Assembly: GCA_902776565.1 (NCBI GenBank)
Contig: CACYQN010000021.1
Location: 1-64,000 of the forward strand
Reading direction: 5' to 3'
Origin: an uncultured Bacteroidia bacterium
GTDB taxonomy: Bacteria; Bacteroidota; Bacteroidia; Bacteroidales; ML635J-15
Length of the DNA stretch: 64,000 nucleotides
The translations under genes were made by a program, and so were the position numbers. Positions 1 to 64,000 of the stretch are shown here, one piece after another; the first letter of the stretch is position 1; the number at the start of each line of letters is the position of its first letter. Below the pieces are notes generated by a model, which had not been told where the DNA came from, searched no databases, and saw only the letters and a list, made by a program, of their open reading frames with translations.

Positions 1-285
1 CAACAGGAGGCCTAGAAAAAAATTGGACTTTTTAACTCCTAAAGAGGTGTTCTTTAATCTTATTATTTAATTTTGCACTTGCTTGTTGAATCTGCATTAT
101 TATAAAAATAAGTTTTTCCTTTGCAGATTAAACGAATAGTCGTATCTTTGCAATTTGCAATTATTAATTTTATTTTATTGATAGTCATTAACTTCGCATA
201 TCAAAAGATGTTAGGTGCTGCATTAGGAGCATTTGCTTTGTGATTTATTTTGGCTATTGTCATGAATATTTAAGGATAGGAAGAT
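1..285. other. Upstream region of first gene
   Basis: No full gene is visible here. The first 15 bases read as four codons and a TAG in one frame and could be the tail of a plus-strand gene that begins outside the window, but this cannot be tested. The rest is AT-rich and holds the promoter described separately and a leader of roughly 130 nt before the first coding sequence. I see no riboswitch or small ORF in it. Confidence 0.5.
120..150 (+). promoter_or_regulatory. Bacteroidota-type promoter (TTTG / TATCTTTG)
   Basis: A TTTG at 120-123 and a TATCTTTG at 143-150, separated by 19 nt, match the -33/-7 consensus TTTG-N19-21-TAnnTTTG of the Bacteroidota housekeeping sigma factor. Transcription would start near 157 and leave a long untranslated leader before the gene at 286. 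Confidence 0.7.
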
Positions 286-3200
286 ATGAACATGAAGAAA
301 TTTATCTTGTTGGTTGTATCGTTGTTTGCGTTTTTAGGAGTATATTCACAGACAGTTACGCTTAGTTTTACTGGCCGAGGTCGTGGAGGTAACGTTACTG
401 AAGAAATCTACCAGAAGATTGACAGTTTGCAGGTTCGCAATATTACGCGTCGCTGGGAGCAGATGATTTATTATCCCGACACTGTAGTGCTGCTTGAGGC
501 TCTTGCCGTTCCGATGCTCGATGTGAAGCAGTCGGGATTGGACCAGAATGTACCGAATCCTTTCGATTGCGTAACCGAGGCTAACCTTAGGTTGTACGAG
601 AGCGATGTCGTAGCGCTGAAAGTCGTTGATGCCAATGGCCGTGAATATGCCGAGTATAATGGCAAACTTCCTGCAGGCGAACATCTCTTCGAGATAACTC
701 TGGCTACTCCTCAGGCTTATTTCCTTACTGCAGTGACAAGCACGGGCAGTTATGTGGTAAAGATGGTAAACCTTGGTAGCTGCGGAACCAACAGGTTGGC
801 ACTGAAGTCAAGTTCAGACATTACTATAAGTTCGAAGTCTATGGTTGCCAATGAGTTCGATTTGGGTGACGAGATGGAGTATCTGGCATATACCACATAT
901 AATAATATTGTTTTCCATGCTTCGGAATTGAGAACGCAGCAGAACGGCAGCGAGGACATAACCATACATTTTGCCATTCCGTATTGCTCGTATTCCTTGA
1001 GTGTTGATAAAAGACATGGATGCGAAGAATATGTATTCGATGGCAGGACATATTACGAAAATACACAGGCGGTTGGAACTTTGCGTCTTACGTCTGCAGG
1101 TGGCTGCGACAGCGTTGTGGTTGTTGACGTTGTAATTGACCATCCTTCTGAAACAGAATGCAGTATAACGGCATGCCAGCCTATAACTTGGAATGGTATT
1201 AATTGTACAACTACTGGTAACTATGTTGCAGACCTTTTCACTGTTGGTGGCTGCGACAGTACCGTGACCTTGCATTTCACTAGGGCAGACAACATTGTAC
1301 ATCACGTATATGATTCGGATTGCAGTGAAATTACTTGGAACGGAGAAACTTATACCGAGACTGGTGAGTATGTCCAGCATTTCCAGTCGCAGTATATGTG
1401 CGACAGCGTTGTACATCTGCATTTTACAAGATTGAGCGATGATGTGGTTGAAACTATACATGCATGCGACCAGTACACCTGGCATGGTCATACATATTAT
1501 GGAAGCAATGATACCGATACCGTACATTTGATAAACCAGCACGGGTGCGACAGCATTGTAAGGCTCAATCTTATTCTCAATCGTTCTGGATTCCATAGGG
1601 TTGATATGTTGGTATGCGGTCAGTTGAACTACAATGGACACTCATATACGTCATCAGGCACCTATACCGAGAATCTGGACAATCCATATACTGGTTGCGA
1701 TAGCGTTGTAGAGTTGCATCTTACGGTTATTCGTGATACTATACATGAAATTTATGAGACCGCCTGCGATTCGTTTACATTCGACGGTCATACATACACC
1801 GAAAGCAATGTGTACGATTTGCATTATCATCCGAACAACTATTGCGACAGTATAGTACGTCTGCACCTTACGGTAGGTCATACCACTTATTCCGAGCAAG
1901 TGGTGGAGGCTTGCGATTCTTATACTTGGTTCGGTCAGGAATATACGCAGTCGGGCAGATACGAACATCAGATTCCTTGGGGCAATAGCGAACACTGCGA
2001 TAGCGTAGTTGTTTTGTTACTTACAATAAAGAATTCCAAGACTGCAGAAAAGACCATAAATGCCTGCCACCAATATGTTCTTGATGGAGAAAGAATAACA
2101 GAAACAGGTACATATTATCGTACATATACGGCATCTAACGGTTGCGACAGTACAGTTACATACCATATAAATATATTGGATGATGTGACTAATGAGGTTA
2201 CAGTATATGCTTGTGGTTCATATACATGGGCTGGTAATGTATATACGCAGACCAATGATTATGTAAGGAGCTTCGAATCGTTTGTAGGTTGCGACAGTAC
2301 TGTAACTATGCATCTTTTCATCGGAGAACCTAACTATGGAATAATTGACGAGCAGACTGCTTGTGAGTCTTACACTTGGGAGGGTACAACTTATAATTCA
2401 AGTGGAGAATATACGAAAACCTTGACAAACAGATATGGCTGCGATAGTGTTGTTACATTGCGTTTGACAATAAATCCTACATATACAAGGACTGTAAACC
2501 TTACGGCTTGTGATTCTTACGAGTGGGAGGGTGATACTTATACCGAAAGTGGAACATATCAGAAGACCTTGCATTCGGTTGCTGGCTGCGACAGCCTTGT
2601 AATATTGAACCTGACAATAAATTATAGCGTAGAGCATGAGTTCTGGGATACAATATGCGGTCCTTATCCATGGGATGGAAGAACCTATACATCTTCTGGC
2701 GACCATGAATGGGTATATACTGCAGCAAATGGTTGCGACAGTGTCGTGACATTGCATCTTGTTTACCATGAACTTGTTACCGATGCCCGCGATGGTAATA
2801 CCTATTGCACAATGGAATATGGCGACCAGGTTTGGATGACTTCAAATATGAGGTATTTGCCGCAGGTGGACAATACTAGGAACACTGATGAGCCTAGGTA
2901 TTATGTATATGGGTATGTCCCTGGAGGGTCAAATCCTGCAGCTGACCTTGCAACAGCATTAGGAAAGCCCAATTATCAAACTTACGGCACACTATATAAT
3001 TATGTAGCAGCACAGACTGCGTGTCCAGAAGGATGGCATTTGCCAACTAGGGCTGAATGGGAACAACTTGTCGCATTTTTAGGACAGAATAGCGAATATG
3101 TATGCGGTAGTAGCCAGTCGAATGTGGCAAAGGCTTTGGCTTCTACAGAACATTGGGCTTCTTCATCAACTGCTTGCGCTGTTGGAAATGATAGGTTCCA

Positions 3201-3432
3201 GAATAATGCATCTGGTTTTAATGCTTTGCCAGGCGGGCTTTTGAGCAGTAATCTAGCGCAAATACAGAATGAAAGTTTTTCTGGGCTTGAAACCGAAGGG
3301 GATTGGTGGACAAATTCTGATGCTTCAAGTAAGCCTAGGGTGCAAATAACGAGCGGTTCTGCAAATGTTACATATGCAACCAAAGCTAAACACTGGGGAT
3401 TCAGTGTACGCTGTGTAAAGGATAACGACTAG
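286..3432 (+). CDS. Secreted 12-repeat Cys-rich protein with C-terminal FISUMP domain
   Basis: A 1048-residue protein with a signal peptide (residues ~1-21). Residues ~85-165 look like a T9SS sorting-domain fold: a QNVPNPF motif, then beta-rich sequence with a VVDANG motif. Residues ~235-820 hold about twelve units of ~49 residues, each starting near a Cys, often with a Y-T-W-x-G core, and ending in a G-C-D-S-V-V type motif. Two cysteines per unit suggest disulphide-stabilised beta repeats. Residues ~820-1046 match the FISUMP family (Fibrobacter succinogenes major paralogous domain), with the motifs QVWMTSNMRYLP, YGTLYNY, CPEGWHLPT and GFSVRCVKD. The likely role is a cell-surface or secreted adhesion or scaffold protein; the ligand is unknown. 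Either of two in-frame ATGs (286 or 292) could start it. The sorting-like domain at the N-terminal end instead of the C-terminus is odd. Confidence 0.85.
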   Translation: MNMKKFILLVVSLFAFLGVYSQTVTLSFTGRGRGGNVTEEIYQKIDSLQVRNITRRWEQMIYYPDTVVLLEALAVPMLDVKQSGLDQNVPNPFDCVTEANLRLYESDVVALKVVDANGREYAEYNGKLPAGEHLFEITLATPQAYFLTAVTSTGSYVVKMVNLGSCGTNRLALKSSSDITISSKSMVANEFDLGDEMEYLAYTTYNNIVFHASELRTQQNGSEDITIHFAIPYCSYSLSVDKRHGCEEYVFDGRTYYENTQAVGTLRLTSAGGCDSVVVVDVVIDHPSETECSITACQPITWNGINCTTTGNYVADLFTVGGCDSTVTLHFTRADNIVHHVYDSDCSEITWNGETYTETGEYVQHFQSQYMCDSVVHLHFTRLSDDVVETIHACDQYTWHGHTYYGSNDTDTVHLINQHGCDSIVRLNLILNRSGFHRVDMLVCGQLNYNGHSYTSSGTYTENLDNPYTGCDSVVELHLTVIRDTIHEIYETACDSFTFDGHTYTESNVYDLHYHPNNYCDSIVRLHLTVGHTTYSEQVVEACDSYTWFGQEYTQSGRYEHQIPWGNSEHCDSVVVLLLTIKNSKTAEKTINACHQYVLDGERITETGTYYRTYTASNGCDSTVTYHINILDDVTNEVTVYACGSYTWAGNVYTQTNDYVRSFESFVGCDSTVTMHLFIGEPNYGIIDEQTACESYTWEGTTYNSSGEYTKTLTNRYGCDSVVTLRLTINPTYTRTVNLTACDSYEWEGDTYTESGTYQKTLHSVAGCDSLVILNLTINYSVEHEFWDTICGPYPWDGRTYTSSGDHEWVYTAANGCDSVVTLHLVYHELVTDARDGNTYCTMEYGDQVWMTSNMRYLPQVDNTRNTDEPRYYVYGYVPGGSNPAADLATALGKPNYQTYGTLYNYVAAQTACPEGWHLPTRAEWEQLVAFLGQNSEYVCGSSQSNVAKALASTEHWASSSTACAVGNDRFQNNASGFNALPGGLLSSNLAQIQNESFSGLETEGDWWTNSDASSKPRVQITSGSANVTYATKAKHWGFSVRCVKDND

Positions 3433-3442
3433 TCAATGGCAG

Positions 3443-3477
3443 ACTTTCAGCATTCGCTTATGCGGATGACTGAAAGT
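3443..3477. terminator. Hairpin between convergent genes
   Basis: ACTTTCAG at 3443-3450 pairs with CTGAAAGT at 3470-3477. The stem continues inward through CATTCGC/GCGGATG to a 4-nt loop. It lies between the stop codons of two convergent genes and could terminate transcription both ways. Confidence 0.6.
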
Positions 3478-3484
3478 TTGATTT

Positions 3485-4084
3485 CTACATATTCTGTAAG
3501 TTCCTTATTGTCTGTTGGGTTGACTTGCAGAGAAAAATATACAGCAAAAAATCAGGCAGATTTGCTGGTCCGCCAGTTTCGGTAAAATAATCAATTTCAG
3601 TCGAATTTTTGTCTTTGTAAGTGAAGATATACGTTGATTTCAGGCGTGTTATGCGCTCGTATTTGTCACTGCGGGGACGATAGTCTGGCAGACAAGTGTG
3701 CGTAATATTGACACTTCCGTCAGAATTTCTGACAATCTTGTACTCGACAAACACTTCGCGGTCTTTCATGAAGAAGGGTGCCTCTATTATGTTGCGGAAA
3801 ATACCCGATGCCGAATCATTTTCCAATGTCTTGCTCTCAATGCAGTTGTAAATCCATTTGGTATGGTTCTCTGCATTGCAGAAAATGTCGATGCACTTTT
3901 CTATCGGTGCGTTAATCGTGAACTTGCATTTTACCTGATAGTCCTTGCCGCTTTCACATACGCGATAATATATAGGTGTATCGCATTTGCAGTCGTGCCA
4001 TTCGTTCTGGGCATTTGCGCAAAAGGATATGAACATTGTAACTATTGCAATAATATGCTTAAGGAGCAGCCTATAGTTTAACAT
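3485..4084 (-). CDS. START/SRPBCC-fold exported protein
   Basis: A 199-residue protein with an N-terminal signal peptide (hydrophobic to about residue 25, ending CANAQ). The remainder resembles a START-like lipid-binding domain: a KCKFTINAPIEKC strand, an N-x-x-x-W helix, a MKDREVFVEY strand, an ITHTCLPDY strand and a C-terminal helix. START/SRPBCC proteins bind hydrophobic ligands; the ligand here is unknown. It probably acts in the periplasm. It is convergent with the large repeat protein and stands alone; a MITE-like element lies just upstream of its start. The ATG at 4082-4084 is the natural start because the signal peptide begins there. Confidence 0.7.
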   Translation of the reverse strand: MLNYRLLLKHIIAIVTMFISFCANAQNEWHDCKCDTPIYYRVCESGKDYQVKCKFTINAPIEKCIDIFCNAENHTKWIYNCIESKTLENDSASGIFRNIIEAPFFMKDREVFVEYKIVRNSDGSVNITHTCLPDYRPRSDKYERITRLKSTYIFTYKDKNSTEIDYFTETGGPANLPDFLLYIFLCKSTQQTIRNLQNM

Positions 4085-4118
4085 TGAACAGAATATATTA
4101 CTTTTTTACTCTTTCTTC

Positions 4119-4311
4119 GTCATTCCGTAAGACAAAGCGAACAGCATAAGGTACGATGCTTGTGAGCCTGTCTGTACGGAACGCTGCTTGCAGCCTCGCG
4201 AAACGAAGTGAGCAATCTCCTTGCATATTGCCGCACTTCGACACGCTCAGTGAGCGGCTTATTACGCTCCCCATTCCGTATCGCGTGTATGTTTTGACTT
4301 GCGGAATGACG
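4119..4311. mobile_element. MITE-like element, copy 1, with 14-bp terminal inverted repeats
   Basis: The left end CGTCATTCCGTAAG and the right end CTTGCGGAATGACG are inverted copies of each other with one mismatch. The interior shares the blocks GAACAGCATAAGGTAC, TGCTTGTGAG and ATTACGCTCCCC-TTCCGTATCGCG with a second copy at 62177-62339. It also holds a CACTTCGACACGCTCAGTGAG segment that copy 2 lacks. There is no coding capacity, so if it moves it would depend on a transposase elsewhere. Confidence 0.7.
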
Positions 4312-4324
4312 TCCTTTTTTGTAT

Positions 4325-5068
4325 TCACTGTCCAATATTTTGATTTACAACCTCGTTGAACTTCTGCATCAGCAGACGCAGCTTTTCGTTTTCGACATCG
4401 AACCTTACATTGTCCATAGTGGCTATCGGTAGAATCTTTGGCGATGTGCCCGAAATGAATGCAGCGTCAAAGTTGGAAATCTCCGACAAGTCGATGTCTT
4501 TTTCCTCATAGACGAATCCGTTGCGCTTGGCGGTATCGATTATGTATTTGCGCGTCACGCCTTTCAGAATATCTTTTTCCTGTGCCGAAACCAGTTTGTC
4601 ACCGCTGATGAAGAAGATGTTGGAGCGAGTCCCTTCGGTAATCTTGTTGTGCGAGTTTACATATACGGCTTCAAATATTTTGTTGTCGGCGATGAACTTG
4701 TCAACGGTATCGCGGAGGTTCTGGTTCCAGATTTTATTGTGAGGGTTCTGTCTCTCGTAGGCGAAAGTCAGAGTCGGCACGCCATTTTTGTACTGCTCGT
4801 CGGTGGGGTAGTGGTGCGGAATTTCGTGGCAGATGTATTCCAAGGTCTTGCTTTCGGTGTCGTAGATGGCTTCGACCTTGATGTTGCCATTTTCTATGTT
4901 GTTGTCTGTTATGCACTTGTACAGCATTGAGCCGAACTGTATGTTTTCAACCTTAATGCCACTGTCAACCGAAGCAAGGGTATTTTCGAACCTTGCGAAA
5001 TGGTCACTCAGAAAGAGAGGTTTTCTGTTTATAATCCTGATAACCTCGTAACTTGTAATTTTTGCCAT
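4325..5068 (-). CDS. Class IV aminotransferase (PabC/IlvE superfamily)
   Basis: About 247 residues of a fold-type IV PLP enzyme. The signature N-K-I-T-E-G-T-R-S-N-I-F-F-I sits near residue 145, and the Lys in the H-N-K-I-W-N-Q-N-L-R segment (~residue 112) is the likely PLP-binding lysine. Members transfer amino groups in branched-chain amino acid metabolism or act as aminodeoxychorismate lyase; the sequence does not let me choose. The ATG at 5066-5068 is preferred over an upstream TTG. It starts 2 nt after the stop of the phosphorylase gene, so the two are probably co-transcribed. Confidence 0.8.
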   Translation of the reverse strand: MAKITSYEVIRIINRKPLFLSDHFARFENTLASVDSGIKVENIQFGSMLYKCITDNNIENGNIKVEAIYDTESKTLEYICHEIPHHYPTDEQYKNGVPTLTFAYERQNPHNKIWNQNLRDTVDKFIADNKIFEAVYVNSHNKITEGTRSNIFFISGDKLVSAQEKDILKGVTRKYIIDTAKRNGFVYEEKDIDLSEISNFDAAFISGTSPKILPIATMDNVRFDVENEKLRLLMQKFNEVVNQNIGQ

Positions 5069-5070
5069 TT

Positions 5071-5823
5071 TCAAATGTTTTTAATAGCCTCGACAAGGAT
5101 TTTTTGCATCACATCGACGCTTTTCTTAAAGTTTTCCAGAATCATTTCGAGCGATACTGGCTTTTCGTCGTCCTTCCAGCAGTCGTAGTCGGTGGCGATT
5201 GAGAGAAGTGCGTAATTAAGTCCAGCTTCGTTAGCCAGTGCAGTTTCGGTGGCGGTTGTCATATTGATAAGGTCGGCACCCCACAGACGGAACATCTTCG
5301 ATTCTGCTTTCGACGAGAACCTTGGTCCCTCGATGGTTATGATTGTTGCACCGTCGTGTACGCTGGCATTCTGGACTTTTGTCGCATTGACAAGGATTTC
5401 GCGCAGACGGTTGTTGTACGGATGGGCCATCGGGCAGTGTATCATATTGCCTGGTTCAAATTCCTCGTAGAAGGTGTTTGTGCGCAGACGGGTAAAGTCG
5501 ATGAACTGGTCGGGAACGGCAAAATGTCCGGGTGCGATTTCTTCACGCAGACTTCCGCAGGCGGTTGTTGCGATTATATTTTTGCAACCTAGTTTCTTGA
5601 GAGCCATTATGTTGGCGCGATAGTTAACGTTGCTTGGCGTGATTGTATGCTCGAGTCCGTGGCGCGAAACTATTGCCACAGGCTTTCCTTCGATGCTACC
5701 AGTTATTATCGGGGAAGACGGTTCGCCGAACGAGGTAGTGATAGTTTGTGAGGATTGGTTTTCGAGAATGTTGCTTTTTTCGAGGCCTGTGCCACCGATT
5801 ATTCCAATAATGTTTTTATTCAT
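5071..5823 (-). CDS. mtnP: S-methyl-5'-thioadenosine phosphorylase / purine nucleoside phosphorylase
   Basis: A 250-residue enzyme of the MTAP/PNP trimeric family. It has GIIGGTGLE at the N-terminus, the phosphate-site S-R-H-G, N-Y-R-A-N, T-T-A-C-G-S-L, and near the C-terminus N-M-T-T-A-T-E and T-D-Y-D-C-W, which favour methylthioadenosine over inosine or guanosine. It would cleave MTA from polyamine or SAM metabolism to adenine and 5-methylthioribose-1-phosphate. The reading frame extends upstream, but the extension encodes a T/M-rich run antisense to the acidic tail of the TPR gene. The Met at 5821-5823 fits the family start and overlaps the TPR gene end by 8 nt. Confidence 0.85.
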   Translation of the reverse strand: MNKNIIGIIGGTGLEKSNILENQSSQTITTSFGEPSSPIITGSIEGKPVAIVSRHGLEHTITPSNVNYRANIMALKKLGCKNIIATTACGSLREEIAPGHFAVPDQFIDFTRLRTNTFYEEFEPGNMIHCPMAHPYNNRLREILVNATKVQNASVHDGATIITIEGPRFSSKAESKMFRLWGADLINMTTATETALANEAGLNYALLSIATDYDCWKDDEKPVSLEMILENFKKSVDVMQKILVEAIKNI

Positions 5824-6691
5824 CGTCTTCATCATCGTCATCGTCGTCGTCATCAGTTATAGCCGAAGCCTTTACCATGAATTCAGCTTTCTTTGCATTT
5901 TCTGGCTTGGCGTGTTCTGTTGCGTATTCCGGGTCTTTTGCAAGTTCAAGGTCGTAAACCAGAACAGGCTCATCGGGGAAGAACTTGAGTCCGAGGGCAA
6001 GGATTTTCTTTGCTTCTTCGGGTTCTGGAGTTTCCTTTTCAAGTAGCCATGTAGCATAAATGTCAAATGCTTCAATCATTGCGAAGTCGGTATCCTTTTC
6101 CCTGCGCTTACCCTTTTCTGCTTGCAATTCAAGATTTCTCAATATCGGGTTTGCAGTGGCTGTATCGCCGACTATGGCTGCCAGGCATCCGTTGAGTGCG
6201 ACAAAATTGTCGTCGGAATAGGTTTTCAGCATTTTCCTGACCTTTGAGTTGGCTTTTGCGTATTTCTTTACGCTGGTATAGTGGTCAACGTAGTACATTC
6301 CGATTACAGCGATGTCCTTTAGCAGGTCGTCGTTGTCGGGGAAGAGGATTTTTGCCTTCTTGTCTTTTTTCTTGGCGTTTACCGAATATCTAAGCGCAAG
6401 GTCGTAGGACTGCAAGTATTCCGGCGTCTTGTCAAGAAGTTTCGGGTCATCGAGGCACATTGTGAAAATCTTGGCGTATGCGTAGGCCGAATACAAATAC
6501 AATTCCGCATCGTTCTTGTATTTTTCAAGCACCATCATCTTGTCACACTTGAATGCGAGGTCCTCCCATTGTTCGTCCTCGAAATATTTTGCGAGCTTGC
6601 TATGTACGCCATTCTTTACTTGGGCATTAGCATTGATGCCCAGCGTAAGCATTGATGCAAGCAGTAATATTGCTACGGCTAACCTTCTCAT
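5816..6691 (-). CDS. Exported TPR-like protein with poly-acidic tail
   Basis: About 291 residues. The start at 6689-6691 gives a clean signal peptide (MRRLAVAILLL to NANAQ). The body is helical and looks like tetratricopeptide-type repeats, with paired Ala/Tyr/Leu helices and no catalytic motif. The C-terminus is a run of about a dozen Asp/Glu residues that ends at the stop and overlaps the next gene's start. A TAACTTTG -7 box lies on the minus strand at 6710-6717, so its leader is very short. The role is unknown; periplasmic scaffolding is a guess. Confidence 0.75.
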   Translation of the reverse strand: MRRLAVAILLLASMLTLGINANAQVKNGVHSKLAKYFEDEQWEDLAFKCDKMMVLEKYKNDAELYLYSAYAYAKIFTMCLDDPKLLDKTPEYLQSYDLALRYSVNAKKKDKKAKILFPDNDDLLKDIAVIGMYYVDHYTSVKKYAKANSKVRKMLKTYSDDNFVALNGCLAAIVGDTATANPILRNLELQAEKGKRREKDTDFAMIEAFDIYATWLLEKETPEPEEAKKILALGLKFFPDEPVLVYDLELAKDPEYATEHAKPENAKKAEFMVKASAITDDDDDDDDEDDE

Positions 6692-6709
6692 AAGAAAACA
6701 AATTATCCG

Positions 6710-6717
6710 CAAAGTTA
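6710..6717 (-). promoter_or_regulatory. -7 box TAACTTTG
   Basis: The minus-strand TAnnTTTG match lies about 20 nt upstream of the TPR-like gene's ATG. It supports the start chosen for that gene and a leader of roughly a dozen nucleotides. Confidence 0.5.
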
Positions 6718-6788
6718 GTCGCTTTTTGTTAAAGCACCTATTCTTTGCGGACAAAATTATGTTAATATTTATTAACTTTTGTTTATAA

Positions 6789-8102
6789 CTATTTCCGTCC
6801 TATTCCGAAGTACTGGAATCCGTACTTTCTTACTTCTGCTGGGTCGTAAATGTTTCGTCCATCGAAAATTAGCTTTTGTTTCATCTTTTCGAGCAGTTTG
6901 TAGTCCAAAACCCTAAATTCCGACCATTCGGTGACTAGAAGTAGTGCATCGGCGTTTTCTGTTGCTTCGTATGGTGATTTACAGAAGGTTATCTTGTCTC
7001 CCAAGCGACGCTTTGCTTCATCCATTGCAACAGGGTCGTAGGCGAAAATTTTTGCGCCCATGCTGGTGAACTTTTCGGCAAGTATGAGTGACGGGGCTTC
7101 GCGCATATCGTCGGTGTTTGGCTTGAACGCCAGTCCCCACATTGCAATCTTCTTGCCTTTGAGGTTGCCGTCGAAATACTTATAGACCTTGTTGAACAGA
7201 ATTTCCTTCTGGCGGTTGTTTACATTTTCCACCGACTTCAGTATTTCGAGCGAATAGTCGTAGTCGCTTGCCGACTTTATCAGCGCCTTGACATCCTTTG
7301 GAAAACAGCTTCCGCCGTAGCCACAGCCGGGATACAGGAACTTGCTGCCTATGCGTGTGTCGCTGCCAATGCCCTTGCGCACCATATTTATGTCGGCACC
7401 AACGAGTTCGCAGAGGTTTGCAAGGTCGTTCATAAAGCTGATTCGTGTTGCAAGCATTGAGTTTGCTGCATACTTAATCATTTCTGCGCTCGGGATGTCG
7501 GTGAAAATCACTCGGAAATTGTTGAGCAGCATCGGACGGTAGAGCCTTGTCATAAGTTCCTTTGCTTCTTCGCTGTCAACACCAACGACAACGCGGTCGG
7601 GCTTCATAAAGTCGGCGACAGCGCTGCCTTCCTTCAGGAATTCGGGGTTGCTTGCCACATCGAACTTTATGTCAACTTTACGTGCGGCTATTTCATCGGC
7701 TACTGCCTTGCGTACTTTTTCGGATGTTCCAATAGGTACGGTACTTTTTGTGACAACAACAATGTAGTCGCTTATGTTGCGGCCTATTTCGCGGGCAACG
7801 GCGAGCACATACTGCAAGTCGGCACTGCCATCCTCGTCGGGAGGAGTTCCTACGCAGATGAATGCGGCTTCGGCATCCTTCAGAGCTTCGGCATAGTCGC
7901 TTGTAAACGACAGCAAGCCCTTGTGCATATTGTCGTCAACCATATCCTTAAGTCCTGGTTCCCAAATCGGAAGTATGCCCTTGTTCAGGTTGTCGATTTT
8001 TTTCTGGTCGATGTCGAGGCACGATACGCGGACTCCTAATTCCGAGAAGCAAGTTCCCGAAACAAGTCCTACGTAGCCCGTTCCAATTACTGCTATTTTC
8101 AT
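6789..8102 (-). CDS. ugd: UDP-glucose 6-dehydrogenase
   Basis: A 437-residue protein of the UDP-glucose/GDP-mannose dehydrogenase family. It has an N-terminal Rossmann motif G-T-G-Y-V-G-L, the V-G-T-P-P motif, and the catalytic Cys in Y-G-G-S-C-F-P-K-D-V (~residue 260). The C-terminal domain carries W-G-L-A-F-K-P-N-T-D-D-M-R. It oxidises UDP-glucose twice to UDP-glucuronate, a precursor of surface polysaccharides, in the cytoplasm. Its ATG directly abuts the purC stop codon, so it is translationally coupled to purC and lies downstream in the same transcript. Confidence 0.93.
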   Translation of the reverse strand: MKIAVIGTGYVGLVSGTCFSELGVRVSCLDIDQKKIDNLNKGILPIWEPGLKDMVDDNMHKGLLSFTSDYAEALKDAEAAFICVGTPPDEDGSADLQYVLAVAREIGRNISDYIVVVTKSTVPIGTSEKVRKAVADEIAARKVDIKFDVASNPEFLKEGSAVADFMKPDRVVVGVDSEEAKELMTRLYRPMLLNNFRVIFTDIPSAEMIKYAANSMLATRISFMNDLANLCELVGADINMVRKGIGSDTRIGSKFLYPGCGYGGSCFPKDVKALIKSASDYDYSLEILKSVENVNNRQKEILFNKVYKYFDGNLKGKKIAMWGLAFKPNTDDMREAPSLILAEKFTSMGAKIFAYDPVAMDEAKRRLGDKITFCKSPYEATENADALLLVTEWSEFRVLDYKLLEKMKQKLIFDGRNIYDPAEVRKYGFQYFGIGRK

Positions 8103-9053
8103 TTATTTGTATTCGGCTAAAAATTTGTTTACGTTGCTGAAGATTCTTTCTTCGAGGTTGTCTGATTCTGACTTTACAAACTTTTCGCCAGTAATCTTCT
8201 CGTATAGCTCGATGTAGCGGTCAGAGATGCCGTTTACAATTTCATCGGTCATTTCTGGAACCTGCTGACCAGCCTTGCCTTGGAATCCGTTGTCCATCAG
8301 CCATTCGCGAACAAATTCCTTCGAAAGCTGACGCTGTGGCTTGCCTGCATCAAAGTTTGCCTGATAGGTGTCGAGGTAGAAGTAGCGCGACGAGTCGGGC
8401 GTGTGGATTTCGTCGATGAGGTAAATCTTGCCGTCTTTCTTGCCGAATTCGTACTTGGTATCTACAAGGATAAGTCCCATTTTGTTGGCTATCTGGCTAC
8501 CACGTTCGAAAAGTTTGAGCGAATATTCTTCGAGCTTGCAGTATTCTTCTTCCGAAACCAAACCGCGGCTGATAATTTCTTCGCGCGAAATGTTTTCGTC
8601 GTGAAGTCCAAGTTCTGCCTTTGTGGTAGGGGTGAGGATTGGCTTTTCGAATTTCTGGTGTTCCTTCATTCCGTCGGGAATCGGCACTCCGCATATTTGA
8701 CGTGCGCCGTTCTTGTATTCGCGCCACGAACTGCCGGTGAGGTATCCGCGTACAATCATCTCGATAGGATAGCCTTCGCACTTGTGACCAACAGTTACCA
8801 TCGGGTCTGGCGAACTGATTTTCCAGTTAGGAACTATGTCGGCGGTAAGGTCGAGGAATTTCGATGCTATCTGGTTGAGTACCTGTCCCTTGAAAGGAAT
8901 GCCTTTGGGAAGTATCACGTCGAATGCGGAGATTCTGTCGGTTACTACCATCACCATCAGTTCGTCGTTGATGTTATATACGTCGCGAACCTTGCCGTTG
9001 TAGAGGCTTTTCTGGTTCTTGAAATTGAAGTTTGTCTTTGTTAATGCTTTCAT
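8103..9053 (-). CDS. purC: Phosphoribosylaminoimidazole-succinocarboxamide synthase
   Basis: A 316-residue SAICAR synthetase, step 7 or 8 of de novo purine synthesis (CAIR + aspartate + ATP). Visible family motifs are Y-N-G-K-V-R-D-V-Y near the N-terminus, [29 protein letters not shown] and the substrate-site [11 protein letters not shown]. The length matches the longer ~300-residue form. ugd follows with no gap. The 124-bp stretch upstream (9054-9177) is a low-complexity series of TTTCTGG/GGCTTA-type words with no clear promoter. Confidence 0.95.
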
Positions 9054-9177
9054 TGTGTATGTTGTTTTCTATGTTTCTGGTTTCAAGTTTCTGGATTTAT
9101 GGGCGAACAGGCTCACAGGCTTGCTGGCTTACAGACTTTTGGGCTGTTAGCCTGTCTGCCTTTTAGCCTTATAGCCC

Positions 9178-9585
9178 TTAATATGGTATCATCTTCAGCG
9201 CATCTGCCAGTCTATTAATTCCTTCGGTTAGTTTCCCTTTCAGCATCGGGCGCATGAGCAGTGGCACATCGGCGTGGATTGTTATGCGGGCTGCGGTTTC
9301 GTACTCCGAGAGCGATTTCAGTTGTAACCAAGCCGTGAATCCCATCTTTGTGCCTTCTTCGGTGCCGAGTTTTATCAGTTTGTATTCTTCCTTTTCTAGA
9401 ATTTTTACCACGAAAGTCATACCTTTTGCGGTGACGGTGCAGGAGTCTTCTGTGGCATTGACTTGTGCGTCGGCATTGGGCGGAATCATACGCGGGATGT
9501 TGCGCAGGTCGCTCCAGAAGGCGAAAATACGCTGGTCGGAGTTGCCGATTTTTACAACTTTGCTGACTGCTTCGAGTGGCTTCAT
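9178..9585 (-). CDS. SRPBCC-family protein
   Basis: A 135-residue soluble protein resembling the polyketide cyclase / SRPBCC fold: a VVKIG strand, F-A-F-W-S-D-L-R-N-I-P-R-M-I-P helix, alternating strands and a C-terminal helix L-T-E-G-I-N-R-L-A-D-A-L. No signal peptide is present. It likely binds a small hydrophobic ligand; the function is unknown. It follows pyrE by 13 nt and is probably co-transcribed with it. Confidence 0.7.
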   Translation of the reverse strand: MKPLEAVSKVVKIGNSDQRIFAFWSDLRNIPRMIPPNADAQVNATEDSCTVTAKGMTFVVKILEKEEYKLIKLGTEEGTKMGFTAWLQLKSLSEYETAARITIHADVPLLMRPMLKGKLTEGINRLADALKMIPY

Positions 9586-9598
9586 TGCTGTTTGCGAT

Positions 9599-10231
9599 TT
9601 ATTTCTTCCAAGTGTCGGGACTGGTTCTCCACTGTTTCAGTACTTCGATGTCGCTTTCGCTGATGTAGCCGATTTCCTTGGCCTGCTCAACAAGCACATT
9701 GTAGTTGCTGAGGGTTACGAGGTTTACATTGGCTTCCTTGAAAGCGTCAACCGACTTCTGAAATCCGTAGGTGAAAATTGCTGCCATACCAACCACTTCG
9801 CACTTTGCTTCGCGCAGAGCCTTTACAGCGTTCAGACTGCTGCCGCCGGTCGAGATAAGGTCTTCAATTACAAGCACTTTGCTGCCTTCGGGCAGGTCGC
9901 CTTCGATGAGGTTGCCCAGTCCGTGGTCCTTGGCTTGCGAGCGTACATATACGAAAGGCTTGTGCAACTTGTCGGCTACCAGTGCGCCCTGTGCTATTGC
10001 TCCAGTTGCAACACCTGCGATGACATCGTATTCACCAAAGTTTTCCTTGATGACCTCGATGAAAGAGTCGCGTACAAAGTCGCGTACATCGGGGTAGGAC
10101 AGAGCCTTGCGGTTGTCGCAGTAGATTGGAGAATTCCATCCCGAAGCCCATACGAAATGATTTGTCGGTTCAAGTTTTATTGCTTTTATTTGCAAAAGTT
10201 TTTCAGCTACTTGTTTGGCTATTGCGTTCAT
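9599..10231 (-). CDS. pyrE: Orotate phosphoribosyltransferase
   Basis: About 210 residues. It carries the PRPP-binding motif V-L-V-I-E-D-L-I-S-T-G-G-S-S and the conserved Y-V-R-S-Q-A-K-D-H-G-L-G loop with catalytic Lys/His. It converts orotate and PRPP to OMP in pyrimidine synthesis. The frame is open further upstream, but the ATG at 10229-10231 fits the family N-terminus (M-N-A-I-A-K-Q-V). That leaves only 12 nt between this start and the divergent NUDIX start. Confidence 0.93.
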   Translation of the reverse strand: MNAIAKQVAEKLLQIKAIKLEPTNHFVWASGWNSPIYCDNRKALSYPDVRDFVRDSFIEVIKENFGEYDVIAGVATGAIAQGALVADKLHKPFVYVRSQAKDHGLGNLIEGDLPEGSKVLVIEDLISTGGSSLNAVKALREAKCEVVGMAAIFTYGFQKSVDAFKEANVNLVTLSNYNVLVEQAKEIGYISESDIEVLKQWRTSPDTWKK

Positions 10232-10243
10232 AACTTTAAATTT

Positions 10244-10852
10244 ATGATAAAAATATTCTATAACGACCGGATTTTGGCATTCAACGAGGATGCTTCGTCC
10301 GATATTCAATCGGCAAAGATATTACATTTTGATGATAATACCGAATCGGCAATAAAACTTTTTTTGAACTCATCCGCCGACTACAACCTTGTGATATTAG
10401 GGGCTTCGGACGATGCAGCCTTGTGCCTGTTGAAAAAAGTTTTCACCGTGATAGAGGCTGGGGGCGGTCGAGTGACGGACAAGCAGGGTAGGATGCTCTT
10501 CATTTTCCGCTCTGGTCGCTGGGATTTGCCAAAAGGCTGGCTCGAAGCTGGCGAAACTCTTGCTCAGTGCGCTGTGCGTGAAGTCAGCGAGGAATGCGGC
10601 CTCGGCATTGCCGACTTGCAGAACGATGGTGAACTTATGACCACCTATCACATATATCCTTTCAAGGAAGGTTACGCCTTGAAGGTTACGCATTGGTTCA
10701 GAATGAGATATGTCGGCAATGGCTTGACAAAACCGCAGACGGAGGAGGATATTTCGGAAGTCAGGTGGATTGCACAAAGTGAGATGGGAGAGGTGCTGGA
10801 GAATACTTATGGGAATATAAGGATGGTGGTGGAGGGATACAATAATTTGTAG
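10244..10852 (+). CDS. NUDIX hydrolase with N-terminal extension
   Basis: A 202-residue protein. The NUDIX box is complete at about residues 103-125: G-x5-E-x7-R-E-V-S-E-E-C-G-L. About 70 residues precede the NUDIX domain and begin M-I-K-I-F-Y-N-D-R-I; this part contains no motif I know. The frame is open far upstream, but that part is antisense to pyrE and the SRPBCC gene. NUDIX enzymes hydrolyse nucleoside-diphosphate-linked substrates; this substrate is unknown. The stop codon lies at the base of a perfect hairpin. Confidence 0.85.
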   Translation: MIKIFYNDRILAFNEDASSDIQSAKILHFDDNTESAIKLFLNSSADYNLVILGASDDAALCLLKKVFTVIEAGGGRVTDKQGRMLFIFRSGRWDLPKGWLEAGETLAQCAVREVSEECGLGIADLQNDGELMTTYHIYPFKEGYALKVTHWFRMRYVGNGLTKPQTEEDISEVRWIAQSEMGEVLENTYGNIRMVVEGYNNL

Positions 10853-10874
10853 AGACGTTGTGTGCAACGTCTCT
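10851..10874 (+). terminator. Perfect 10-bp hairpin AGAGACGTTG/CAACGTCTCT
   Basis: A 10-bp perfect stem with a TGTG loop begins inside the NUDIX stop codon and is followed by ATTATATATA. It could act as a weak terminator. The sequence type resembles small palindromic intergenic elements seen in many bacterial genomes. Confidence 0.55.
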
Positions 10875-10960
10875 ATTATATATATGTTAACAACTTTTGC
10901 TCCCGCCTTGTCTTCCGTACCTAAAAAACATTTATCTTCGCAGTCGGTTACTGATTTGAT

Positions 10961-11803
10961 ATGGAAGAACAACAGCAAGTTAGGAAGATTTTGGTTTATA
11001 CCGATTTTACAGCGGTAGGTGAACGAAGTGTGCAGTGGGGCGTGTATTTCGCCGAGAAGTTCAAGATGGAACTGCTTTTGCTTCATGTGATTAACGAAAA
11101 TACATACACTTATTTTCCGAAAAATACTGCCGAACAGGATGCCAAGGAGGCGCTTGCCGACTATTGCGACAATATACAGAAGGAACATGGCATCAAGGCT
11201 GAATATTATGTCGAGGAAGGCTGTACCTGCACGATAATAAATTCTACGGCCGAGCGCATCGATGCTTACCTGATTGTGCTTGGCACTCACGGCAAGGACG
11301 ATTTGCAGTTCCTCTCCGGGACTTCGGCGGTGAAGATTATCCGCAAGGCGCGAATTCCCTATTTTGTAATCCAGAAGAATACGCCTTTCCCAAGTTATGG
11401 CAACAAGATTGTGCTTCCGATGGATGTCGCCAAGGAAATGAAGGAAAAGACGGGCTGGGTGACATATTTCGCTAAGCATCTGGAGCAGGTTATCGACATT
11501 GTCCACAAGAAAACCGATGATGCGCGATTGGCAAACAACCTGCAGTTCTGTACCAAGTTTTTCGACCGTTACGAGTTGGTTTACAATCGTATAGTGCTTG
11601 GCGAACGCAAGAGTATCGACCAGCAGGCTGTTGATTATGCTTCCAACAACGAATGCAAGCTTATTGTAATCACAACTACAAAGGAGGAACGGCTGTGGCA
11701 CAAGATTTTCGGTTTCCCTGAAGCCAAGATTATTGCCAACGAAAAAGGTATTCCAGTGTTGTGCGTAAATCCGAAGAAGGATTTGTATGTGCCTTGTATT
11801 TAA
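10961..11803 (+). CDS. Tandem universal stress protein
   Basis: A 280-residue protein of two consecutive Usp domains. Domain 1 (~1-145) begins I-L-V-Y-T-D-F-T and has the G-T-H-G-K-D-D nucleotide-loop region. Domain 2 (~146-280) begins I-V-L-P-M-D-V and ends I-P-V-L-C-V-N-P. The ATP-binding G-x2-G-x9-G-S/T motif is incomplete in domain 2. Usp proteins respond to starvation and stress; the partner is unknown. It lies 14 nt before the FG-GAP gene. Confidence 0.85.
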   Translation: MEEQQQVRKILVYTDFTAVGERSVQWGVYFAEKFKMELLLLHVINENTYTYFPKNTAEQDAKEALADYCDNIQKEHGIKAEYYVEEGCTCTIINSTAERIDAYLIVLGTHGKDDLQFLSGTSAVKIIRKARIPYFVIQKNTPFPSYGNKIVLPMDVAKEMKEKTGWVTYFAKHLEQVIDIVHKKTDDARLANNLQFCTKFFDRYELVYNRIVLGERKSIDQQAVDYASNNECKLIVITTTKEERLWHKIFGFPEAKIIANEKGIPVLCVNPKKDLYVPCI

Positions 11804-11817
11804 CTAATTTCGATGAT

Positions 11818-13551
11818 ATGAAACATTTTTTGCTGTTCGTTTTGATTTTGGGTATGTCGGTTTTTGCCAATGCCCAGATGTATAATGCAGTGTGTACTGG
11901 TGCGGGCGAATCTGTGCTTTTGAAATCGAGAGACATTTCTGTCGTTGCCGAAAAGTCGCGTTCGCAGCAGATTGCAGGCTGGCCTAAGGCATTTTCAAAA
12001 GATGAGTACTATATGAATGCCCGTGGCTTGTGTCTTGCCGACTTGGACGGCAATGGCACCGACGAGATTATTTTTGGTGCCGACACTGCAATTTATGCTT
12101 ATAAGGGCGATGGAACTTGCCTTTGGCGTGTCGATTTGCAGGGCATTGCCTATTATCCGCCTTCGTGCGCCGACATCGACAACGATGGCAACTTGGAAAT
12201 CCTGATGTACACGCGAGCACCGGCAGGAACTAGCACATCATACTTCTATATTTTCGACAAGAATGGCAACATACGCGACGGATTTCCTAAATCGTATGCA
12301 AGTACGCAAATTATAATTGGTAGTCCTGTTGTTGCCGACTTCGATGGTGACAGGCAGATGGAAATTATTGTAGCAAAGTTCGGTTCGTCGCAAAGCAAAT
12401 TGTATGTCTATGAACCCGATGGCTCTGTGCGTAGCGGTTTCCCGAAGAATGTAACTGGACGGTTTGCTGTTACGCCATCGGTTGGCTACGATAGCAAGTC
12501 GGGGCGGATGGTTGACAGTCTTATAGTGCTGAATACCACGGCTGCAATTTATGCTTTCGACCTCAACGGCAATGTGCTCGACGGTTTTCCTGTGCAGGAC
12601 GACAATGTTAAGTTTTCGTACCAGTCGCCGCTGATTTGCCATACCAACGAAAAGACGGTCATCGTAGGTGCAAGCCACGGCGATGCACCGATTTTCTACT
12701 CGCTCGAAACGAATGGTCAGTTTGTCGAAGGATGGCCTTTGTCAACGGCAAATAATGCGTGGACATATACCGCACCGACGGTTGGCGGACTTGGCGAAGA
12801 TTTTGATTTCTATATGTTTACGCAGCGCGAATCGGATGCCGCTATCCACGCAATGCGTCCCGATGGAAGTTATATAAGCGGATTTCCTTTTTCTCGCACG
12901 ATTTTGGACGAGGGCGGTAGCGAAGGCGTTACTACCTATATGTATTCCACCGATTTGGAGAAGATTTACATTTTTGGAACTTCTATTTCTGGTGATGCCA
13001 ACGGCGAAGGATATGTGCATATCTTTGAGGCGAATCCCGATTTGTCCGATTTCCACGAAACGGACGAATCGCCTTTGCGTGTGCCCGGACTTTCGTTTTT
13101 GAGTGCAGTAAATCTTGGCGATGTCAACGGAAACGGCAAGCTCGACCTTGTAATTCAGTCCTACGACCAGATGGGCGAGGGGGCAGATTCCGTTCATATC
13201 AGCGTATTCGAGACCAATTACGATTACAATCCAAGTTTTATGTATGGGACTTACAAGGGACGTAACGACAGGTGCGGTTTTGTAACGCCGTTTTCTCGGG
13301 ATGCTACGGTTGATGATGTTTCTTCTGCTGAAATTATTTTGTATCCGAATCCCGCCAATGATATGATTTCCGTTGAAATAAATGTGGCATCAGATTTGCA
13401 AATAGTTGATTTGTCGGGCAAAACGATGTTTTCATACATCGGTTGTTCGGAAAAATGCGATATGGATGTTTCGGGATTGAAACCGGGTGTATATTTTTGT
13501 CGTATAAAAAATAATGATAAGGTACAAACTGTAAAATTTGTAAAGTTATGA
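11818..13551 (+). CDS. Secreted FG-GAP/VCBS beta-propeller protein with T9SS sorting domain
   Basis: About 577 residues. The signal peptide (~1-20, ending A-N-A-Q) starts at the ATG 11818-11820; the frame upstream overlaps the Usp gene and was rejected. Repeats of the type D-L-D-G-N-G-T-D-E-I, D-I-D-N-D-G-N-L-E-I and D-V-N-G-N-G-K-L-D-L are Ca-binding FG-GAP/VCBS blades. The last ~75 residues (L-Y-P-N-P-A-N-D, I-V-D-L-S-G-K, L-K-P-G-V-Y-F) are a type A T9SS C-terminal domain, so the protein should cross the outer membrane. The ligand is unknown. Its stop overlaps the next start (ATGA). Confidence 0.88.
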   Translation: MKHFLLFVLILGMSVFANAQMYNAVCTGAGESVLLKSRDISVVAEKSRSQQIAGWPKAFSKDEYYMNARGLCLADLDGNGTDEIIFGADTAIYAYKGDGTCLWRVDLQGIAYYPPSCADIDNDGNLEILMYTRAPAGTSTSYFYIFDKNGNIRDGFPKSYASTQIIIGSPVVADFDGDRQMEIIVAKFGSSQSKLYVYEPDGSVRSGFPKNVTGRFAVTPSVGYDSKSGRMVDSLIVLNTTAAIYAFDLNGNVLDGFPVQDDNVKFSYQSPLICHTNEKTVIVGASHGDAPIFYSLETNGQFVEGWPLSTANNAWTYTAPTVGGLGEDFDFYMFTQRESDAAIHAMRPDGSYISGFPFSRTILDEGGSEGVTTYMYSTDLEKIYIFGTSISGDANGEGYVHIFEANPDLSDFHETDESPLRVPGLSFLSAVNLGDVNGNGKLDLVIQSYDQMGEGADSVHISVFETNYDYNPSFMYGTYKGRNDRCGFVTPFSRDATVDDVSSAEIILYPNPANDMISVEINVASDLQIVDLSGKTMFSYIGCSEKCDMDVSGLKPGVYFCRIKNNDKVQTVKFVKL

Positions 13552-14465
13552 GATTAATTGCAATTAAGATATTGGTCGTAGCTGCTGCGCTTTCGTTTGT
13601 TTCGTTTTCGGGCAATGCGCAGGTCATTGGCGAAAGGCAGGCCGACGGTTCTGTTATAAACTATATCGACATCAACAAGAAGAAGCAGGGCAAGTGGATA
13701 AAGAAGTACAGCAACGGCAATGTTCGCTACGAAGGTTTCTTTACCAACGACATTCCGTCGGGCACTTTCAAATATTACTACGAGAACGGCAAAAAAAAGT
13801 CAATCCTTGTTTACGACGACGACCATTCGTCAAAGGTCGAGATGTTCTGGGAAAGCGGTGCGACGGCTGCAACTGGTGGCTACGATGCTGAACAAAAGCG
13901 TCACGGCGAGTGGCAGATGTTTACCGAGTCGGGAAAGTTGATGGAAATCATAAATTATGTCCACGGCAAGGCCGAAGGCAATGTCAAGATTTATTATCCG
14001 AATACGACTAAGCTTGTTCTTGACTGTATGTACGCAAACGGAACCCGCAACGGCTACTACAAGTACTATTTCGACAATGGCAATATGCACGAGGACGGTT
14101 TCTACAAGGATGGTGCGCGTCACGGACATTGGAAGATTTATGCTCCCGATGGTTCGCTTGAGGAAGAAGGCGATTACGCATACGGCGAAAAGGAAGGCGA
14201 GTGGATGGATTATCGCGACAACAAATCTGGCGAAACCGTTGTGTATAAGCATGGTCACTCCGATAAGGAGGAAGAGCAGATGAAAGAATGGCAACGCAAG
14301 GCCGAATGGGCTAAGGAACATCAGGACCAGTTTATGCGTCCCGAAGACTACCTTGACGACCCGATGGAGTTTTTCCGTCACAATTCCAATCCCGATTATG
14401 GCAATCCGCCTGCAAATACACGAGAAACCCCATCTTCTCAATCTGGCAAAAAGTCGAAGAAATAA
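13548..14465 (+). CDS. Exported MORN-variant repeat protein
   Basis: A 305-residue protein with a signal peptide (ends G-N-A-Q). It has about eight repeats of the kind Y-x-N-G-x-x-x-x-x-G-x-F/Y-K-D-G-x-R-H-G-x-W, i.e. the MORN-variant ('toxin-antitoxin system YwqK-like') repeat. The C-terminal ~70 residues are polar and charged. No catalytic motif. It overlaps the FG-GAP gene by 4 nt (ATGA) and precedes mnmA by 12 nt, forming a three-gene run. The role is unknown; an envelope location is likely. Confidence 0.82.
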   Translation: MRLIAIKILVVAAALSFVSFSGNAQVIGERQADGSVINYIDINKKKQGKWIKKYSNGNVRYEGFFTNDIPSGTFKYYYENGKKKSILVYDDDHSSKVEMFWESGATAATGGYDAEQKRHGEWQMFTESGKLMEIINYVHGKAEGNVKIYYPNTTKLVLDCMYANGTRNGYYKYYFDNGNMHEDGFYKDGARHGHWKIYAPDGSLEEEGDYAYGEKEGEWMDYRDNKSGETVVYKHGHSDKEEEQMKEWQRKAEWAKEHQDQFMRPEDYLDDPMEFFRHNSNPDYGNPPANTRETPSSQSGKKSKK

Positions 14466-14477
14466 ATCTGTGCCGAG

Positions 14478-15551
14478 ATGAAAAAACTTCTCCTTGCAAT
14501 GAGCGGTGGCATCGACAGTTCGGTGTCTGCGCTTATGTTGCTCGACAAATATGAAATTACAGGCGCAACTTTCCGCACCTACGATTCGATGAAGGAATCG
14601 TGCATTGCCCGCGAAAAAGGCTGCTGTACTATCGAGAGCATCATGGAAGCAAAGCGTTTCGCCCAGTCGCTGGGAATCGAACATCATATTGTCGATTTTC
14701 GCGAGCGTTTTGCCGAGACGGTAATCAGCAATTTCGTTTCCGAATATCTGCACGGCCGCACGCCGAATCCCTGTGTGGTTTGCAATCGCGAGATAAAGTG
14801 GGGAATCATGTTGCAGAAAGCCGACGAACTTGGATGTGAATACATTGCTACCGGACATTATGCGCGGATTATGCACGAAAATGGACGGTACTTCCTACGC
14901 AAGGGCGTCGATTTGAGCAAGGACCAGACATATTTCCTTTGGCGTTTGTCGCAGGAAAATCTTGCACGGACAATTTTCCCTCTTGGCGAATACACAAAGG
15001 ACCAGATTCGTGCCATCGCCGACGAAAAAGGCTTCAAGGCATTGGTAAAGAAGCGCGAAAGCCAGGAAATATGCTTTGTGCCCGACGACGATTACCGCAA
15101 TTTTCTCCGTTCGCAGGTTCCCGACATTGACGAAAAAATAGGGGAGGGCGATATTATTTCTACCGACGGAAAGGTTCTTGGAAAGCATAAAGGTTTTCCG
15201 TTCTATACAATCGGTCAGCGCAAAGGCTTGAATGTAGCTGTTGGACATCCAGTGTTCGTGACGGAAATAAACCCCGAAAAAAATACGGTTACACTTGGAG
15301 AGCGCGAGGATTTGATGCGTTCGGAAATCGTGGTTGCCGACCTGAATTTCATGAAATACGAAAATCTTTTTTCGCCGATGAGGTTGGAATGCAAGATTAG
15401 ATACAATAGCCGTGGCGTTGAATGTGAAGCAAGGCAGGAAGGTGATAAATTGTTAATACGTTTTGCCGAACCTGTTTCGGCAGCAACGCCTGGTCAGTCG
15501 GCAGTGCTCTACGAAGGCGACGATGTGGTGGCAGGAGGGGTGATACAATGA
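14478..15551 (+). CDS. mnmA: tRNA-specific 2-thiouridylase MnmA
   Basis: A 357-residue enzyme of the PP-loop ATPase family: S-G-G-I-D-S-S-V near residue 10, catalytic Cys in P-N-P-C-V-V-C-N, A-T-G-H-Y-A-R, K-D-Q-T-Y-F-L-W and the second Cys in S-Q-E-I-C-F-V-P-D. It thiolates U34 of tRNA-Lys/Glu/Gln. It is slightly short relative to ~365 residues but complete. Confidence 0.95.
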   Translation: MKKLLLAMSGGIDSSVSALMLLDKYEITGATFRTYDSMKESCIAREKGCCTIESIMEAKRFAQSLGIEHHIVDFRERFAETVISNFVSEYLHGRTPNPCVVCNREIKWGIMLQKADELGCEYIATGHYARIMHENGRYFLRKGVDLSKDQTYFLWRLSQENLARTIFPLGEYTKDQIRAIADEKGFKALVKKRESQEICFVPDDDYRNFLRSQVPDIDEKIGEGDIISTDGKVLGKHKGFPFYTIGQRKGLNVAVGHPVFVTEINPEKNTVTLGEREDLMRSEIVVADLNFMKYENLFSPMRLECKIRYNSRGVECEARQEGDKLLIRFAEPVSAATPGQSAVLYEGDDVVAGGVIQ

Positions 15552-15580
15552 TTTGAAAATTCAAAGATTTATGTAAACAT

Positions 15581-15611
15581 AAAAAAGCCACCCTTTCGAG
15601 TGGCTTTTTTT
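15581..15611. terminator. Bidirectional Rho-independent terminator
   Basis: A stem of AAAAAAGCCAC and GTGGCTTTTTT encloses a CCTTTCGA loop between the convergent stops of mnmA and the vor operon. A-tract and T-tract on each side make it usable from both strands. Confidence 0.85.
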
Positions 15612-15628
15612 CTGATATAAGGTAGAGT

Positions 15629-16171
15629 TTACATTTTTACAACTTCTGCCTTGCCCTTTTCGATAGCTTCCATGTTCAATGGAATAAGCTTGTGGGCGCG
15701 TTCTGGCAACGAGTGTCTCAAACCTTCTTCAACATACTTGTTGTCGACGATTGGTCTTACCTTGAGGAAAGCACCGAGGACAATCATGTTGAAAACCTTT
15801 TGGTTACCCATGTCGGATGCCAGCTGTGCAGCTTCAATCTTGTAGATGTTGATGTCCTTGCGGGTTGGCATCTTAGTGATTCCGTTCGGGTCGAAAATCA
15901 AAGTTCCGCCAGGTTTTACTGTGCTTTCGAACTTGTCCATCGACTGCTGGTTAAGAACGATAACCGTGTCGTACTGGGTGAGGATAGGAGAGCTAACTCT
16001 TTCGTCGCTGATGATAACGGTAACGTTTGATGTTCCGCCTCTCATTTCTGGTCCGTACGAAGGCATCCAAGCGATTTCCTGTCCCTGCATAAGTCCAGAG
16101 TATGCCAAAATCTTACCCATAGAGAGGACACCCTGTCCGCCGAATCCTGCTATAATTATTTCTTCTGTCAT
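15629..16171 (-). CDS. vorC: 2-oxoacid:ferredoxin oxidoreductase, gamma subunit
   Basis: A 180-residue subunit of the pyruvate/ketoisovalerate oxidoreductase gamma family: G-F-G-G-Q-G-V-L-S-M-G at the N-terminus, W-M-P-S-Y-G-P-E-M-R-G-G-T and N-Q-Q-S-M. It is the last gene of a four-gene operon (ferredoxin, alpha, beta, gamma) with small gaps. The complex decarboxylates a 2-oxoacid to an acyl-CoA and reduces ferredoxin; the symbol follows the VorB-type alpha subunit. Confidence 0.88.
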   Translation of the reverse strand: MTEEIIIAGFGGQGVLSMGKILAYSGLMQGQEIAWMPSYGPEMRGGTSNVTVIISDERVSSPILTQYDTVIVLNQQSMDKFESTVKPGGTLIFDPNGITKMPTRKDINIYKIEAAQLASDMGNQKVFNMIVLGAFLKVRPIVDNKYVEEGLRHSLPERAHKLIPLNMEAIEKGKAEVVKM

Positions 16172-16183
16172 GATCTTAAATTT

Positions 16184-17008
16184 TTAGTAGTCCAACTTTC
16201 TGTTTCTTAAGCTGATTTTACCTTCCTGAAGTTCCCATTCAACCTTGATGTCGCCGAGCGGATACTCCTTGAAAGTGTTTTCTTCCATCCACTTGTTTGC
16301 GTCAACTGCTGTCATCTTCCAGTTGGAGTTGCAGTTCGAAACTATTTCAACGAACGAAAGTCCACCCTTGCCGTCCTTCTGGTTTTCGAAAGCCTTGCGG
16401 ATAGCAGCCTTAGCCTTGCGAACGTTTGCCGGAGTGTGAACCGACTGACGTGTAACGAAGCGAACATTCGGCAACTGAGCGATAAGTTCGGTGATGTGCA
16501 GCGGGTAACCCATTGTGTTGACGTCACGACCGCGTGGGCAGGTAACAGCCTTCATTCCAGCAAGTGTAGTAGGAGCCATCTGACCGCCAGTCATACCGTA
16601 GATACCATTGTTTACGAATATGATGGTGATGTTTTCGCCTCTGTTGCAGCTGTGGATTGTTTCGGCAGTACCGATAGCAGCCAAGTCGCCGTCGCCCTGA
16701 TAGGTGAATACGAACTTGTCGGGCATAACCCTCTTGATAGCAGTTGCGATGGCAGGTGCACGACCGTGAGCAGCCTCCTGCATATCGATGTCGAGGTAGT
16801 TGTACATCAAAACCGAGCATCCTACTGGAGTGACACCGATGGTCTTGTCCTGAATTCCTAATTCTTCGATAACTTCAGCAACAAGGCGGTGGGTAGTTCC
16901 GTGTCCGCAACCTGGGCAGTAGTGCATCACGTTATCGGTCATTACCTTTGTTTTCTTGTAAACAAGGTTTTCTTCTTTGATTATATCGTTAATTGTTAAT
17001 TCTGCCAT
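16184..17008 (-). CDS. vorA: 2-oxoacid:ferredoxin oxidoreductase, TPP-binding beta subunit
   Basis: A 274-residue subunit with the C-P-G-C-G-H-G motif near the N-terminus, the TPP/Mg motif G-D-G-D-L-A-A-I-G followed ~30 residues later by V-N-N-G-I-Y-G-M-T-G-G-Q. It binds thiamine pyrophosphate, which links it to the thiamine operon in the same window. It starts 3 nt after the alpha subunit stop. Confidence 0.9.
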   Translation of the reverse strand: MAELTINDIIKEENLVYKKTKVMTDNVMHYCPGCGHGTTHRLVAEVIEELGIQDKTIGVTPVGCSVLMYNYLDIDMQEAAHGRAPAIATAIKRVMPDKFVFTYQGDGDLAAIGTAETIHSCNRGENITIIFVNNGIYGMTGGQMAPTTLAGMKAVTCPRGRDVNTMGYPLHITELIAQLPNVRFVTRQSVHTPANVRKAKAAIRKAFENQKDGKGGLSFVEIVSNCNSNWKMTAVDANKWMEENTFKEYPLGDIKVEWELQEGKISLRNRKLDY

Positions 17009-17011
17009 GAC

Positions 17012-18097
17012 TTATTCTCCTTTCATAAAATTCTTCATTGCGTCAACGATTTCTTCCGGAGTCGGAACAACGCCGCCAACACGACCATAGTGCTTAACTG
17101 GGCGCTTGCCGTTTACTGCGAGCATTACGTCTTCTACCATCTGTCCGGTGCTCATTTCGATAGTGAGGAATCCCTTTACTCTCTCTGCGAGACCAGCGAT
17201 AATCTTCGACGGGTATGGGAACAAAGTGATAGGACGAACCAAACCAACCTTGTATCCTTCCTTGCGCAGAAGGTCGATAGCCTTCATGCAGAGACGTGAT
17301 GATGTTCCGTATGCTACGAATACATAGTCGGCATCGTCGCAGTTGATGCATTCGCATCTTACTTCTTTTTCGCGGATAGTGTCGTACTTCTTTACGAGCT
17401 TGCGGTTGAATTCTTCCTGACGTGAAGCTACAAGGTCGAGTGAAGTTATGATGTTGCGTTCGCGGTTAGCGGTCTTGCCGGTAGTAGCCCACGGGCACTG
17501 CTTGATAACTTCATCCATTGTTCTTCTCTTTCTCTGCGGACCGATTTCAACCTTTTCCATCATCTGACCGATGATACCGTCGGAAAGAATCAATACAGGG
17601 TTGCGGTACTTGAAAGCAAGGTCGAAACCTATCTGTACGAAGTCGTACATTTCCTGAACCGATGCAGGTGCAAGAACGATAAGTCTGTAGTCGCCGTGTC
17701 CACCGCCCTTGGTCGACTGGAAATAGTCTGACTGTGAAGGCTGGATAGTACCAAGACCTGGTCCACCTCTAACTACGTTAAGTACCAAGCAGGGCAATTC
17801 TGCACCAGCGATGTACGAAAGACCTTCCTGCTTCAAGCTGAAGCCCGGGCTTGACGAAGATGTCATAGCGGCCATACCGCAAGCAGCGGCACCATATACC
17901 ATATTGATTGCAGCAACTTCACTTTCTGCCTGCAATACAACCATACCAGTTCTCTCAATTGGGTTTTGCTCCATGAAATATTCGATTACTTCCGACTGCG
18001 GAGTAATAGGATATCCGAAATAAGCGTCTGCCCCGTAACGAATAGCAGCTTCTGCTATAGCTTCGTTACCTTTCATTAACTTTAATTCCTTTTCCAT
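17012..18097 (-). CDS. vorB: 2-oxoacid:ferredoxin oxidoreductase, alpha subunit (VorB-type)
   Basis: A 361-residue subunit beginning K-L-M-K-G-N-E-A-I-A-E-A-A and Y-F-G-Y-P-I-T-P-Q-S-E-V, with E-S-E-V-A-A-I-N-M-V-Y-G-A, R-G-G-P-G-L-G and L-T-I-E-M-S-T-G-Q-M. The length and motifs match the VorB-type alpha subunits annotated as 3-methyl-2-oxobutanoate:ferredoxin oxidoreductase in Bacteroides. It likely oxidises branched-chain or related 2-oxoacids anaerobically. A 2-oxoglutarate-specific Kor enzyme is the main alternative. Confidence 0.88.
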   Translation of the reverse strand: MEKELKLMKGNEAIAEAAIRYGADAYFGYPITPQSEVIEYFMEQNPIERTGMVVLQAESEVAAINMVYGAAACGMAAMTSSSSPGFSLKQEGLSYIAGAELPCLVLNVVRGGPGLGTIQPSQSDYFQSTKGGGHGDYRLIVLAPASVQEMYDFVQIGFDLAFKYRNPVLILSDGIIGQMMEKVEIGPQRKRRTMDEVIKQCPWATTGKTANRERNIITSLDLVASRQEEFNRKLVKKYDTIREKEVRCECINCDDADYVFVAYGTSSRLCMKAIDLLRKEGYKVGLVRPITLFPYPSKIIAGLAERVKGFLTIEMSTGQMVEDVMLAVNGKRPVKHYGRVGGVVPTPEEIVDAMKNFMKGE

Positions 18098-18121
18098 TCT
18101 AGCTAATTTTTTTGAGATTAA

Positions 18122-18349
18122 TTAGTCCACCTTTACCTTATAGACAGAAATTACTCCATCGGGACATACAATAGCACAGCTTGCACAGCCAATGCACTTC
18201 TCGGGGTCTTTCATGTAGCAGTAGTTGTACCCCTTACCATTCACTTCTTTTGCCAGATCAAGGACACCCATAGGACAAGCACCCAAGCAAACGCTGCAGC
18301 CCTTGCACTTTTCGGTGTCAACTTTAACGGCTCCTCTGATTTTTGCCAT
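18122..18349 (-). CDS. vorD: 2x[4Fe-4S] ferredoxin subunit of the oxidoreductase
   Basis: 75 residues with two C-x2-C-x2-C-x3-C-P clusters (C-K-G-C-S-V-C-L-G-A-C-P and C-I-G-C-A-S-C-A-I-V-C-P). It accepts electrons from the TPP/acyl-CoA half reaction. First gene of the operon; a good promoter lies upstream. Confidence 0.92.
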   Translation of the reverse strand: MAKIRGAVKVDTEKCKGCSVCLGACPMGVLDLAKEVNGKGYNYCYMKDPEKCIGCASCAIVCPDGVISVYKVKVD

Positions 18350-18383
18350 AATATTATTAAGTTTGTTTTGTTAAAAATTTTCC

Positions 18384-18415
18384 CAAAGGTACTGCTTTTA
18401 TTTTTATGGTGCAAA
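18384..18415 (-). promoter_or_regulatory. vor operon promoter
   Basis: On the minus strand a TTTG (18412-18415) and TACCTTTG (18384-18391) are separated by 20 nt, matching the Bacteroidota consensus, 35 nt upstream of the ferredoxin ATG. Confidence 0.75.
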
Positions 18416-18742
18416 TGTTTTGAGAAAACTTTTTTGAACAAATGTGGATAATTTTCGTAAGTGATTGGAATAGGTGTGGTTCGGAAGACAAGACTATGGA
18501 TTTGTGCGTCAACCATCAATAACACACCTTTATTATTATTAGTTGCTGACTGTATGACGAGACGGTATGCTGTGATGCTGTTTTTCTTGTTGATGTGCTT
18601 CAATTTGATGTTTTCAATGTTATTCGCCATTGCTTTTTATGAAAAAATAAGTTGAAAAAGGCTTATATTGTCTTTTTACTGTACTCGTAATATATTGAAA
18701 ATCAGTAGAATTGAAATGATGATTAAAAAAATGAAAAAAATA
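18416..18742. other. Intergenic region without a supported gene
   Basis: This stretch lies between the divergent vor and tRNA promoters. A 64-codon plus-strand frame (18461-18655) encodes a hydrophobic segment, but there is no ribosome-binding site, family resemblance or promoter, so I do not call it. The region is AT-rich, and I see no RNA structure beyond the promoters. Confidence 0.5.
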
Positions 18743-18775
18743 TTTGGAAGCAATTGAAAAATTGCATTACCTTTG
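18743..18775 (+). promoter_or_regulatory. tRNA operon promoter
   Basis: TTTG at 18743-18746 and TACCTTTG at 18768-18775 with 21 nt between them, a dozen nucleotides before the first tRNA. Confidence 0.8.
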
Positions 18776-18787
18776 CATCGCTTTTTA

Positions 18788-18860
<73 letters not shown>

Positions 18861-18897
18861 CTTTTTTTTTACGCTCTTTTGAAGTAGTGAAATCAGT

Positions 18898-18982
18898 GCC
18901 CTGGTGGCGGAATAGGTAGACGCGCTGGACTTAAAATCCAGTGATCATTGCGATCGTGCCGGTTCGACCCCGGCCCGGGGTA
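18898..18982 (+). tRNA. tRNA-Leu(TAA)
   Basis: Class II tRNA with a long variable arm (TGATCATTGCGATCG). The anticodon stem CTGGA/TCCAG encloses loop CTTAAAA (anticodon TAA). The T-arm is GCCGG-TTCGACC-CCGGC. The acceptor GCCCTGG pairs with CCGGGGT through G-T wobbles. CCA is not encoded. It lies 37 bp after tRNA-Gly and is probably co-transcribed. Confidence 0.95.
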
Positions 18983-19088
18983 CCTATTTTAGGGTTGAAA
19001 TTAGGATAGTTTGTTTTTCATATTATTTTCCGGGTGAAGTTTTTTCATTCGGCTTTTTTGTTTTTTAGGGAATGGTGCATTAGTCAAC

Positions 19089-19119
19089 TTGGATAGTATT
19101 TTTTTTTGAATTACCTTTG
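19089..19119 (+). promoter_or_regulatory. Putative polA promoter
   Basis: TACCTTTG at 19112-19119 with a partial -33 element (TTG at 19089-19091) 20 nt upstream. polA starts at 19138. Confidence 0.55.
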
Positions 19120-19137
19120 CATCATAATTTTACAGAT

Positions 19138-21939
19138 ATGTCAAACAAGATATTTTTCCTCGATGCCTACGCCTTGATATTCAGGGCTTATTATGCTTTT
19201 ATCAAGAATCCTCGCATAAATTCCAAGAAGATAAACACTTCGGCAGTGTTCGGTTTTGTTAATACTCTGGAAGATGTCCTTAAACGCGAACAACCGACAC
19301 ATATTGCAGTGGCTTTCGACCCGTCGGGACCGAATTTCCGCCACGATATGTTTCCCGAATACAAGGCAAACCGCGAGGCTACGCCAGAGGACATCAAGGT
19401 TGCCGTGCCATACATTAAGCAAATTCTTGAAGCATATCGCATTCCAATAATACAGATTGCTGGCTACGAGGCAGACGATGTCATTGGTACGCTTGCAAAA
19501 AAGTTTGCAAATGCTGATAATCAGGTGTATATGATGACACCCGACAAGGACTACGGTCAGCTCGTCGATGAAAATATCTTCATGTACAAGCCACCTCATT
19601 CTGGAAATGTGCCCGAAGTGCTTGGCGTAAAAGAGGTAAACGAGAAGTTTGGCATTGACAATCCTATAAAGGTCATCGATATTTTGGCTCTTTGGGGCGA
19701 CAAGGTTGACAATATCCCCGGAGTGCCTGGCGTTGGCGAGAAAACCGCTGCTAACCTTATTGCAAAATATGGCGACATTGAAAACATTATCAAGAATATT
19801 TCGCAGCTAAAAGGCAAGCAGAAGGAGTCGTTTGAGAACAATATCGAGCAGTTGCGTATGTCGTACAAGCTTGCAACCATAAAGACCGATGTGCCTGTGG
19901 ATGTTACGCTCGACGAAATGAAATTGGAAACACCCGATTTTGATGCCTTGGCAAGTGTTTTCGACGATTTGGAATTCTTCACGCTGAAGCAGAGGATTAT
20001 AGGAAGCAAAGCCTTTGCAGAACCTATGCCCGAAAATAAGACTCTGAAAGTTGCTCAGCCGCAGTTGCAACTCGACTTGTTCAGCCAGCCTGTGCAGGAA
20101 ATTGTTATGCAGACGGTTCCAGAAAAGAGTTTTTCAAACGAAAATGTGTCATATACTCTTGTGGAAACGCCTTTCGAGGCAAAGCAGCTTGCCGATAAAC
20201 TTGCAGCGCTTGACGAATATTGCTTCGATACCGAAACCACTGGTACCGATGCACTTACGGCAGAACTTGTAGGAATGGCTTTTGCATTGGAAAAGGGTGT
20301 GGCGTATTATGTGGCTTGCCCTGCCGATAGGAATGCTGTCTTGTCGATTCTGAAAATTTTCGCTCCCATTTTCTCCGACAAGTTGAAGACAATGGTTGGA
20401 CAGAACCTTAAATACGACTTGGAAATCCTTGAAAATTATGATGTTGAGGTAGAAAATAAACTTTTTGATACAATGTTGGCTCATTATATTCTTGAGCCAG
20501 AAGAAAAGCATAATCTTGATTTTCTTGCGAATAAATATCTGGGTTACAGGATGATTCCAATCGAGGAACTCATTGGCGAAAAGGGAAAGAACCAGCGCAC
20601 AATGCGTAGCGTAGAGCCTCGTATCGTAAGCAACTATTCCTGCGAGGATGCCGACATAACTTTCCAGCTAAAGGATATTCTGTTGTCGAAAATCAAGGAA
20701 CAGGGAATTGAAAAACTTCTCTACGATATTGAAATTCCGCTTATTAAGGTGCTGATGTCAATGGAAAGGACAGGTGTGCGCATTGATTCGGCGAGAATGA
20801 AGGAATATTCTGCCGAATTGCAGAAGGAACTTGTTGGAATAGAGGAAAGTATCTATGAGCATGCTGGTGAAAAGTTCAATATTTCGTCGCCGAAGCAGTT
20901 GGGTGTGATTTTGTTTGAGAAGCTCAAGGTTGACCCGAAGCCCAAGATGACCAAGACCAAGCAGTACAGCACGAGCGAGGAGGAACTTATGAAGCTTATT
21001 GACAAGCACCCGATTGTGAACGAAATTTTGGAATGGCGTTCGGTCAACAAGTTGATTAGCACCTATGTTGATGTTCTGCCGACACTTGTAAATCCCACGA
21101 CAGGAATGCTGCACACAAGTTTCAATCAGGCGGTTACGGCTACAGGTCGTTTGAGTTCCGCAAATCCCAACTTGCAGAACATTCCTATTCGCGACGAGCG
21201 TGGAAAGGTCATTCGTAGTGCCTTTGTCGCTTCAGATGACGAGCATATATTTTTCTCAGCCGACTATTCGCAGATAGAACTTCGCGTGATGGCGCACCTT
21301 AGCCAGGACCACGCAATGCTCGATGCTTTCAATAAGTACAGCCTTGATATTCATACTGCTACAGCAGCCAAAATCTTCAAGGTCGATGAAAGCGAAGTTA
21401 CCCGCGAAATGCGTTCGAAGGCGAAGACAGCCAACTTCGGTATTATATATGGAATCTCGGCATTTGGCTTGGGACAGCGCTTGAATATTTCACCGAAGGA
21501 AGGCAAGGCTTTGATTGATAGTTATTTTGAGACTTTCAGTGGTGTTAAGGAATACATAGAACGCAGTATTGCCGATGCCCGCGAAAAGGAATATGTCGAG
21601 ACTATGTTTGGTCGTCGTCGTTACCTGCCCGACATCAACAGCCGTAACGCCATTGTTCGCGGTTTTGCCGAACGCAATGCTGTGAACGCGCCAATACAAG
21701 GTTCTGCCGCCGACATTGTTAAGATTGCCATGATTAACATTTTCCGCCGTTTCAACGAAAACAACCTAAAGGCGCGTATGATTTTGCAGGTTCACGACGA
21801 ATTGAACTTCAATGTGCCGGTTTCGGAAATGGAAATCGTAAAGCAGATTGTTGTTGACGAAATGCAGAACTGCGTGAAACTCAGCGTTCCTCTGATTGTT
21901 GATGCAAGGTTTGGAAAGAACTGGCTGGAGGCACATTAA
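19138..21939 (+). CDS. polA: DNA polymerase I
   Basis: About 933 residues in three domains. The 5'-3' exonuclease (~1-290) has F-L-D-A-Y, A-F-D-P-S-G-P and Y-E-A-D-D-V-I-G-T-L. The 3'-5' proofreading domain (~345-540) keeps the acidic residues in C-F-D-T-E-T-T-G. The polymerase domain (~560-933) has S-A-D-Y-S-Q-I-E-L-R, the finger helix R-S-K-A-K-T-A-N-F-G-I-I-Y-G and the catalytic V-H-D-E-L. All three activities look intact. The ATG at 19138-19140 is preferred over an upstream in-frame ATG because the family begins with the nuclease strand. Confidence 0.96.
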   Translation: MSNKIFFLDAYALIFRAYYAFIKNPRINSKKINTSAVFGFVNTLEDVLKREQPTHIAVAFDPSGPNFRHDMFPEYKANREATPEDIKVAVPYIKQILEAYRIPIIQIAGYEADDVIGTLAKKFANADNQVYMMTPDKDYGQLVDENIFMYKPPHSGNVPEVLGVKEVNEKFGIDNPIKVIDILALWGDKVDNIPGVPGVGEKTAANLIAKYGDIENIIKNISQLKGKQKESFENNIEQLRMSYKLATIKTDVPVDVTLDEMKLETPDFDALASVFDDLEFFTLKQRIIGSKAFAEPMPENKTLKVAQPQLQLDLFSQPVQEIVMQTVPEKSFSNENVSYTLVETPFEAKQLADKLAALDEYCFDTETTGTDALTAELVGMAFALEKGVAYYVACPADRNAVLSILKIFAPIFSDKLKTMVGQNLKYDLEILENYDVEVENKLFDTMLAHYILEPEEKHNLDFLANKYLGYRMIPIEELIGEKGKNQRTMRSVEPRIVSNYSCEDADITFQLKDILLSKIKEQGIEKLLYDIEIPLIKVLMSMERTGVRIDSARMKEYSAELQKELVGIEESIYEHAGEKFNISSPKQLGVILFEKLKVDPKPKMTKTKQYSTSEEELMKLIDKHPIVNEILEWRSVNKLISTYVDVLPTLVNPTTGMLHTSFNQAVTATGRLSSANPNLQNIPIRDERGKVIRSAFVASDDEHIFFSADYSQIELRVMAHLSQDHAMLDAFNKYSLDIHTATAAKIFKVDESEVTREMRSKAKTANFGIIYGISAFGLGQRLNISPKEGKALIDSYFETFSGVKEYIERSIADAREKEYVETMFGRRRYLPDINSRNAIVRGFAERNAVNAPIQGSAADIVKIAMINIFRRFNENNLKARMILQVHDELNFNVPVSEMEIVKQIVVDEMQNCVKLSVPLIVDARFGKNWLEAH

Positions 21940-22213
21940 GGGCTGCGCCCGTTTCTGTGGGCTAACGCCCGTTTGAAGGTTTAGCTTACGCTGAGCTAAA
22001 GGTTAACTTCGTTGAGGGCTCCGCCGTTCTAGGTTTGAATGACTTCGCCGTTCTATGCCTACGGCGTTTGAAAAGTTTCAATGGCTACGCCGTTTTACTT
22101 CGTTGAGGGCTTCGCCGTTCTATACCTACGGCGTTTCTGGGTTTCTCCGCCCCCTGAGCTTGTCGAAGGGTGGCTGACGCCGTTTCTGGCTTTCAAGTTG
22201 TTGGATACAAACC
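21940..22213. repeat. Degenerate intergenic repeat cluster
   Basis: Non-coding DNA made of recurring words such as GGCTNCGCCGTT, CCTACGGCGTTT and GGGCTAACGCCCGTTT, each a small GC-rich palindrome (AACGCC/GGCGTT-like). It also holds CCCTGAGCTTGTCGAAGGG at 22152-22170, an imperfect palindrome of a type common between bacterial genes. The same words recur at 41975-42085. Confidence 0.6.
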
Positions 22214-22804
22214 TTACCAAAAAATTCTCCTATACGCTTCTGCTTTCTTTTCCAGTTTCATTGGAAAAGCCCGCGAACTTGACGGCATACGATAGAATCT
22301 GTATTCTTTTCCATCAAGGGTAAATGTGGCAAATCCGCCAACTGCTGGCACTTTGCACCCAAGTTGTTCTGCAATGGTTTCGGCAGATTTTCCTCCAGTG
22401 GAAACCACCGTGCGGCATTGTGAAATTTTGTGCAGAAGAGCAGGAATATCGGTCGGCTCTACAATTTCCAAATGTGCATCCGAGGCATTGTCCATCAGCC
22501 GTCGCACCGAACTGGCTGCATCGAAGATGGCAATGTGCTTCTCGTTGCAGAAATTTACGACCTTGTCGTAGCAGAATTGGAACTTCTTTCCGTTGGCTTC
22601 TACAAAGTAGTCCTTGTCGTTGAAGAAGATAAGTCCCATGATTCGCCACATATCGTTCTGTATGTTAGGGTAGTAGAAGTCCATCGACCATCGTTCGCGC
22701 TTGGGCGGAAAACTGCCGAGCATAAGAATTTCGGCACCACCGGGAAGAAAAGGCTTCAGCGGATGCTTCTCTATCGGGATGTATTCTTGTTCGGTGGCTG
22801 ACAT
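22214..22804 (-). CDS. Uracil-DNA glycosylase superfamily protein
   Basis: A 196-residue protein. The N-terminal motif L-M-L-G-S-F-P-P and the Y-Y-P-N-I-Q-N-D-M-W-R-I-M-G segment fit the UDG superfamily, close to the Mug/hypoxanthine-DNA-glycosylase-like branch; V-V-S-T-G-G-K-S-A sits at the second conserved strand. It probably removes a damaged or deaminated base. The substrate is uncertain. It precedes no obvious partner; the nitroreductase gene is 9 nt upstream in the same direction. Confidence 0.75.
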   Translation of the reverse strand: MSATEQEYIPIEKHPLKPFLPGGAEILMLGSFPPKRERWSMDFYYPNIQNDMWRIMGLIFFNDKDYFVEANGKKFQFCYDKVVNFCNEKHIAIFDAASSVRRLMDNASDAHLEIVEPTDIPALLHKISQCRTVVSTGGKSAETIAEQLGCKVPAVGGFATFTLDGKEYRFYRMPSSSRAFPMKLEKKAEAYRRIFW

Positions 22805-22813
22805 GTGGATGCC

Positions 22814-23452
22814 TTATATTACAAGGTCTTCATACTTAACCTTTGGGACATAATGTATTCCGTCCTTGCGGTAGTAGGCGTGGCTGTCGGATTCGGAAAT
22901 CGGAACCATTTCAATCTTTTCGTCGCCCTTGCCGATTGCAACGATTGCCAACGGTTCGTATGGCAACGAAAATTCGCGCTTGATTTCTTCCTTGTTGAAG
23001 GCGCAGATGATGATACCGTTAAGCCCCATTTCCACTGCCTTCAGCAGCATCGACTGCATTGAAATGCCGAGGTCGATATCAACAATTTTGTTTTCTGCGG
23101 TGGTTGAGCAGATTATTACGAATGCTTCTGGCTCGGTACCTTCGAAGGGCAAATGCAGTTCTGGCAATGCACCGCCGAGATGAATGTTTTTCAGAACTTT
23201 CTCGGCACCAGTTTCCTTGGTTACAATCTTGAATCTCAGCACCTGCTGGTTGCGTCCCGACGGAATTTTTGTGTTCACAGCCACAATGCGTTCCATCATT
23301 TCGGGGCGAACAATGTAGTCCTTCTTGTAGCCACGGTAGCTGCGGTTTTTCGCAATAAGCGAATCGATTGAATTTATGTGTTTCGGGTGCGACTTTGCGC
23401 TTCCTTGTCCGAAAACTTCCTCGTATCTGTTTTCCAAATAATTGTCTGCCAT
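22814..23452 (-). CDS. Nitroreductase family protein
   Basis: A 212-residue FMN-dependent oxidoreductase-like protein. R-S-Y-R-G-Y near residue 36, K-I-P-S-G-R-N-Q-Q, D-L-G-I-S-M-Q-S-M-L-L-K-A and A-I-G-K-G-D-E are typical family positions. The reductase substrate is unknown. A TAACTTTG -7 box lies at 23473-23480 on the minus strand, giving a short leader. Confidence 0.8.
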   Translation of the reverse strand: MADNYLENRYEEVFGQGSAKSHPKHINSIDSLIAKNRSYRGYKKDYIVRPEMMERIVAVNTKIPSGRNQQVLRFKIVTKETGAEKVLKNIHLGGALPELHLPFEGTEPEAFVIICSTTAENKIVDIDLGISMQSMLLKAVEMGLNGIIICAFNKEEIKREFSLPYEPLAIVAIGKGDEKIEMVPISESDSHAYYRKDGIHYVPKVKYEDLVI

Positions 23453-23472
23453 AGTGCGTAAATTTTATTGTG

Positions 23473-23480
23473 CAAAGTTA
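23473..23480 (-). promoter_or_regulatory. -7 box of the nitroreductase operon
   Basis: TAACTTTG on the minus strand, about 20 nt upstream of the ATG at 23452. Confidence 0.5.
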
Positions 23481-23554
23481 ACGTTTTTAATGTTTTCTAT
23501 GTATTTCAAAATTTATTTTTACATTTGCGAATATTTGTATAGCATAATTTTATG

Positions 23555-23562
23555 TATGTTTG
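23555..23562 (+). promoter_or_regulatory. -7 box TATGTTTG of MNT-HEPN pair 1
   Basis: TAnnTTTG match 20 nt before the MNT ATG. A TTTG lies at 23534-23537 with only 17 nt spacing, which is short for this promoter class. Confidence 0.5.
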
Positions 23563-23581
23563 CAAATGAAATATAATTTAG

Positions 23582-23899
23582 ATGGAAAGGTCAAAAGTTA
23601 TCGAAAATATAAAGCAAGTGGCAATGAAAGCTTTACCACCACATAGTTCATTGATTTTGTATGGTTCAAGGGCAAGGGGCGACTATAATGCTGACAGCGA
23701 TTGGGACTTGCTTATTTTGCTTGACAAACCGGAGCTTTCAGATAAAGATTACGATGACGTGTCTTTCCCTTTTGTAATGCTCGGATGGAATATAGGTGAG
23801 CTTATCAGTCCGCAGATGTACACAAAAAAGGAATGGGATTCTATTTCATTTCTGCCATTCTACAAAAATGTTGAACAAGACAAAATCGTATTGGTATGA
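23582..23899 (+). CDS. MNT-type nucleotidyltransferase, pair 1
   Basis: A 105-residue minimal nucleotidyltransferase. The G-S-R-A-R-G-D-Y-N-A-D-S-D-W-D motif (~residues 25-39) supplies the GS plus D-x-D catalytic residues of the pol-beta fold. MNT partners of HEPN proteins act as antitoxins in known MNT-HEPN modules, some by AMPylating the HEPN protein. It overlaps the downstream HEPN gene by 4 nt (ATGA). A paralogue lies at 31136. Confidence 0.88.
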   Translation: MERSKVIENIKQVAMKALPPHSSLILYGSRARGDYNADSDWDLLILLDKPELSDKDYDDVSFPFVMLGWNIGELISPQMYTKKEWDSISFLPFYKNVEQDKIVLV

Positions 23900-24294
23900 G
23901 TTTAACTGATGAAGAACGAAGAACGACAGTGCGTTTGCAAATTGAGAAAGCGCATAAGAACTTCGCTCAGATAGAGCTGTTATCGAAGGCTGGTTATTGG
24001 GACAATGTGGCCAATAGACTTTACTATTCTTTGTTCCATGCTGTTTCTGCAATGCTTATTCGTGACGGCTACAATGTTTCGACTCATCGTGGCGCGGTGG
24101 GCGCATTCGGAATGCATTATGTAACAACAGGAATTTTTTCTATTGAAGAAGGCAAACACTATTCGCGTCTTCAGGGATTACGTGAGAAGTCGGACTATAA
24201 CTGTGCGTATAATGCAGAAGAAAAGGAAATCGCTCCGATGATTGAACCTACTCGACTGATGATTGAGAAAATTGAGGAATATATAGAAAACTAA
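23896..24294 (+). CDS. HEPN-domain protein, pair 1
   Basis: A 132-residue all-helical protein of the UPF0332-like HEPN group. The N-R-L-Y-Y-S-L-F-H segment gives an R-x6-H arrangement compatible with the HEPN RNase motif, and T-H-R-G-A-V-G-A-F-G is the conserved second helix. In characterised pairs the HEPN member is the toxin, cutting RNA. Only 5 nt separate its stop from the MBOAT gene, so the module may be co-transcribed with the acyltransferase genes. Confidence 0.85.
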   Translation: MSLTDEERRTTVRLQIEKAHKNFAQIELLSKAGYWDNVANRLYYSLFHAVSAMLIRDGYNVSTHRGAVGAFGMHYVTTGIFSIEEGKHYSRLQGLREKSDYNCAYNAEEKEIAPMIEPTRLMIEKIEEYIEN

Positions 24295-24299
24295 ATCAG

Positions 24300-25496
24300 A
24301 TGTTGTTCGGCGACTATACGCTATTTTTTGACATATTTCTATTCGTGCTGATTTTTTCGGCATGCAAGTTCATATTCAAGAAAAATTGGCTGAACAATAT
24401 TCTTATTCTGCTTGGTAACGCTCTCATTCTCACAAAAATCGTATCTCCTAGGTCGGTATTCATATTATTTATGGTATCACTCATCATGTACGGTGCAGGA
24501 ATAATACTGCGGAAACGCAAATTCAAGTGGTTGCTAGCAATAATGCTCAGTTTGCTGATTGCCGTGTTCTCCGTTAGAAACTATCCGCTTGTGCAGTCGT
24601 GGTTCGGCGAGTGGTGGGATGCTTTCATGCAGAAACATTTCTTCTCGGTCGAAAAACTTGGCTTGTCGTACATTTTCTTCCGTATGATTCACTGGCTTGT
24701 GGAGTGTTATCGGCAGAACATCCGCAGTATAAACGTGTTGTCGTATGTGAATTACCTGTTTTTCTTCCCCACTTTCCCTGCCGGACCTATCGACACATTC
24801 AATAATTTCCACTATTGGGTTAATAAAACACATTTGAGGTTCAATCTGAGAATGCTTCTGGCAGGCGTTGGACGGATTTTTGTCGGGGCAGTAAAGCTTT
24901 TGCTCATTGTGCCTTTGATAAAGGAGTATGCAATAGACTATAACACATTGCTGCCATATATGGGCGCGTGGTCGGCAGTCGGTCTTGCCGCCTTGCTGTA
25001 TTCTATTTACATCTACATCGATTTTTCGGGCTATTGCGATGTGGCAATAGGCACCGCGTATATGCTTGGAATTCGTACCCCCGAAAATTTCAGGCTGCCG
25101 TATCTTTCGTCAAATATCGCCGAATTCTGGAAAAGGTGGCACATGACTTTCTCCTCATTCCTGAAAATGTATGTTTTCAAGCCTGTAATAGCATTGATAA
25201 ACCGCACTCCGATTGTAAAGTACAGGATGCTGGTGTCGGTTATTGCGTATTTGGTAACTTTTTTCGTATGTGGGCTTTGGCACGGCAGCACCTTGAATTT
25301 TGTCTTTTGGGGACTATGGCACGGAATCGGATTGTCAATATATAAGGTTGCAACAAATAAGAATGTTGGCAAAAGCAATGGTTCGTTGAGTAAAATCATG
25401 GGAGTTGCTGTTACATTCGTTTTTGTGACGGTTGGCTGGATTTTCTTCAATTATCCTGTCGAACAGCTAGTAGAAATGTTTAATTTGCTTTTCTGA
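24300..25496 (+). CDS. MBOAT family O-acyltransferase (DltB/AlgI-like)
   Basis: A 398-residue polytopic membrane protein, roughly 10 hydrophobic segments. The family core is clear: F-P-T-F-P-A-G-P-I, a D-F-S-G-Y-C-D motif, F-W-K-R-W-H-M-T-F-S-S-F and the catalytic-His region C-G-L-W-H-G followed by G-L-W-H-G. DltB/AlgI proteins move an acyl group across the membrane onto a cell-envelope polymer. No DltA or DltC is in the window, so the acyl donor is unknown. It overlaps the next gene by one nucleotide (TGATG). Confidence 0.9.
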   Translation: MLFGDYTLFFDIFLFVLIFSACKFIFKKNWLNNILILLGNALILTKIVSPRSVFILFMVSLIMYGAGIILRKRKFKWLLAIMLSLLIAVFSVRNYPLVQSWFGEWWDAFMQKHFFSVEKLGLSYIFFRMIHWLVECYRQNIRSINVLSYVNYLFFFPTFPAGPIDTFNNFHYWVNKTHLRFNLRMLLAGVGRIFVGAVKLLLIVPLIKEYAIDYNTLLPYMGAWSAVGLAALLYSIYIYIDFSGYCDVAIGTAYMLGIRTPENFRLPYLSSNIAEFWKRWHMTFSSFLKMYVFKPVIALINRTPIVKYRMLVSVIAYLVTFFVCGLWHGSTLNFVFWGLWHGIGLSIYKVATNKNVGKSNGSLSKIMGVAVTFVFVTVGWIFFNYPVEQLVEMFNLLF

Positions 25497-26602
25497 TGAA
25501 GATGTATCGGATGAAATATATGGCATTTGTTGGAGTTGTCGCCTTGGTGGCGGTGGCGTTCTGGATGCTTGCATCGCTGTGCATTCCCTCATTCCGCTAT
25601 TCGTCAACCAGCGGGCAGCTTTACACAATTCGTCATCAGGAACTACGCGACAACAATACGCTTTATACCGACTTGCTTGTACAAAGCATCAAGGCAAACA
25701 ACGGATACCTTGTCCTGGGAACATCGGAAAGCGACTATATGAACGGTGAGAATTATTACGATTTCCTTAATGCCGACACAACACTCCAATGTCGTTTTTC
25801 TCTAATTGCTGGGGCAGGAAGAACCGCTTGCACATATTTTCCGTTGATACAAAGCAACAAAAACATCGGAGGGCTGAAGATTATTTATTTCGTAAATCCT
25901 GCATACTGGTGCAACAAATTGGCGCGTAGCAATGCCGACTATTTTTTCAGGTACACTTCGTTTGCGAACTATTGTAAGGCGAACAAACCGGAAAATAAAG
26001 CCGTGGACGAAATTCTAAAAGCCAATTTGCGTAATACACGACTGGACGATGTTATGTCGGACTTTTTTTCATACTACATCGACAGGGCCAGGCGCAAATA
26101 CTATCAGGATTTGATATTCAACATTGATACTGCAAAATTTGAAAATACGCTTGCTTGGATTAAACCGCAACACGAATTGACAATGCCTTCCACATACGAG
26201 CCGCCCGACAGCAGTACACATAACTATGACCTTAATGTAGATGCATCGTTTGACATAAACTTGTATTCGCTCGATGCACATCCCGAGGCAACCTACCGCT
26301 ACGATGAACTGTGCGCCATGATACAGGTTTGCCGTGAAAATAATGTTGACATTACATTCGTAGTCGGGCCATACAACCGCGTTGCATTTGGCAAGGCACA
26401 TCCGACAGAAGTTCCGGAAATGCAATCGATTTGCGATAGTATAACAAACCTTCTTGAGGCCGAAAACGCAAACTATATAGATGCTACAGACATTTCATCT
26501 ACAGCTGGCGCATTTCGCGACTGGCAGCATCATTCCAGCTATGGAGCATATCTTATTTATCAAAAAATCAAGGATTATGTCGTGGAAAAGGAAAATAGGT
26601 AA
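25496..26602 (+). CDS. DltD-like membrane-anchored SGNH-type protein
   Basis: A 368-residue protein with one N-terminal membrane segment (~10-30). L-G-T-S-E-S at about residue 74 fits the G-x-S-E nucleophile block of DltD-like hydrolases/transferases. Near the C-terminus Y-I-D-A-T-D and F-R-D-W-Q-H-H-S-S-Y-G supply the usual Asp/His. It would act on the periplasmic side with the MBOAT protein. The similarity is by motif placement only. Its 3' end overlaps a small membrane-protein ORF by 26 nt. Confidence 0.75.
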   Translation: MKMYRMKYMAFVGVVALVAVAFWMLASLCIPSFRYSSTSGQLYTIRHQELRDNNTLYTDLLVQSIKANNGYLVLGTSESDYMNGENYYDFLNADTTLQCRFSLIAGAGRTACTYFPLIQSNKNIGGLKIIYFVNPAYWCNKLARSNADYFFRYTSFANYCKANKPENKAVDEILKANLRNTRLDDVMSDFFSYYIDRARRKYYQDLIFNIDTAKFENTLAWIKPQHELTMPSTYEPPDSSTHNYDLNVDASFDINLYSLDAHPEATYRYDELCAMIQVCRENNVDITFVVGPYNRVAFGKAHPTEVPEMQSICDSITNLLEAENANYIDATDISSTAGAFRDWQHHSSYGAYLIYQKIKDYVVEKENR

Positions 26603-26696
26603 GTTGTTGGTTGTGATTGCCGTCTTTGCGTTGGTGCTGCTTATGTTCATGTTGCGAACCGATGGCGACATATCCTGTCTGTACACTACATTCTGA
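26577..26696 (+). CDS. DltX-like 39-residue membrane microprotein
   Basis: A short ORF starting M-S-W-K-R-K, with one strongly hydrophobic stretch (residues ~8-25), then R-T-D-G-D and the C-terminal end C-L-Y-T-T-F. DltX of Gram-positive dlt operons is a ~50-residue, single-pass protein that ends in an FIYNEF-type motif whose Tyr is thought to carry the acyl group. Size, basic N-terminus, single helix, Y-x-x-F at the very C-terminus and position behind MBOAT and DltD-like genes all agree. It has not been tested; a chance ORF is the alternative. Confidence 0.6.
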   Translation: MSWKRKIGKLLVVIAVFALVLLMFMLRTDGDISCLYTTF

Positions 26697-26740
26697 AAAC
26701 TTCGACCTTCAGTTCGGCGAAGCCAAATCTTCAAATTATC

Positions 26741-26782
26741 AAATTTTCAAATCATCGAATCCAAATTATTATTACCTTTGCA
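26741..26782 (+). promoter_or_regulatory. 42-bp promoter module with TACCTTTG, copy 1
   Basis: The segment ending in TACCTTTG (26773-26780) is nearly identical over 42 bp to 31877-31918 in front of the thiamine operon (four differences). Here it drives the AAA ATPase gene. Confidence 0.65.
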
Positions 26783-26793
26783 GAGCAATTTTG

Positions 26794-26821
26794 TTGGCGC
26801 AACTTTTTTGGCGCAATAAAG
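26794..26821 (+). repeat. Two 14-bp direct repeats (TTGGCGCAA core) before the ATPase gene
   Basis: TTGGCGCAAC-TTTT and TTGGCGCAAT-AAAG are adjacent 14-bp units, 14-27 nt downstream of the -7 box and 41 nt before the ATG. The position fits an operator on which a regulator could block early transcription. A similar two-unit, 14-bp layout lies upstream of the paralogue at 60866-62005. Confidence 0.65.
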
Positions 26822-26861
26822 TTGCTGCAAAATTTATGTGTTTAAACGAAAAAGAAACTTT

Positions 26862-27977
26862 ATGACAAAGAAATTGCCTAATAATCCGTTTCTTATCAGC
26901 GGGTATGTCTCAAAAGACTATTTCTGTGATAGGGAAAATGATACAAAAAATCTTCGTTCTGCATTGTATAATGAACGAAATGTGGTTCTAATTAGTCCGC
27001 GTAGAATTGGGAAAACAGGTCTGATAAATCATTTATTTGCGGAAGTGCCGACAAGCGAAGCTTATTGCATTTATGTTGATTTATATCGCACTACGAATAT
27101 GCGCGACTTTGTCGAGTCTCTTGGAAAGTCGATTATGGGCAACTGCGGTTCTGCTTCTGCTCGTGAACGGCTGATGAAAGCCATTCAGTCGCTTAGGTTT
27201 TCGTTTTCTGCCGATGCAATCACGGGGCTTCCAGAAATTGGTGTCAATATGGTCGGTAGCGAGCCAGAATTGTCTCTGTCGCAGATATTTGCCTATATGG
27301 AAAATTCAAACAAGCCGGTTTATGTGGCTTTGGACGAGTTTCAGCAGATAAAAAATTATCCCGAGAAGAATGTTGAGGAGACATTGCGCAGTTATATACA
27401 GCATCTTAGGAATGTTCATTTCATATTTTCTGGAAGTCAGAAGCACATAATTGTGGATATGTTTTCGTCGGCAAAAAGGGCTTTCTACCAGAGCGCACAG
27501 ACTATGCATATAGGTGTCATCCCCGAAGATTCGTATTTCGAGTTTTGTTCGAGGCATTTCGGCAAACATAAGCAGAAATTGTCGCGGGAGGCCTTCCATT
27601 TTATGTACGACTCGTTGTTTGCACACACATGGTACATACAGTCGGTTGCCAACAGACTATATGAGTGGGGAACAAAGGAAATCACTATCGAGGAAGTACA
27701 GCGTGCAATCCGCACATTGGTTGAAGAAAACAGTTTTAGTTATCAGAATTATTGCAGATTATTTACAACAAATCAGTTAAATGTGTTGAAAGCGATTGCT
27801 AAGGAGCGCATTGTGACCGAACCGTCTGGACAAGAATTTATTGCGAAATACAATCTTGGCGCAGGCAGTAGCGTGAGAAATGCCGTAAAGAATTTGGTCG
27901 AAAACGAATTTGTCTATGAAGACGACGGCAAATATTCTGTGTATGACCGCTTCTTTGGAATTTGGCTTGCAATGTAG
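26862..27977 (+). CDS. Stand-alone AAA ATPase (ATPase_2-like), copy A
   Basis: About 371 residues. N-terminal N-P-F-L-I-S-G-Y, then Walker A I-S-P-R-R-I-G-K-T-G (~47-56), Walker B-type V-Y-V-A-L-D-E-F-Q-Q, a sensor strand F-I-F-S-G-S-Q, and a C-terminal winged-helix-like domain (residues ~285-371). The same architecture occurs in the minus-strand gene at 60866, which shares the N-P-F-x-x-x-G-Y and Y-F-C-D-R-E-x motifs. The function of this family is unknown. The ATG is preferred over a GTG 24 nt upstream. Its 3' end is overlapped by a minus-strand zinc-ribbon frame. Confidence 0.85.
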   Translation: MTKKLPNNPFLISGYVSKDYFCDRENDTKNLRSALYNERNVVLISPRRIGKTGLINHLFAEVPTSEAYCIYVDLYRTTNMRDFVESLGKSIMGNCGSASARERLMKAIQSLRFSFSADAITGLPEIGVNMVGSEPELSLSQIFAYMENSNKPVYVALDEFQQIKNYPEKNVEETLRSYIQHLRNVHFIFSGSQKHIIVDMFSSAKRAFYQSAQTMHIGVIPEDSYFEFCSRHFGKHKQKLSREAFHFMYDSLFAHTWYIQSVANRLYEWGTKEITIEEVQRAIRTLVEENSFSYQNYCRLFTTNQLNVLKAIAKERIVTEPSGQEFIAKYNLGAGSSVRNAVKNLVENEFVYEDDGKYSVYDRFFGIWLAM

Positions 27978-28226
27978 TGTGATTTTTTCTATTTCCTCCT
28001 TGCATTCCGGACAGACAAATGGAACCCAGTACTCTGCCTTTTCGAACCATCCGCCACATTCGCACGATGGATATTCAGGAAAAAGCGATTCTTCATCATC
28101 GGGATACAGCAACTCCTTGCCACATATATCGCAGTGCAGATAAATCTTGTCGCCAACTTTACCATCGTGCCATTCAAACTTGTGAGAGCAATATGGACAG
28201 GTTATTTTGTAGGTGTAGGTTGGCAT
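27777..28226 (-). CDS. Zinc-ribbon protein running into the ATPase gene
   Basis: The first ~83 residues (28226 down to ~27978) contain C-P-Y-C, C-D-I-C, C-x-C and C-P-E-C pairs, i.e. two or more zinc ribbons. The remaining ~66 residues are antisense to the 3' end of the ATPase gene and look unstructured, so only the N-terminal part is likely original. The protein may have been truncated or fused when the ATPase gene came to lie next to it. Its function is unknown. Confidence 0.55.
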   Translation of the reverse strand: MPTYTYKITCPYCSHKFEWHDGKVGDKIYLHCDICGKELLYPDDEESLFPEYPSCECGGWFEKAEYWVPFVCPECKEEIEKITLHCKPNSKEAVIHRIFAVVFIDKFVFDQILYGISHATACAKIVFRNKFLSRRFGHNALLSNRFQHI

Positions 28227-28228
28227 TA

Positions 28229-29323
28229 TTATTCGTTTATTTTCTTTAGGACATTACTAAAAACATCAATAAAACGATTAGACATTTCAACAAAGTACTT
28301 AAATATATCTTCTTTATGTTTACTCTCTGTAAAACACAAATCCTTGCTTGTTGATATTTTTCTTGTATTGTTGCTTTCATCTCGTTGTTCCCAATTTAGA
28401 TCAGGTATTTTTGAATCAATATCTGCACGATGTTTTTGAAAAAATGCAAATGTGTTTTCATTCTTTTCTTTTTCCCCTTGACATATATATAAAGATACAA
28501 CAACCCTATTCTTCTGTATGCCTAGGTTCACGGTAATACCATTTTCAATAGATTTATTTAACCATGCTTCTGATGTCCCTTTTGATTGACTATATGGATT
28601 ATGGGAACAATCATAGTTGATAAACTCACTCCAGAAACCAGATCTTCCGTCTTTAAGTTTTGTTATTGTTTCTGCTGCTAAATTTTCAGATTGTGTTTTT
28701 GATGCCATTTTTATTATATACTCTTCCGCATCCTTAATCGGAATTATTTGGTCAAAATCTACATAAGCATTTTCTTCATATTCATATGGTGTAACCTTTA
28801 CGCATGTTATTTGCAGATTGTAATTTGCCAACCATAAAACAGTTGATGTGACTTCTTTTCTAAACTCTTTTGCGACAAAGAAAATTCTTTGTGAATGATT
28901 CCCTTCGTTTAATAGAATTTCAGAAATAGCCTTACCATCATAAAAATCTGAAATATTATCTTCTGCGTTTCCATTGTTGCCGAGATACTGTTGATATATA
29001 GATATGACATCTTCTTTTTTTAAACTAGAACAATATGATGCATATTTTAATGCTTGCCATGTTACATCACGACCAGAATCGTCTAATTTATTCTCTATAA
29101 TAACGAGATTACCCTGTTTGTCTAAAGCGAGCAAGTCTAAGCGTTCTTTTGTGTCCTTAAACCCATCAAATTCTTTTGCAATAATTAGTAAATCTTCTCC
29201 CAGACATTTAGGATATTTTGCTATCCATTCTTGTAAATGATTGCGTTCACGAAATCCTAAATCAGAGAATGTGGACTCTTTAACTTTTATTAGGCAATTG
29301 TTCTTTTTATCAATTTTGTACAT
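28229..29323 (-). CDS. DUF4268-type protein with PD-(D/E)XK nuclease-like region
   Basis: About 364 residues. Around residues 65-105 the segment R-L-D-L-L-A-L-D and L-V-I-I-E-N-K-L-D-D gives the D...(D/E)xK core of a nuclease fold, followed by a Q-A-L-K-Y-A-S-Y helix. The C-terminal half resembles DUF4268 (W-S-E-F...W-L-N-K-S). The gene is visibly more AT-rich than its neighbours, which suggests acquisition. It may belong to a defence or restriction function but stands without a methylase. The ATG at 29321-29323 lies just after a TATCTTTG box (29337-29344, minus strand). Confidence 0.7.
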   Translation of the reverse strand: MYKIDKKNNCLIKVKESTFSDLGFRERNHLQEWIAKYPKCLGEDLLIIAKEFDGFKDTKERLDLLALDKQGNLVIIENKLDDSGRDVTWQALKYASYCSSLKKEDVISIYQQYLGNNGNAEDNISDFYDGKAISEILLNEGNHSQRIFFVAKEFRKEVTSTVLWLANYNLQITCVKVTPYEYEENAYVDFDQIIPIKDAEEYIIKMASKTQSENLAAETITKLKDGRSGFWSEFINYDCSHNPYSQSKGTSEAWLNKSIENGITVNLGIQKNRVVVSLYICQGEKEKNENTFAFFQKHRADIDSKIPDLNWEQRDESNNTRKISTSKDLCFTESKHKEDIFKYFVEMSNRFIDVFSNVLKKINE

Positions 29324-29336
29324 ATTCTTTTTTTTG

Positions 29337-29344
29337 CAAAGATA
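29337..29344 (-). promoter_or_regulatory. -7 box TATCTTTG of the DUF4268-like gene
   Basis: On the minus strand, 14 nt before the chosen ATG, so the transcript would have an almost leaderless 5' end. Confidence 0.5.
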
Positions 29345-29355
29345 TTTAAAATAAT

Positions 29356-30828
29356 CTATTTTCTCCAATCATATTCAATTTCCAATCCTTCCAAAACAAA
29401 GTACTCCAGTCTCTTCTTGATAAAGTTAGGAGTATAACGAATCTTTGTAATTGCCATTTTATAATCGGATTGCTGTTCTTCTGTGCCGTATGCATCTGCA
29501 AGAAATTCATCGTTTCGTTCAATAAGAGTAGTCGGATATTCCTCCCAGTCAAGTCCGTAGAATACAGTTCCAATACGCTCCACCTTGTCGTCAGGCTTTA
29601 TCTTGATGCAATACTTGTCAATAACAAACGCATATATGCCAAAATCAACATGCGCTCCTACCGGATATATTAAATCTCCTTTCTCAGTATGCTGTTTCAC
29701 CACATCACCAGTATATATCCATTCGCCATTTACATCGCGGAAAGGTGTCTGCACACCCGCAAAAATCACCCTGCGCGGAGTTGGACGATTCCAACATTCG
29801 TCGTTGAAATAATCCAGAACAACACCTTCTGCACTGTTTCTCTCCCTGGCTTCCCATTCCACCTTGTCCCATTGTTTCTGCAAAGTTCCCGAAACATCAA
29901 TGTCATCCTCGGGAATGCCACGGTGCATTGCCTCCTCGTATGCAAGTTGACGGGCATATTCGGCATAATCGTGAGTATTAAGCACATGCAACAATTTCTC
30001 ATCGTCATACTTGGCAAGCATATCTCTGAAACCATCCCTGGTAAAGTCAACCATCCGCCCCGTCTTTCTTGACAATAAAGTGAATTTCTCTGGAACATTG
30101 TACCGCAAGCAACCTGCAGGCTTTTTAGTTTTGTAAGTAATAGTCGGAACGGGAATCCCCGTGTCTTCTGGCTCGGCAGTTCCTATGGTATTATAATCGG
30201 TATATGGAAACACATACATCCTGTCGCTAAAAAAGAAAAAATTGCCGAACGTAGTGTATCCGAACTTGTTGTCGTCGATGACATACCTCACGCGGATTTC
30301 GGGAAGCGAATTGAGAAAATTTGCTCCAATCTGATAGCGGTACTGCTGGCACAAGTCTTTAAGTACCTTTTCGTCAACCACTTCTGGGGCAACGGGTGTT
30401 GCTATTTTAGAACTAGGATGATTATCAATAAGCATTACGCCCCACTCAATGGAAAAAACCACATTGGGCAACGGAAAAAGTTCGTCGAACATCGGGGCAA
30501 TTGTTTCGTCCCTGGAGTCGGGATTGCCGTTTCCGCAGCCTATACGCGTAATCAGGAACCGATTGTTAGGACTGTTTTTCACAAATTCGATAAACTCATC
30601 AATATACGGTTTCATTTCCTGCGGTTTGCTGGTATTGACAGGAATGGCGTAGCAACGTCCATTCAACCCCGATTTAATTTTTTTCACTGCCCCAAATTTC
30701 TCGCAAGCCAACTTTTCAGCACGCCCTACACGATTCCCGTGCATATCGGTGCCATACACAAATATCTCGTTTCGCGACAATTCTGTGATTCTCCCCGTGA
30801 TAAATTTTCCTCTATAATGTACTTCCAT
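29356..30828 (-). CDS. A1S_2505-like N-terminus with YopX-like C-terminal ribbon
   Basis: About 490 residues. The N-terminal ~125 residues resemble the A1S_2505 'phage non-structural protein' domain: R-N-E-I-F-V-Y-G-T-D, K-F-G-A, Y-A-I-P-V and F-L-I-T-R-I-G-C-G, a macro-domain-like arrangement. Around residues 390-415 G-V-Q-T-P-F-R-D-V-N-G-E-W-I-Y-T-G-D-V-V resembles the YopX ribbon. The middle has no motif I know. Both end domains are typical of phage or phage-related accessory genes. The ATG at 30826-30828 is preferred; an upstream frame to 30861 is also open. Confidence 0.6.
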   Translation of the reverse strand: MEVHYRGKFITGRITELSRNEIFVYGTDMHGNRVGRAEKLACEKFGAVKKIKSGLNGRCYAIPVNTSKPQEMKPYIDEFIEFVKNSPNNRFLITRIGCGNGNPDSRDETIAPMFDELFPLPNVVFSIEWGVMLIDNHPSSKIATPVAPEVVDEKVLKDLCQQYRYQIGANFLNSLPEIRVRYVIDDNKFGYTTFGNFFFFSDRMYVFPYTDYNTIGTAEPEDTGIPVPTITYKTKKPAGCLRYNVPEKFTLLSRKTGRMVDFTRDGFRDMLAKYDDEKLLHVLNTHDYAEYARQLAYEEAMHRGIPEDDIDVSGTLQKQWDKVEWEARERNSAEGVVLDYFNDECWNRPTPRRVIFAGVQTPFRDVNGEWIYTGDVVKQHTEKGDLIYPVGAHVDFGIYAFVIDKYCIKIKPDDKVERIGTVFYGLDWEEYPTTLIERNDEFLADAYGTEEQQSDYKMAITKIRYTPNFIKKRLEYFVLEGLEIEYDWRK

Positions 30829-31023
30829 GGCACTTATTTTTTCGACAAATCTATAGACCACCTACGCTAAAACTTGTCGTAGGTTTGTTGTTTTTTGTTA
30901 AATTTCCAAAATATCTTATGCCGTTCATTGTCACGATATTGACCGCTATTTTCCCCGATGATTCCCGATTCGGAACAAAAAAATATATCGGCACATACAA
31001 ACGGTACCTAATGTTCGATACTG

Positions 31024-31042
31024 CAAAAGTAAGATATTTTTG
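31024..31042. promoter_or_regulatory. Divergent -7 boxes
   Basis: A minus-strand TACTTTTG (31024-31031) faces the A1S_2505-like gene, and a plus-strand TATTTTTG (31035-31042) faces MNT-HEPN pair 2. A second plus candidate, TTTG-N19-TATTTTCG, lies at 31084-31114. Confidence 0.45.
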
Positions 31043-31135
31043 TAATAATGCTGTAAGATTTTTCTGTCAAAAATTGTTATGATTTTGTCATATTTGTAAA
31101 AAAGTGTATTTTCGCACTTACAATGTCAGAAGTTT

Positions 31136-31459
31136 ATGAGTGCAGATAAGTTGAATATTATCGAAAAGATTCAAGATTTAGGCAGGAATGTTTTGCCGCC
31201 TAACGCTAGGTTGATTCTTTTTGGTTCGCAGGCAAGAGGCGATGCCAATGCTGATTCAGACTGGGATTTGCTTATTATTCTTGACAAAAACGAAATTCAA
31301 TACGAGGATTTCGATACATACGCTTACCCGTTTGTTGCGCTGGGTTGGAAATTTGGAGAATATTTCAGTTCAAAGCTATACACTACGGCAGAATGGCAGA
31401 CCAGAAAAGGAACTCCTTTTTACAAAAACATACAACGGGAGGGAATTGTATTATGCTGA
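31136..31459 (+). CDS. MNT-type nucleotidyltransferase, pair 2
   Basis: A 107-residue paralogue of the protein at 23582. The catalytic motif G-S-Q-A-R-G-D-A-N-A-D-S-D-W-D is intact. The D-E-I-Q-Y-E-D-F-D-T-Y-A-Y-P-F-V-A-L-G-W segment aligns with pair 1. It is the likely antitoxin of the HEPN protein that follows, overlapping it by 7 nt. Confidence 0.88.
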   Translation: MSADKLNIIEKIQDLGRNVLPPNARLILFGSQARGDANADSDWDLLIILDKNEIQYEDFDTYAYPFVALGWKFGEYFSSKLYTTAEWQTRKGTPFYKNIQREGIVLC

Positions 31460-31854
31460 CAACAGAGGAACGCGACAATCTTGTAAAATACAAACTTGAA
31501 AGAGCCCGAGAGACTTGGAACGAAATTGTTGGCATTGTTGATGGAGGATATTGGTATGCCGCTGCAAACCGTATGTATTATGCTTGTTATTATGTAACAA
31601 GCGCATTGTTGGTAAAGAATGGTATTCAGGCAAATACACATAGTGGAGTAATTCGTATGCTTGGACTTCATTTCGTCAGTACCAATATAATTTCAGATGA
31701 AATGGGAAGTTTCTATACACGGTTGTTTGAGTTAAGGCAAACTGGAGATTACGACGAGTGGAAAGTAATAAAGGAATCGGATATAAAACCGCTTATGCCC
31801 AAGGTAGAAGAATATATGCAATGTATTATCTCATTGATAAATAGCAAGGATTGA
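31453..31854 (+). CDS. HEPN-domain protein, pair 2
   Basis: A 133-residue helical protein starting M-L-T-T-E-E-R. It aligns with the pair-1 HEPN (Y-W-Y-A-A-A-N-R-M-Y-Y-A-C-Y-Y and T-H-S-G-V-I-R-M-L-G). The position equivalent to the His of the R-x6-H motif is Tyr here, so RNase activity by that motif is doubtful. A longer upstream frame overlaps the MNT gene and was rejected. Confidence 0.82.
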   Translation: MLTTEERDNLVKYKLERARETWNEIVGIVDGGYWYAAANRMYYACYYVTSALLVKNGIQANTHSGVIRMLGLHFVSTNIISDEMGSFYTRLFELRQTGDYDEWKVIKESDIKPLMPKVEEYMQCIISLINSKD

Positions 31855-31876
31855 TGCCTTCTAATGTATAATCTTC

Positions 31877-31918
31877 AAATTTTCGAACCCTCGAATCCAA
31901 ATTATTATTACCTTTGCA
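31877..31918 (+). promoter_or_regulatory. thi operon promoter, 42-bp module copy 2
   Basis: TACCTTTG at 31909-31916 within a 42-bp block shared with 26741-26782. Transcription would begin about 35-40 nt before the TPP riboswitch. Confidence 0.7.
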
Positions 31919-31955
31919 ACGCTTGACTTTCATTGTCGGGCAATAAAACATATTG

Positions 31956-32024
31956 TTGGGGTGCTGAAAATAGTAGGCTGAGATTAAACCCGTTGACCAG
32001 TCTGGTAATGCAGATTTGGGAATT
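31956..32024 (+). promoter_or_regulatory. TPP riboswitch (THI element)
   Basis: Conserved blocks appear in order: GGGGTGC, GGCTGAGA, ACCC, TTGACC, then CTGGTAATG-CAGA and GGGAA. This is the THI-box arrangement that binds thiamine pyrophosphate. It lies ~50 nt upstream of thiD and should shut the operon off when TPP is abundant. I see no obvious Rho-independent terminator after it, so control may act on translation or by another route. Confidence 0.88.
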
Positions 32025-32075
32025 TCAATCCGCTCTATTTTTTGTACCACACAGATTTGTAAATTGAAATAATTT

Positions 32076-32900
32076 ATGGATGGACTAAAGTATATACTTA
32101 CCATTGCAGGTAGCGATTCGGTTGGCGGTGCGGGAATACAGGCCGACATCAAGACAATTTTCTCGCTCGGTCAGTATGCCGCCAGTGCGATAACGGCTGT
32201 CACTGCACAAAATACCTGCGGTGTGCGGGCTATTCAGGCTGTGGATGCAAAGGTGCTGTCGGCGCAAATTGATGCAGTGCTTGAGGACATTCCAGTGGAT
32301 GCCATAAAGATAGGTATGGTCTATACCAAGGAGAATGTTGCCGCAATTCGTGAATCGTTGGCAAAAAACAACTACCGCGGACATCTTGTTCTCGACCCTG
32401 TGCTTGTGGCTACAAGCGGCGATATGCTCGCAAAGGCTGATTTCCTTCAGTCGCTTAAGGCGGAACTTTTCCCGCTTTGCACTGTGCTTACGCCAAACAT
32501 TTCGGAAGCAGAAGCCATTTCGGGAATGAAAATCTCTAACATCGACGATATGGTTGAATGTGGCAGGCGGATAGTTGCCGAATGCCATTGCAAGAATGTG
32601 CTTGTCAAGGGCGGACATTCCACTGGAGAAAAAATGACCGACATTCTTGTTTGTGGCGATGGAAGCTACAAGGCTTTTTCAGCGGAAAAAATAGACTCAC
32701 AGAACACTCACGGAACAGGCTGCACGCTTTCATCGGCAATTGCAACATATCTGGCTATGGGATTTCCGCTCGAGGAGGCTGTAGCGCAAGCCAAGGATTA
32801 TGTATATAACGCAATTCGGGCTGCAAATGATGCAAAAGTCGGTCACGGACATGGTTCGACGAATCATTTCTGGGGATTGGAAAGAAAAGGTAATAAATAG
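32076..32900 (+). CDS. thiD: Hydroxymethylpyrimidine (phosphate) kinase
   Basis: A 274-residue ribokinase-family enzyme: I-A-G-S-D-S-V-G-G-A-G-I-Q-A-D at the N-terminus, A-I-K-I-G-M-V, L-T-P-N-I-S-E-A and the C-terminal N-T-H-G-T-G-C-T-L-S-S-A. It phosphorylates HMP to HMP-PP for thiamine synthesis. First gene after the TPP riboswitch. Confidence 0.95.
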   Translation: MDGLKYILTIAGSDSVGGAGIQADIKTIFSLGQYAASAITAVTAQNTCGVRAIQAVDAKVLSAQIDAVLEDIPVDAIKIGMVYTKENVAAIRESLAKNNYRGHLVLDPVLVATSGDMLAKADFLQSLKAELFPLCTVLTPNISEAEAISGMKISNIDDMVECGRRIVAECHCKNVLVKGGHSTGEKMTDILVCGDGSYKAFSAEKIDSQNTHGTGCTLSSAIATYLAMGFPLEEAVAQAKDYVYNAIRAANDAKVGHGHGSTNHFWGLERKGNK

Positions 32901-32906
32901 TTGATT

Positions 32907-33082
32907 ATGATAGTTTTAGTTAACGGAAAAAATACGGAAGTTACATCGGGATGCACATTGGAGAAATTGTGCGAAACGATTGGCATAAAGCCAAACGAGC
33001 CGGTGACAGGAAAATGTGGAGTGCTACGCTTTTGAACGAAGGCGATAATGTTACAATAATCAGGGCTACATGCGGAGGCTGA
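32907..33082 (+). pseudogene. thiS: Frameshifted thiS (sulphur carrier)
   Basis: The first frame (32907 on) reads 30 residues of a ThiS-like N-terminus (M-I-V-L-V-N-G-K, L-E-K-L-C-E-T-I-G-I-K-P-N). The last ~26 residues (R-K-M-W-S-A-T-L-L-N-E-G-D-N-V through the diagnostic C-terminal C-G-G) are in a different frame and end at 33082. Adding eight codons plus one nucleotide would restore the usual 66-residue length, so a ~25-nt deletion near 32996-33002 is the simplest explanation. As written, the first frame stops at 33026-33028 and lacks the essential Gly-Gly. A sequencing or assembly error is possible. Confidence 0.8.
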
Positions 33083-34224
33083 TCGGCATAACACCACAGG
33101 AAAATGTGTTCCGCGAGCAGGAACGGATTTCGGCGATGATTCGTAGCGGAAAGGTGGAGTATTTCCATATCCGCAAACCCGATTTCACCGAAATACAGAT
33201 GCGCGACTACCTTTCGCACTTCGATGCCGATGTGCGGAAACAATTGTCGTTGCACGACCATCACCGTCTTGCTGTTGAAATGAATATTGGCGGAGTACAC
33301 CTGAACGGCAGAAATCCCAATCCGCCCGTGAGTTTCTCTGGTCGAATTTCGCGCTCGTGCCATAGCATAGAGGAAGTTTTGCAATGCAAGAATAAGGTTG
33401 ACTATTGCTTCCTTTCGCCGATTTTCGACTCGATAAGCAAGCAAGGTTATTGCTCAAAATTTTCGTTGGCGGAGTTGAAGCGTCTGTTCGATAAAAAAGT
33501 CCTTGACGAAAAGGTATGTGCGCTGTCGGGTGTTACCTTTGACAATATCGGCCAACTTGAAGAAGTCGGCTTTTCATCGTTTGTAATGCTGTCGGCATTG
33601 TGGGAACTGCCACGCACAATGTTTATTTCGCACCAGAATGCCCGTTTCGACTATGTTTCGGGTTGCAAGGAGGCATTGCGCGGTGGAATCAGGTTTCTGC
33701 AGTTGAGGATGAAGGATGCTTCTGATGACGATGTTCTTGCTATTGCGAAGATTTTGCGTCCAGAATGCGACAAGTATGCTGCGCTTCTAACTGTTGACGA
33801 CAGGATAAATCTTCTCGAAACAGGGCTTTTCGATGGCGTGCACCTTGGCAAGAATGACATGCCAATCGCAGAGGCTAAAAAACTGACTGGCAACAATTTC
33901 CTGCTTGGTGCTACTTGCAATACCGAAGATGATGTATTCGCAGCGATTGCCGACGGTGCCGACTATATTGGTATGGGACCGTTCCGCTTCACGACTACAA
34001 AGAAAAACCTTTCGGCAATACTTGGACTTGAGGGTTACAGCAACATAATGCAGAAATTGCAGTCGCGAGGTTTGAAAATGCCGATTTATGCCATCGGAGG
34101 AATCACCGTTGACGACCTGGATGACTTGAAACAAACTGGAATATACGGAGTTGCGATTTCGTCGGTGATACTTGAATCGCAAAATCCAGACGATACGATA
34201 AAACAAATTTTGAAAACATTTTAA
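33070..34224 (+). CDS. thiE: Fused TenI-like / thiamine-phosphate synthase
   Basis: A 384-residue protein made of two related (beta-alpha)8 halves. Residues ~1-185 resemble TenI/ThiE-like proteins (L-I-G-I-T-P, H-I-R-K-P, L-H-D-H, G-V-H-L-N). Residues ~186-384 are a fuller ThiE domain (F-L-Q-L-R-M-K-D-A, V-D-D-R, G-V-H-L-G-K-N-D-M-P, G-A-T-C-N, Y-I-G-M-G-P-F-R-F-T-T-T-K, I-Y-A-I-G-G-I). ThiE joins HMP-PP and thiazole phosphate to thiamine phosphate. The C-terminal half is probably catalytic; the N-terminal half may act as an aromatase-like TenI. Its ATG overlaps the thiS end by 13 nt. Confidence 0.85.
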   Translation: MRRLIGITPQENVFREQERISAMIRSGKVEYFHIRKPDFTEIQMRDYLSHFDADVRKQLSLHDHHRLAVEMNIGGVHLNGRNPNPPVSFSGRISRSCHSIEEVLQCKNKVDYCFLSPIFDSISKQGYCSKFSLAELKRLFDKKVLDEKVCALSGVTFDNIGQLEEVGFSSFVMLSALWELPRTMFISHQNARFDYVSGCKEALRGGIRFLQLRMKDASDDDVLAIAKILRPECDKYAALLTVDDRINLLETGLFDGVHLGKNDMPIAEAKKLTGNNFLLGATCNTEDDVFAAIADGADYIGMGPFRFTTTKKNLSAILGLEGYSNIMQKLQSRGLKMPIYAIGGITVDDLDDLKQTGIYGVAISSVILESQNPDDTIKQILKTF

Positions 34225-34237
34225 AAGGTAAAATACA

Positions 34238-35035
34238 ATGAATGACAATTTAGTTATTGCAGGAAGAGAATTTTCATCGAGGCTGTTTATCGGCACTGGC
34301 AAGTTCCCTTCAAACGAAGTGATGAGACAGGCAATTGTGGCTTCTGGCTCGCAAATGGTTACTACCGCGCTTAAGAGGCTCAACACTCAGGACAGCGGAA
34401 GCGAAAACATACTCGATTTCATTCCGAAGGAATGCGTTTTGTTGCCCAATACATCGGGAGTGCGTAATGCCGAGGAGGCTATTTTCGCTGCAAAGATGAA
34501 CCGTGCTGCTCTCGGCACCGAATGGCTGAAGCTCGAAATCCATCCCGACCCCAAATATTTGCTTCCCGATACTCGCGAAACCCTAAAGGCAACCGAGGAA
34601 TTGGTAAAACTTGGCTTCAAGGTATTGCCTTATGTTCAGGCTGACCCTGTGGCTTGCAAGCAGTTGGAAGAAATGGGTGCTGCAACCGTAATGCCGTTGG
34701 CTTCGCCAATTGGTACAAACAAGGGCATAAAGAACGAGGAAATGCTCCGCATAATCATCGAGCAGAGCAATATTCCTGTTGTAATTGATGCTGGAATTGG
34801 TGCACCATCTCACGCTGCATACGCAATGGAGCTTGGTGCCGATGCTTGCTTGATAAATACTGCCATTGCCATTGCCGGTGACCCTGTGAAGATGGCAGAA
34901 GCATTTGCTTTGAGCATAAAGGCTGGTCGTATGGCTTACTTGTCGGGCTTGGGTAGCGTCAGCAATATGGCTGTTGCAACATCACCGCTGACAGCATTTC
35001 TGGACGAGGAACAGAATACAATTGATAATGAATAA
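34238..35035 (+). CDS. thiG: Thiazole synthase
   Basis: A 265-residue TIM-barrel enzyme: [11 protein letters not shown] at the N-terminus, W-L-K-L-E-I-H-P-D (Lys-containing strand), M-P-L-A-S-P-I-G and [12 protein letters not shown]. It forms the thiazole ring using sulphur from ThiS-thiocarboxylate and dehydroglycine from ThiH. The ThiS of this operon appears broken. Confidence 0.95.
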
Positions 35036-35076
35036 TGGACAATTGATAATAGACAATTGAAAAATATCCATTGTAC

Positions 35077-35096
35077 AGTCGTGCCATGGCGCGACT
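35077..35096. repeat. 20-bp palindromic intergenic element
   Basis: AGTCGTGCCATGGCGCGACT is a near-perfect palindrome preceded by TTGTAC. A related, diverged copy lies on the other strand at about 47326-47355. The surrounding 35036-35124 gap also contains TAATGGACAATTGATAATAGACAATTG-like filler. Confidence 0.5.
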
Positions 35097-35103
35097 CAAA
35101 TAG

Positions 35104-36807
<1,704 letters not shown>

Positions 36808-36821
36808 AAGGAGAATGCACA

Positions 36822-37931
36822 ATGGAATTTTATGATACGATAAAAGACCTTAACTGGGAGGAAGTTACAAAAAGCATTTATGCTAAGACGGATGTCGATG
36901 TGCGCCGTGCCTTGGGCAAGGAAACATTGACTTTGGAGGATTTCAAGGCGCTGATTTCGCCCGCTGCCGAAAAATATCTCGAGCAGATGGCGCTGATGTC
37001 GCGAAACCTTACCCAGAAGCGTTTCGGAAAGGTGATTTTGCTGTACATCCCGATGTACCTGTCGAACGAATGCAGCAACCACTGCATCTACTGCGGCTTT
37101 AACCACAACAACGACATTGCCCGCAAAACTCTCACCGACGACGAAATAATGGAAGAAATAAAGGTCATAAAGTCGATGGGTTATGACAATGTGCTGCTGC
37201 TCACTGGCGAATGCCCGAGCATTGCAGGCGTCGATTACATAGAGCATGCAATAAGGCTTTGCCGCGACCATTTTGCCGCCATCAACCTTGAGGTGTTCCC
37301 GATGAAGGTCGAGGAGTACAAGCGTATGGAACAGGCTGGCTGCAACAGTGTTTACATATATCAGGAGACCTACAACGAAGGCCGCTACAAGATTTACCAT
37401 CCCAAGGGGATGAAGAGCAACTACAAGTGGCGTCTCGGTACTCCCGAAAGGATTGCGCAGGCAGGAATACACCGCGTTGGTCTTGGCGCACTTATCGGAC
37501 TTGAGGAGTGGCGCACCGAAATGTTCTTCCTTGCTTCGCACCTGCGTTTTATGACGAAGAACTACTGGCGCACAAAGTACAGCCTTTCGTTCCCGCGTAT
37601 GCGCCCTGCTGCTGGCGGTTTCCAGCCCAATTTCGTGATGAGCGAGAAGCAGTTTGCACAGACCTTGTGGGCATTCCGCATCTTCGACAACGATGTTGAA
37701 ATGTCGATGTCAACGCGCGAAACCAGCAATATGCGTAATCATTTCATCACCCTCGGCGTGACATCGGTAAGCGCGGGTTCGCACACCGACCCAGGTGGAT
37801 ATGCTCACCCCGATAGGGAACTTGAGCAGTTCCACATCAACGACGGTCGTTCGGCTGCCGAAATGGAAAAGATGATTCGCGCTCAGGGCTACGATGTCAT
37901 TTACAAGGACTGGGACAAGACATTGAGGTAG
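36822..37931 (+). CDS. thiH: 2-iminoacetate synthase
   Basis: A 369-residue radical-SAM enzyme with the C-S-N-H-C-I-Y-C (C-x3-C-x2-C) cluster motif at about residue 85. It cleaves tyrosine to dehydroglycine for ThiG, with p-cresol as by-product, an anaerobic route consistent with the vor operon. It starts 14 nt after thiC. Confidence 0.95.
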   Translation: MEFYDTIKDLNWEEVTKSIYAKTDVDVRRALGKETLTLEDFKALISPAAEKYLEQMALMSRNLTQKRFGKVILLYIPMYLSNECSNHCIYCGFNHNNDIARKTLTDDEIMEEIKVIKSMGYDNVLLLTGECPSIAGVDYIEHAIRLCRDHFAAINLEVFPMKVEEYKRMEQAGCNSVYIYQETYNEGRYKIYHPKGMKSNYKWRLGTPERIAQAGIHRVGLGALIGLEEWRTEMFFLASHLRFMTKNYWRTKYSLSFPRMRPAAGGFQPNFVMSEKQFAQTLWAFRIFDNDVEMSMSTRETSNMRNHFITLGVTSVSAGSHTDPGGYAHPDRELEQFHINDGRSAAEMEKMIRAQGYDVIYKDWDKTLR

Positions 37932-38107
37932 AAAATATGTACATATTGGTTATGACGCTATAAAAATTGTTCACTGCGTTTCACGAGTTAGAGATTACTC
38001 ATGATATTTCGTGAATTAAAGGTTGCTGATAATCATTAAAGTGAATAATTTCAGTTTAATGTCAAAATGATTTTATGCAAATATCAAAAGGTTTAATGTT
38101 ACATACA

Positions 38108-38129
38108 ACACTATAAAAGTGTATATTTG
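38108..38129 (+). promoter_or_regulatory. Promoter with overlapping inverted repeat
   Basis: TATATTTG at 38122-38129 is a -7 box; the inverted repeat ACACT-ATAAA-AGTGT (38108-38122) abuts it. The palindrome could be an operator for the downstream DNA-binding-type protein. Confidence 0.5.
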
Positions 38130-38151
38130 CACCCGAAAATGACATTGAAAT

Positions 38152-39840
38152 ATGGCACTGCCTATCAACATAGAAGACCTGCTGAAAAAGAGGAAGGTGG
38201 AAGGTTCCAGAATAGAGTTCAAAAAAGGCTGGAACCCGACGGATGTGTATCGTAGTATATGCGCGTTTGCCAACGACTTCGACAATCTTGGTGGCGGTTA
38301 TATTCTTGTTGGTGTAGAGGAGAAAAATGGTATTGCCAATCGTCCGGTTACTGGTATCAATGTAGATGCTGTTGACGGAATCCTAAAGCAGATGGTTGGC
38401 TTCAACAATATGCTTGACCCGTACTATTTGCCACGGACATCTGTCGAGGAAGTTGACGGAAAACCAATACTGGTGATATGGGTGCCGTCTGGTGTGAACC
38501 GTCCGTACGCTGTTCCTTCCGATGTGCTTGCGAAAGCGAAACAGATGAAATACTATATCAGAAGCGGCTCGAGCAGCATTGTCGCAAAGGGCGAGGTTCT
38601 CGAAGAACTTAGGGATATGGCAAACCGTGTGCCTTTTGACGACCGTCCGAATCCAAATATTGCAATGAGCGACATATCTATGGTGCTTTTGCGCGACTAT
38701 CTGGCGAAAATTGGTAGCAAGTTGGAAGCGTCGTTGTTCACGCAGCCACTGACCCAGACTTTGGAGCAGATGGATTTGATGGATGGTCCGACTGAGAATA
38801 GGATGATTAAGAATGTGGCTGCTATGATGTTTTGTGAACATCCCGAAAAGTTCTTCAAATACACGCAGATTGATATAGTAACCTTCCCCGAAGGACGTAC
38901 AAATGGTCCTAATAACTTCAGCGAAACAACTATCCGTGGCAGTGTCCCGCAGTTGATAAACGGTGCTTTGACCTATCTGAAGAACAATATAATCAGGGAG
39001 TTTGTGGTAAAGCAAAGGGATGTACCCGAAAGCATTCGTTACTTTAATTACCCTGTTCAGGCATTGGAAGAAATTATAGTTAACTCGCTATATCACCGTG
39101 ATTATCAACTATACGAGCCAATAGAAATTTCTATTGAGCCAGAAGGAATACATATTCTCAGTTTCCCTGGACCAGACCGCACAATATCCAATGTTGCCAT
39201 TAAGGAAGGAGACAGGCTTATTTCGCGTCGCTACCGCAATCGTCGTTTGGGCGATTTCCTAAAGGAAATGGATTTGACCGAAGGACGCTCTACTGGTATT
39301 CCTACCGTACAGGATGAATTGCAGAAAAATGGTTCTCCGCGTGCCACTATTGAAACCAACGATGAGCGCAGCTTTATTAATGTGTTTGTGCCAATCCACG
39401 AGGGTTGTGGCGACAAGGTGATACTAAACGACACGGAAAACATTTTTGACACTAAAGGTGAAACTAAAAATGTCACAAAAGAGTCCGAGTGTGTTACAAA
39501 AGATGTTACAAAAGAAAATAAGAATGTCATTAAAGCTGACAATCAAGGTGTTATAAAGAGTATCTCTAAAAGAAAATCCAAGGATGTTACTAAAGATTTG
39601 ACTGTAGATGTCATAAAAGAACCTCAATATGTTACAAAAGAACTGTCTGAGCGTCAAGAGATTATTATTAGTTTGATACGACAGAATCCTTTGGTGACAA
39701 CTCAAGAAATGTCACTAAAGATAGGTGTTGTTTCTAGAACAATTAAGCGAGATATTAAAGACCTTCAATCCAAAGGAATTATAACTCGTGAAGGAGGACG
39801 CAAGGAAGGTCGTTGGGTAATAAAAATGATTCCATATTAA
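38152..39840 (+). CDS. AlbA/Schlafen-like ATP-binding regulator inserted in the thi operon
   Basis: A 562-residue protein. Residues ~10-130 form the AlbA_2 domain (I-E-F-K-K-G-W, G-G-G-Y-I-L-V-G-V-E-E). The centre resembles the helicase-like ATP-binding region of such proteins (Y-P-V-Q-A-L-E-E-I-I-V-N-S-L-Y-H-R-D-Y). Residues ~425-500 are a low-complexity run of V-T-K-E/D-like tetrads, then a C-terminal winged-helix (T-Q-E-M-S-L-K-I-G-V-V-S-R-T-I-K-R-D). The family is thought to regulate transcription; targets are unknown. It has its own promoter and separates thiH from thiF. Confidence 0.78.
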   Translation: MALPINIEDLLKKRKVEGSRIEFKKGWNPTDVYRSICAFANDFDNLGGGYILVGVEEKNGIANRPVTGINVDAVDGILKQMVGFNNMLDPYYLPRTSVEEVDGKPILVIWVPSGVNRPYAVPSDVLAKAKQMKYYIRSGSSSIVAKGEVLEELRDMANRVPFDDRPNPNIAMSDISMVLLRDYLAKIGSKLEASLFTQPLTQTLEQMDLMDGPTENRMIKNVAAMMFCEHPEKFFKYTQIDIVTFPEGRTNGPNNFSETTIRGSVPQLINGALTYLKNNIIREFVVKQRDVPESIRYFNYPVQALEEIIVNSLYHRDYQLYEPIEISIEPEGIHILSFPGPDRTISNVAIKEGDRLISRRYRNRRLGDFLKEMDLTEGRSTGIPTVQDELQKNGSPRATIETNDERSFINVFVPIHEGCGDKVILNDTENIFDTKGETKNVTKESECVTKDVTKENKNVIKADNQGVIKSISKRKSKDVTKDLTVDVIKEPQYVTKELSERQEIIISLIRQNPLVTTQEMSLKIGVVSRTIKRDIKDLQSKGIITREGGRKEGRWVIKMIPY

Positions 39841-39850
39841 TTGAATATCT

Positions 39851-40573
39851 ATGCTTACCGATTACGAACTTGAAAGATACCAGCGGCAGATTGTTCTTCC
39901 GAACTTTGGTGCAGAAGGACAGGAAAAACTGAGAAATGCCAAAGTTTTGGTTGTTGGCGTTGGCGGTTTGGGAAGTGTTGCTTCGTTGTACCTCACTGCG
40001 GCTGGAATTGGAACAATTGGCTTGATGGAGAAGGATGTGGTTTCGTTGCACAATCTTCAGCGTCAGGTACTCTACCGCGAAGACGAAATTGGTCAGTCGA
40101 AGCTTGAACTTGCTGTTAAGACGCTTCATCGTCTGAATAGTGAAGTGAAACTTGTGCCATACGACACATTTTTGACTGCCGAAAATGCCAAATCTGTTGT
40201 CGCAGACTATGATATTGTTGTAGATTGCACCGACAACTACACGGCGCGTTACCTAATAAACGATACCTGCGTGGCACTCGGCAAGCCGTTCGTATATGGA
40301 ACTATTGGCGACACAAAAGGTCAGTTGGCGGTGTTCAACTACCTGCCGCCGTGTGCCAACTATCGCACCTTGTATCCAAACGAGAAGGAACTTGTTGCGC
40401 TTGGAAATGTAAACCGTGGCGTGATGGGTGTTCTGCCGTCGGTGATTGCCTCGATGGAAGTCAACGAAGTGGTAAAGATGATTACTGGCGTAGGCAAGGT
40501 TCTGAAGGACACCTTATTTATGATTGACCTCGCCACAATGGAAACGATGAAATTTAAATTGCCGGTAGGGTAG
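39851..40573 (+). CDS. thiF: ThiF/MoeB/HesA-family adenylyltransferase
   Basis: A 240-residue E1-like enzyme: R-Y-Q-R-Q-I-V-L-P at the N-terminus, ATP-binding V-V-G-V-G-G-L-G-S, N-L-Q-R-Q-V-L-Y and D-C-T-D-N-Y-T-A-R. It would adenylate the ThiS C-terminus. The usual C-x2-C zinc pairs and the Cys in the loop before G-V-M-G-V-L-P are missing (N-V-N-R-G-V-M-G). I recall Bacteroidota relatives also lacking these residues, so this need not mean loss of function. Its place behind the inserted AlbA gene suggests it belonged to the thi operon; the MoeB role is the alternative. Confidence 0.8.
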   Translation: MLTDYELERYQRQIVLPNFGAEGQEKLRNAKVLVVGVGGLGSVASLYLTAAGIGTIGLMEKDVVSLHNLQRQVLYREDEIGQSKLELAVKTLHRLNSEVKLVPYDTFLTAENAKSVVADYDIVVDCTDNYTARYLINDTCVALGKPFVYGTIGDTKGQLAVFNYLPPCANYRTLYPNEKELVALGNVNRGVMGVLPSVIASMEVNEVVKMITGVGKVLKDTLFMIDLATMETMKFKLPVG

Positions 40574-40577
40574 TGTG

Positions 40578-41963
40578 TTATTTTATCATCGCCTTTGCTT
40601 CGTTTAGGAATTCCTCGTCGATGCCAAAGATTTCGGCGATAGTGAGACCTTCGGTCGGGACTTCCTCTTCGGTGGTGCGCACGAGCGAATAATCCATATA
40701 CCTATTGATATTTTCAGGAGTTACCTTTGTGCCTTCTGGAACTTGCAGTCCCTTTACTCTCAGTCGGTTGCATTGTGCGGTTATGCCGTTGTAGTGGGTT
40801 GTGATGAGGCTTCGGGTTGCGTGTCGCGAAAGAATTTTTATGAATGCGTTGACCAATGCACGGCCTTCGCTTGGATTGGTGGTGCGGGCAAGCTCATCGA
40901 CGAGGGCAAGAATCTTCTGTCCCGACTTTACTGCTTTGAGTATCTTGTCAATGTTGAGCATTTCGATTGCAAAAGACGATAATCCATTTACTTCCGATTG
41001 GGCATCGCCTATGCTGGTCATTATTTCCTCAACAGGTGCAATTTCAGCACTTTCGGCTGGTACGAAGAAACCAAACTGGAACATCATCTGTATGAGCGAC
41101 ATAGTCTTGAGCACTACCGTTTTCCCCGACATATTTGCGCCAGTGATTAGGTTTGGAGTGTCGTCAAAATGGATGTTGATGGGTTGGAATTCTCCGCCGC
41201 GTTCCTTTAGCGATTCTGCAACAATTGGATTGAATGCACCCTTGATGTTTGTTTCGGTTGCAGAAATCGATGGTTTGCACAATTTGAAGTCGCGGGCGAG
41301 CAGAGCCTTCGCTAGAAGCAAATCCAAGTAGGCGAGCTGGTCGTAGTTGGCTTGGATGGCATTGCTGTAGTTGCGTAGTTTCTCGGACAGATGTTCGCGT
41401 ATGCGGTCCTCGATTTCGATGCATTCGAGGCGGATGCGTTCGGCTTTTTCGTTTTCATTGGCATTTTTGGCGATGTCGTACTCTTTGCGCAGAGTTGCCA
41501 GTTTTTCGTCGTAAGCCGAGTATATGTAGAAACTTTGTATTCCGTTGTGTTCGGGGTCAAGTATTTCGACTATGGGGTTGAGGTCGTGGAACGGCAGTAT
41601 GTCAATTTGTGTGTCTTTTATCAATTTGCAGATGTCGCGCGAAACCATGCAGAAATTTTTCACCTCGAAAAGTTCAATGTCGTCAAGAGTCTGTGCCGAA
41701 CGCAAATTGTGTATGGTCTGGTGTATGTCGTTCAGGCAGTACAGGCGGTGTTGAATTGCGACGATGCTCTTGGCGTTTTCGCGGTCGCCTACGAAACTGG
41801 TGAAAAATTCAAGGGTGTCGAGTTCCATTTTTAGCTCGAAGTCGCTTGTGATGAAATGCTGAGACAGCAGTCGTTTACGCCCTGCCGACGAGCAGATTTC
41901 CATTTTCTCGTATATGAAGCGGAGTCCGCGATTTTCGTTGATATGATATTTGAATGTTTGCAT
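40578..41963 (-). CDS. MutS-family ATPase without mismatch-binding domain
   Basis: A 461-residue protein. The N-terminal ~250 residues are helical core/lever-like. The C-terminal domain has Walker A G-A-N-M-S-G-K-T (~residue 283), L-A-L-V-D-E-L-A-R-T-T-N-P-S-E-G (Walker B and signature) and L-I-T-T-H-Y. Such truncated MutS proteins include MutS2-like proteins and the KamC-type reactivase of lysine aminomutase; no kam genes are in view. Function uncertain. It is convergent with thiF, with a 4-nt gap. Confidence 0.75.
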   Translation of the reverse strand: MQTFKYHINENRGLRFIYEKMEICSSAGRKRLLSQHFITSDFELKMELDTLEFFTSFVGDRENAKSIVAIQHRLYCLNDIHQTIHNLRSAQTLDDIELFEVKNFCMVSRDICKLIKDTQIDILPFHDLNPIVEILDPEHNGIQSFYIYSAYDEKLATLRKEYDIAKNANENEKAERIRLECIEIEDRIREHLSEKLRNYSNAIQANYDQLAYLDLLLAKALLARDFKLCKPSISATETNIKGAFNPIVAESLKERGGEFQPINIHFDDTPNLITGANMSGKTVVLKTMSLIQMMFQFGFFVPAESAEIAPVEEIMTSIGDAQSEVNGLSSFAIEMLNIDKILKAVKSGQKILALVDELARTTNPSEGRALVNAFIKILSRHATRSLITTHYNGITAQCNRLRVKGLQVPEGTKVTPENINRYMDYSLVRTTEEEVPTEGLTIAEIFGIDEEFLNEAKAMIK

Positions 41964-42304
41964 TGCTAATGTTTCTATGGGCTAACGCCCGTTTCTAAGT
42001 TTTTAGTTGTTTTTAAGTTTGAATGACTCCGTCGTTTCTAGGTTTTAAGTTGTTTCTAAGTTTTAATGGCTGCGCCGTTTCTATGTTTCTAAGTTCTTGA
42101 GTTTCTAGATTGTACATGCATCTTTCAAATGATTTATTAAGAGTGTCCTTGCGGACAGAAATCTGACAAATACTTTTCAAATTTAACAAATTTGCATAAT
42201 CTGTATTGATTTGTAAGATTTCTCGCGTAGCGACTTTTATTTCCGTTAGAGTGTTAGCGCTAACGCTTGTGCATCTTGTCAGATTGTCCATTGTTAATTG
42301 TCCA
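41964..42304. repeat. Repeat-rich intergenic region
   Basis: The left part (~41975-42085) is made of TTTCTAAG/GGGCTAACGCCCG/GGCTGCGCCGTT words shared with 21940-22140. The right part holds the palindrome GTTAGCGCTAAC (42249-42260) and filler of the type ATTGTCCATTGTTAATTGTCCATTATTC. A 99-codon frame spans it, but it translates the filler and is not called. Confidence 0.5.
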
Positions 42305-42754
42305 TTATTCATTATCTGAAGCGTACCATTCTGCGAATGATGTTGATGTTTCGTAAAGCCTTAGGCTGAAAAGTTCTATGCCATCGGGTAGGAGAGACTT
42401 GATAAGTTCGGCGAAGTGTGCAACGATATTTTCTGCAGTCGGTTGGAAATCAACGATATGTATGCGTTTGAAAATAGCCTTGTTGGTTTCAATGAAGTTT
42501 GTGTCCTCGTTGCGGCTTACGATGAGGCTGTGGTCGAACTTGTCAATGAGGTTCTCCTTGATTTTGTTCTTCAGCACGCCGAAGTCAACCACCATTCCGT
42601 ATTTCGGCGATGTGGGGTCGGCTATTGGTTCTCCGATGACGGTTACATGGAGCTTGTAGGTGTGTCCGTGTATGTTGCTGCACAGTCCGTCGTAGTTGTG
42701 GAGAGTGTGTGCAGTGTCGAACTCGAATATTTTTGTTACTCTAATCTTGGGCAT
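42305..42754 (-). CDS. queD: 6-carboxytetrahydropterin synthase family
   Basis: A 149-residue PTPS-fold protein. F-D-T-A-H-T-L-H-N-Y, the nearby Cys in G-L-C-S-N-I-H-G-H-T-Y (zinc His and catalytic Cys) and D-F-G-V-L-K match the family; the Y-E-T-S C-terminal region is present. It makes carboxytetrahydropterin, a queuosine/7-deazaguanine precursor. A TACCTTTG box lies at 42859-42866 on the minus strand. Confidence 0.9.
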   Translation of the reverse strand: MPKIRVTKIFEFDTAHTLHNYDGLCSNIHGHTYKLHVTVIGEPIADPTSPKYGMVVDFGVLKNKIKENLIDKFDHSLIVSRNEDTNFIETNKAIFKRIHIVDFQPTAENIVAHFAELIKSLLPDGIELFSLRLYETSTSFAEWYASDNE

Positions 42755-42858
42755 AACTATATTTGTCTAACGGTCTATCAGTCTAACGGGCTTGCAGTCG
42801 GTCAGTTCGACTGTTTGTCTAGTCTTCTGCAAGCCTTTTTGCCTTGTTTCTTCGGTTG

Positions 42859-42866
42859 CAAAGGTA
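42859..42866 (-). promoter_or_regulatory. -7 box of queD
   Basis: TACCTTTG on the minus strand, about 105 nt upstream of the queD ATG; the leader passes through filler words of the GTCTAACGG type. Confidence 0.5.
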
Positions 42867-42917
42867 GTATTTTTTTCGGGGAGTAGAGATTTAATTTTTT
42901 TTTACCTATTTAGATAT

Positions 42918-43008
42918 GAAAAGTCCATAAGTTCGGGAATAAAAGTTCCACAAGTTCGGGAATGAAAGTTCCATAAATTCGGGAATGAAAATCCCATAAG
43001 TTCGGGAG
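42918..43008 (+). repeat. 23-bp tandem repeat array, upstream copy
   Basis: Three complete 23-bp units (42929-42951, 42952-42974, 42975-42997), a partial unit at 42998-43008 and a degenerate partial before 42929. The consensus reads A-A-R-TTCGGGAATRAAARTTCCAY; each unit can form a short GGAA..TTCC or GGGA..TCCC hairpin. The units abut with no spacers. The array ends 14 nt before the -33 element of the ATPase promoter. Confidence 0.9.
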
Positions 43009-43022
43009 TTGGTAAAAATAAA

Positions 43023-43054
43023 TTTGTGAGTTTCAAAAAGTTTACATATTTTTG
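43023..43054 (+). promoter_or_regulatory. Promoter of ATPase copy B
   Basis: TTTG (43023-43026), 20 nt, TATTTTTG (43047-43054). The ATG follows 24 nt later. The -7 box and following GCG are identical to those of ATPase copy C. Confidence 0.75.
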
Positions 43055-43078
43055 CGGTGTGATAAAAATAGTGCAAAA

Positions 43079-44353
43079 ATGAGCGATTATAAGGAACGAA
43101 TTTTTGACCAGTTGCTAAGGAGAAAACTGGAAGGTATGGGTGCTGTTCTAATCGAAGGTCCGAAGTGGTGCGGAAAGACAACCTCGGCGGAACAGCAGGC
43201 GGGAAGTGTCTTGTATATGAACGACCCTAAATTGTTCGCCCGTAACCTTCAGCTTGCCGACCAGGACCCGCAGATGCTGCTGGAAGGAGCCACTCCCCGT
43301 CTTATCGACGAATGGCAGGAGGCTCCAAAACTATGGGATGCCGTGCGCTATGAAGTTGACAGGCGTAATGCCGAAGGTCAGTTTATCCTTACTGGCTCGG
43401 CCGTTCCTGCCGATATGAGTCAAGTTCACCACACAGGTACTGGGCGGATTGCGCGTATGCAGATGCGTACGATGAGCCTTTGGGAGTCGGGCGAATCCAC
43501 AGGAACCGCAAGCCTTGTTTCGTTTTTCGCAAATGCCGCCAGCAACGCCGCCACAATGGACAAGACTTTGTCCGAAGTTGCCTACCTTGTATGTCGTGGC
43601 GGTTGGCCTCGTGCCGTTATGCAAAAGTCGTCGGTGGCATTGGACAGGGCATACGACTATCTGAACGCCATAGTTACAAACGATATTTCGCGTGTTGATG
43701 GTGTAAGCCGCGACACTGAGCGTGCCCGCCGTCTTATGCGTTCGTATGCTCGATTCCAAGGGGCACAGGCTCCGCTCTCAAAAATCCGCGAGGATGTCAT
43801 TGCCGGCAGCGACAGTTCGTTCGACGAGAAAACACTCTCTTCGTACCTGAATGCCCTGAAAAAGATGTTTGTTATCGAGGATATGCCGTCGTGGAATCCG
43901 AACCTCAGGTCGAAAGCAGCTATACGGTCTTCAGAAACTCGCTATTTTACCGACCCGTCAATTGCCGCTGCTGCTTTGGGCATTGGACCCAAAGACCTTA
44001 TGAACGACCTTGAAACCTACGGACTGCTGTTTGAGGCAATGTGTGTTCGTGACTTGCGCATCTACGCACAAGCAATAAATGGTCTTGTATATCATTACCG
44101 CGATTCCGATGGGCTGGAGTGCGACGCTGTAATCCATTTGCGCAATGGCGACTACGGACTTGTTGAGATAAAACTGGGCGGAGACCGTCTGATAGAGGCT
44201 GGTGCAGTGTCGTTGCATAAATTGTGCGACAAGATTGATACCGACAAGATGAAGGAGCCTTCGTTCTTGATGGTTCTTGTAGCGACTGGCGACTATGTAT
44301 ATCGCCGTACCGATGGCGTATGGGTTGTACCTATTGGTAGTTTAAAACCATAA
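43079..44353 (+). CDS. AAA_14/DUF4143 ATPase, copy B, flanked by 23-bp arrays
   Basis: About 424 residues. N-terminal Walker A G-P-K-W-C-G-K-T-T (~28), Walker B P-R-L-I-D-E-W-Q, sensor I-L-T-G-S-A. The C-terminal DUF4143 region ends with L-E-C-D-A-V-I-H and G-L-V-E-I-K-L-G, a D...ExK nuclease-like core. The family is abundant in Bacteroidota, but its role is unknown. The gene lies between two arrays of the same 23-bp repeat in the same orientation. The ATG at 43079 is preferred to a TTG at 43052, which is inside the -7 box. Confidence 0.88.
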   Translation: MSDYKERIFDQLLRRKLEGMGAVLIEGPKWCGKTTSAEQQAGSVLYMNDPKLFARNLQLADQDPQMLLEGATPRLIDEWQEAPKLWDAVRYEVDRRNAEGQFILTGSAVPADMSQVHHTGTGRIARMQMRTMSLWESGESTGTASLVSFFANAASNAATMDKTLSEVAYLVCRGGWPRAVMQKSSVALDRAYDYLNAIVTNDISRVDGVSRDTERARRLMRSYARFQGAQAPLSKIREDVIAGSDSSFDEKTLSSYLNALKKMFVIEDMPSWNPNLRSKAAIRSSETRYFTDPSIAAAALGIGPKDLMNDLETYGLLFEAMCVRDLRIYAQAINGLVYHYRDSDGLECDAVIHLRNGDYGLVEIKLGGDRLIEAGAVSLHKLCDKIDTDKMKEPSFLMVLVATGDYVYRRTDGVWVVPIGSLKP

Positions 44354-44415
44354 GGTATATTACAACAATATTTTTGTATATTCAGAATTTTACCAATTTG
44401 AAAATTTGTATGTAG

Positions 44416-44435
44416 CGGCGCAATGCTTTGCGCCG
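44416..44435. terminator. Hairpin GGCGCAA-TGCT-TTGCGCC
   Basis: A 7-8 bp perfect stem followed by TTTTC, between the ATPase stop and the downstream repeat array. It could terminate the ATPase transcript before the array. Confidence 0.55.
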
Positions 44436-44442
44436 TTTTCAT

Positions 44443-44571
44443 AAATTCGGGAACAAAAATCCCATAAATTCGGGAACAAAAATCCCATAAGTTCGGGAAC
44501 AAAAGTTCCACAAGTTCGGGAGTGAAAGTTCCACAAATTCGGGAGTGAAAGTTCCACAAATTCGGGAATAA
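44443..44571 (+). repeat. 23-bp tandem repeat array, downstream copy
   Basis: Five full units (44443-44465, 44466-44488, 44489-44511, 44512-44534, 44535-44557) and a partial unit of 14 nt. Same consensus and orientation as the upstream array, with unit-to-unit differences (GAACA/GAGTG, ATCCCAT/GTTCCAC). It ends 31 bp before the stop of the convergent mannosidase gene. Confidence 0.9.
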
Positions 44572-44601
44572 GTGAGGTTATGGTATTGATTATTAATGTG
44601 A

Positions 44602-47244
44602 TTACTTAATAATAGCCTTGTCCTTAATTTGTATCTTCGTTTCCTTTATCTTGAGTGTTTTTCTAACTGGCATAGGCACATTGAATCCGGCAATTCTCAG
44701 TTGCTTGTCGAAGTCGGATTGCGAAATGCTTGTCCTTACAAAGATTTTCATGGGCTGGTTGGGCAGAATGTCAAAATAGTTGTCGGAGAAGGAATTGTCA
44801 ACGCCAATTATGCTTAGGTATGCGCCACGGACAAATGTCTTGCTGCTGAGGGTTACATAATATCCGCCGTTGGTCTTTTCGGACTTCCAGTCAACTTCGG
44901 CTTGCGGGAAATTCATTTCCTTCATTGTGCATAGGAAATAGTTGTTGTCGGTAATGTAGCCGCCATGTTGCGGAACAAATTCTGCCCTGACGAATATCTC
45001 GTTTTTTTTCTTGCCAGCGATAATTTCAGATGTCGGTTTACTGAAATAAATCTTTGATGTATTGGCTTTTACGGTTACATTTTGTGTTTCGCTGAAGATT
45101 GTGTCGCCGTTGAAGTTGAGTACGCTTACCGAAAGTTTTCCGTTGCAATCGTTGAGGCTGTCGGAAACGATGTAAACGCTTAGTTCTCCGTTCTTTTCGA
45201 TTGGCGACACCAATATGTTGCGATAGGCTCTCTTTGCAAAGTAGTGTTGCGCTTTCCATCGTCCGTAGAAATCGCGGCTCGACCACGAGGCCACTGGCCA
45301 GCAGTCGTTGTGCTGCCAGAAAAGCGTTCCCATACAATATGGCATATCGCGACGGTGCGCTTCGATGGCGGTCTTGATGGCATCGCCCTGAAGCAACTGG
45401 CTGAGATACAAGGTTTCCTCGAAATCGCGAGGTTTGCGGTATTCGCTTTCCAGGTACCACAGAATGCGGTTGTTTGCGTTGCTTCCTCCGCGCTGATGCG
45501 ACATCATAACCTCCGAATGTATGTCGTGGTCCTCAATGTTAGGTGCAAACTGCATTACGCTCTGCATATCGGGGAAGGACTGGAAGCCGTATTCGGAGAA
45601 AAAGCGGCATCTTACATCGTTGAATGTTGCGATTTTACCTTCGGTCTGCCAAACACCCCAGTAGTGTCCGTCGCCATTGGGATTCCAAAGCGTATCGCCG
45701 GTTTCGGGCTTGCTGTACGGATTCCCATTAAATGGCGAAGACGGCACATAGAATCTATCGTCGTATTTTTCAACCACTTCGGGAAGTGTAACAAGGTAGC
45801 AGTCGGTGTATTGCTTCATTATAAGTTCGGAAATTCCGTTGCCCATTGCGTCGTATCGTCTCTTATATCCCCAACCGTACCACGCAGCCTGACATTCGTT
45901 GTTGCCGCACCACAACGCAATGCACGGGTGGTTGCGCAGACGCACCACATTGACGATGGCTTCCTGACGCACATTTTCAAGCATCTCGCCCTCGGTGGGA
46001 TAAAAACTGCAGGCGAACATAAAGTCCTGCCATACAAGGATTCCGTATCGGTCGCACAGGTCGTAGAAAATGTCGTTCTCGTAGATTCCGCCACCCCACA
46101 CGCGCAACATATTCATGTTGGCGTTCACTGCGTCGAGTATTGTACGCTCGTACATAGAATCGGTTACAGCGGTGAGGAAACTATGCTGAGGAATATAGTT
46201 GGCTCCCTTCATAAACGCCTTTACACCATTGATTAGCACGGTGTATGATGTTCCGAACTCGTCCTTTTCGCGCAGAATCTTAATGTCGCGCAGACCAATG
46301 TTTTCGCTACGGCTGTCGGTTGTGCTTCCGAGCGAAACGCTTGTGGTAAAATGATATAGGTTTGGTTCGCCAAGTCCATTGCACCACCAAAGTTTAGGAT
46401 TGCGGATGCTTACAGGGATTTCGATTGTGTTTGTACCTTCCTTTAGTTGTGCTTTTGCTGTCCATTTTTGCGAAAGTCCGTTGGCACTGACGGTCATTGT
46501 GACTGTGCCAGACTTTGTAGCTTCCACTTCGGCGATAACTTTCAACGAGGCATTTTTAGCGGTAATGCTTTCCTGAATATATCTTACATTGTTGATTTTC
46601 AGATTGTCCCAAGCATTCAAAACTATAGGCCGCCAGATTCCGCTTGTTACAAGTCGCGGACCCCAGTCCCAGCCGTAGTGGTAGCCAGCCTTTCGAGCAA
46701 AAATGCCGACCTGCTTGTCGAAAATGCCGCCGTTTGCCGACTGGTCGTTGTCCGACACATAGCGGAAATCCAAAGCATCAAACTTGGGAATGTCAACCTT
46801 GATGGGCGAATGCAGATAAACGCGCAGTTCGTTGCCTTTTGCCTTGGCTACTCCCTTGACATTCACCGTCCAAGTGCGAAACATATTGTCGGCTTTCAGG
46901 ATAAGGCTGTCGTTTAGATAGACATCGGCGTAGGTGTCCAGCCCGTAGAATGTCAGTTCGATGTTCTGGCACGAAAACATTTCGTCGCTGATGTCGAAGG
47001 TGGTCTTGTATTCCCAGTCTTCCTTGTCAACCCACTGCACTCCGCGTTCGTTGAGGCGGAAAAACGGATCTTCGATTATGTTGTTGTCAATGAGGTCGGT
47101 ATGCACAACTCCGGGCACAGTCGCCTTGTGCCAGATGTTTGCCCGCACCTGACGGAAAGTCCAGTTTGATGAAAGCGTATCGGTTTGTGCTGATGCGGTA
47201 ATGGCGGTTATTGCCAGTATTATTGTGAAAATTAATCGTTTCAT
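44602..47244 (-). CDS. GH2 beta-mannosidase-like glycoside hydrolase
   Basis: An 880-residue exported enzyme (signal peptide to ~residue 19, A-S-A-Q). N-terminal sugar-binding jelly roll, Ig-like domain, then a TIM barrel with the acid/base region W-C-G-N-N-E and nucleophile region F-F-S-E-Y-G-F-Q-S. G-W-D-W-G-P-R and W-Q-D-F-M-F-A-C are typical of beta-mannosidases. It would release mannose from mannan or N-glycan-derived oligosaccharides in the periplasm. No SusCD pair is nearby. A TATGTTTG box lies at 47264-47271 (minus strand). Confidence 0.9.
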   Translation of the reverse strand: MKRLIFTIILAITAITASAQTDTLSSNWTFRQVRANIWHKATVPGVVHTDLIDNNIIEDPFFRLNERGVQWVDKEDWEYKTTFDISDEMFSCQNIELTFYGLDTYADVYLNDSLILKADNMFRTWTVNVKGVAKAKGNELRVYLHSPIKVDIPKFDALDFRYVSDNDQSANGGIFDKQVGIFARKAGYHYGWDWGPRLVTSGIWRPIVLNAWDNLKINNVRYIQESITAKNASLKVIAEVEATKSGTVTMTVSANGLSQKWTAKAQLKEGTNTIEIPVSIRNPKLWWCNGLGEPNLYHFTTSVSLGSTTDSRSENIGLRDIKILREKDEFGTSYTVLINGVKAFMKGANYIPQHSFLTAVTDSMYERTILDAVNANMNMLRVWGGGIYENDIFYDLCDRYGILVWQDFMFACSFYPTEGEMLENVRQEAIVNVVRLRNHPCIALWCGNNECQAAWYGWGYKRRYDAMGNGISELIMKQYTDCYLVTLPEVVEKYDDRFYVPSSPFNGNPYSKPETGDTLWNPNGDGHYWGVWQTEGKIATFNDVRCRFFSEYGFQSFPDMQSVMQFAPNIEDHDIHSEVMMSHQRGGSNANNRILWYLESEYRKPRDFEETLYLSQLLQGDAIKTAIEAHRRDMPYCMGTLFWQHNDCWPVASWSSRDFYGRWKAQHYFAKRAYRNILVSPIEKNGELSVYIVSDSLNDCNGKLSVSVLNFNGDTIFSETQNVTVKANTSKIYFSKPTSEIIAGKKKNEIFVRAEFVPQHGGYITDNNYFLCTMKEMNFPQAEVDWKSEKTNGGYYVTLSSKTFVRGAYLSIIGVDNSFSDNYFDILPNQPMKIFVRTSISQSDFDKQLRIAGFNVPMPVRKTLKIKETKIQIKDKAIIK

Positions 47245-47263
47245 TGAATTTTTTTTAGTGTTG

Positions 47264-47271
47264 CAAACATA
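47264..47271 (-). promoter_or_regulatory. -7 box of the mannosidase gene
   Basis: TATGTTTG on the minus strand, 20 nt upstream of the ATG. Confidence 0.5.
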
Positions 47272-47474
47272 GTGATTTTTTGCAAGATGGGGAAATTGCG
47301 TGTATAAAAATGGAACGCAAAATTTTGCGTCTGTTGTGTCGTGGCGCGCAGCGACCGTACAATTATTTATGATAAAAAATAAATTTTGTCGTGTTTATGC
47401 TCATCATGCGAATAGGAACCTGAGAAATTTCTAAACGACAGCAAGAGTTCTGCCCTAACAAAGACACTAAAAAC

Positions 47475-47710
47475 AGAAAATAATAAACTCGGCAGTTGCG
47501 CAGGTTGCTGTCGAGTTTCTTTGTGTATGGTGCGACCTCGCTGAGTTCGTTTTGTTTTGTATTGTATGTGTTTGTGTTATAAATATTTGACCTCTCCGAT
47601 GTCTGCTGACGAGATGCACGTTCTTGACGACCTCAGCGAGGTCGTATGTTTATAGAAAATTCATCCGATAACAGCGACCTCGGAGAGGTCGTATAAAATC
47701 GGTAGAAATT
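47475..47710. repeat. ~235-bp direct repeat, left copy, with GACCTC palindromes
   Basis: Begins AGAAAATAATAAACTCGGCAG and ends GGTAGAAATT. It matches 49373-49604 almost throughout. It contains an AACTCGGCAG...CTGTCGAGTT hairpin and four GACCTC-N3-GAGGTC palindromes, two of them degraded in this copy. The pair encloses ATPase copy C and its 33-bp arrays. Confidence 0.9.
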
Positions 47711-47795
47711 TGCGCTGGCGGAACATTTTGCCAAAACAAAAATTGCGCTGGCGGAACATTTTAGTAAAATAAAAATTGCGCTGGCGGAACATTTT
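47710..47795 (+). repeat. 33-bp repeat array, upstream copy
   Basis: The 20-bp core TTGCGCTGGCGGAACATTTT occurs at 47710-47729, 47743-47762 and 47776-47795, exactly 33 bp apart. The 13-bp linkers are A-rich and similar to each other. The array ends 10 nt before the -33 element of ATPase copy C. Confidence 0.92.
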
Positions 47796-47805
47796 TTTTA
47801 TTTTT

Positions 47806-47837
47806 CTTGTGTATTATTTTGATTAATAGTATTTTTG
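47806..47837 (+). promoter_or_regulatory. Promoter of ATPase copy C
   Basis: CTTG (47806-47809), 20 nt, TATTTTTG (47830-47837), then the ATG 21 nt later. Layout matches ATPase copy B. Confidence 0.7.
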
Positions 47838-47858
47838 CGAAAAATTAAAATTACTGGC

Positions 47859-49196
47859 ATGGACGAGTTTGTTTTTAGACGTAAAATATACGACAGGATG
47901 CTTCGGTGGAAGCAGGAATCGAAAGGCGAAACAGCGCTTTTGGTTGAAGGACCGAGGCGTGTCGGTAAATCAACAGTCGTTAGGCTTTTTGCCGAAAACG
48001 AGTACAAAACTCGTGTGATAATTGACTTTTCTAAAGCTTCGGATGCTGAAAAGGCCTTGTTCGACGACTTGTCGGATATGGATTTTTTCTTTTCGCGGTT
48101 GAAGGTCTTGAAGGGTGTCGATTTGTACGAAAGGCAGTCGGTGATTGTGTTTGATGAAGTACAGAAGTTTCCCGAAGCTCGTCAGGCGATAAAGGCTTTG
48201 GTCGAGGACGGACGGTACGACTATATTGAGACTGGCTCTCTCATTAGCATTCATCAGAATGTGGAAAATATCATAATCCCGAGCGAGGAGGAATCTGTCA
48301 ATATGTACCCTATGGACTACGAGGAATTCAGGTGGGCGCTTGGCGATACTGTTTCGATTGGGCTTATGCGCGAGGCTTTTGCAAAGGGCAAAGGCTTTGG
48401 CGATGATGTGAACAGGAGACTTATGCGCGATTTTCGTTTGTATATGCTTGTCGGCGGAATGCCACAGGCGGTAAGCAAGTACATCGAAACCAAGGATTTT
48501 GCGAAAGTAGATGCCGTAAAACGAAGTATAGTGCGCCTTTATCGCGACGATTTTCGCAAGTTCGACAGGACAGGCAAGGCTCAGGATATGTTCATGGCAA
48601 TTCCTGCCGAATTGTACAAGAATGCAAATCGCTATCAGACAACTACTGTCATTGAAAAGACAAGGGCTGAAACGGTGTCGGAACTTATATATCTTATGCA
48701 GGACAGCAAGACGGTAAATGTCGCCTATCATGCCAACGACCCGAATGTCGGGCTAGGCTTGACCGCCGATAAGTCGGCCTACAAGATGTATATATGCGAT
48801 ACGGGGCTTTTTGTTACGATGGCGTTCTGGGACAAGTCGTTTTCAGAAAATATCATATACAATAAATTGTTGAATGACAAACTTGCTACTAATTTGGGCT
48901 ATGTGTATGAAAATATTGTGGCTCAGATGCTTATAACATCAGGCAATAAGTTGTTCTACTATACTTTCCCCGATGGGAACAAGCATTTGTACGAGGTTGA
49001 TTTCCTTTTGTCGCGCGGCTTTAAGTTGTGGCCGGTGGAGGTAAAATCGGAAGGTTACAGCACGCACAAGTCGCTTGACGAGTTCTGCACTAAGTTTTCG
49101 TCGCGCATTTCTAACCGTTATTTAGTATATACCAAGGATTTGCGCAAAGATGGCGCGACAATAATGTTGCCTGTATATATGGTTGGATTGTTGTAG
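47859..49196 (+). CDS. AAA_14/DUF4143 ATPase, copy C, flanked by 33-bp arrays
   Basis: About 445 residues. Walker A V-E-G-P-R-R-V-G-K-S-T (~29), Walker B V-I-V-F-D-E-V-Q-K-F, sensor Y-I-E-T-G-S-L, and a C-terminal E-V-D-F-L-L-S-R-G...W-P-V-E-V-K nuclease-like motif. Same family as copy B but diverged. The ATG at 47859 is preferred over a TTG at 47835 that lies within the -7 box. It sits between matching 33-bp arrays and an outer ~235-bp duplication. Confidence 0.88.
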   Translation: MDEFVFRRKIYDRMLRWKQESKGETALLVEGPRRVGKSTVVRLFAENEYKTRVIIDFSKASDAEKALFDDLSDMDFFFSRLKVLKGVDLYERQSVIVFDEVQKFPEARQAIKALVEDGRYDYIETGSLISIHQNVENIIIPSEEESVNMYPMDYEEFRWALGDTVSIGLMREAFAKGKGFGDDVNRRLMRDFRLYMLVGGMPQAVSKYIETKDFAKVDAVKRSIVRLYRDDFRKFDRTGKAQDMFMAIPAELYKNANRYQTTTVIEKTRAETVSELIYLMQDSKTVNVAYHANDPNVGLGLTADKSAYKMYICDTGLFVTMAFWDKSFSENIIYNKLLNDKLATNLGYVYENIVAQMLITSGNKLFYYTFPDGNKHLYEVDFLLSRGFKLWPVEVKSEGYSTHKSLDEFCTKFSSRISNRYLVYTKDLRKDGATIMLPVYMVGLL

Positions 49197-49203
49197 TTAA
49201 AAT

Positions 49204-49256
49204 TTGCGCTGACGGAACATTTTGCTGAAATGAAAATTGCGCTGACGGAACATTTG
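49204..49256 (+). repeat. 33-bp repeat array, downstream copy
   Basis: Two units, cores at 49204-49223 and 49237-49256, 33 bp apart, reading TTGCGCTGACGGAACATTT. The GGC of the upstream array is GAC in both, so the two sides have drifted as groups. It begins 7 nt after the ATPase stop codon. Confidence 0.9.
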
Positions 49257-49372
49257 TGTTTGTAAGGTGCTGTAAAATAGTGTTTTGTGTGTAAGATTAA
49301 TTCCTTGCTCGACGTAGGCTCTTGTCTGCGTCGAAGCAAATCCAAGGCTCTGCCTTGAACAATATCAATAAT

Positions 49373-49604
49373 AGAAAATAATAAACTCGGCAGTTGCGCA
49401 GGTTGCTGCCGAGTTTTTTTGTATGGTGCGACCTCGCTGAGGTCGTTTTGTTTTGTATGTGTTTGTGTTATAAATATTTGACCTCTCCGAGGTCTGCTTG
49501 GCGAGATGCACATTCTTGGCGACCTCAGCGAGGTCGGATATTTATAGAAAGGTTGCCTTCCGATAACAGCGACCTCGCTGAGGTCAAATAATTGGTAGAA
49601 AATT
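49373..49604. repeat. ~235-bp direct repeat, right copy
   Basis: The better preserved copy. AACTCGGCAG and CTGCCGAGTT form a perfect 10-bp stem followed by TTTTTTT, a good terminator hairpin. Four intact or near-intact palindromes GACCTC-N3-GAGGTC follow (loops GCT, TCC, AGC, GCT). Between the 33-bp array and this copy (49257-49372) I see no gene. Confidence 0.9.
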
Positions 49605-49637
49605 GTTGATGCTCTGAATAAAACGATGGTTGTCTGT

Positions 49638-51470
49638 TTAATCCTTCTTTTTGATGCGCTTCTCCTTACGCGACTGGCGGCGCTTAGTGCGTTCGCTCCT
49701 GCGGTCGTCGCGCTCAGAACGGCGAACCATAGCGTTGCGGCGTATGTTCGACAGTTTGTCTCCCAATATCAATACTTGGAACTTCTCTCGGCGCTTCTCG
49801 TCCTGCATGAGCAAATTAAACTTGAACTGTCCGTCGCGCATACCGTCTTCGAGGCAGGCTGACTTAAAACGCGCATACGCATTTTTCTGTAACCTATGCG
49901 CAATCGGTGCGTTAAGGCGGAAACTTGCTCGCTTCGATTCGTATTCGATATTTATTGCACGCAGTTTTTCATCGACAACATTGGCAAACATGTCGGCAGT
50001 TTCCTGCGTAGTCTCCTCGTCGGCAAACTCAAAATAAAAATGATAGTCGGACTCGTTCACATCGGCAAAACCGACAAAGAACTTCGTTTTTATCTTGGTT
50101 TCCTCTTCTGCCTGATGCACCGCCTCGATAAACTGCGGTTCGTAAAGTTTTTCGCCAGTAAGCGACACTATGCCGTTGACCTTGCCAACCATGTGAATAG
50201 TCGGGGTTTTCTCGTACATACCGCCGACTTCAACAAGGTCGTTCATGTTGTAGCGGAACAAGCCCGAATATGTCGTGACATAGGTGCAATAGCGCTTGCC
50301 CTGCTCAAGTTCGTCAACCTGCAGGAAACGCTTGTGAGGCTTGTCCATGTCCTCCTCGGGAACAAACTCGTAGTAGTGCAGATGCGGAAACAAAACCGAC
50401 TCGTTGCTCATGTCGATGGCAAAGCCGAAGCGGCATTCGGTGGCAATATAGCCCAACTCCTGATAGCAAGTCTGCTCAAAATCAAAGTAATCGAGATACT
50501 TGTCCATATAGACCTTTGTGTTTCCGCATTTCCATGTGCTTAGTATTTGCAGTTTTTTCCAATAGTCGCGCGGCAATATGCGGCCTCCGTTCTTGTCATG
50601 CAGTTCACGCAGTTCCTTTGCTCGCTTTGGCCGGGGACGCATGTACGCTTTCAACTCTTGGCGGATGCTGTTGTCAATTGCAAACTTATCGGATAGCGTA
50701 CCTTTTTCAATGTCCTCAATCATCAGTTCGAGGTTTTCGTCCACAGCGCGTTGTAATTCCAAAATTGTCGATGGGTTTGCCGTTGACCATAATGTGACAT
50801 CCCAATGTTGCAAGGCCAGACGCATGAGCGTGTAGTTGCGTGCTGCATAATCATCAATAGACATTACACTTGCAGGCGCTGTATAGCGTTTCTTGATAAT
50901 ATGAGGTATGTCGCGAACCAAAACGCCACTTACGGAACCTAAAAGAGTTCCGTCTGGTGCATAACCCTCACATTCTTTGCCTACAATTGCGAACACCTTG
51001 CCAGACAATGCCATCTTGCGGTGCTTGATAAAGTTCCACACCCACACATTCGACATTTTTCCATATACATCGCGCAGATACTTGCGTGTCATCGGTACCC
51101 ACTTTGGTGCGGAGGTTGTGCCAGAGGTTGTGGCGTACATTTCGGGGCGGCCGGGAAACAGAATCCCAGTTTCTCCGTTTTTGTGCCGTTCCACATACGG
51201 ACGAAGCGCTTCGTAATCGTTTACAGGAACCAGATGCTGGTACATCGCAAACAGTTCCGAATCGGTGGAGGCTGCCAATATTTCGTCGAAATGGTGTTCC
51301 TTGCCGAAAACCGTGTCCTTGCTTATCGACAATATGTCGCGCAAGGTGTGCTCCGATGCCAGACGCGGACGGCGAGCCTCTCGGAGCAGTCTCCTTGTCT
51401 GGAGACCACCCTTTATCCAAAGAGCCAAATTTATGAGTAGTGGAAAGTGTAAACATCTCGCCATAGGCAT
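49638..51470 (-). CDS. GH3-family acyl-adenylating protein
   Basis: A 610-residue protein of the GH3 (auxin-responsive) superfamily: T-S-G-T-T-S-A-P-K-W-V-P-M-T ATP-binding loop near residue 115, Y-V-T-T-Y-S-G-L-F-R-Y-N-M-N-D-L-V-E-V-G (~385) and G-E-K-L-Y-E. The C-terminus is very basic (R/K-rich ~30 residues). Bacterial GH3 proteins occur widely in Bacteroidota; an acid-amine ligase or acyl-activating role is presumed. It follows the transglycosylase gene by 44 nt. Confidence 0.85.
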   Translation of the reverse strand: MPMARCLHFPLLINLALWIKGGLQTRRLLREARRPRLASEHTLRDILSISKDTVFGKEHHFDEILAASTDSELFAMYQHLVPVNDYEALRPYVERHKNGETGILFPGRPEMYATTSGTTSAPKWVPMTRKYLRDVYGKMSNVWVWNFIKHRKMALSGKVFAIVGKECEGYAPDGTLLGSVSGVLVRDIPHIIKKRYTAPASVMSIDDYAARNYTLMRLALQHWDVTLWSTANPSTILELQRAVDENLELMIEDIEKGTLSDKFAIDNSIRQELKAYMRPRPKRAKELRELHDKNGGRILPRDYWKKLQILSTWKCGNTKVYMDKYLDYFDFEQTCYQELGYIATECRFGFAIDMSNESVLFPHLHYYEFVPEEDMDKPHKRFLQVDELEQGKRYCTYVTTYSGLFRYNMNDLVEVGGMYEKTPTIHMVGKVNGIVSLTGEKLYEPQFIEAVHQAEEETKIKTKFFVGFADVNESDYHFYFEFADEETTQETADMFANVVDEKLRAINIEYESKRASFRLNAPIAHRLQKNAYARFKSACLEDGMRDGQFKFNLLMQDEKRREKFQVLILGDKLSNIRRNAMVRRSERDDRRSERTKRRQSRKEKRIKKKD

Positions 51471-51514
51471 TTCCTTTTAATTACACAATATGTTTGCGCT
51501 CTTTTGCATAGGGT

Positions 51515-52744
51515 CTATTGTTCAAGATAAATCTTTATTTCGTCGCCGACATGAATCACATGGTCTTCCGCCATGCCGTTCCATTTTTTTATCTCGTTAA
51601 TCGAGCAACTGTATTTCATTGAAATGCGGAACAGATTATCGCCGGCAACCACCTTGTGGATTACCAGCTTGTCGCGCTTTATGGTTGACGGAAGTTCCTC
51701 GGTGGCAATTATCGAATCGTTCACCTGCTGTGGAACATTCTGCACCTCGGTCATCTTCGACAGGAAGACGGTAGTTTTGTCAAACGGCATTGTGAGTGTG
51801 TGGTATTCACCATCGTTTGGAATATAGGCAAGCAGATATTGCGGGTTCAGTGCCTTTAGTGTTTCGTAGTCGATGCCAGTGGTTTGCGCAACATTTTTCA
51901 GGTGAATAGGCCCTTTTACCTGCAATGTGTCGGTTTTCATGTATTCGATGTAGTCCTTGTTGGGGAAAAGGTTGTGCTCGGCGTGATACTGCATCAGGTA
52001 TTCCATTGCAATGAATGCACCGACATAGTTTTTCATCTGTTCGGTGAAAAACGGCAGCAAATCCCAGTGGTTTGTTTTCCCTCCGCTGCGTTCGATAGCG
52101 TTTTTGACCGTGCCTTGTCCGCCGTTGTAAGCCACAAGTGCAAGTTGCCAGTCGCCAAAGGTTTCGTAGAGATAGCGCAGGTAGCGGCAGGCGGCGTCGG
52201 TCGATTTGCGCACATCGCGGCGCTCGTCGATGTAGGTGGTGACTTTCAAGCCCATGACATCGGCTGTTGGCTTCAAGAACTGCCATAATCCAACTGCGCC
52301 AGATTTTGAAATTGCGTTAGGGTCGAGCGAAGATTCCACGGCAGCCAAGTACTTAAGTTCGAGCGGAAGTCCGTATTTTGCAAAATATTCCTCGAAGATT
52401 GGGAAGTAGTATGCCGACAGTCCGATTACCTTCTGCATTTTGGGACGATTGCTAAGTCCATATGCTTTTATGTATTTCAGAACCACATCGTTATATTCCA
52501 GCTTTATGCTTGTGAGTTCGTCGAGGTTGGCGATGCGCTTTTCATATACTATTTCGGGGTAGTTTGGCGCTTTCAGTTGCTTGATGCTGTCGGGAATGCT
52601 TGAGGGCGAACGCCACCAGACATTCACAGAATCGTACATTCTGCCGATTGAAGAATTAATGCGGTTGATATATGTAGTGTCGGACTGCGAAATTGCTGTC
52701 AACGAAATGGTTATTGCCGATATAATTAGAATTATCCGTTTCAT
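51515..52744 (-). CDS. LysM-containing lytic transglycosylase (MltD-like)
   Basis: About 409 residues with a signal peptide (to S-Q-S). The SLT domain (~110-230) has the catalytic Glu in A-A-V-E-S-S-L-D-P-N and A-V-G-L-W-Q-F. One LysM domain closes the protein (residues ~360-409: V-V-A-G-D-N-L-F-R-I-S). It cleaves peptidoglycan glycan strands to 1,6-anhydro products. Only one LysM, where many MltD proteins have two. Confidence 0.9.
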   Translation of the reverse strand: MKRIILIISAITISLTAISQSDTTYINRINSSIGRMYDSVNVWWRSPSSIPDSIKQLKAPNYPEIVYEKRIANLDELTSIKLEYNDVVLKYIKAYGLSNRPKMQKVIGLSAYYFPIFEEYFAKYGLPLELKYLAAVESSLDPNAISKSGAVGLWQFLKPTADVMGLKVTTYIDERRDVRKSTDAACRYLRYLYETFGDWQLALVAYNGGQGTVKNAIERSGGKTNHWDLLPFFTEQMKNYVGAFIAMEYLMQYHAEHNLFPNKDYIEYMKTDTLQVKGPIHLKNVAQTTGIDYETLKALNPQYLLAYIPNDGEYHTLTMPFDKTTVFLSKMTEVQNVPQQVNDSIIATEELPSTIKRDKLVIHKVVAGDNLFRISMKYSCSINEIKKWNGMAEDHVIHVGDEIKIYLEQ

Positions 52745-52883
52745 CTGTAAATACAATTCTACAAAAGTCGGGAGAAAAAATCAAACAGATGCGCTGTGAG
52801 CCAACAAAGTATCAACAATGCGCTATTCATTATTTTGTTTAGATGTTTTCAAAAAATGTGTTGTCCGATTTGTGAAAAAATAT

Positions 52884-52891
52884 TACCTTTG
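52884..52891 (+). promoter_or_regulatory. -7 box TACCTTTG of the envelope gene run
   Basis: TAnnTTTG match 13-25 nt upstream of two possible ATGs of the beta-propeller lipoprotein gene; first gene of a plus-strand run that extends to 60805. Confidence 0.6.
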
Positions 52892-52915
52892 AAATTTGAT
52901 TAAATGCGAATACTG

Positions 52916-55594
52916 ATGAAGTACAAAATAATAGCCTTATCCCTTGTGTTATTGGGAGTTGTGACGATGATACTGGTGTCGTGCAGCAATGAAAAATCGG
53001 CTGTGTCCGACGTCTATGATGTGATTCCCGACAACTCGTCGTTGATAATAAGTACTTCCGACATCGATTCCGTGTCGTCGCTTGTGTCAAAAGACAATGC
53101 CTTGGTTGCTATGCTGTATTCGCAGAAGTCGGAACTTGGAATGCCTATTTGCCGTGTTGTGGATAGCCTTCGCGACATTGATATGTTTGCAGGTCATCTT
53201 ATGCAGGACGCTGTGGTGGCTGTAAGGAAGGACGGTAACAGCGGACTTTGCCAGCTGTATGTGTGCAAGACCGATGCTGTTGATGAAAATTCGTTGGCAG
53301 GTCTGGTCGATACGTTGAAGCATAAGGGTTTGGAGTCGCGCATATTCAACGAAATAGAAATTCTGAAATGCAGGCTTGCCAATTCAAATTCGTCAGTTTT
53401 TGTAAGTTTTGCTAATGGGCTGGCTTTGTTCTCGTCATCTTCGCGGTATATGGAAGATGCTTTGCAGTGCTTGTCGGGAAATGGCAAGCGCCTGAAGGAT
53501 GATGCTTGTTTTGCAAAGGCATTTTCGGCATCGGGCAAGAACGAACTTGCAAATGTATTCGTCAACACAAGGCGGTTTTCCGATATTTTTTCCAGCGAAC
53601 TGTTCGACGACAATGCTTTGGTTCGCAATTTCAGGTCAATTGACGGATGGCTCACGTTGGATATGCTCAGCGGAAGCCCTGTTTCGTTCAATGGTTTCCA
53701 ATATGCCGAATCTGATTCATCAAGTTTTCTGTCGTTTGTTAAATCGCAGCCGGCAATCGAGTTCAATGCCTTTTCGGTGATTCCCGAAAGGTCGTCGGCG
53801 TATATGCTGGTGTCGTTTGCCGATGCGCAGGGTTACGACAATGCCTTGTCGGAATATATGGAATCAACTGGAAAACTGGCGGAACGCAATAGGAAGGTTG
53901 CCGACATGAACAAGGCTTTTGGCTTCGATGCGAAGGCTAAGTTCTATTCGATTGTAAAGCGTGAGTTTGCCTACATTGTGTGCGACAACGATGCAAATCA
54001 GGAAAGGGGTGTTTATGTTGCCTGCGGACTGCATTCGCAGTCGGCGGCAGAACTGGAACTTAGGAATATGGTTCCTGACGAAAACATACGCAGCCTTGGC
54101 GATGGCGCAGTTACAGTATTTTCGTTGCCATACGACGATATTCCCGCAGCCTTGTTCGGCGATATGTTTGCCAACTGCCGTGGAAACTATGTGTTCTTCA
54201 TTGGCAACTTTATGGTTTTTGCAAATTCAATGGACGACATCAAGGCTCTGGTTCGCGACGTTTCGCTTAACAATACCATGAAGGCAAGCATTTCGCACAG
54301 GGAATTCCTTGGCAAGTTCTCTACGACTTCGACCATGTTCCTTTATTACAACTTCCCGTGTGGAACCGAAATGCTGAAGCGCGTATTGTCGAGGCAGTAT
54401 TCGTCCGACATTGATGCGAAACGTAGTGCAATAGGTAACAACGGCGTGTGCGGGGTTCAGTTCAAGTGTATGGACGGACTGGTATTCTGCAACTTGTCGT
54501 TTGGCGAACTCGATAGCAAGCACATTGCAGAATCGGAAATTATATGGGAGACAAACATCGGTGCGGCTGTGGCAATGAAGCCGTGCTTTGTGAAGAATCA
54601 CGATACAGGTGAGAATGAAATTCTGGTGCAGGACAAGAATAATATGCTCTATCTGCTCGATGCTTCGGGAAAGGAAGTATGGCACGTGCTGATTGATGCC
54701 CCGATTAGAAGCCAGATTTATCAGGTGGATGCATACAAGAATGGTAAGCTGCAGTATCTGTTCTCTACAGCCGACAAGATTTATCTTGTTGACAGGCTTG
54801 GAAATTTCGTTGACAGGTATCCGCTTGTGCTTCGCGCCGAGACTACAGTTCCGATTTCCGTCTTCGACTACGATGGCAATCACAACTACAGGATTTTTGC
54901 CGCCTGCAACGACAATAAGGTTTATGTATATGATATTTCGGGCAATCTGCTCAAGGGCTGGGATTTCGCAGGGACAGAAAACCTTGTGAATTCGGAAATA
55001 TCACATTATTCAATTTCGTCGGAGGACTTTATTGTGTTCCACGATAGCTACAAGGTTTATTTTGTCGCCCGCAACGGAAGCGAGAAGTTGAAGTTCCTTA
55101 CTGGCTTCAAGTTCTCCGACAATGCAATATACTGCGATGTCAGCGGAACTCCAAAGTTTGTCACTACCGATGAGAACGGAATGGTTAGACGTTTCTTCAA
55201 GGACAATAGGCAGGATTCGATAAGTCTGGGCGAATTCTCCAGCAAGCATCATTTTGCAATGAAGGATATTGATATGGACGGCAAGGCCGACTACATATTT
55301 GTCGATTCGGCACGTCTTTCGGTGTATGGAAACAACGGCAAGTTGCTGTTCGACTATGGCTTCGACACCGATGTTTCGGCTCCGACATTCTACAGGTTTG
55401 GCGGACAAACGCGAATCGGTCTTGTTTCAGCCGACGGACAGTTGTATTTGTTCAATACCAACGGAACGCTTCACGAGGATTTCCCGCTGAGTGGAGAGGT
55501 GCCGTTTAGCATCTGCGAGTCGGAAGGTGGTAATTATTCCCTTGTTACAGGAACTGGCAAGGGTCGTATTGTAAATTATAGGATAACAAAATAA
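52916..55594 (+). CDS. Lipoprotein: DUF3352-like N-terminus, beta-propeller C-terminus
   Basis: About 892 residues. Lipobox at I-L-V-S-C-S (Cys ~20). Residues ~30-500 resemble DUF3352-type proteins (D-V-I-P-D-N-S-S-L-I-I near the start, S-S-S-R-Y-M-E-D-A). Residues ~545-890 contain PQQ/FG-GAP-like strands (N-M-L-Y-L-L-D-A-S-G-K-E-V-W, D-M-D-G-K-A-D-Y-I-F). An envelope protein of unknown function. An in-frame ATG lies 12 nt upstream at 52904. It is followed at 7 nt by another lipoprotein gene. Confidence 0.75.
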   Translation: MKYKIIALSLVLLGVVTMILVSCSNEKSAVSDVYDVIPDNSSLIISTSDIDSVSSLVSKDNALVAMLYSQKSELGMPICRVVDSLRDIDMFAGHLMQDAVVAVRKDGNSGLCQLYVCKTDAVDENSLAGLVDTLKHKGLESRIFNEIEILKCRLANSNSSVFVSFANGLALFSSSSRYMEDALQCLSGNGKRLKDDACFAKAFSASGKNELANVFVNTRRFSDIFSSELFDDNALVRNFRSIDGWLTLDMLSGSPVSFNGFQYAESDSSSFLSFVKSQPAIEFNAFSVIPERSSAYMLVSFADAQGYDNALSEYMESTGKLAERNRKVADMNKAFGFDAKAKFYSIVKREFAYIVCDNDANQERGVYVACGLHSQSAAELELRNMVPDENIRSLGDGAVTVFSLPYDDIPAALFGDMFANCRGNYVFFIGNFMVFANSMDDIKALVRDVSLNNTMKASISHREFLGKFSTTSTMFLYYNFPCGTEMLKRVLSRQYSSDIDAKRSAIGNNGVCGVQFKCMDGLVFCNLSFGELDSKHIAESEIIWETNIGAAVAMKPCFVKNHDTGENEILVQDKNNMLYLLDASGKEVWHVLIDAPIRSQIYQVDAYKNGKLQYLFSTADKIYLVDRLGNFVDRYPLVLRAETTVPISVFDYDGNHNYRIFAACNDNKVYVYDISGNLLKGWDFAGTENLVNSEISHYSISSEDFIVFHDSYKVYFVARNGSEKLKFLTGFKFSDNAIYCDVSGTPKFVTTDENGMVRRFFKDNRQDSISLGEFSSKHHFAMKDIDMDGKADYIFVDSARLSVYGNNGKLLFDYGFDTDVSAPTFYRFGGQTRIGLVSADGQLYLFNTNGTLHEDFPLSGEVPFSICESEGGNYSLVTGTGKGRIVNYRITK

Positions 55595-55601
55595 ATTCGT
55601 T

Positions 55602-57308
55602 ATGAGAAAAGTTATAAGATTATTGGTTTTGGCAATCATTGCAACCACATGCATATTGTCGGCATGTACGAAGGACAATTTCGACATGGACAGGTTAAGT
55701 GGCGAGGTGGTATATGATGGCAGTTATGCAATTCCGTTGGTGTATAGCGACTTGTCGTTGCTCGAGGTAATGGGCTTATTGAACGATACTGTGGAATTGC
55801 GCGAAAACGACGGCGGCTTTTTGTCGTTGTTCTATAATGCCGAGGTTGAAACAAAAATGGTACAGGACCTTCTTAACCTTGGAGACGTGTCGTATTCAAA
55901 GACGATTTCTATTGCCGACTTTGCTTCGCGTGGTACGCGCGACAATTCATTGTCGTATAATGGCGAGGAGAAGATTTCGTTTACCTTGAAGAACGAGGGC
56001 GTTACAACCGATGAGGCAGAAATCGATTCTCTGGTATTGAATTCGGGTATTTTCGAGTATGAGTTGAGTTCCACTTTTGGTCAGAACTTGAGTGTGTCGG
56101 TGGAATTCCCTTCGATAACAAAGAATGGCCAGCCGTTGAGGGATTCGTTTACTTTGAATGCCCAAAATACAACTGCTTCCAGAACAGTTACGATAGAAGG
56201 CTATAATATCGACTTTACAACGACAAGCAAGCATTTCAACGAGATTCCTATTAAATACAATGTATCGCTGTCGTATGGAGGCGCTATTCCTCCTGCAAGC
56301 GGTGCTTTGTCGGTGAATGTCAGGATAGGTAATTTCAGGTACAAGTCGATACATGGCTATTTTGGAAAGAACAGTTTGCTTTTGCAGAGCGATACGATTG
56401 AAGTGAAGCTGTTCAGGGAAAAACAGAAATACCATATCGACGATTTCTATTTCAACGACCCGAAGATAAAGGTACATTACTGGAATTCGTACGGTGTGCC
56501 GTCAAGGTTCTATTTCCAGCAGTTCGACACCTATATGAAGAAGTTGGATGTCGTGTATGATGTTGCAACTCAGAATCCCGATTTCCCAATGTCTGCACTT
56601 AATCCGTATGATGTGGCTCATTCTTCAACTCCGGGCGTATATGCCGAGGATTCAATTTTTATTGACAGGAATAATTCCAATCTTGACGATATTGTACCTA
56701 ATAGGCCAACATGGTTCCATTTCTGTGCAGTTGCCGAGACAAATCCTGATAATCCCTCACATGAAAGGAATTTCATAAGCGAAGATTCAAAGCTGAAGGC
56801 CAGGGTGAGCGTCGAGTTCCCGTTGTGGGGTCGTGTCGGTCAGTTCTATTACAATGATACTGTGGATGTTGATGTCAGTTCGATTGTCGGAAACAACTAT
56901 GTCGAGAGGATGGCTGTGCTGATAAATACCGACAATGGTCTGCCAGTAGATTCGCGTATTCAGTTCTATGTTGCCGACGAGAATTACAACGTGATGGATT
57001 CGCTTGTGAAGGATACGGATGCTGGTTTCCTTACTGCGGCTCCGCTCGATGCAAACGGACGTGTTGCTTCACGCATATCGACACAGACAAAGATTGAGCT
57101 CACAAGGGAGCAGGTTGACAAGATGTCCGACTGCAAGCATATCTTGATAAGGATTTTCGCTAATACGGAAGGTGCCTACGAGGCAAAGACAATGAAGATT
57201 TACCCCGAATATGGAATAAAGTTCAATGTAGGTCTCGAGGTCGATTTTGATGTGGAAGGAAACATCAATTCTGGTGTGAACAAGAAGGTTGTAGCAACTG
57301 GAAAATAA
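55602..57308 (+). CDS. Lipoprotein of unknown function
   Basis: A 568-residue protein with a lipobox (I-L-S-A-C-T, Cys ~22) and a beta-rich body without motifs I know. Acidic, with many Asp/Ser. The order lipoprotein, DUF5723 protein, with 13 nt between the genes, suggests a complex in the outer membrane. Its function is unknown. Confidence 0.75.
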   Translation: MRKVIRLLVLAIIATTCILSACTKDNFDMDRLSGEVVYDGSYAIPLVYSDLSLLEVMGLLNDTVELRENDGGFLSLFYNAEVETKMVQDLLNLGDVSYSKTISIADFASRGTRDNSLSYNGEEKISFTLKNEGVTTDEAEIDSLVLNSGIFEYELSSTFGQNLSVSVEFPSITKNGQPLRDSFTLNAQNTTASRTVTIEGYNIDFTTTSKHFNEIPIKYNVSLSYGGAIPPASGALSVNVRIGNFRYKSIHGYFGKNSLLLQSDTIEVKLFREKQKYHIDDFYFNDPKIKVHYWNSYGVPSRFYFQQFDTYMKKLDVVYDVATQNPDFPMSALNPYDVAHSSTPGVYAEDSIFIDRNNSNLDDIVPNRPTWFHFCAVAETNPDNPSHERNFISEDSKLKARVSVEFPLWGRVGQFYYNDTVDVDVSSIVGNNYVERMAVLINTDNGLPVDSRIQFYVADENYNVMDSLVKDTDAGFLTAAPLDANGRVASRISTQTKIELTREQVDKMSDCKHILIRIFANTEGAYEAKTMKIYPEYGIKFNVGLEVDFDVEGNINSGVNKKVVATGK

Positions 57309-57321
57309 TGGAGGATAGGTT

Positions 57322-58773
57322 ATGAGAACAAGAAGAACAATAATTTTTGCCTTGGTTATGATGATTTCAGTTGCGGCTATGTCGCAGCAGGCCAATACGC
57401 TTTATTACATGAACCGCGTCTTCCAGTCGCAGACTGTAAACGTTTCCGCAATACCTGATAACAAGATACAGATAGGTGGTCTGATTGTACCTGTATTCGG
57501 GCAGGTTCCGCCTCCGATGTATTTCAATTATGGAAACAATTCGTTCAACTATAATCACATTTTGCACTATGGCGCAGGCGACATGAAGGACAGCCTCGTT
57601 ATCGATTTGCCTTTGCTTATGAAAAAGGCGAAGAATACGATTGCAATACGTAACGAATTAAGATGGGACTACCTCAACTTTTCTTTCAGGTCGAAGTCGA
57701 ACGCCACTTTCTCGGTTTCTATTGCCGACAGGCTTATGTTCGGCACTACTATTCCGCGCGATATGCTCGACTTTGTCATAAATGGTAATGCTCCATATAT
57801 GTACGAGGGAAAGATGCACGACTTCTCAAAGTTGTCGTTCTCGGCCAATGGTTTCCACGAAGTCGGTTTGGGATTTGCAACCACCTTTGCATCAAAGTTT
57901 TCTGTAGGTGCAAGGATGAAACTTCTGTTTGGTATGTTTGATGTCAGTTCAAAGGTTAGCAGGTTGAGCGTAACCACCGACCCCGAAACGTTCTTCATTA
58001 CTGCCGATGCCGATTTTCAGCTCCGCAAGTCGATGCCTTTCGTTGAAATTACCGACACAGGCATAAACAAAGATTTTTCCAGCAAGTCATTCTTGAAGAT
58101 GCTATCTACGTTCGGTAATCCCGGTGTTGCCGTTGACCTTGGTTTGACATACAATATCACCGATAATATGTCGGTATCGGTATCGGCAACCGACATTGGC
58201 TTTATCAACTGGATGCAAGATTCGCAGGTGGCTTCTGCCAATGGCGAAACCATTATCGAAGGTGCGGAAATAGGTCTCTCGAAGGATGAGAACGGAAAGC
58301 TCCAGTATTCTTTGGTAAACATGCCCCAGAAGGATAGCATCGGGCAGTATATACTCGATACTGTGGTCGAATTGTTTGACATGGGCATAAAGGACAAGAA
58401 GTACATTGGCTGGTTGCCTTCGAATTTGTATGTCGATTTTTCGTACCGCCTGCACGAAAAACTTAGCTTGGGACTTTTGTACCGTGGTGAGTTTTATAGG
58501 AGGACTTACATTCAGGCAGTTACGCTTTCTGCTAATTCCAATATAAACCACTGGCTATCTCTGCATGCAAGCTGGTCGTTTATAGATAACACAGTTGCCA
58601 ATTTGGGATTCGGATTTTCGGCACGACTTGGTTTTATCACTTGGTATATGGTAACCGACAATGTGCTGGCATTTGTTTTCCCGCAGAAAGCAAAGACTAT
58701 AAACCTGCACATGGGTTGCAACCTTACATTTGGTCATCCAAAGAAAAAATCAAGAACAGCTGCTAAACTGTAG
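57322..58773 (+). CDS. DUF5723-type outer-membrane beta-barrel protein
   Basis: A 483-residue protein with a signal peptide (to M-S-Q-Q) and alternating amphipathic strands. The N-terminal T-L-Y-Y-M-N-R-V-F-Q-S-Q and Q-P/I-G-G-L features, G-L-G-F-A-T-T-F, S-V-S-A-T-D-I-G-F-I-N-W and S-F-I-D-N-T fit the DUF5723 family common in Bacteroidota. Function unknown; it probably sits in the outer membrane with the preceding lipoprotein. Confidence 0.8.
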   Translation: MRTRRTIIFALVMMISVAAMSQQANTLYYMNRVFQSQTVNVSAIPDNKIQIGGLIVPVFGQVPPPMYFNYGNNSFNYNHILHYGAGDMKDSLVIDLPLLMKKAKNTIAIRNELRWDYLNFSFRSKSNATFSVSIADRLMFGTTIPRDMLDFVINGNAPYMYEGKMHDFSKLSFSANGFHEVGLGFATTFASKFSVGARMKLLFGMFDVSSKVSRLSVTTDPETFFITADADFQLRKSMPFVEITDTGINKDFSSKSFLKMLSTFGNPGVAVDLGLTYNITDNMSVSVSATDIGFINWMQDSQVASANGETIIEGAEIGLSKDENGKLQYSLVNMPQKDSIGQYILDTVVELFDMGIKDKKYIGWLPSNLYVDFSYRLHEKLSLGLLYRGEFYRRTYIQAVTLSANSNINHWLSLHASWSFIDNTVANLGFGFSARLGFITWYMVTDNVLAFVFPQKAKTINLHMGCNLTFGHPKKKSRTAAKL

Positions 58774-58776
58774 AAA

Positions 58777-60345
58777 ATGCGGAAGCGCATCCATAGCACG
58801 ATATATTTTGTCGGCTTGCTGCTGATAGCTTTCTTTATGCCGCTGTCGATGTTTGTTACCAATGCATCAATCCTGTTAATTGTTGCAAATTGGTTTGTAG
58901 AAGGCAGATATCCCGCAAAATGGGAGCGCATAAAGGAGAACAAGGGCATTCTGGTGTTCTGTGTTATATTTCTTACGCATCTGCTATGGCTTGTAAATAC
59001 TTCCAACTTCGATTATGCGCTCAGCGACTTGAGAATAAAGTTACCGCTTCTGGCGTTGCCAATAGTCATCGGCACTTCTGAGGCTCTCTCGATGAAAAGG
59101 CTGAATACCATCCTGCTCGTTTTTGTGTCGGGTGTGTTTGTGGCTTCGGTGGCGGGCTTCTGTGCGAAGTTTTTTGACGATGGGACAAACTATCGCTCAT
59201 TGTCACTGTTTATTAGTCATATAAGGCTGTCGTTGATGATATGCCTTTCTGTTTTTGTGCTCGGCTACTTTGTCGTCAGGAAAATATTCTTTACGGGCTG
59301 GAAGGTTCTGATTGCTGTTCTTGTGGCGGTATTCCTTTTGTTCTTTATGGTAATGTTGCAGGCGTTGACTGGCTTTGTGTGCCTGTTTGTGACGCTTTTG
59401 CTCGTCCTCGTTGCTTTGGCTGTCAGGACTAAGCGGAAAAGAATAAGGGTGCTGGGCATAGTTTCCGCAGTGGCAGTCGTAGTTGTGGTTGGCGGTTTCA
59501 TGGCATACGTTGTGCACGATTTCTATAAGCCGACTGCCGAAAATCGGCAGCTTGAAACCACTGCGCAGGGGCATCCTTACGACAAGGTGGTTGACAATGG
59601 AATTATTGAGAACGGCAACGTCGTCAATATGAATATATGCAGGGAGGAACTTGAGTCCGCTTGGCCGCAGTTGAGTTCTATTCCGCTTGATAGCCTCGAT
59701 AGGCGAGGTCAGCATATATATGCTACGCTTATAAGGTATATGACTTCGCGCGGACTGACGAAGGATGCCGAAGGGCTTTCCTGTTTGTCCGATGACGACA
59801 TTGCTAATGTAGAGAATGGCGAGACCAATTACCGCTTTGCTCGTCGTGGTGGCATATTGAATCGTATGTATGTGATAATGTGGGAACTGGATGTGTATTC
59901 AAAGACCGGTGAGTCCAACGGGCATTCGTTTACTCAGCGCATCGAGTATATGAAGTATGGGTTCAGGCTGGCAAAACGTAATTTCCTTACGGGAACTGGC
60001 ATAGGTGATGTTAACGATGAGTATCTGTCCATTTACGAGAACGATGACTGCAGTCTTAACCCGGAATGGAGAAACCGTGCGCATAATCAGTTTCTGACAT
60101 TTCTTGTTGCTTTCGGAATATTTGGCTTCCTGATATGCTTGTTCGCTTGGTTCTATCCTGCATTTTCAAAGTGGAACTCGAATGGAAGCACCTATTATTT
60201 TATGGTGTTCTTTGTCATCGCAACGGTATCGATGTTTTCCGACGATACGCTTGAAACATCTACTGGTGCGGTGTTTGTGTCTTTCTTTTATGCCTTGTTG
60301 AGATGGGCTACAACTGCTAAACTTGAAAATAAAAATGGAGAATAA
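58777..60345 (+). CDS. O-antigen ligase / polymerase (Wzy_C) family membrane protein
   Basis: A 522-residue polytopic protein with about ten hydrophobic segments. The large periplasmic loop (~260-400) and the following motif H-N-Q-F-L-T-F-L with G-T-G-I-G-D match the Wzy_C/O-antigen ligase family. It would join or polymerise surface glycans. It starts 3 nt after the DUF5723 gene and overlaps the deaminase start by 11 nt. Confidence 0.82.
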   Translation: MRKRIHSTIYFVGLLLIAFFMPLSMFVTNASILLIVANWFVEGRYPAKWERIKENKGILVFCVIFLTHLLWLVNTSNFDYALSDLRIKLPLLALPIVIGTSEALSMKRLNTILLVFVSGVFVASVAGFCAKFFDDGTNYRSLSLFISHIRLSLMICLSVFVLGYFVVRKIFFTGWKVLIAVLVAVFLLFFMVMLQALTGFVCLFVTLLLVLVALAVRTKRKRIRVLGIVSAVAVVVVVGGFMAYVVHDFYKPTAENRQLETTAQGHPYDKVVDNGIIENGNVVNMNICREELESAWPQLSSIPLDSLDRRGQHIYATLIRYMTSRGLTKDAEGLSCLSDDDIANVENGETNYRFARRGGILNRMYVIMWELDVYSKTGESNGHSFTQRIEYMKYGFRLAKRNFLTGTGIGDVNDEYLSIYENDDCSLNPEWRNRAHNQFLTFLVAFGIFGFLICLFAWFYPAFSKWNSNGSTYYFMVFFVIATVSMFSDDTLETSTGAVFVSFFYALLRWATTAKLENKNGE

Positions 60346-60805
60346 TGAAAAATTTATGCGGCTTGCGATAGAAAAGTCGCTCGAAAGTGTTGACAATGGT
60401 GGAGGACCGTTTGGTGCGGTAGTTGTGAAGGATGGCGAGGTTGTGGCTGTTGCTTCCAATTCTGTTACTCTCGACAACGACCCTACTGCCCACGCCGAGG
60501 TGAATGCCATCCGTATGGCTTGCAAGAAACTTGGCACCTTTGACCTTTCTGGCTGTGAAATCTATGCCTCGTGCGAACCTTGTCCCATGTGCTTGGCTTC
60601 CATATACTGGGCTAGGATTGGTAAGTTGTATTATGCCAACACAAAGGTCGATGCGGACAAGATTGGGTTCAGCGACAGTTTTATATATGAGGAATTTGCA
60701 AAGCCTGAATCCGAGCGTTCCATCAAGGTTGTGAAGATGCTCAGGAACGAGGCTATCAAGGCGTTTGAAAACTGGGAAAAGAAAGAGGATAAGGTTGATT
60801 ATTAA
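60335..60805 (+). CDS. Nucleoside deaminase (guanine/tRNA-adenosine deaminase family)
   Basis: A 156-residue cytidine-deaminase-fold enzyme: T-A-H-A-E-V-N-A-I (His and catalytic Glu) and C-E-P-C-P-M-C (zinc Cys pair). The length and the C-terminal W-E-K-K tail fit guanine deaminases of Bacteroidota. A TadA-type role is less likely. The in-frame ATG at 60335 fits better than an upstream start. Confidence 0.88.
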   Translation: MENNEKFMRLAIEKSLESVDNGGGPFGAVVVKDGEVVAVASNSVTLDNDPTAHAEVNAIRMACKKLGTFDLSGCEIYASCEPCPMCLASIYWARIGKLYYANTKVDADKIGFSDSFIYEEFAKPESERSIKVVKMLRNEAIKAFENWEKKEDKVDY

Positions 60806-60865
60806 TTCATTGCAGGCAGTTGCTATATGTTAGCTATAGGTTGTGAAGTTTAGGATATGTAATTA

Positions 60866-62005
60866 TTAGTTCTTATTCAACCACATAGCAAAGAATCTAT
60901 CGTAAATGCTGTATTCTCCACGCTCAAAGGTTAGCAGGCCTTTGTCAATAAGTGCAGGAACTGCTGATTTTATTGAGTTTGCAGAAATTAATCCGTATTT
61001 CTTTACGAATTTCCCTGATGTTATGTTGGTCACCTTGCCTTCCTTGCCAATGGCTTTAAGTGTAAGTGCTTGTTTCTCTGGAAGTTGGTATAATAAATCC
61101 TCGTATATTGGCGATGATATATCAATTATATTGCAAACGGCAGCATCAATGTCGGATATTGTACAGGTATCACCATCTTTGGTATGTGCAAATAGTTCAT
61201 TCATAACACGTTGCATATAATACGTTATGCCGTCGAATTTGTCATAAATGGTTGATATGACATTCTTGTCGATGGCTTTTCCGCGGTTGCTGAAATGAGA
61301 TATGCAGAAATCTGTATATTTTTCAAGAGGCAATGGCTTGAGACCGTATAATGTAACACTTTGATAGAAAGGTCGAGCCGGTGATGTAAACATAGTTCCC
61401 ATCAGATGCTGCCGTGAACCTGAAAATACGAATTTTGCGTTGCTGCAATATTGTATATAGGTTCGTAGCGATGCTTCTATGCCATCATCGTTGTATTTGG
61501 TAATCTGCTGAAATTCGTCTATGGCTACGAGGCAAGGTTTGTCGGCGTTTTGAAGGTAGGAGAATATTTCATCCAGAGTTGCTGAAGGTGATTCTATATC
61601 GCCTACGCTCATAGTCCACGATGGCATACCGTTCATGTCGAAACTTATGCCTTGTTTTACAGATGATAGTGCTGAAATGAACCTTTCCCACGATTTTCTG
61701 CCTTTTGACTTTAGTGTTTCAAGAATGGTTGAGCCCAATTTACTGACTAGTTCCGAAACCGACTTGGTCGAGTATATGTCGATAATGAAAGTGTAGTAAT
61801 TGCTTGCAATTTCTGGTTGGCAGAAACAATGGCGCAGCAAGTCGGTTTTACCGTAACGGCGTGGAGATACTAGAGCTACATTGTTGCCGTTGCGTAATAA
61901 TCCAATTATGTCTGCTGTTTCTTTTTCTCTGTCACAAAAGTACTCAGCTCCGACATATCCTGTCGTAACAAACGGATTGTCAATTGTTACACTTTTTTTG
62001 ACCAT
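60866..62005 (-). CDS. Stand-alone AAA ATPase (ATPase_2-like), copy D
   Basis: About 379 residues. N-P-F-V-T-T-G-Y, Y-F-C-D-R-E-K-E, Walker A V-S-P-R-R-Y-G-K-T-D (~45-54), Walker B C-L-V-A-I-D-E-F-Q-Q, sensor F-V-F-S-G-S-R, then a winged-helix C-terminus ending Y-S-I-Y-D-R-F-F-A-M-W. A clear paralogue of copy A at 26862. Role unknown. The ATG at 62003-62005 is preferred over an upstream TTG at 62032. Confidence 0.85.
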   Translation of the reverse strand: MVKKSVTIDNPFVTTGYVGAEYFCDREKETADIIGLLRNGNNVALVSPRRYGKTDLLRHCFCQPEIASNYYTFIIDIYSTKSVSELVSKLGSTILETLKSKGRKSWERFISALSSVKQGISFDMNGMPSWTMSVGDIESPSATLDEIFSYLQNADKPCLVAIDEFQQITKYNDDGIEASLRTYIQYCSNAKFVFSGSRQHLMGTMFTSPARPFYQSVTLYGLKPLPLEKYTDFCISHFSNRGKAIDKNVISTIYDKFDGITYYMQRVMNELFAHTKDGDTCTISDIDAAVCNIIDISSPIYEDLLYQLPEKQALTLKAIGKEGKVTNITSGKFVKKYGLISANSIKSAVPALIDKGLLTFERGEYSIYDRFFAMWLNKN

Positions 62006-62029
62006 ACTGATTGTATTTTTATTACAACA

Positions 62030-62037
62030 CAAAATTA
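62030..62037 (-). promoter_or_regulatory. -7 box TAATTTTG of ATPase copy D
   Basis: TAnnTTTG on the minus strand, 24 nt before the ATG. The paired 14-bp repeats begin 10 nt upstream and would cover the -33 region. Confidence 0.6.
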
Positions 62038-62046
62038 ATATTTTTC

Positions 62047-62074
62047 CATAAAATGGAAATCATAAAATGGAAAA
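62047..62074 (-). repeat. Two 14-bp direct repeats at the ATPase D promoter
   Basis: CATAAAATGGAAAT and CATAAAATGGAAAA abut, period 14 bp. With the preceding TTTTTCCAT they also form an inverted TTTCCAT/ATGGAAA pair. Sequence unrelated to the 14-bp pair at ATPase A, but the same layout. Confidence 0.65.
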
Positions 62075-62176
62075 ATGTGTTATGCGTTGATTAACAGCTT
62101 CTGGCAAAGAGGCTTGCAAATAACAATGGAAAATATATAGTATTGAGTCATTTAATGTTTTTATTCTAATCCACTA

Positions 62177-62339
62177 CGTCATTCCGCAAGACTGAACGAA
62201 CAGCATAAGGTACATTGCTTGTGAGTTCGTTTATGCGGAATCTCATAGGGAAACGTTTTTAGGAGGAGATTCCGCACAGTTGAACAATATTACGCTCCCC
62301 GTTCCGTATCGCGTTATTGTTCTAACTTGCGGAATGACA
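62177..62339. mobile_element. MITE-like element, copy 2
   Basis: Ends CGTCATTCCGCAAG and CTTGCGGAATGAC form terminal inverted repeats. Interior shared with 4119-4311 (GAACAGCATAAGGTAC, TACGCTCCCCGTTCCGTATCGCG). A second internal inverted pair TGCGGAATCTC / GAGATTCCGCA is specific to this copy. The other DNA between 62075 and 62385 shows no gene. Confidence 0.7.
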
Positions 62340-62385
62340 ATTAGGGGTGCTATTTTTAGTCAACATATATATAGTTTCACAACCA

Positions 62386-64000
62386 TTACCTTATCTCAAA
62401 CTTGTGCGTAATGCTTTCGTCCTTCGAGTTTACTCTGATAAAATACATTCCTCCCGACAAGTCCGTAACATTGACAACATACTTCATGTAGCCCTTGTGC
62501 TGGCTGATAGTCTCGTGCTTCACAAGTTTTCCAAAGATGCTGAATATTGAAATGTCAAGGTCGGTAGGAATCTTGGTGTAGATGTCGCAGGTGATTTGCT
62601 CGTAGGCAGGAATCGGGTAGGGGATGCCAACCGACAGGTTTTCGGCATCGGTTATGCAAAGTGTGTTGTTTGCAAGGTTCGTTTCGCTGTGACCTTCGCT
62701 GTCGGGGACAAGAGCCTCCACGCAGATGGTGTTGGCGATGCTGGCACTGTTTGGAATAGGAATCATTGTGCCGAAAGTGTGTGGTACGACAGCTCCCTGT
62801 GCTATGTGTCCGATAGTTTCACGGTATATCTGGTTGTTTATCTTCAGTTCGAGGACAAGGTCTTCCACTGGCAGTGTACCAAGGTTGACTATTATCAGCG
62901 ATATTTTAGCAAATCCGTTTTCTTCGTTTGCCTTCAGGTCCATGAGCATGATGTCAACTATCGGTTCCACTACTGTTATTGCCGGTGATGTGTATCTGCC
63001 CGTACATCCGAATTCGTTGGTGCCTGTTAGGCTGACTTCGTAGGTACCAGGTTCCGTGAAAATGAAGTATGGATTTGTCTGGTTGCTTTCTCCTGCGCCG
63101 CCAAAGTTCCAGTGGTACGAAGTTGCGTCTTCCGAAGTATTCTCGAACTCTACATACAGAGGAGAGCCGCCCCAGTCGCGCGACTGTGTGAACGAAACGT
63201 TCAGGTGTCCGTGTATGTTCAGGTAGCCTGTTGCCACAGCCTTGCAGAGGTGGTCGGTGGTTATTTCTAGGCTCACGGGGAAGAAGCCTGCCGAGTCGGC
63301 TATGAATATCGGCTGTGCTTCGTTCGATTCATATATGTCGCCGATGCTCCACCTATAATTATATATATGGTCGTCGGAACTGATGTTGGCAAGCATTTCG
63401 GTATGACCGCCTACGCAGCCGTTTGCTGTGATGATGCTGGCTTCGGGTTGCAGGAAAATGCTTATTGTGGTGTCGATGCTTGTTGTGCAGTGGTTAGCGA
63501 AGGTTACCGACATCGAAATTGTGTAGTTGCCTATTGAATCGTATATGTGTACAGGGTTTTTCCTTGAAGAAATTCCCGTGTTGTCGCCGAAGCTCCATTC
63601 CCAGGCAATCTGCGGGTTGGTGTTGCTGAATGGCGTTGTGTTTGTGAATTCGGTTGCGCTGCCGAGGCAAAGTCCCGATATGTTCATCGCTGGTTTTTCC
63701 GTTTGCCTTACTACGACTTCGTATGTGCGGCTTCCCGAGCATCCGACGACACTTTCGGCGGTGATTGTTACAGGTACGAGGTCGATGCCGGCAAACGATT
63801 TGCTTATGTTGTCGCCATACAAGGTTTCGCCCTCTATGCTCCACAGTGTTGATACGATTTCACCTTCGGCAATAGCATGTTGGGTATTGATTTCTGTTTC
63901 TGCGTTCTGGCAGAATGATTTTGGCGAGAAGTCGGGTTGTGGCTGCGGGTCGATGTAAACAAATATTGTTGTATCGTTGACGCAGTTGTCGGAGGTTTCG
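62386..64000 (-). CDS. PKD-domain adhesin with T9SS sorting domain, 5' end outside the window
   Basis: The minus-strand frame is open from 62386 to the window edge, at least 537 residues, so the start is missing. Several PKD-like domains are seen (W-E-W-S-F-G-D-N-T-G, Y-H-W-N-F-G-G-A-G, Y-R-W-S-I-G-D), then a CARDB-like domain (residues about 360-440 of the visible part), then a type A T9SS C-terminal domain (P-Y-P-I-P-A-Y-E, L-S-G-G-M-Y-F-I-R). Likely a large surface adhesin or matrix protein. Confidence 0.88.
   Translation of the reverse strand, partial: ETSDNCVNDTTIFVYIDPQPQPDFSPKSFCQNAETEINTQHAIAEGEIVSTLWSIEGETLYGDNISKSFAGIDLVPVTITAESVVGCSGSRTYEVVVRQTEKPAMNISGLCLGSATEFTNTTPFSNTNPQIAWEWSFGDNTGISSRKNPVHIYDSIGNYTISMSVTFANHCTTSIDTTISIFLQPEASIITANGCVGGHTEMLANISSDDHIYNYRWSIGDIYESNEAQPIFIADSAGFFPVSLEITTDHLCKAVATGYLNIHGHLNVSFTQSRDWGGSPLYVEFENTSEDATSYHWNFGGAGESNQTNPYFIFTEPGTYEVSLTGTNEFGCTGRYTSPAITVVEPIVDIMLMDLKANEENGFAKISLIIVNLGTLPVEDLVLELKINNQIYRETIGHIAQGAVVPHTFGTMIPIPNSASIANTICVEALVPDSEGHSETNLANNTLCITDAENLSVGIPYPIPAYEQITCDIYTKIPTDLDISIFSIFGKLVKHETISQHKGYMKYVVNVTDLSGGMYFIRVNSKDESITHKFEIR

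Follow-up and report, generated by a model that had tools for sequence, protein, structure and literature searches.

The window studied here is a stretch of 64,000 nucleotides from the genome of an uncultured Bacteroidia bacterium (G000; other G numbers denote relatives, from 26 genomes of the genus). It encodes two ATPases with AAA_14 and DUF4143 domains, designated copy B and copy C, and only these two were found; a nearby third P-loop gene (40578-41963) is MutS-like. The copy C locus (47475-49604, all features on the forward strand) consists, in this order, of a 235-bp repeat, three 33-bp units, a promoter, the ATPase gene, two 33-bp units and a second 235-bp repeat. The same order had been proposed in an earlier note on this DNA and is borne out by the coordinates.

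The upstream outer repeat (47475-47710) lies outside the ATPase unit and contains a terminator-like hairpin and GACCTC..GAGGTC palindromes. It is followed by the 5' array (47710-47808), whose three units, with the core TTGCGCTGGCGGAACATTTT, start at 47710, 47743 and 47776, an exact spacing of 33 bp. A predicted promoter of the Bacteroidetes type (47807-47837), with TTG at 47807-47809 and TATTTTTG (TAnnTTTG) at 47830-47837, abuts this array on its downstream side and precedes the copy C gene (47859-49196), which encodes a protein of 445 aa. The 3' array (49204-49269) has two 33-bp units with the core TTGCGCTGACGGAACATTT, starting at 49204 and 49237. The right tail of the unit (49257-49290) is common to G010, G009 and, in a different context, G023, and the right end lies about 35 bp beyond the last 33-bp unit. 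The gap between that last unit and the downstream outer repeat (49373-49604) is about 103 bp. On one side the site is bordered by a GH2 mannosidase gene and on the other by a GH3-family gene (Pfam GH3, the acyl-adenylating family). The inner arrays differ as groups, GGC versus GAC, as had been noted earlier (TTGCGCTGGCGGAACATTTT three times versus TTGCGCTGACGGAACATTT twice). Their common core, TTGCGCTG(G/A)CGGAACATTT, occurs five times at up to two mismatches in the 3.36-Mb genome, always at copy C, and this five-fold clustering at a single locus is not due to chance.

Copy B (43079-44353), assigned to the same family (PDC-S01) by domain and profile match, has a comparable arrangement that the earlier note missed: repeat comparison revealed 23-bp units (AAAAGTTCCATAAGTTCGGGAAT) in a 5' array (42919-43007) and units of the identical type in a 3' array (44443-44568), all on the forward strand. 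G009, G021 and G011 have no copy B beside their GH2 gene. A 43-bp tandem repeat (CCGTTTCTAAGTTTTAAGTTG..) is present at 41989-42095, upstream of the MutS-like gene.

The copy C protein contains the Pfam domains AAA_14 and DUF4143 and matches the PADLOC profile PDC-S01 with an E-value of 1.7e-95 (the PDC-S01 profile figures were 1.7e-95 and 2.7e-65). Walker A and B and the PD-(D/E)XK residues E351, E379-x-D381 and E394-x-K396 are invariant in alignments; among 191 homologues, all have the Walker A motif and 183 the nuclease motif. No convincing sequence homologue of a solved structure was detected. An AlphaFold2 model built with 45 homologues had a mean pLDDT of 89, and its top PDB folds in Foldseek were archaeal Orc1/Cdc6 proteins on origin DNA (2QBY, 2V1U; E 2.4e-6, global TM-score about 0.3), with MuB filaments also among the matches. 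The C-terminal domain has the order alpha-beta-beta-beta-alpha-beta, as in PD-(D/E)XK nucleases, and when folded alone gave weak matches to McrC, Bax1, Can2, Cas4 and R2 endonuclease (best E 2.4e-3). From these models, copy C is predicted to be an AAA+ ATPase of Orc1/Cdc6-like fold whose C-terminal part is a PD-(D/E)XK nuclease domain.

The outer 235-bp repeats

The earlier note proposed that the module had inserted into or duplicated its target, with the 235-bp copies as its ends, or that it could be lost by recombination between them. These copies do bracket copy C symmetrically in G000, and the terminator-like hairpin is present in both. However, the description of the two as matching nearly base for base was overstated: 47475-47710 and 49373-49601 match at 87% over the whole length, with 216 of 238 aligned bases in agreement and 19 gap columns. 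Gaps apart, the two copies are 91% identical and thus differ by 9% plus the gaps, whereas the downstream copy is 97% identical to its orthologue, the single copy of G021. This relative has one 235-bp copy at the copy C site, no array and no ATPase. A relative with a single 235-bp copy and no ATPase had been suggested as a check and does exist, but on its left this copy is flanked by the sequence that borders the downstream copy in G000, and it is therefore not a scar of recombination between the outer copies. Moreover, the copy C of G010, which is 98% identical and adjoins the same GH3-family gene, has 4+3 inner units and zero 235-bp copies. Since the repeats are absent there, since the flank in G021 is the wrong one and since the identities are 91% versus 97%, the outer repeats mark neither the limits of the module nor the route of its loss. 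We rejected them as module ends, and consider it highly improbable that they arose by its insertion and serve as its loss route. The broader proposal, that the module is gained and lost and can be lost through recombination between flanking repeats, was upheld.

Fragments of the 235-bp element were found elsewhere in the genome (G000:C6:207400-208109, C6:178514-179636, C28:13354-13546 and C15:56319-56388). They consist of the terminator hairpin and the GACCTC/GAGGTC palindromes, some are paired 0.5-1 kb apart, and ATPases are not nearby. The element might have proved, as the earlier note allowed, to be a high-copy dispersed repeat with no link to ATPase genes; pieces do occur away from such genes, but they are only pieces and not high-copy. 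The outer repeats probably stem from an earlier duplication of a composite made up of dispersed palindromes and are incidental to the unit. In G021 (G021:C15), about 900 bp at the copy C site hold a different small lipoprotein-like gene.

Gene-specific arrays with a fixed spacing

The family has about 27 genes in G000 and from 0 to 53 in each relative of the genus. We examined the 400 bp before and the 400 bp after each of 87 family genes, counting a shared direct repeat at a score of at least 16. In 51% of the 87 genes the two flanks had such a repeat in common, versus 2.8% of mismatched family flank pairs and 3% of other nearby genes. An upstream tandem repeat was present in 79% of these genes versus 10.5% of controls, and either an upstream tandem array or a both-side direct repeat in 81 of the 87 genus homologues (24 of 27 in G000); the downstream array is absent in about half of the family.

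The unit sequences vary by gene (TTGCGCTGRCGGAACATTT, AGTAAAACTTGTAA, GTCGTGCAGAAAAATGT, AAAACATTTTGAGGATTTATGCA and GTCCAAGTTCCCAAG, among others). The constant feature is the spacing, which is 33 bp or multiples of it, or 23 bp in the copy B-like subfamily. For 99 relatives from GTDB genomes and viral contigs, the mean autocorrelation at lag 33 was 15.95 of 18 versus a background of 9.1; the strong relatives sampled were mostly 57-72% identical to copy C. Strong arrays had a period of exactly 33 bp in 61 of 73 cases, whereas only 10 of 178 control genes had an array of any period, three of them at 33. In finished records the best upstream period was 32, 33 or 66 in eight of eight, some with two units only and modest scores; these were from Agathobacter, Segatella (two), Collinsella, Glaesserella, Fusobacterium, a Bacteroides pMMCAT plasmid and an Acinetobacter plasmid, and represent Bacteroidota, Bacillota, Actinomycetota, Pseudomonadota and Fusobacteriota. 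Of 99 homologues, 73 have a TAnnTTTG box, which in most cases begins 27-41 bp ahead of the ATG.

Unit identity was 0.86-0.87 between genes whose proteins are more than 85% identical and at chance level below 65%. Across the 26 genus genomes, the copy C unit occurs only at copy C (G000, G010) and in a solo array of G009; dispersed regulatory targets of copy C were sought and not found, either in its own genome or in these 26. As judged from these comparisons, the repeats belong to the gene: the phase is kept and the letters change with the gene, the pattern that a co-evolving DNA-binding protein would leave.

Movement and loss of the unit

Near-identical family genes at different places have only the array, the gene and, where present, the second array in common. 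For example, the family designated C24 occurs in seven genomes, in six of them at 91-99% nucleotide identity, and the contexts differ; in pairs whose contexts differ, homology ends at the first iteron, 124-131 bp upstream of the ATG, and on the other side 1-14 bp past the stop codon. In the C29 family the unit ends are two copies of a 33-bp imperfect palindrome. The sole clean insertion junction was found at a site that is empty in G000 and G022 (CAGAAGACTACCTCTGCG) and filled in G010 and G019, where it reads CAGAAGACTA-TATGTTGCC...array...gene...TAAATCGGGTTA-ACCTCTGCG. The insert is exactly 1,548 bp with a target duplication of 0-1 bp, and a duplication of at least 2 bp was not seen at this junction. 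Between the unit ends the ATPase gene stands alone, and no transposase was found there. Inverted matches between flanks were low for most copies in a comparison run without a control, the C29 unit being itself an imperfect palindrome.

Several relatives retain parts of a unit. At the copy C site, G024 is empty, with an 88-bp spacer, and G009 has a solo three-unit array with the unit's right tail kept. At a C1-type site, G022 has a solo array in which the left flank of the 5' array continues into the 3' array, the product expected from recombination between these two arrays. G020 has the same insert as the 1,548-bp site with most of the gene deleted and the iterons and 3' end retained. A second site exists in three states, intact (G021), remnant (G009:C24, with a pair of iterons at 33-bp spacing and the final codons) and empty (G024). 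Besides the intact/empty pair there are scars at four sites, two of them solo arrays (G009, G022), of the kind that recombination between a 5' and a 3' array would leave, and two internal deletions (G020, G009:C24). This pattern indicates that loss runs through the inner 33-bp arrays and not through the outer repeats. In principle, solo arrays could be pre-insertion targets instead of scars; for copy C alone, this is made less likely by the right tail in G009, which derives from the element.

Genome comparison shows that the arrays are private and phased, that they move together with the gene, that one insertion is exact and that loss is associated with the arrays. Movement need not be active: there is no transposase in the unit, inverted matches between flanks are low for most copies and target duplication is not clear, and the same patterns could result from passive transfer by illegitimate or homologous recombination. 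Many of the relatives are draft MAGs, in which array regions are prone to misassembly. Other candidate evidence was set aside. A tree of the 80 best relatives implies only five phylum changes (minimum three) and MAG bins may be contaminated, and we therefore did not use cross-phylum transfer as proof of mobility. An intergenic stretch of about 147 bp in the window (~37955-38102) was rejected as a clean empty site: G019 has another ATPase unit there and the flanks are 97% identical, with unclean junctions. On pMMCAT plasmids no clean empty site was found.

In G010:C87 and G019:C164, two different ATPase units lie tail to tail, 23 bp apart, one inserted directly behind the other's stop codon. 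In G011:C42, one ATPase locus is present in two 100%-identical inverted copies about 107 kb apart, identical over the entire compared stretch, which suggests either that a long stretch has been duplicated in inverted orientation or that the assembly is at fault.

Possible nature of the unit

Several known systems share single features with copy C. In REPtrons, genes for RAYTs (REP-associated tyrosine transposases) are bracketed by cognate REP palindromes; the RAYTs are Y1 transposases and the REPs are dispersed. The copy C unit is likewise a single gene bracketed by its own, gene-specific and presumably recognized repeat. However, no Y1-type (HUH) transposase is present in the unit, which instead encodes an AAA+ domain plus PD-(D/E)XK, and its repeats are direct, have a 33-bp period and are not dispersed. 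Archaeal orc1/cdc6 genes beside ORB repeats and the rep genes of iteron plasmids encode an AAA+ (or Rep) protein next to the phased repeats that it binds. Copy C likewise encodes an AAA+ protein next to phased repeats, which it would bind, and Orc1/Cdc6 is its best structural match, but the copy C family differs in its many mobile chromosomal copies per genome, its nuclease domain, its often two-sided arrays and the fast turnover of its repeats. RptR, a 9-kDa repressor of a defence island, recognizes a set of three direct repeats within its promoter (9-bp repeats with a 6-bp palindrome; PMC12255303); the likeness lies in direct repeats at a defence-locus promoter that are, in the copy C family presumably, bound by the locus's own product, whereas the repeats of the copy C family are 33-bp-phased, can be two-sided and mark the unit that moves. 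BrickBuilt MITEs of Porphyromonas gingivalis (PMC4596501) are also Bacteroidales elements with an internal minisatellite, but they have terminal inverted repeats, and no ATPase is mentioned in that paper. Unlike classical DDE or composite transposons, the units of the family are without a transposase gene and, at the one clean junction, without a target duplication of at least 2 bp. REPtrons, initiator-origin pairs and repeat-controlled defence loci each have single features in common with the copy C unit, which matches the full definition of none.

The protein family itself has been catalogued. PDC-S01, an ATPase fused to PD-(D/E)XK, is reported as the fourth commonest defence candidate in prokaryotes (PMC12988326), and in rumen genomes no single locus is reported to be more frequent (PMC13356809). 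By profile copy C belongs to this family and has the same ATPase and nuclease domains; however, PDC-S01 is listed as a lone defence gene, whereas copy C has arrays and moves with them. In the open-access papers searched, nothing was found that ties PDC-S01, DUF4143, AAA_14 or COG1373 to repeats, arrays or mobility. What is new relative to these papers is the arrangement, a gene with private phased arrays that moves with them as a unit without a transposase.

From the sequence comparisons, we think it probable that copy C belongs to a large family of mobile units, each with a single gene, and that the protein encoded by such a unit binds the phased iterons of that unit. Such a unit would comprise the 5' iteron array, the promoter, the AAA+ ATPase/PD-(D/E)XK gene and, in some members, the 3' iteron array. 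The Orc1/Cdc6-like AAA+ protein may assemble cooperatively on its own 33-bp-phased array and, since the array abuts or overlaps the promoter, protein bound there would repress the gene. The nuclease might then act on DNA that is marked by, or lacks, the array, an activity that could serve to copy the unit, to let it home or to cut competitors. More tentatively, the family might be a new class of selfish DNA without a transposase, in which an origin-recognition-like AAA+ protein with a nuclease is addressed by private phased iterons that are also the unit ends. If so, one of the most abundant prokaryotic 'defence systems' would largely consist of such elements.

That PDC-S01 instead acts against phages or plasmids, with its array as an autoregulatory operator that silences the nuclease until infection, with fast gain and loss as in other defence genes and with passive mobility, appears somewhat unlikely to us. 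In its favor, the PADLOC match is strong (E 1.7e-95) and the family is reported to rank fourth among candidates (PMC12988326), the arrays mostly adjoin the promoter, AbiE, type III restriction-modification and HipA are neighbors in some records, and RptR offers the precedent of a defence-island repressor on three direct repeats (PMC12255303). It leaves unexplained why arrays also lie past the stop codon, why they form the ends of mobile units and why a genome can have up to 53 copies. The defence and mobile-unit readings are not mutually exclusive. Integrated replication modules, that is, remnants of small replicons in which an initiator-like AAA+ gene sits with its own origin repeats, would account for the archaeal Orc1/Cdc6 folds on origin DNA, for a gene beside its own repeats and for the copies on plasmids. 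We regard this explanation as improbable, since there are dozens of chromosomal copies per genome, the unit contains no further gene for replication, its protein has a nuclease domain instead of being a plain initiator, and the plasmid copies are spread over many plasmid types. Short phased repeats and AT-rich flanks would also be expected of unrelated minisatellites or transcribed CRISPR-like arrays that neighbor ATPase genes by chance, but enrichment over controls, a 33-bp period fixed across phyla, repeats tied to the gene lineage and the few units per array leave this with almost no likelihood.

For the mobile units that we favor, private arrays, co-movement and scars provide a testable handle on what the PDC-S01 protein binds and does, and they raise the question of whether large surveys of bacterial immunity count mobile elements. 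Repeats that diverge gene by gene at a fixed spacing also offer a natural series of matched protein-DNA specificities.

Relatives of copy C are present in viral-contig collections and on pMMCAT plasmids, which are carried by many Bacteroidales species. In distant members from different phyla, a core like GAAAA(A/G)TGT is seen inside otherwise differing 33-bp units.
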